A stretch of 22,792 nt of DNA, from contig JAHBMJ010001175.1 in the NCBI GenBank assembly GCA_018398765.1, positions 11,456 to 34,247 of the forward strand, given 5' to 3'. The stretch is from Chromera velia. Lineage: Eukaryota; Sar; Chromeraceae. Shown here in pieces: positions 1-22,792 of this stretch. The notes beneath the pieces are model-generated. The model did not search any database, had not been told where the DNA came from, and worked only from the letters and a program-made list of their open reading frames with translations. Position 1 is the stretch's first letter. Each line of letters begins with the position of its first letter. Both the position numbers and the translations under genes were made by a program.

Positions 1-875
1 TGCCGACTCGGAGCCATCTCCCCAGCCCCATCCCTTTGCACCCCGTTCGAACCCCTTTCAGTTGAGGACCCCGGCGCAAAACCGCCACTGGCATCTACCA
101 GCGCCGGCCCGACGCTACTTGAATCAGAGTTGCCTGGCTCTGTCGAGCCCTTCCGGAAAACGAAAGCCAAGAGGAGCTGCAAAAAGCCAATCACGGCACC
201 CGCACTGTTAGGAACCCAGACGAATCTGTCCCCTATTGCCAGGCCGTACACCATCCAGGCTGCACCATAGGTTCCCTCCGCCAATGCGAGCAGAAAATAA
301 ATTCCCGACGCGTCCCGACTCGCGACAACCTCCCACATCTCCTTCAGAGGCGACAGATAGAAGAGGGCAAGAGAGATGTTCGCAGTCCAACCCCAGACCA
401 TCTGAAAAGTCGCCACTGAGAATTTCTGCACCGCGCCCACGATCCCCAAAATTGAGAAAACCCCCAACAGGACAACCAACGTTGCTACCACCTCCAGGCG
501 CTCTGCTTTGGAGCACACAGAGGACCCCGTCACGATGTAGAAGACGCAAAAAAGGGTCCCGGGAACGCTTGCCAGAAACAAAAACACATCTGCGACCGAA
601 CACGAATACACCACCCAGGCAACACACGTGGCCCAGAGGTGCGCATAGGGAGCCACAGGAATTTTCAACTCCGGTTCTGCGTCCGACCCCAGCTCCCTCT
701 CCCACTTGTGGAGTTTCACAAAATCGGGAAGTGCGTGTCCGTCAAGCCACAGGGCGAGGATCACTCCAAGAGCAGGCACGACGGTCTTGGAGAGATCCGG
801 AAACTGAAACTCCGAATCCCACCATGAAGCAAAAGAAACCGTCGAACCCCATGGAGCGAAGGAGTCGGAGTCCAT
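1..875 (-). CDS. SWEET-family (MtN3/saliva) sugar transporter, 3'-truncated by window edge
   Basis: Reading the minus strand from the ATG at 875-873, one frame stays open to the window edge (291 codons, no stop, no intron needed). The frame has an in-frame TGA ten codons upstream, so this ATG is the first available. Hydrophobic segments lie at about residues 30-45, 79-92, 95-117, 127-149, 156-174, 190-212 and 218-240, matching the seven-helix SWEET layout of two triple-helix bundles. The second half is diagnostic: FYLSPLKEMWEVV (172-184), then WMVYGLAIGDRFVWVPNSAG (207-226) with the conserved Trp, Tyr-Gly and Pro-Asn of the family, followed by the last helix IGFLQLLLAFVF. After residue 241 a polar Ser/Gly-rich cytosolic tail begins. 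SWEETs are facilitative mono- or disaccharide uniporters in the plasma or endomembranes. Substrate and membrane cannot be told from sequence. It is divergent to the gene at 2290. Confidence 0.85.
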   Translation of the reverse strand, partial: MDSDSFAPWGSTVSFASWWDSEFQFPDLSKTVVPALGVILALWLDGHALPDFVKLHKWERELGSDAEPELKIPVAPYAHLWATCVAWVVYSCSVADVFLFLASVPGTLFCVFYIVTGSSVCSKAERLEVVATLVVLLGVFSILGIVGAVQKFSVATFQMVWGWTANISLALFYLSPLKEMWEVVASRDASGIYFLLALAEGTYGAAWMVYGLAIGDRFVWVPNSAGAVIGFLQLLLAFVFRKGSTEPGNSDSSSVGPALVDASGGFAPGSSTERGSNGVQRDGAGEMAPSR

Positions 876-2289
876 CACGCAGCCCCTGTCCTCACTTGAT
901 CAGTTCAGCGGTGTGTCAATGTTCTCACTCACTGGCAACCTGCAAGCAAGGAAGAGCACAACCACGACATGCGTGCATACCTGACTCACCACACAACTAT
1001 GCGCTCATCAGTTATCGGATGCATGTACTTACTGACAATTCTCCGGCTTAAAAAGCCTGCACACTGACTTGTCAGGCGATTATCCATTTTTCTTTCCTTT
1101 CATGTGAAAGGCACAGCGGTCTTCCTGTCAAGTCAAGGGTCTCTCTCAAAAATTGAAAGAAACAGTGAAAGAGCAGCAGGCAACGCGGAGGTGTGTGGTG
1201 GGGAGACAGTAATGTGTTTATTCGTAAACATGCACGCAGGACATGGAGCGCAGCCGTAGACTTCCATCCATACATGTGAAGAGACCGGAGACGGGAGCGG
1301 TAAACAGGAAAAGAAAAATAGGTGTCCGCAAAGAAATCTGCTCGCTGAGAACGGTCATACAATTTCATTTCCGCATTATTTTAGAGTCAAGACGGCCTTT
1401 CCCGCACAGAGGATGCAAAGACAGCACACCTGTATATACACGTGTCCTGACCAGTGACGTGTGAATACGGAGTCTTTCGCCGTCTCGTTTTGCGGCCTGA
1501 TTGAAATCCGCTCTCATTCCAAGTTCTCGGTGCACAGTCGACACGCTTTAAAAAAGTCTTACTTCAGTCGTGCGCCATGATTTGTCTACCTGTCATTGAA
1601 GGGCGAAGAGCCATCGTTGTTAAAAAAAGTTTACAGCAAAGACGTATATATATACATCGGGGGATGTATCCGACGGACGAATCAGTCTGAATCAGATCAC
1701 TGTCTTTCCCCGTCAGAAAACGGACGTGTAGACGGATCTTTTTTTTTAATTTGGCCTGCCGCGGCGGAAGTGCCGCGGGGCGGCCTGCCATGCATGGCCT
1801 GCCGCCTGCTTGAATCTTCCGCCGCGGCTGCACGCGTGTTGCTTGCTGCCACAACATGCCAAAACGTTCCCGACATTTCCCGACAGAGTCCTGAGATGTC
1901 CTGAGATGAAACTCCCGAAGATTTCAATCGCCTTCCACAACGCAGTGCTGGATGAAAGTCTATCGAACCGAATGCATGGTGGCCGGGTGTTCCTTTTCCT
2001 CGTGCAATGTTGGAGACGCCCAACATGACGTCCTCGCGTCTCCTGCTAAAATGACCCAGACTGAACCGTTTACTCTCGAAGATCGGCCGAGTGACTTCTG
2101 AGAAGTTGTGGTGTCTCTTGCTCTTTGTGGAGGGCTTGAAAATCTTCGTGGCTTCTGCTCTTGCCAGTTTTTTTGTTCGAAATCCTCTGGAGACGCTTCG
2201 TGGAAGCTGATTCAAGGCGTCAGCAAGAAGCTGCCGTCTCTGCTTCACAACACCCCCCTCCATTACGTCCGTACGCCCGTCTACGCGCC
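876..2289. promoter_or_regulatory. Divergent intergenic region between SWEET and TspO-like genes
   Basis: This 1.4 kb separates two genes transcribed away from each other, so it must hold both 5' regions. I found no frame with recognisable protein content. Short frames such as 1243-1464 (plus) and 1697-2380 (minus) look like chance. The only marked structure is the GC-rich palindrome at 1758-1828. No TATA-like or other core promoter element could be assigned with confidence. Confidence 0.4.
1758..1828. repeat. GC-rich near-concentric palindrome (potential large hairpin or cruciform)
   Basis: A perfect 13-bp inverted repeat, GCCGCGGCGGAAG at 1758-1770 and CTTCCGCCGCGGC at 1816-1828, encloses a second perfect palindrome, GCCATGCATGGC at 1787-1798. 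The centres of the two (1793 and 1792.5) nearly coincide, so together they form one imperfect 70-bp foldback with some mismatches between. It sits about 0.5 kb before the start of the gene at 2290 and 0.9 kb before the SWEET start. Confidence 0.75.
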
Positions 2290-3351
2290 ATGACATCCCC
2301 AAACCAACCGACGGATGCAAATTTAGGCCAAGCGCGGGCAGATAGTGCTCAGCAAGCGAAGCACAACCCTCAGCAGCCACTCTTACAGCCAGTCCAGAGA
2401 GTTCCTTCCTTTCCCCTCAGTCTCCTCTGCTTGTGCACACTGAGTGTGCCCCTCTGCTGCCTAAGAATCCCCCGTCTCCTCGGGGACTCCGGCAGTCTCG
2501 TGCAGGTGGTGTGGGTGGCTGCGTTTGGAGTGAATGTCATCGCAGTCTCCATCCCTGGAAGGTTCGACAGCAGGGAGAAGGGACAGAGACAAGCAGTGAT
2601 CCCCTGGAGGCAGTTTTTCGAACCCTCCGGCTGGGCATTCGCAATCTGGGCTGTGATTTTCCTCTTAGAGCTTGTCCTAACGATTTGTGTGGCTGTGGCG
2701 CAGAGCAGTCGCTTCGGGGGGGGAGGGGGTCTGTCTGCAGTCAGAGATGCTCTGCCCTTTTGGGTTGCAGGGAATCTTTTCCAGTCTCTGTGGTGTGGGG
2801 CATTTCGGCCTGTGTTCAAACGGTTTCTTTGGCTCTCAGCCGCGTTATTGTTGTTGGCTGCGGTGTCTTTCCTGTTGGTGCACAGTGCATTGACAGAAGG
2901 ATACAGAGAGCTTTGTTCGGGAGAGGGAGGGGATGTAGACGCCATCAGAAGACGGCTGTTCCTCTTCCGTGTGCCCATCGCACTCCATTCAGCATGGCTG
3001 TGCGCAGCGTCTTGTGTAAATTTTAACGCTTGGGTGTCTGTGGGGTCGAGACAATCGTTAGTACCCCTACTTGCATCGGGGTTTGGCTCGGCATACGTTG
3101 CCGCGCTTGCAGGAGCAGCCATGGGGGGAATGATGGAGGACCCTCTTTTCACCCTGACAGTTGCCTGGGCTTTGGCGGCTGTCGGGGACAAAAACCAGAA
3201 GGGACCTAGGTTTGCACACTCAGAACTTCACCAAGCCGTCGCTCTGACTGCCTCAACGCTGGCAGCTTTGCTTGTCGTCTTGGCTGTGGGGTTGGTAATA
3301 CAGCAACAAATCTGGCCATGGGCCTGCAGCGCGACCAGCGGGGGCTCATAG
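2290..3351 (+). CDS. TspO/tryptophan-rich sensory protein-like multi-pass membrane protein
   Basis: A 353-residue intronless frame. The ATG at 2290 is the first true ATG in frame; the frame is open further upstream but only from non-ATG codons. A polar 40-residue N-terminus precedes hydrophobic segments near residues 41-58, 70-88, 115-137, 154-172, 178-198, 227-248, 258-280, 286-299 and 315-337. Family-like features are FEPSGWAFAIWAVIF (110-124), a Trp-containing segment NLFQSLWCGAF (162-172), RVPIALHSAWLCAASCVNFNAW around 227-248, and a late Trp helix near 293. This order (PSGW.FaIW, then N..Q..W, then RvPf.L..aW...a...N) is that of TspO/MBR-related tryptophan-rich proteins, membrane proteins linked to tetrapyrrole and stress responses. 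The protein is about twice the length of bacterial TspO, so it is a distant relative at best. Other unknown polytopic families remain possible. Confidence 0.55.
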   Translation: MTSPNQPTDANLGQARADSAQQAKHNPQQPLLQPVQRVPSFPLSLLCLCTLSVPLCCLRIPRLLGDSGSLVQVVWVAAFGVNVIAVSIPGRFDSREKGQRQAVIPWRQFFEPSGWAFAIWAVIFLLELVLTICVAVAQSSRFGGGGGLSAVRDALPFWVAGNLFQSLWCGAFRPVFKRFLWLSAALLLLAAVSFLLVHSALTEGYRELCSGEGGDVDAIRRRLFLFRVPIALHSAWLCAASCVNFNAWVSVGSRQSLVPLLASGFGSAYVAALAGAAMGGMMEDPLFTLTVAWALAAVGDKNQKGPRFAHSELHQAVALTASTLAALLVVLAVGLVIQQQIWPWACSATSGGS

Positions 3352-3960
3352 CATGAATCTGGGTGTCTCTCTCCTTCCTTTCTGTCTGCCTGCCTGTCTG
3401 TCTCTCTCTCGGATCACGGGTCGGCGTTCGCCCTTCTCGTGTTGCCTGCCTGTGAATTTATTAAATTAGTTCGGCTTCACTTTGATCGAGCCACCGACTG
3501 AACATAGAGACTGTGACTGAGTCCAGTCAAATTCCTTTGAGTGATCCATTGCATGACTTCAGAGTTGGCTCTCTTCTTGGGGCAGTCAATGGGTAACTAG
3601 GGTATTGCCGGCATTTAGCTGCCTCTGCCTATCCTTCTCAAGCCCTTCCGTGTGCTTTTCCTTTATGCATGTTCCCTCTCTCACGAGTTCTTAGTTCTCT
3701 GACCGTCTTAGTCGGGTTCCGTGCTCGCCCTCGTCCTCTGACCCTCAGAGCGCTTTTAAGGGCACTCACTCACTATCCCCCCCTCACCCACTCACTCTCT
3801 AACTGAGGCAAACACACACGCACACACTTGCGCACTGCCACAATGTCATTCGCGACCCGGGAAGTACCTCGAGGTTTGACGCACTTCAGTTTTCTCCCCT
3901 CCCCCCTCTCTCTTTCTTCCTCCATCCAATGGAACTCATCCATCCACGCCCCCTTCCTCT
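3352..3960. other. 3' flank of TspO-like gene, no gene seen
   Basis: Pyrimidine-rich sequence follows the stop codon, with CTGT/CTCT runs at 3370-3415. An AT-rich patch with TTTATTAAATTAG near 3455 could carry a poly(A) signal, but no canonical AATAAA is present. No coding frame of any credibility is visible. Confidence 0.5.
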
Positions 3961-3963
3961 GTC

Positions 3964-3998
<35 letters not shown>

Positions 3999-4035
3999 CT
4001 CTTTCTCTCTGTTTCTTTCTTTTTCTTTTTCTTTC

Positions 4036-4071
<36 letters not shown>

Positions 4072-4094
4072 TTTTTTTCTCTTTCTCTTTCTCT

Positions 4095-4124
<30 letters not shown>
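3961..4124. repeat. (TTTC)n / (CT)n polypyrimidine microsatellite
   Basis: About 160 bp of almost pure pyrimidine on the plus strand, mainly TTTC tetranucleotide repeats broken by short CTCT and poly-T runs and ending in (CT)n. Long open frames here (poly Leu/Ser/Phe on plus, Lys/Arg/Glu on minus) are products of the repeat and not genes. Mirror-symmetric tracts of this kind can adopt triplex (H-DNA) structure. Confidence 0.95.
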
Positions 4125-4125
<1 letters not shown>

Positions 4126-5620
4126 CGTCTTTGTCATTCTCCTTACCCTTATTTTGATCACCATTTTTTCGCCGATTTTACCTGATTTTTTTTTTAAGAT
4201 TGTATTTCTTCTTCTCTTTCTGGTTCTGAAAAATACATGTTTATGAAATTGTATTTGGTACCATAAAGTTGAAGTTTTTGAAATAGGTCTAAGAATGAGT
4301 AGGAATGGGTTAAAAGTTGGTTTAAAAAATGTTTTGTCTCCATGTTTTTTTACGAGGTTCTGTTTGACATTGATTTTGGCTTAGATTTGATTTTTTTTCT
4401 CTAGTTTCTTCCACTGCGAATATTAGCAAATATATAGTTGAAGTATAGGGTGTCAGCCTGCCGGGCAGCGATCCTTATGGACCCACAGCGGGCTGAGTGT
4501 GCGAGCCGAGCGATGATCCGCCGGGGCGGTGCGGGGTGGAGCGCTTCCATACGAATCCGATTTCTGCCACGCGCATTTAGCGTCGACCAGCCGAATCATA
4601 TTGAAAGTCGACTTACATCGTGTAGCACTAGCTGATCGACCGCCGTTCGGCTGTTCGTTCTACTCTGTCTTGACGGACAGATTATTTCATGAAGTAGTTC
4701 CACCATCATGGAGATCTAGCTCTGCATTCTCGATGACCATCATATGGTCATTCTCTTTTGCGGTTGACAGCGCTCTGTTGTATCCCGTTTCGGTCAGTCA
4801 ACGATCGCAACGATTCTCATCTCCTCGTCTCAATCTAGCTATCTTTTGCTCCACTCTTTCTCTGCTTGGAATCTGCCCATTCCGGTCAGATCGGGATGGT
4901 AGAAAGCTTACAGAAAGTTTTTCCCTTCCAATCTGGAAGATGTGGAAGAAGGATAAACCTGCAGCCATTGCTGCTCTAGTAAGTTTTTGCTGGGAGACGT
5001 CATGTGTAGTGTTCTACCTCCCAGCGCCGTCCTGCCGCCGCCGTTCGGTCCTTCTTACAATGCCATGCACGCCACCTTTGCTTCGATCACCTGCCGCCGT
5101 ATTCTATCTGCCTGGCCCCAGAAAGCTTATCTTTGCGTTCACATGGGGACCAGTCATATTTAATTCGCCCTCAGCCGTCTCGCTGAGATCGTTCGTTCCA
5201 TTTGTTCGGTCGTGAGTCTGTTCTTTCTTAGCAAGCTAGCAGAAGCCAAGTCTAAGCTCTTGACTCTATGAATAGCTAAGAATCCTCCTATATCCAATTT
5301 TTTAGCTGACAGAGATCTTTAGACTGAGCTAGGGTCGGTAGAGCCTATAGATCCGTCCCTCTGTCTAGCCCGCGCTTCTAGTCTAGCTCTCCGTCTATCC
5401 TGTCGCTACCTGCATAGTAGTAGGAAGTTACTACACATGGGGCACTGAGATGTTCGTTTGTGGAAGACCCCAACGTGGACGCCAGAAGAGAACCGAGTCT
5501 CCATTCTTCCCCCAAGCTCTTCTGACTCCTATCCTTAACCACTTCACCCAGATCAAGCAAGTGGACAAGCACCACCAGTAGTATCATTGCCGCAATTTCT
5601 GCCGAGAGCTGCTGACACTC
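4125..5620. other. Unassigned region, possibly decayed transposon sequence
   Basis: 4125-4440 is AT-rich and featureless. From about 4440 composition changes abruptly to mixed sequence. A 228-codon frame runs 4529-5215 on plus but lacks a true ATG at its start and has no recognisable motif. The minus strand of the same stretch (about 4800-5215) also reads as protein-like blocks separated by in-frame TAG codons, which would suit a decayed element. After 5218 comes low-complexity DNA rich in CTAGC-like words. I cannot assign a function to any of it. Confidence 0.3.
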
Positions 5621-5626
5621 AAGGCT

Positions 5627-5650
5627 AAAATTTTGTGCCGCTCAAAAATC
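5627..5650. repeat. Dispersed short repeat, copy 1
   Basis: AAAATTTTGTGCCG followed directly by CTCAAAAATC. The 14-mer GCCGCTCAAAAATC (5637-5650) recurs exactly at 8428-8441, and a diverged copy GTTGCTCAAAAATC lies at 8534-8547. The copies at 5627 and 8534 are both followed by an ATTCTTGA/AATCTTAA word, and here that word opens the 33-bp minisatellite. This points to one repeat family spread through the gene-poor stretch. Confidence 0.65.
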
Positions 5651-5654
5651 TATT

Positions 5655-5852
5655 CTTGAAAGGCCGCGCCGCAGGCGCGGCCTATATCTTGAAAAGCCGC
5701 ACCGCAGGCGTTGCCTAAGTCTTGAAAAGCGGTGCCGCAAGCACGGCCTATATCCTAAAAAGCCATGCCGCAGGCGTGGCCTATGTCTTGAAAAGCCACG
5801 CTGCATGAAAGGCTTATATCTTAAAAAAAAATGTTATATACATGGCCTAGGC
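5655..5852. repeat. 33-bp tandem minisatellite whose units are hairpins (6 copies)
   Basis: Six units of exactly 33 bp start at 5655, 5688, 5721, 5754, 5787 and 5820, each opening with CTTGA, CCTAA or CTTAA followed by an A-run and closing with a CCTATAT-like block. The middle of each unit is an inverted repeat around a GCA loop. In unit 1, GGCCGCGCC pairs perfectly with GGCGCGGCC. Unit 4 keeps GCCATGCC against GGCGTGGC with one G-U type pair. Units 5 and 6 are degenerate and A-rich. Copies decay in order from left to right. Confidence 0.85.
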
Positions 5853-6828
5853 CTTAAAATATCTCAAAAAACCATCAAATTTAACTATAGAGCTTAGCAC
5901 TCCAACTGGGGTTAGGCTTCCTCTAACTAACTATCTAACTAACTATAATTATGAATGAATAAATGAAGTTGGCTTTGCTAGAGTGGAGCCGTGCTCCCAA
6001 CAACCTATGTTCATGCAAGAGATCGTCAATCACTCAACTCTAGAGATAAGGCTAAGCGCGAGATCCCCTGAAGTGCTCGCTTGGTGAGCTCACAAGCAGT
6101 ATGCGCATTGGAGGTGGCAATAGAAGACTCGAACAGAAGAAGAAAAGGTCGCGTTCATACAGAAACAGGCGTGCACAGTGAGTAACAAAGATTGCAAACG
6201 GCTCTGCATGCTTCATATGGATCGACTTGTAAAGCCAAAAGCAGCATCTTCCTCGCTTCTGTTTCGGCTGCATCCGGTCCCTCAATTCCTTTTCTCTGAA
6301 TCCTTTGCTTCACTTTCTTTCCCTCTACTACTTTGTTTAGTTTATTTCTTGCTTCTACCCAATTGGAACATACTGAAAGCCGGTGCTAGAGATCATCAAT
6401 TTTTCTTCTATTTGAACAACCCTCTGCCAGACAAAACACCTCTCCTGGAGAGTTGGCCCCCCCCGTCAGACCCTTCCGATTTAGTGTCAATGCCCTTAGG
6501 AGTGGCTTAATCTTCTCACATAAGGCACTTCTCGGCAGACTGGACATCCGTACCTTGGGGCCATTCTTTAAAGATAAAAGAAATAGAGAAGAACGTGAAG
6601 AAGACGGAAGAGCTCTCTGTAGTCTTGATAAAGAGGCAGACAGGGGGAAGTTGCCCCTTTCTTCCCTGTCTCCCCTTTTCATGCATTCCATTCCCCAAGC
6701 ATAAACAAATTCCCCTTTGGGGCCCGTCTTTCTGAGCTTTGGACAGGGAGAGACGTCAAAAAGTTAAGGCCTGCCCATCTGAACAGACCATTGACGGCTC
6801 GTCTTTGCTTCTGCCCCGCTGGTCCCTT
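5853..6828. other. Non-coding stretch, no gene seen
   Basis: AT-rich at 5853-5990 with short TAACTAAC repeats, then mixed sequence. Small frames at 6052-6285, 6178-6510 and 6386-6704 overlap each other on both strands and contain no motif I recognise. The right end (about 6765-6828) may be the frameshifted tail of the LINE pseudogene that follows on the minus strand. Confidence 0.4.
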
Positions 6829-7680
6829 CTATGAATTCAAAAGAGCCTGAGGAATACGGAGATGCAAACGGCTAAGTGCAATCCAGAATGAAGCAAAACG
6901 AGCATACAAAAGCATGCGAGCAAACATTAAATTAACAGACAAAAGAGAGGGTATACGCAAACTCCTGACCAGAAGTCGGGCTGCCCATCGAACAAACCGG
7001 AGCCGTAAGTTATCAATCGCCTCCCAGTCTCCCTGTCTTATCGGAAAGCACTCCAGGCTATAGAGTGCCACCGGCTCCCAGCACACCTTCAGCAGCTGCA
7101 TCTTTTCCCCGAGAGGCAACCCAGACAGACTCACAGCTAGACTAATCACCGCCCCCATTGCAAGCTCTGCACTGCGTAGGCATGCTTCAATCGACCAAGT
7201 CAAATCCCCTCCCTCAAACAGAAGGCAACCCAAATATTTGTACTGATCATACCAGTCTACTTCCTTCCCTTGGTATAAAATCATGCCGTTACAGTCCTTA
7301 CGGTATTTATAAAGACGCAGGACCTTGGTCTTCTTCAGATTGACATTCAACCCCCACTTTCCGCAATACCCCTCCAGGGCATCGAATTTTGCTTGGAGGT
7401 CGGCTGCTGAGTATTAGTTATGCGCACGTTTATCGCTGGCGCCTATACTTCCCAAACTGGCCCCAGCAAGGTGAACCCCCTCCGTTTCCTTTCCATCTCC
7501 CCGTTTTCCTTTCTGAATTTCATCATGCAGGTCATTAATGAATAATAGAAAAAGCGACGGGGATAACGCATCACCTTGCTTAACCCCTGCTCCCTCCGGG
7601 AATAGAGCCAAGTCCCCATCGACTCTCGCTTTCACGCCTCTATGATTGATGCAATTATCAACAGATCTCTCTTCTCTATT
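6829..7680 (-). pseudogene. LINE-type (non-LTR) reverse transcriptase fragment, catalytic box replaced
   Basis: On the minus strand the sequence reads as the palm and thumb of a non-LTR retrotransposon RT. GVKQGDALSPSLFLLFINDL (about 7590-7530) is the family's GxxQGxxLSPxLFxxxxNDL block. Downstream ADLQAKFDALEGYC and W-G-L-N-V-N-x-KKTKV (about 7405-7320) match the region just after the (Y/F)xDD box, followed by YKYLGCLLFEGGDL and a connection region to a stop at 6829. The aspartate box expected between the two blocks is absent. In its place stand nine codons (7414-7440) ending in TAA, identical to part of OTC intron 2. Both flanks remain in one frame. A further +1 shift and stops occur above about 7680. 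No endonuclease or ORF1 is visible, so this is a dead 5'-truncated copy. Confidence 0.85.
7414..7440. repeat. 27-bp exact repeat, copy A (inside LINE pseudogene)
   Basis: The plus-strand sequence TTAGTTATGCGCACGTTTAT and the seven bases after it are identical to 9898-9924. The match ends at the first flanking base on both sides. In the minus-strand LINE frame it equals exactly nine codons, the last a TAA stop. Confidence 0.9.
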
Positions 7681-8398
7681 CCCTCAGCCTGCAGCTTTAC
7701 CATACAAAATATGATTAAAAAATATATATCATATAAAAAACTACAAAAATCAGCAATACTTTTACTAATTTCATCAGTGATGCATGAATAAATTATTCAT
7801 GCATTCATCCGACATTCAATCTAACGTATCATTCACTGTTTAAATCCTCAGGGCCGGAATGTGTAAAGTTATAAAGAGAAAAGAGGATTGAACAAGCAAT
7901 ATACAAATTCAAAGGAAGTACTCATCTAAGAGCAGATGCTTAGTCTGTCACGTGATACCAGTTAGAAGCTTGGTATATGAAGGTCCAACAGAAACAGTAA
8001 TAGAAATACAACATTTGAGAGAGACAATGGGAGGATCCAAAAGGAATTGGCAAGAGAAAGTGACCAACGCACATTCAATTTTTTTTTTTCTCCTTGTTGC
8101 ACGGCAGCAGATTCGTGAACGTACGTTCAGATTTTTTTTTCTGAATTTCATATACGTGACACACCTGAACAACATGTGATATACCCCTTGCATGACTCGC
8201 GGCTGCGACTGCACTGCCCTCTGAGATATTGCGTAGTTGCCCTCCAAGCCTGCACGTCGTTGCCGGGGCTTACTGGGGCTCTATGAATAGGCCCCGAGAA
8301 AACCGCCGTACAGAAACTTTGGAAGCATGCCGGGGCCGTGGTTTCCGGGGCCGCGCGGTGCTCCGTAAAGACAGCGCGTCACGTCGCGCGTGAGATAA
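7681..8398. other. AT-rich to GC-rich transition, no gene seen
   Basis: AT-rich DNA to about 8190, then a GC-rich block (8250-8395) with short foldbacks such as GGGGC and GCCCC around TCTATGAATAG at about 8275-8295, and GCGCG with CGCGC near 8373-8390. I compared the GC block with conserved rRNA and tRNA motifs from memory and found no match. No credible reading frame. Confidence 0.4.
7780..7804. repeat. Perfect 25-bp palindrome (12-bp arms, 1-bp centre)
   Basis: ATGCATGAATAA at 7780-7791, centre A at 7792, and TTATTCATGCAT at 7793-7804 are exact reverse complements. It lies about 100 bp upstream (with respect to transcription) of the LINE fragment, in AT-rich DNA. Confidence 0.9.
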
Positions 8399-8421
8399 AT
8401 TTTGTGCCGCCGGCACAAAAT
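8399..8421. repeat. Perfect 23-bp palindrome inside dispersed-repeat copy 2
   Basis: ATTTTGTGCCG (8399-8409), centre C (8410), CGGCACAAAAT (8411-8421). The left arm equals the copy at 5630-5640, and the shared GCCGCTCAAAAATC follows at 8428-8441. Compared with copy 1, this copy carries an extra inverted insertion of about 20 bp. Confidence 0.85.
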
Positions 8422-8441
8422 GGTGCCGCCGCTCAAAAATC

Positions 8442-8864
8442 CTGAGTTAAAATTGATTGATTAAGGTTTTTGTTATGCATGTCGCGTCCCCGTGTATGAG
8501 GGGCGGATCTAGAAATAATTGTTAAAATTAAGTGTTGCTCAAAAATCGAATCTTAAAAAATGTTTTCAAGAACAGCTTAGAGTGTCAGGGGGGTAATTCT
8601 CTTTTGCATATATAAAACTTTCGTGTTTTCTGCCAGATCCTATAACTTATCTAAAACATATCAAAAACTATCAAAAATAGATGAAACATAATGAAATAAC
8701 TAGAAACAACCAGTGAGGTGTGTATAGAGCCTGGTGCGGGCATGACTCTACTGTAAGGAGTGTGAAGGAGGGATGAGGCTAGGGACCGTCTAAGGAACGC
8801 CGACATGCACACCGCGGCCCGGCGATAGCGCGCGGTGCCGCCGCCGCGATCGCGAGCCGGATGC
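8442..8864. other. 5' flank of OTC gene
   Basis: AT-rich to about 8700 and containing the diverged third copy of the dispersed repeat at 8534-8547, then increasingly GC-rich toward the gene. An in-frame TAG at 8826-8828 closes the OTC frame upstream. No TATA box or initiator could be identified. Confidence 0.45.
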
Positions 8865-11800
8865 ATGGGGACCGCGCTTAGATCGAAAATCACGGTACCG
8901 TCACGGTCTCACGCGGTCACTCCACCAATCCGAAGGGATCTGTTTGCTTGCTACAGCCTCAAGTGGATCCGCTTGTCTGTTTCCATGAGACCCTTGAACG
9001 TTGGCTTGAAAACAAAACTCTCATTGTTCGCCGCATATTCTGTCCTGCTTCTTGTTGCCTCTGTCAGCAGTCTCCTTCACAACAACAGGAACGGAAGTGC
9101 CGCAAAGAAGAAAAAGAAGAGCCCAAAGATGCCGCACAGCACGATGGAGGCGAAAAGTTTTTGTCCGAAGTCCATGGACGAGCTCAAACGAAGTCCTCTG
9201 CGACAGCAGCTGAAGGGGAAGTCCCTCCTCACCCTGTTGGACTTCTCCCCAGAAGGTGAGTGCCCTGAACAATGGTTTATCCGTCTCCTTTCACTGCCCA
9301 ACAGTTCTCTCTCCTGTCCATGCGTGCCTGTCAGTTTTAAAGGGTACCCTGAATGCACAACCGAATGTTATGTCGCTCAAACACATATGACGGCTCATTT
9401 GTGATCTCGTAAGTCGACGCCCTTCGCTCATTCTCCTGTGTCCCTTCGGCTTCCCTTGGAGCAATCACCGTGTGTGCAGAGATCTGGTACCTCATTGAGC
9501 TCTCTGCTGCTCTCAAACGCCGACGCAAAACGGACAGGCAGGACCAGAGCACGAACCCGCTTCTGCAGGGAATGACCATCGCCCTCATCTTCGAGAAGGA
9601 CTCAACTCGCACCCGTCAGTAGCTTGCTTTCACGACTCACTGCAGTTAGAGAGGCAGAGACGGCAGAGAAGGGAGAGCCCATCCCGACTACAGAGAACGC
9701 CAAGAGGCAAACGATCACGGCGGGATACGAGGTGGTGCGAAGAGAAGCCAAGTGAAAAAAGGGGCACGCACACACACAGACACACAGACCGACAAAGAGT
9801 GTGACCGACTGACAAACGGAAGAGCGCAGCGTGACTTGAAGCTAGTCGGTCCGGTGGCCTGGATAGTTTCTTTGCAGTGGGCGGCTCTCAGTTTCTTTTA
9901 GTTATGCGCACGTTTATCGCTGGCTGCAGGTTGTGCGTTTGAGGTCTCGTCCTATGACGAGGGAATGCACTGCACTCGGCTGGACGGTTTGGGCTCTCAT
10001 TTTGGAAAGAAGGAGAGCGTGGAAGACACAGCAAAGGTGCGTGCGTGTTTGAGAGAGAGAGAGAGAGAGAGAGGGTGAGAGAGAGAGAGAAAGAGAAAGG
10101 GAGAACGGGAGGGAGGGAGGGGGGGGGAGAGANNNNNNNNGGGGGGGCGGGGAGGGAGAAAGAAACCAATAGGGAGACAGAGAGCGAAATAGAAAAAACA
10201 AATACGCACAGATTGTCTCATAATCTGACTAGGCGTAAGAGGATGAGTCTCCTCTGTCCGATGTTTGGCTTTGCTGAATTCTCCGTGTGTATGTGTATGC
10301 GTGCACTTGTGCGTGTGCGTGCGTCCAGGTTCTGGGACGTTTCTACGACTGCATCCAATTTCGGGGCTCCAAGCAGACAACAGTGGAGATGCTCTCTGAG
10401 CACTCGGGTGTCCCTGTCTTCAACGGATTGACTGGAGAGTTCCATCCATCTCAAGTGAGTGAGAGAGTGTTGGAGCAGCCTGTAGTTCGTGGATCGATTG
10501 ATAGATGGATCAAATCTTGAGCACACAGGAGGTAGCAGTAGGGATAAGGGGGTGGGATGGAAGGAATGGAAAAAGGGGGGAAAGACACAAAAAAAACAGC
10601 TTGCACCCGAGCCTGTATTGTCTTCCTGTCTGTTTGTTCGCCTGTCAGTCTCAAATTGACTTCCTGCCTTCCTCCCTTGTCTGTTGTGTGCGTGAAAAGA
10701 CAAAGAAGGGAAATTGAGACAGAAAGTCTGTCTATCAAGAGAAACAGAGGGGAAATGTCTGTCTGTCTGTCTGTCTGTCCGTTCAACTAAGAAACTGCCC
10801 TATTTGTCTGACTGGATGGATACACCTCAATTCTGCTGCAGGCAATCGCTGATGTTCTGACGATGGCGGAACACTGGGGTATCGCTTCTCCGGAAGACGT
10901 CAAGGGAAAGAAGGTGAGTGAGTGAATGAGTGAGTGCCTTGCTTATTTCGTTTGTGGGCCCATCCGGAAAGCAAGTGGAAAGGAAGATCCTCTCTTTTTG
11001 GCAACGTTGAAAGGAAGGAAGGAAGGAAGGAAGGAAGGAAGGAAGGAAGAAGATTGAATGGGGTACTGGTTGCGCCAAAAGAGACGAAGAGTTGTGCTCC
11101 CTCCCTTTCATCGATTTGCAGCCCTGGCCATTTTCTGGGCTCCCCCGATCCCTCCACACCAACTTCTCTCTCTTGTTTTCCCTTCCTTTTCTTGCAGGTC
11201 TGCTATGTGGGTGACGCACGCAATAACGTGGCCGTCTCCCTTGCAGTCATCTGTGCGAAGCTGGGCATGCACTGGGTCGGGGTGGCACCTGAAGAACTGT
11301 TTCTCGGTTCCGACATGAAGGAGAGGCTAGATGTCAGTCTTGTCTGTCAGCCAGAACTTCATTCTTCACAGGCCTTCTGCTTCCTTTGGCGCCTACTCTT
11401 TTGAGTCCATCCAGTCTCTTCTTCTTTCTTGCTGGTGGATGAAAGTGATGAAATGTTTTGTTCATGAAACTTAGGAGGACCTCGAACATTAAAAGTGATC
11501 TGAACAGCCTGTTTTCGTGCGGAGAGCTCCTTCAATGCTGGAGAGGCCGGGAGCTTTGCGTTTGACTGTATTAATAAAGGGATTACTTGTCTGTCTGTGT
11601 GTCCTGCATCCTCGATTGTTCATCTGCATGTTTGTTCTTTCATGCAGCGTCTTTGCGAAGAGACTGGAGGCAGCATCACCCTGAGCACATCGGACGACGC
11701 TGTAGAAGGTGCAGACGTGATCTACACAGACGTGTGGGTGTCGATGGGGGAGGAGGACCTGTTCGAGAAGCGAATCAAATTACTGCAACCCTACCAGGTT

Positions 11801-11963
11801 AGTCGGCAGACAAGGCAGAACAAACAGTCAATGCTCAAGTCATCGGTCGATCATAGAGCAGCTCTCTGAATGATTCATGTTCTCTCTCTACTTTCATGTG
11901 CATCTCTGTTTTCGGCGTCTGTTTCGTTTGGTAGAGTAGTTTCATGAATGCATGCCCCCCCAG

Positions 11964-12002
<39 letters not shown>

Positions 12003-12020
12003 AGGGAGAGAAAGAGGGCA

Positions 12021-12053
<33 letters not shown>

Positions 12054-12758
12054 GCGATTGACTCCCGGCTCGATTGCTTGCAGGTTGACTCTGCAATGAT
12101 GGAGGCGACTGGGAAGCCGGACACACTGTTCATGCACTGCCTCCCTGCTTTTCACGATCTCAACACGGCAGTGGGAGTGCAGGTGAGAGGGAAATGGGGA
12201 GAAGGAAGAGAGGATGAAGAAAACGGACTTGCGTTTGTTGAGCCAGGTGGTCGGGCTGCCGATTGCGCGATCTCTTGAAGTCCTTTCACATGATCGTTTT
12301 TTAAATAGTCGAAAGACGATCGGTGTCACTCAAAAGGGTTCTGTCAGCCCTCCAAGAAGCAATTGATTTGCCCAATGTACAAGAAGTATGGGGAAAAAAG
12401 GCAAGGCTGCCTTGACTTCTATGGGGAGTGTGATTCGGTTTCAAAATATTTTTCTGGTCATCCGTTGTGCCCTTTTTTTGGCAATCGTTCTTCTCGCCGG
12501 CTCACACCCTTCCTTCCCTGCGGCTGGTGACCGCCTTTCTTTCTTTCTGCCGTTGTGCCGACCCATCGTCCCCCACTGATCACTTTCCTCTGCCCTGTCC
12601 TGCCCTGCCTGCAGGTGTACGAAGGGTTCGGTCTGAAGGAGCTGGAGGTGACGGACGAGGTGTTCCGGTCACCTCAGTCGGTCGTGTTCGATCAGGCAGA
12701 AAACAGGTTGCACACCACAAAAGCAATCATCGTGGCAGCCGCGTCGCCTGTTTTTTGA
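8865..12758 (+). CDS. Ornithine carbamoyltransferase, bacterial type, nine exons
   Basis: Catalyses carbamoyl phosphate + L-ornithine to L-citrulline + phosphate (arginine synthesis; reverse direction in the arginine deiminase route). Exons: 8865-9255, 9480-9614, 9930-10036, 10329-10454, 10842-10913, 11198-11332, 11648-11797, 12084-12182, 12615-12758. All introns are GT-AG; introns 1-2 are phase 1, introns 3-8 phase 0. The product is 452 residues from the first ATG, or 412 from the ATG at 8985. Motifs (452 numbering): FEKDSTRTR (168-176, carbamoyl phosphate loop), FRG (222-224), HPSQ (250-253), YVGDARNN (280-287), DVWVSMGE (350-357), MHCLPAFHD (389-397, catalytic Cys391) and ENRLHT (434-439). 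These match E. coli ArgF/ArgI and ArcB rather than animal OTC. About 115 extra N-terminal residues include a hydrophobic leader after Met41, suggesting organelle targeting. Exons tile the family from start to end without gaps. An assembly gap falls in intron 3. Confidence 0.95.
9898..9924. repeat. 27-bp exact repeat, copy B (end of OTC intron 2)
   Basis: Identical over 27 bp to 7414-7440. It ends five bases before the acceptor AG at 9928-9929, so it covers the likely branch-point region of OTC intron 2. Confidence 0.9.
10050..10180. repeat. (GA)n / G-rich microsatellite with assembly gap in OTC intron 3
   Basis: GAGA repeats from about 10050 grade into GGGA and poly-G, then eight Ns at 10133-10140, then poly-G again with GGGA and GAGA. 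The gap is evidently caused by the repeat. Real length of the tract is unknown. It lies wholly in intron 3 and does not affect the protein. Confidence 0.9.
10757..10779. repeat. (TGTC)n microsatellite in OTC intron 4
   Basis: Nearly six perfect TGTC units lie about 60 bp upstream of the acceptor AG at 10840-10841. Confidence 0.85.
11008..11049. repeat. (GGAA)n microsatellite in OTC intron 5
   Basis: About ten GGAA units within the intron between exons 5 and 6. Purine-only on the coding strand. Confidence 0.9.
11965..12054. repeat. (CA)n and (GA)n double microsatellite in OTC intron 7
   Basis: (CA)n at 11965-11998 is followed by purine-rich sequence and (GA)n at 12020-12054, ending only about 30 bp before the acceptor AG at 12082-12083. 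The intron therefore has an unusually purine-rich stretch where a polypyrimidine tract is expected, leaving only a short pyrimidine run before the splice site. Confidence 0.9.
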
Positions 12759-13125
12759 ATAATTTAATTCGGGCTGACTTATCGATCGGTCAGACGTGAA
12801 AATCAGTGCACGCATGTACTTTGACGGATGTGCAGCCAATGAACTGAGAGTGTGTTGGAGCTGCTGGGTTTGTTAATGGTAGAAGCATCACAGTCTCTTT
12901 CTCCATCTTCGCCGTTATGCTTTTGCCTTCTCTCTGTCTCCTCTCATATTCCGCTTGCTCTGTGATGCTCCTTTTTTGGAGGGGGCGTGTCGATTTTGAT
13001 TTATTTGAATGCCTTTTGATGCTTGCGCCGATTCACTTTTGAAACCTGCTCGCTTGCCTTTTCCATTTTTCGCTTGCTTCCACTCGCTGCCGGAAATTTC
13101 ACTGCACCAAAAAGAAAACAGATCA

Positions 13126-13150
13126 AAGAGAGAGAGAGAGGGAGAGAGAC

Positions 13151-13182
<32 letters not shown>
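13126..13182. repeat. (GA)n microsatellite
   Basis: Almost pure AG/GA repeats with a few GGGA and CAGA interruptions, in the gene-free stretch downstream of OTC. Confidence 0.9.
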
Positions 13183-13183
<1 letters not shown>

Positions 13184-14003
13184 ACGTCTTTCTACTGTCT
13201 TATTGTTCGTGGCATTGAAAGAATGTCAAGGGGAATGTGGGACGGGTCAAACAAGAAGTGGTCTCCAACCAAAACAACTTTGGCGGTTTTGCCCATTTCT
13301 TCCACGAAGCGAAGCGAGCCCCGTCTTTGCCCCAGAAAAGAACAGGAGACAAACAAAGCCGGCTCGCACACAGACAAGTGCACAGAAACACTTTTTGACA
13401 GCTGAATGGACAGGAGGCGAGCAGACAGGGAAGGACAGGAGGAGGACGAATGAAGACAGAGACAGAGAGGGACAAACAGCCAAGCAGCCCCCAAAGCAGG
13501 CCGGCCTGCTCCTTCCTTCAATTAATTGCATGGCCGTTTGATGTAAAGTAGATTCAACAAAGAAAGGAAGGAAGGAGGAAATCAAGTTTCCTTCTCCTCT
13601 TGCTTCCCTTCTTTTCCTCTTCTCCAGTCTTTCATTCTACTTCCTTCCGCATCTGTACCTCCTCTGAGTCCGAGGACCAGCGTGCCCACCTGCCTCCTCT
13701 TCACTCCCTCTATTCCAAAAGGAGAATCGAAAGACAGAAAAGAAAGAATGGGGCAAGTGAGCATTCAGATAGACTCACCTACTTGAGAGGCAGGCTGCAG
13801 TTTTGGATGCACTGTTGTGGCAGTGAGCGAGGCAACGCTGCCTCTTCCCCTTCTTTCTGGTGGTATTCTCCGAGACAGCACGAACGAAACATCGAAGCAG
13901 CAGAAAACAGACACAAGGTCGACTGCGCTTCACGTGACAGGCGAATGTAGAATGGACGGGTGCGGCAGGGCCCCTCATCTGCGTGCATGTGGGGCGGGAG
14001 ACA

Positions 14004-14005
<2 letters not shown>

Positions 14006-14050
<45 letters not shown>

Positions 14051-14059
14051 TGTGTGTGT
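14006..14059. repeat. Compound (CT)n(GT)n microsatellite
   Basis: (CT)n at 14006-14032 changes directly to (GT)n at 14033-14059. The second half can adopt Z-DNA and the first half is polypyrimidine. Confidence 0.9.
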
Positions 14060-15168
14060 CTCTTGGAGCACACACTGACGAATACATGAGAGTGAGTGTG
14101 TGACTCTGAGCTGGAGCACATATGAACGAGATCCATACGTGCACCCAGACTCTCAGTCGGCACACTGCATGTGAGGCGTTTTTTATCTTTGAAATTCCCC
14201 TCTCTGTCTTTCCGGTTTGTAATTTCGACAGGACTCGGCTCGTCTGTTCCTTTTCCGATGGAGAGAAAGGAACAGACTTACCCGAGTCCCTTCACTAAAT
14301 GACTTTTTTGGCCGCCTGATCGTCAGGTCAGGTTGCCTGCCTGTCTGTCTGGATTGTGTCGTCAAAGGTGCGTGCACTCTGTCTGTGAGGGGGGGTTGGT
14401 GGGTTGGGGGCAAGGCAGGTAAGTGCATTGAGTGACACTGTACAAACTCTGTTAGGTGTGTGTGCGTGTGCGTGAGAGACCGGAGGGGCACAGGGTTTTG
14501 TTTTGTCTGCATGATGGATGACTCGACTGTCTTTTTGGTTGGTTGGGCGACTGAATGATGGATTGTTTGATAGATGGAGGAAGAAAGGGAGGGGAAATCA
14601 AATCGTTAGGACGACCTGACGAACGTAGGTGAAAAAGGAGTGGCCAATGGAGTCTTGAAAGGCCAACGAAGGTCACGCTAAGTGGGAGGCTTGGCTCTTC
14701 TCTTTTTCGGTGTTGTCTAATTATAATTTTTTTCCTATCTTTTTCTCGCTGTCTTTCTTGCTTGCCTGGTGATCTCTTTGTCTTGGTTTTCCCTTTATTG
14801 GTGTGAGAAACAGTATGCATTGGTTTCTCTTTATTTACCTTTCTTCGCTAGGGCCTCTCTTCGCATGTGATCAGATCGTTGTCTCTGCTTCTATTAGCGT
14901 CAAACTCGACAAGGCAAAATGGCACTTCCCTTTCTCTGAGACTCTGTCTCGCTCCCTCTTTCTTTCTCTTAGAAATACAAACAGACACTCACTCTAGCAC
15001 CCACCTGCTAACTGCTTGTGGGATTAGATCCGGCCCCAATATAATTTATATAAACAATTTACCTAGCAATTGATTGATTGAATACACTTAATTGAATTTG
15101 ATCAAAATGATTAAATACAAGACTTTCAGTCCAGAACCTCAGATTATAGTGGGGATTGTAGGTTCTAA

Positions 15169-15310
15169 GATAGGATAAGATAGGATTTATGTTTCACGTC
15201 ACCCCGCGGTCCACTGCCGGGTCTTGACTCTAAATTAAAAATGATTTCACTATTTTTTTAAAAGAATACATAGGATGAGATAAAATTTATGGTGCAGGTG
15301 CCCCCTGTGA
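15169..15310. repeat. Diverged direct repeat, about 100 bp apart
   Basis: ATAGGATAAGATAGGATTTA and its downstream GTCACCCC...GGTCCA block (from 15170) recurs as ATAGGATGAGATAAAATTTA with GGTGCCCCC...GATCCA (from 15270). By eye the two are roughly three-quarters identical. The surrounding sequence is AT-rich. This looks like a decayed tandem or nested dispersed repeat. Confidence 0.5.
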
Positions 15311-15691
15311 TCCAAAATCTTTTGAGCATGTGGATTAAATCTTCTAAGAAGTGGTTAGAAAGTAAAGATCGATCTACTTGTTCCTCTGCACTCTATGCCC
15401 ACACTTAACGTTTGAAAGTTTGCTCATGGTAGCGGACATACAGTTAAGGACAGTTGAAGTGTTGAAGTTATACCTAAAGTCATAGATGTATATGCATATG
15501 CACATTGTAATTAAGATGTTACAAACAAGTTTCTTTGTATATACATTTGTGTGGCAGGCGTGTGCGAAGGTCCACGTGTAAGAATTAATTGATTGATTAA
15601 GTTTGTATGCCAGAGTCCTCGGGCCTGGAGGGTAGCTCCGGAATAGTTTGGGTAATTCTGAGGCCTTGCTTAGCCCTGAGAGATAACCCTC

Positions 15692-15715
15692 AATCATCAT
15701 CATCATCATCACTAG

Positions 15716-15752
<37 letters not shown>
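15692..15752. repeat. (ATC)n and (ATT)n trinucleotide microsatellites
   Basis: (ATC) repeats at about 15692-15711 are followed after a few bases by a dozen ATT units at 15717-15752. Confidence 0.9.
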
Positions 15753-15754
<2 letters not shown>

Positions 15755-16396
15755 TCGGTCTATAGGCCATCATCAAAGATTTAGATCAGAATTATATTAA
15801 CTATATAATTAATTAACTGGCTTCATTCTTAGAGTTACACGTTTAGATCTGAGGACCTCAGTGAGGACCTGCAGCCAAAGTATTGCATTGTTTAATTTAT
15901 TTACTTATCGCCCATACCATGTCCGTGATTTTCAGATTAATTTTTCAAGTACAGCTGCCTCATACACTGAACACCCAATGGTGTGCCTCTGTAATTCAAA
16001 CATTTTTAGGTACAGTGATTATAACATTAAAGTTATGTTATTCTTAGTTACTCTTCTGCATATAGTCTAGTCTGAGTCTCAGCGCCTTAGTTTTTGGGAA
16101 GGGGATATACAAGCCTCTTATATATACCACAGCATCGCATACCCCCCCCCTTCCCTCAAAACACAAATTTACGGCTGCTTATAGCGGCGGCGCGCACTGA
16201 ATTGCGGCGGCGTAATCCCAAAATGTGATAAAATGTGGCGGCGTGCCCAGGAGAACGCACTGCGTAACCCCGCCCCCCCCGGGCCCCCGCTAGACGCCGT
16301 CTTGTAAGAGAATTTTTGTGTATCCCCGAAGCCGAATCGCCAAAATTGACAAAACACAGAGTTTGTGTATGCCTCTACTCCGTTCGTCCGCGTACC
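15753..16396. other. AT-rich stretch then GC-rich upstream block, no gene seen
   Basis: AT-rich to about 16140. A C-run (16142-16150) and a second C-run in the GC-rich part (about 16265-16280) follow. GCGGCGGCG words occur at about 16184 and 16204 and a GGCGGCG near 16234, separated by AAAATGTG repeats, resembling in flavour the repeat at 8399-8441 on the opposite strand. No credible coding frame. Confidence 0.45.
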
Positions 16397-16426
16397 GCGC
16401 GTAGACCGAAATTCTTCGGTCCGCGC
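16397..16426. repeat. Strong hairpin about 200 bp upstream of the next gene
   Basis: GCGCG (16397-16401), a TA bulge, GACCGAA (16404-16410), loop ATTC, TTCGGTC (16415-16421), CGCGC (16422-16426). This is a 12-bp stem with one 2-nt bulge and a four-base loop. No U-run follows, and a transcription terminator of bacterial type is not expected here. Confidence 0.75.
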
Positions 16427-16486
16427 ATGTCCGCGCTGCGCGCCCATGCATGCACACAGTAGGATTAAATGCATGTACAATTATAA

Positions 16487-16500
16487 ATCGATATATCGAT
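16487..16500. repeat. 14-bp perfect palindrome
   Basis: ATCGATATATCGAT, self-complementary, 120 bp before the start codon at 16621. It could be a binding site for a dimeric protein, or chance in AT-rich DNA. Confidence 0.5.
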
Positions 16501-16620
16501 CAAAATTATCGCCTCTCCGGGCGTGTACATTGCAATGAAGGGGTGCTGCTGACACAGAGTCCGCGAAGGGATTGTTGATCTGTCAGGCTTGCAGGAACCA
16601 AAGCAGACCGAACTGCCAGC

Positions 16621-18276
16621 ATGACTCCCCGTATTGTGACCCCTCGTATTGCGAGGCTCGGAATTCCTAATCAGAAGCGATATCCCGGAGAAACCGAAGA
16701 TCTTTGGTTTCCCTGCCGAGCTCTCTGCTCCGCTTGGAGGGAAGAAAATGCTGGCAACCTTGAGCAGATTTTCACTGTCGTAATCGGCCTCGAGAGCATT
16801 CGCTTCTTTACGGACACTCGATTCGAGGATTCAGAAGAACCACGGATCTGGAAGTTGCTGTACAAGGACATGCGAACAATCCAGTTGCTACTGAGCGACT
16901 CTGGAAGCCTGGTAGGTGTTTTCCCGTTCTCTTTGTACCTCGCTACTTCTTTCATCTCTGCCTGAGTTTGTAACTGCTCCCAGCTCTTCTTCTGGTATCA
17001 GCACGTATAGTTCAAAAACACATTTCAATGAAAGCACGACAACACTTGACTTTAATTGACTTGACCATGGTGGCTGCAGATTCTCGTGCTGGAGCCAAAT
17101 GGCGGGGATGTCATCAAGATTGAGGGTTTCAGGGTCTCTCCCGAACTTCAGCATGAGTTGGTCCCATTCATGCAGTATTGGAAGGGCAGAATTGTCCAAC
17201 GCTGGAAACGCGAGCAGTCTTTCTGGAGCTCTGCTTGCCTTTTCGGGTGCTCCCCGCCCCCGTTATCTGCACAGGGGCGTCAGAAGATACAGGAGATCGA
17301 TCGTCTGCAGTACTTGCGCTTTCTGCAAGGGTTTCGGGCCTTGGAAGGACAGACCTTCCATGTGTCTGGACATGATGAGGAATTTCTGTTCTTCGAATTC
17401 ATTGACATGCTTTGGGTGGAGAGATTGTTGACCCCTGAAAGGACTCGGACCAGGATCAAGATGCTGCAAGAGCTTGCTGAACACCTCCAAAATCCTCCCA
17501 TAAGCATAAACGAAATCCATGATTTTCTAAGAAACGACATTATCCCAACTCGAAGCACCGTCACCTTCGCCCAGCTTCAAAGCACAGACGCCGGAGAGTC
17601 AGACGACTGGAGGTCCGAGTCGGCCTCTGTCTGCTCGCAGAGCCCCAATGCCACTGTGGACACCAACACCGAAACACGTTTTTACAGAGAGGAGGATGGT
17701 GGGCGGAGCACGAGCACGGAAGAGCGACCCAGCCCACCCGAAGCCCCCCCCCTTCAACCAACGTCGAATCCGCAGACACACAGTAACACAATTTTCATTT
17801 CTGAAGCAGAGACAGAGGAACGCAATTCACCACCTCTTCCCGAGTCTAGCCCCATTTGTCCTCGGGAAAGAACCTTAGAGAAGGGGGAGGAAATGGAAGA
17901 AACGGGAGAGGGGCTCTCCTTCCGTTCTCACGAGAGCCTCATGTCACCGAGAGAAGATAGCGGGACACGAGAACCAACTTCCTCGGAAACGGCCTCTGAC
18001 CAGAAAAGCTTATTCGCAGCTTGGTTAGCCGAGGAGCGTCAGAGGGATGCGCTCCTGCGTTTAGAGCTGGCTGAAAAGGACAGAAGGCGTCAAAATGACA
18101 GGCTGGCTGAAGATCGAAGGCTGTGCAGAGAACGTGGGTGGGCACGCTTTGAACCTTCTCTCGATAAGTTCGATCAGGATGGTCAGTCGTCTGAGTGCAT
18201 CTTCTCCTTGCCGCTTTCGGCATTCAAAGGGTACCTGACGCACGCGATTTTTTTTTCTTTCGGGACTTGTCCGTGA
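16621..18276 (+). CDS. Unknown protein; possible PH-like N-terminal domain, charged helical C-terminus
   Basis: Exons 16621-16911 and 17080-18276, joined in phase 0 through a GTAGGT donor and a GCTGCAG acceptor, give 495 residues. I do not recognise the family. Residues about 25-145 alternate predicted strands and end in a helix: VVIGLESIRFFTDTRF, IWKLLYKDMRTIQLLL, ILVLEPNGGDVIKIEGF, then ELVPFMQYWKGRIVQRW. This order resembles PH or GRAM folds, but that is only inference. Residues about 175-265 are helical, 270-405 are disordered and Ser/Pro/Glu-rich, and about 408-450 form a charged coiled-coil-like helix (LFAAWLAEERQRDALLRLEL and on). The C-terminus is doubtful: a GTCAGT donor at 18182 and an acceptor at 18281 (pyrimidine-rich tract before it) could splice in another exon, so the last 30 residues may be intron read-through. 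No known neighbours explain its role. Confidence 0.55.
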
Positions 18277-18281
18277 TCAGT

Positions 18282-18480
18282 CCGCACGACATCCCATCCA
18301 TGGTTCTGCAACCTCCGTGTATTCCTCGCCTGCATGTCCCCGGTTTATCGGCCGCAAAGCCCCGTCAAACACACGCAAGAAGGCAGACTTTGGCTGAGCC
18401 TTCCTCAGCAAGACTGTCTCCTTAATTCCCGGATCTATCTTTTTTCTTGTCGATTTGATACATCCTTGTCCTGAATGCTG
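18282..18480 (+). other. Candidate alternative 3' exon of the 16621 gene
   Basis: An acceptor-like TTTTTTTTCTTTC...GATCAG ends at 18281. From 18282 two frames stay open. The phase-1 frame, which fits the GTCAGT donor at 18182, runs about 60 codons to a TGA near 18472. The phase-2 frame runs to the TAA at 18423-18425 and reads more like protein (SPHDIPSMVLQPP...). I cannot decide between them or exclude untranslated sequence. Confidence 0.3.
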
Positions 18481-18813
18481 TGAAACTGGCTGCACAAGGA
18501 GGGTCTCCTGCGCCTGTCGCCTCCAAGCAGACAGTCCCTTCTGCTAAGGACAGAGTGATCTGGACAGGGAGAGAGCGCCCTGTTCAGGTTGATAGAAATC
18601 ATGCGGAGCCCAGCTCACTTCGGACGTCTGCAAAATCTGGCAGAGTTACAGATGTGACTGCATTTGGACATATTTTGACAGCATGTATCGGTGTAAAATT
18701 ACAAATACGGGCAACACTTTCCGCGCAACACCTGCTGACCTGCTGGGATGGCGTGCATGGGTCCCGGAATTCATACAATGCACGCTCGCAGCGCGCTCGC
18801 GCGGCTTAGCCAA

Positions 18814-18833
18814 GGCCGGCCGTATAGCCGGCC
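18814..18833. repeat. GC-rich inverted repeat at the edge of an AT-rich island
   Basis: GGCCGGC (18814-18820), spacer CGTATA, GCCGGCC (18827-18833). It sits in a GC-rich patch (about 18780-18865) exactly where composition drops into the AT-rich island that follows. Confidence 0.7.
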
Positions 18834-18865
18834 GACGCTCTGCATAGCTCTGCGGGGCCGATGCC

Positions 18866-19570
18866 TGCTTCTATGAGTATGTTATCTTACACTACGTATA
18901 ACTTTAAGGTGACGAAGAATAACGAAGAAAAACGATATGCATACAAGGTATAACTAAACATGTCTTCCAAAAAAATTGACATAACAAAACGTGATATTAC
19001 GTGATATAACGTGCCACTTAATGCCACTGGCAATCAGTGTAAGTAAGTGTAAGACATAGTCTGACATCATTTTTTAAAAATCAGTATATCTAAGAGTATT
19101 AAAAAGTATTGCTTCTCTAAAAACATACCTACTATTAAATGAGTGCGTTATATCAGGTTTTCATACAAAGAACGGTTATTGAGCGGTACTTAGCTAGAAA
19201 TTATGTGCAACAAGAATTTTTAATTATCTAAATTTTTATGTGAATTCTCGATACTTCACAGGGTTTAACATTTCTAGTCAGGTTTACCTAAACTGCCCTT
19301 TGGGCAGATATAAACTTCATTTTCATTTTTTATTCATAAACGAACCTACAGCTACCTACAGCACATTATATTTTCTATGATTACTTCATTGATTAGAGAG
19401 CCTATTATAACTAACTTAGATCCAACTAGTTTTTAAAAGAATTGACATACATTAGATAAAGAAAAACATACAGAGAAAAACACTATAAAAGTACTATGTA
19501 ACTCAGTATGTTATTCGATATTACGCAATCAACTTTGTAGCATCACAAACTATAAAGCGAATAAAATTGA
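18866..19570. other. AT-rich island, no gene seen
   Basis: About 700 bp of strongly AT-rich DNA with short local repeats (ACGTGATAT words near 18990-19005, CTACAGCTACCTACAGC near 19345) and a small hairpin CTGCCC-TTT-GGGCAG at 19293-19307. No open frame of note on either strand. Composition contrasts sharply with both neighbours, as expected of an old insertion, but no termini or coding remnants identify it. Confidence 0.45.
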
Positions 19571-19587
19571 CGAATACAGACGCTCGT

Positions 19588-19943
19588 ATGGACGATGTCT
19601 GTAGAACCGGCTCGATCGGCCTGCCATTCGCCGCGCTGGCATTCGGTGAATTTTCATTCAATGGCCTTTATAGCTCTTCACCTTCTTTGGTAAGAATCTT
19701 CATCGAACAAATTTACCTACTGAACAGCCCCCTCTTTCTCTCTCTCTCTCTCTCTAGATGTGTCTCTCCCAATGGAACCTCCCATTTCCTCCAGATACTT
19801 TGCTAAGTTTGCTTCATTTCGCGGAACCAAAGAAAGCGTGCAGGGGGATTGAAGAGGGGAACGGGGACCGAAAAACGGATGTGAACACGGAGAGACAGAT
19901 ACAACGTACGCCCAGGGAACCAATTTGTCGATCCACGCAGTAG
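19588..19943 (+). CDS. Weak candidate small two-exon gene
   Basis: An ATG at 19588 opens 34 codons ending at a good donor, TTTG|GTAAGAATC (intron from 19690). A (CT)n tract ends in TCTCTAG at 19757, and an open frame continues from 19758 to a TAG at 19941-19943, giving 95 residues in phase 0. The 68-nt intron is much shorter than the 208-432 nt found in the firm genes here. The translated sequence has no recognised motif. It could instead be chance, or antisense to the 3' flank of the gene at 20729. Confidence 0.15.
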
Positions 19944-20728
19944 ACAAGGGCGAGAGGGAGATAGAACTTCTTCAGTGAATGCTGATAGCAAAAGGCCGGA
20001 AGAGAGGTGATGCTTCCTACACACTCAACTGGAATTCATGCATGGCCACTGCAGCAGTGAATTTGCTTGGATAAACGAGGGGATTCAAACCTGCTTGCGT
20101 GACGCCACAAGTCACAATGGATCCCCCTCCCTCGTCTCTGTGAATGCCTCAAACCGCCCCGCGATGGCCTTGGCAGCCTGTGGAAATGCGCGAGGGTGTG
20201 CGCCTTCACGCGTGCCCATTGCGAGAAGAATTCGCCTCTCCCACCCACCTTCCCGTTTTCTTTCTTTCAGTTCTCTGTCACTGTCTGTTCAGTGAATGCA
20301 GGGGAGGGACAAAAAGACGAGAGAAATTTTTCTGATCCTCGCTCAAGTTGCAGTGTTAACGAAGACTGGAGGAAGGAATAGACAAATGAGACTGGCGTAC
20401 AAAAACAGACAGACAGAGAAATGGATCGAAAGCGAAATTCATAGTCTCCCTACCTTGTCTGATTGAATGAAAACCTTCATGTCGGTGTATACACAAAGAA
20501 AGGGATTCGAAGGCAGAAAGAAAGAAGCCTTCGAGTATATGAATTGGTGGAACGAACGGAAGAATCGGAAAGTCTGCGAATGAGCAAGCAGCACTCCCTT
20601 CATTCGGCCTCGATGGTTCGTTCCTTCTTCTCCCTACCATGCAGCTAAAATTTCCCCTGCCCCTTTCCTTTTGCCCATGCACAGTCTCTCGGTCAATCAT
20701 CTGTTCACTCGACCAGAAGGGAATTCCC
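19944..20728. other. 3' flank of the low-complexity RNA-binding-type gene, no gene seen
   Basis: Mixed-composition DNA beyond the stop codon of the minus-strand gene, probably including its 3' UTR. Overlapping short frames on both strands show no motif. No canonical AATAAA on the minus strand could be placed with confidence. Confidence 0.4.
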
Positions 20729-22792
20729 TCAGTAAGGCGTCGAGCGGAATCCCTGCGTGGAAGAGAACCCGCCCGCTCCTGTGTTCCTTGCAGCTGCAAA
20801 AACGACACACACACACACACACACACATGCACATGTACTCAGAAAAAAGAATGGCCCTGCTGGAAAGAAAAGGCGGCGGTTCTGTTCCCATCGACTCTTT
20901 TGACTCTCTCACGAGCACAAAGGCTGCTCAACTGAAGTTCTCTCTCACGGCAGAAACACTGCGCAGGAGGGAAACGAAAGGCGTGTGGAAAAGACACTTC
21001 CAAGGGACAAAAACCGACGGGCAGACAGACCTCCGTACCCTCCCGTAGCATCCCCGGCAGAAGCTGCTTGAGGAGGAGGCTGGGAACTGAACCCCCCGCT
21101 TGAAGATCCCCCTGCTTGCCCCTGCTGCTGGGTGGGTGCAGAAGAGAACCCCCCCCCGTAGGCCCCATACCCAGTCGCCTGCTGTTGCTGAGATGAGCCC
21201 GCTGCACAACCATACCCCGCGTACGTTCCTGAGTACCCTGGGTAGCTGCCTGCGTAGGAGGCGCCCCCTCCAGACTGCTGGGAGTACGCTGCAGGCATGT
21301 GTGCAGAGAGGCAGAAAATACTATCAAAAGAGAGCTCGGGGAAAAGAAGAAAAGACATGGACAGGCTGCGTGACTTCTCTTTGCTGTACAGGAAGTTGAA
21401 GCGTGACAGAGGCAAAAGAAGTTGACACTCGTATGGATGTCTACACCATGCAGACGGAGTACAACCAAACCGATCCGCCCATGCAGCATCAGAATAAGTA
21501 CGGATGACCGATGAGTTACTGAGCTCACACTTGGCTGGCTGAACTGTTTGCCCTCCTTGTCTACGTCCGGCTTTCTGCCTGCCTGCTTGCCAAAAAGGAC
21601 GAAGGCGTGAAGGGATGGACTGACCGCCTGAGTTGGCAGGAGCCGTCTGCGCACCGGCAGGCGTGGGGGCAGCGGAGCTCTGCCCGTACCCTGCTTGAGA
21701 GTACGAATAGGGGCCAGGCGTCATTGAAGCAGCTGCCGGATCGGGGGACCCGGAGGCGGCAGCGGGAGGAGCGGTCTTGGGTGCTTGTTGCTGACCGTAG
21801 CTGCCGTAACTTCCGTACCCTTGTGTGGAGGGCGTGCTGGTGCCATAGCCTTGGCTGTAGGCCTGCTGCTGCTGTGGCTGAGCTGAGGTGGAGTATCCCT
21901 GTGCAGGCTGGCCCTGCTGCTGCTGGGCGGAGGGCGTCGAGGTCGCCCCCGCCTGGCTCCCTCCTGCAGCCGTGCTGCCGTAGCCTGCATAGCTCCCACC
22001 GTAGCCCTGGGACGAGTAACCCCCGTACGCCGCCTGCTGTTGCTGCTGCTGCTGTCCGTATCCACCCGCTCCGTAGCTGCTGTACCCTCCTGTCGTTCCA
22101 GTAGCTGCTGCTGCCTGGTTGGACGATCCTTGCTGAGGCTGCTGCTGTTGAGGCTGCTGCTGCTGCTGCTGCTGTGCAGGCTGGGAGGAAGTTCCTGTGC
22201 CGTAGCCCTGAGATGCGGGCTGGTTCTGGCTTTGGCCTGCACGAGTCGTGGGGTCGTGTACGGTCGTGTACACTCATACACATATACACATGTACGCACA
22301 TAGATTCTTCAGTTGCACAGTCCACTGAGGAGTCGTAGTGTCTTGCCGTATTTAGACTGCCGTTTCTCCTCTGATCGCTGCTTGAGAGAGTGCCAAATCA
22401 GAGTGAGTCAGAGACCGGAGGGAGAAAAGGCTTGCCTTTGAGAAGACAAAAAAGGAAGGGGTGGGCAACAGTCAAGAAACAGAGCAAGTAAAAAAAAAGA
22501 GCAAGGAAGGAAAGGGAGGGCTACGGCTTCCGTTCAGCCCCTTCTTATTTGCGCTCTCACTGACCACTTCCGTAGCTCCCGTATCCGCCGTAGCTACCAC
22601 CACCGTACCCCCCAGCTGCCCCCCCGTACCCGCCACCAGCGCCACCGTAGCCCCCGTACCCCCCATATCCCCCCCCATACCCCCCACTCCCGTATCCTCC
22701 CCCACCATACCCGCCGCCACCGTACCCACCGTAGGGCCCTCCCCCGTAACCACCGCCGCCACCCCCATACCCTCCATACCCACCACCCCCCC
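20729..22792 (-). CDS. FUS/EWS/hnRNP-like protein, Gly-Tyr-rich and prion-like C-terminal part (5' end outside window)
   Basis: Exons on minus: >22792-22565, 22236-21625, 21288-21031, 20793-20729 (stop TGA 20731-20729). All three introns (328, 336 and 237 nt) are phase 1 with GTCAGT, GTCAGT and GTCTGT donors and GCAG acceptors, the last after a (TG)n and T-rich tract. Exon joins keep reading naturally: GSYGSG|QSQNQ, PANSG|AYSQQ, GGYG|AARNTGAGGFSS. The first visible exon encodes about 75 residues of GGYGG repeats. The second (204 codons) has a poly-Gln block and SYGQ-type repeats such as GYGQQQQQQQAAYGGYSSQG. The third continues with SYAGSYPGYSGTYAGYG and GGFSS motifs. This composition is that of FET proteins and glycine-rich hnRNPs, which bind RNA and form condensates. 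No RRM is in the window; it should lie upstream. Identity below family level is not claimed. Confidence 0.75.
20801..20828. repeat. (CA)n microsatellite in the last intron of the minus-strand gene
   Basis: Read on the coding (minus) strand this is a (TG)n tract ending about 10 bases before the CGTTTTTGCAG acceptor. UG repeats next to acceptors can influence splicing in other eukaryotes. Confidence 0.85.

Follow-up and report, generated by a model that had tools for sequence, protein, structure and literature searches.

Short-range template-switch events copy DNA over a short range and in inverted orientation. Microhomology-mediated break-induced replication templated insertions (MMB-TI) were by design sought as inverted copies from templates ≤100 bp away, with farther templates named as a future extension, and nearly all of the lung tumour events described in the available text of that study had some microhomology (PMC8421209). 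Class 2 templated sequence insertion polymorphisms are patches of DNA without target-site duplication or poly(A), and the experimental insertions shown in the available part of the source measure 73-414 bp (PMC5110952). The locus described here lies in a window of 22,792 nucleotides, the whole stretch of DNA that was analysed (C1174:11456-34247, reaching the contig end), in which a 27-base word takes the place of ordinary bases in a LINE copy and recurs, in direct orientation, in an intron of a gene of ornithine carbamoyltransferase (OTC) type.

The word, TTAGTTATGCGCACGTTTATCGCTGGC, occupies positions 7414-7440 and 9898-9924 of the same contig, both on the plus strand and spaced by 2,484 bp, with 27/27 bases identical. 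At both sites identity breaks off immediately at either end, and the word has the same limits in the LINE as in OTC. It is the longest repeat of the window after simple-repeat filtering, the runner-up being a 16-base palindrome. (Perfect palindromes stand at 13495-13510, AGCAGGCCGGCCTGCT, and at 8116-8129, TGAACGTACGTTCA.) The longest repeats in order-3 Markov sequences (n=40) had 13-17 bases; with uniform bases, about 3e-8 such pairs are expected per window, and 5e-5 genome-wide for any pair ≤2.5 kb apart. The exact match with its abrupt ends and the exclusion of chance, both put forward by a first-pass annotation of this DNA, thus held up, and the match is confirmed as true and non-random.

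That annotation had suggested searching the whole genome for the word, two copies being the outcome that would favour local templated repair, and this is what the search returned. The searchable genome (177.8 Mb, 4,040 contigs) holds exactly two copies, still two at up to 3 mismatches, and an 18-mer and a 17-mer from the ends of the word, each with one mismatch allowed, led to the same two places only. A further 10,000 bases obtained from the window's own contig read N, and any source there would be invisible. Because only two copies are present in the searchable genome, neither a common adaptor nor a dispersed repeat family, in which numerous copies would share their flanks, is a likely source; with them fall two options raised earlier, an adaptor artefact and a genome-wide word that inserts near acceptors, one of the two copies lying in a LINE. 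We also rejected, for the word in its exact form, a bacterial or viral source, there being 0 matches in GTDB contigs and IMG/VR.

The copy at 7414-7440 lies within a LINE fragment on the minus strand (5951-7702), a relative of which, L005, has a reverse transcriptase domain (RVT_1); outside the patch the fragment diverges from the family consensus by 3.9% (median 3.0%). Here the word replaces 27 ordinary bases with 27, leaving the spacing exactly normal and the change length-neutral; its first base, a T, is common to the patch and the ordinary sequence. Read on the minus strand, the patch forms nine codons, ASDKRAHN and a stop, where the family consensus encodes YADDLVLFA. A YADD, YVDD or FADD box stands in open frame in 25/29 copies, while 4/29 have none. 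The earlier reading of this site, as nine codons ending in a stop at the place of the (Y/F)xDD box and as a patch rather than a simple insertion, agrees with these results.

We aligned 41 distinct other copies of the LINE on L006 and restricted the comparison of the site to the shared part. Twenty-nine came from a first search, in which 40 places were scored (the window and 39 others, a 41st row being a second piece in C782), and 12 were new from a later search, the later searches having yielded 340 and 336 first-look candidates with 40 scored in each. The word is present in 0/41 of these copies. In all 41 the site has the sequence usual for the family, save for scattered point changes and, in 2/41, an extra 6 or 12 bases; intact copies bearing the same bases, which had been named beforehand as evidence against a patch, were not seen among them. 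Over the shared part, no 24-base stretch of any other LINE copy had ≥7 mismatches, in a scan of 73.6 kb including the window copy (~72 kb for the 41 others) that excluded stretches with more than 2 gaps. A broader patch scan also flagged 14/29 other rows; we attribute these hits to flanks that lie outside the shared part and are not LINE. Judged from these alignments, the LINE site is a recipient of the 27-mer.

The same LINE copy shows other changes. They are mainly C>T and G>A and strand-biased, with C>T at CpA 21 times and G>A at TpG 4 times (raw counts, un-normalised for site numbers), and a 19-bp deletion is present relative to other copies. Adjoining the LINE 3' end, imperfect repeats of ~40 bp rich in GCCGC/GGCCTA were seen by eye at 5650-5810. 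Two other LINE matches are surrounded by direct repeats, of 41 bp and 2.7 kb apart in L010 (at 514 and 3221) and of 94+ bp and 2.9 kb apart in L020 (at 377 and 3273), and these repeats may be target-site duplications of unusual length.

In the middle of the patch lies the bond 7426^7427, at which other LINE copies have insertions of 6, 11 and 12 bp. Among 42 LINE copies there are 12 insertions of ≥3 bp, two of them at this bond, and a genome-wide search with exact flanks found 3 places with an insertion (6, 11 and 12 bp) against 46 without, compared with 0 insertions against 40 without at one control site. The carriers, L049, L055 and G000:C378:31220-31257, have their insertions (6, 12 and 11 bp, in this order) at or near the same bond within the catalytic-box codons. 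The Poisson probability of the bond insertions is 8e-8, or 1.5e-4 after multiplication by 1,752 bonds, and is post hoc. Because of this, because the placement of the 11-bp insertion is ambiguous, and because the motif at the bond, ACAAGACAAG, is a short tandem and slippage-prone, we regard proneness of the patch site to small insertions as a hint only.

The second copy, at 9898-9924, lies in intron 2 of the OTC gene (8985-12758, plus strand), whose nine exons and start codon were called by hand. The joined exons form one open frame of ornithine carbamoyltransferase type; Pfam, run on three of the exons, returned OTCace in two and nothing in the third (35 residues). The word sits between AGTTTCTT and the acceptor TGCAG (9925-9929, from the exon calls), a sequence that also ends 6/7 other OTC introns. 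It had been placed five bases before the acceptor AG; the distance of five holds to the exon, whereas the AG itself is 3 bases away. When the word is skipped, the bases on either side of it (9890-9897 and 9925-9929) join into 13 bases that exactly repeat AGTTTCTTTGCAG at 9865-9877. We tried the same at 22,135 junctions, of which 20,821 were kept after 1,314 low-complexity positions were excluded, and 4/20,821 reach 13 bases: two belong to simple repeats, and the others are the OTC site and the same site shifted by one base. Because skipping restores an exact repeat, the OTC copy may itself also be an insertion, an appearance that is new here and absent from the earlier reading. Since TTTCTT and TGCAG are ordinary parts of an acceptor, this empty-site match is weaker than the count implies. 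Intron 3 of the gene contains a run of 8 N in its G-rich part (10133-10140), apparently an open scaffold gap.

Outside the word, the junctions share 0 bp of microhomology on both sides, the word's own first base being the sole shared one; with one mismatch allowed, microhomology grows to 2 bp on the left and stays at 0 on the right. This absence does not fit microhomology-mediated processes (MMBIR, polymerase-theta end joining). Within the patch, a central stretch matches the ordinary LINE in register, at 8/10 bases for L004 (shuffle p 0.0014; random window 27-mers 0.005) and 7/10 for L005 and the consensus (0.009 and 0.03). Over all 27 patch positions the 8-9 matches to ordinary LINE sequence are unremarkable (p 0.11-0.36) and wider similarity between LINE and OTC is at chance, so the central match may be chance as well. 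The 30-base left flanks gave a score that 2.5% of random windows reach, which is suggestive, but that of the right flanks is reached by 92.5%, and in the 100-base comparison 213-231/559 windows scored as high under one scoring scheme and 222-432/559 under another. We therefore dropped the idea that the LINE and the OTC intron are homologous beyond the word, and with it gene conversion between homologous tracts: the small gene-conversion patch once proposed lacks, in the usual sense of the term, homologous flanks.

Ciliate-type internal eliminated sequences, considered because the host may be an alveolate, have TA at both boundaries; by eye, the flanks here are CTT/TGC and GTA/GCC, and this candidate was rejected. 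So was a LINE-mediated (class 1) insertion, no target-site duplication of ≥5 bp and no poly(A) being visible by eye at flanks GAGTA/GCCTA and TTCTT/TGCAG. A reading of the two copies as a target-site duplication around 7441-9897 was rejected too, because one site lies within an uninterrupted LINE and the other is spanned by the OTC exons.

The match likely has an ordinary cause, be it the scar of a short templated repair or an assembly error at this locus. The account we lean towards, stopping short of calling it probable, is a single short templated replacement of LINE bases in the course of DNA repair or replication, with the OTC intron as template. Within the catalytic box of an old LINE copy the DNA would have broken or a replication fork stalled, and 27 bases of the OTC intron, which lies 2.5 kb downstream, would have been copied into the gap with their orientation kept and the length unaltered. 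Here the OTC intron is the likely donor, and the patch, we think, has no function and is a scar; the reality of the sequence, the role of OTC as template and break repair or replication template switching as the process are inferred. In the wide sense of a short templated replacement, the new bases are found elsewhere in the genome (27/27) and the earlier state of the recipient is known from its relatives and different. We count in its favour the presence of two local copies only in the searchable genome, the ordinary sequence of 41/41 other LINE copies, the 3.9% divergence of the window copy outside the patch (median 3.0%), the insertion-proneness of the site and the in-register match with L004, and against it the lack of junction microhomology, the unremarkable match over 27 positions and the resemblance of the OTC copy to a clean insertion. 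Among the options of the first-pass annotation, local templated copying is the one that fits two local copies, whereas the dispersed word, the common adaptor and the usual kind of gene conversion do not. An assembly artefact, in which one or both copies were placed by local gap closing, is a serious competitor that we nevertheless find doubtful. Gap closing recruits reads by mate distance, which would account for the two sites being only 2.5 kb apart; short-read contigs tend to break in repeats such as this LINE, of which many near-identical copies exist; the 8-N gap stands open ~0.2 kb from the OTC copy; and in OTC, a gene otherwise open, the word comes between the polypyrimidine tract and TGCAG, which would be odd for real DNA. 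The Chromera velia CCMP2878 draft, 193.66 Mb in 5,953 scaffolds (177.8 Mb and 4,040 contigs here), was built, according to the available text, with velvet at k=71, SSPACE, Gapfiller, IMAGE and ICORN (PMC4501334), a pipeline that applies only if the assembly analysed is that draft. The available text of the GapFiller paper states that IMAGE adds errors, which we count for an artefact, gives a default extension overlap of 29 bases, and in that portion describes no case like a 27-base patch (PMC3446322). Both this overlap and k=71 exceed the 27 shared bases, so a simple GapFiller chimera is disfavoured, while IMAGE could still have been responsible; also against an artefact, there is no N at either 27-mer site and no comparable patch in ~72 kb of the 41 other LINE copies.

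With OTC as the home of the word, a single copying event into the LINE accounts for everything but the empty-site match; if the OTC copy is an insertion, OTC is not the ancestral home; and a meaningful empty-site match would imply that a discrete 27-nt unit, its source unseen, had entered both sites, by insertion at the OTC acceptor and by substitution in the LINE. We judge such a unit unlikely. The exact 13-bp repeat left at OTC without the word, the identical word boundaries at the two sites and the stretch of N in the same contig speak for it, and the rest of the contig, unassembled DNA, organelle DNA, RNA or foreign DNA could be its source. It nonetheless requires two hits 2.5 kb apart, the ordinary acceptor parts TTTCTT and TGCAG weaken the empty-site match, and no trace of a source was found with the 17-mer or 18-mer at one mismatch, or exactly in GTDB or IMG/VR. 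Highly improbable, in our estimate, is a discrete 27-nt molecule, such as an oligonucleotide excised in repair or a small RNA serving as template, that was written without microhomology into both neighbouring sites, the splice acceptor and the reverse-transcriptase catalytic box, there at a bond hit repeatedly in this LINE family. Copying in the other direction, from the LINE to the OTC acceptor after a local complex mutation had first formed the patch in the LINE, would accord with the empty-site reading and with a possible LINE remnant in mid-patch (the 8/10 bases in register with L004), but the insert must then end exactly at the patch ends on both sides, without any unpatched LINE bases, and the match of all 27 bases to the ordinary LINE is not significant; we hold it improbable. 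Because a LINE takes part, a template jump of its reverse transcriptase onto OTC pre-mRNA during retrotransposition might come to mind, but it is scarcely credible and was rejected on its orientation, which is wrong: relative to the OTC sense strand, the word stands reverse-complemented in the sense strand of the LINE.

Whether real or artefact, the effect is local. An artefact would be a warning that a splice site can appear falsely disrupted in a draft; a real event would be a clean example of direct templated replacement over 2.5 kb, neutral in length and with an earlier state known from 41 relatives. Templated replacement of this kind would have its nearest relatives in the systems named at the outset, and it departs from each. 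As in MMB-TI, a short stretch was copied, there too sometimes replacing bases of the site, in the available text (PMC8421209); unlike MMB-TI, the 27-base patch has no junction microhomology and its template lies 2.5 kb away in direct orientation, and we count the near-universal microhomology of the lung tumour events against a 27-base templated replacement. Short-range template-switch mutation clusters, as the available part of the source presents them, likewise gather a dense cluster of substitutions from one event (PMC7954356), whereas the 27-base copy is direct and comes from 2.5 kb. Class 2 insertions share with the locus a patch of DNA free of target-site duplication and poly(A), but here the patch is 27 bp, its template is local rather than distant, and in the LINE it is a replacement without net insertion.
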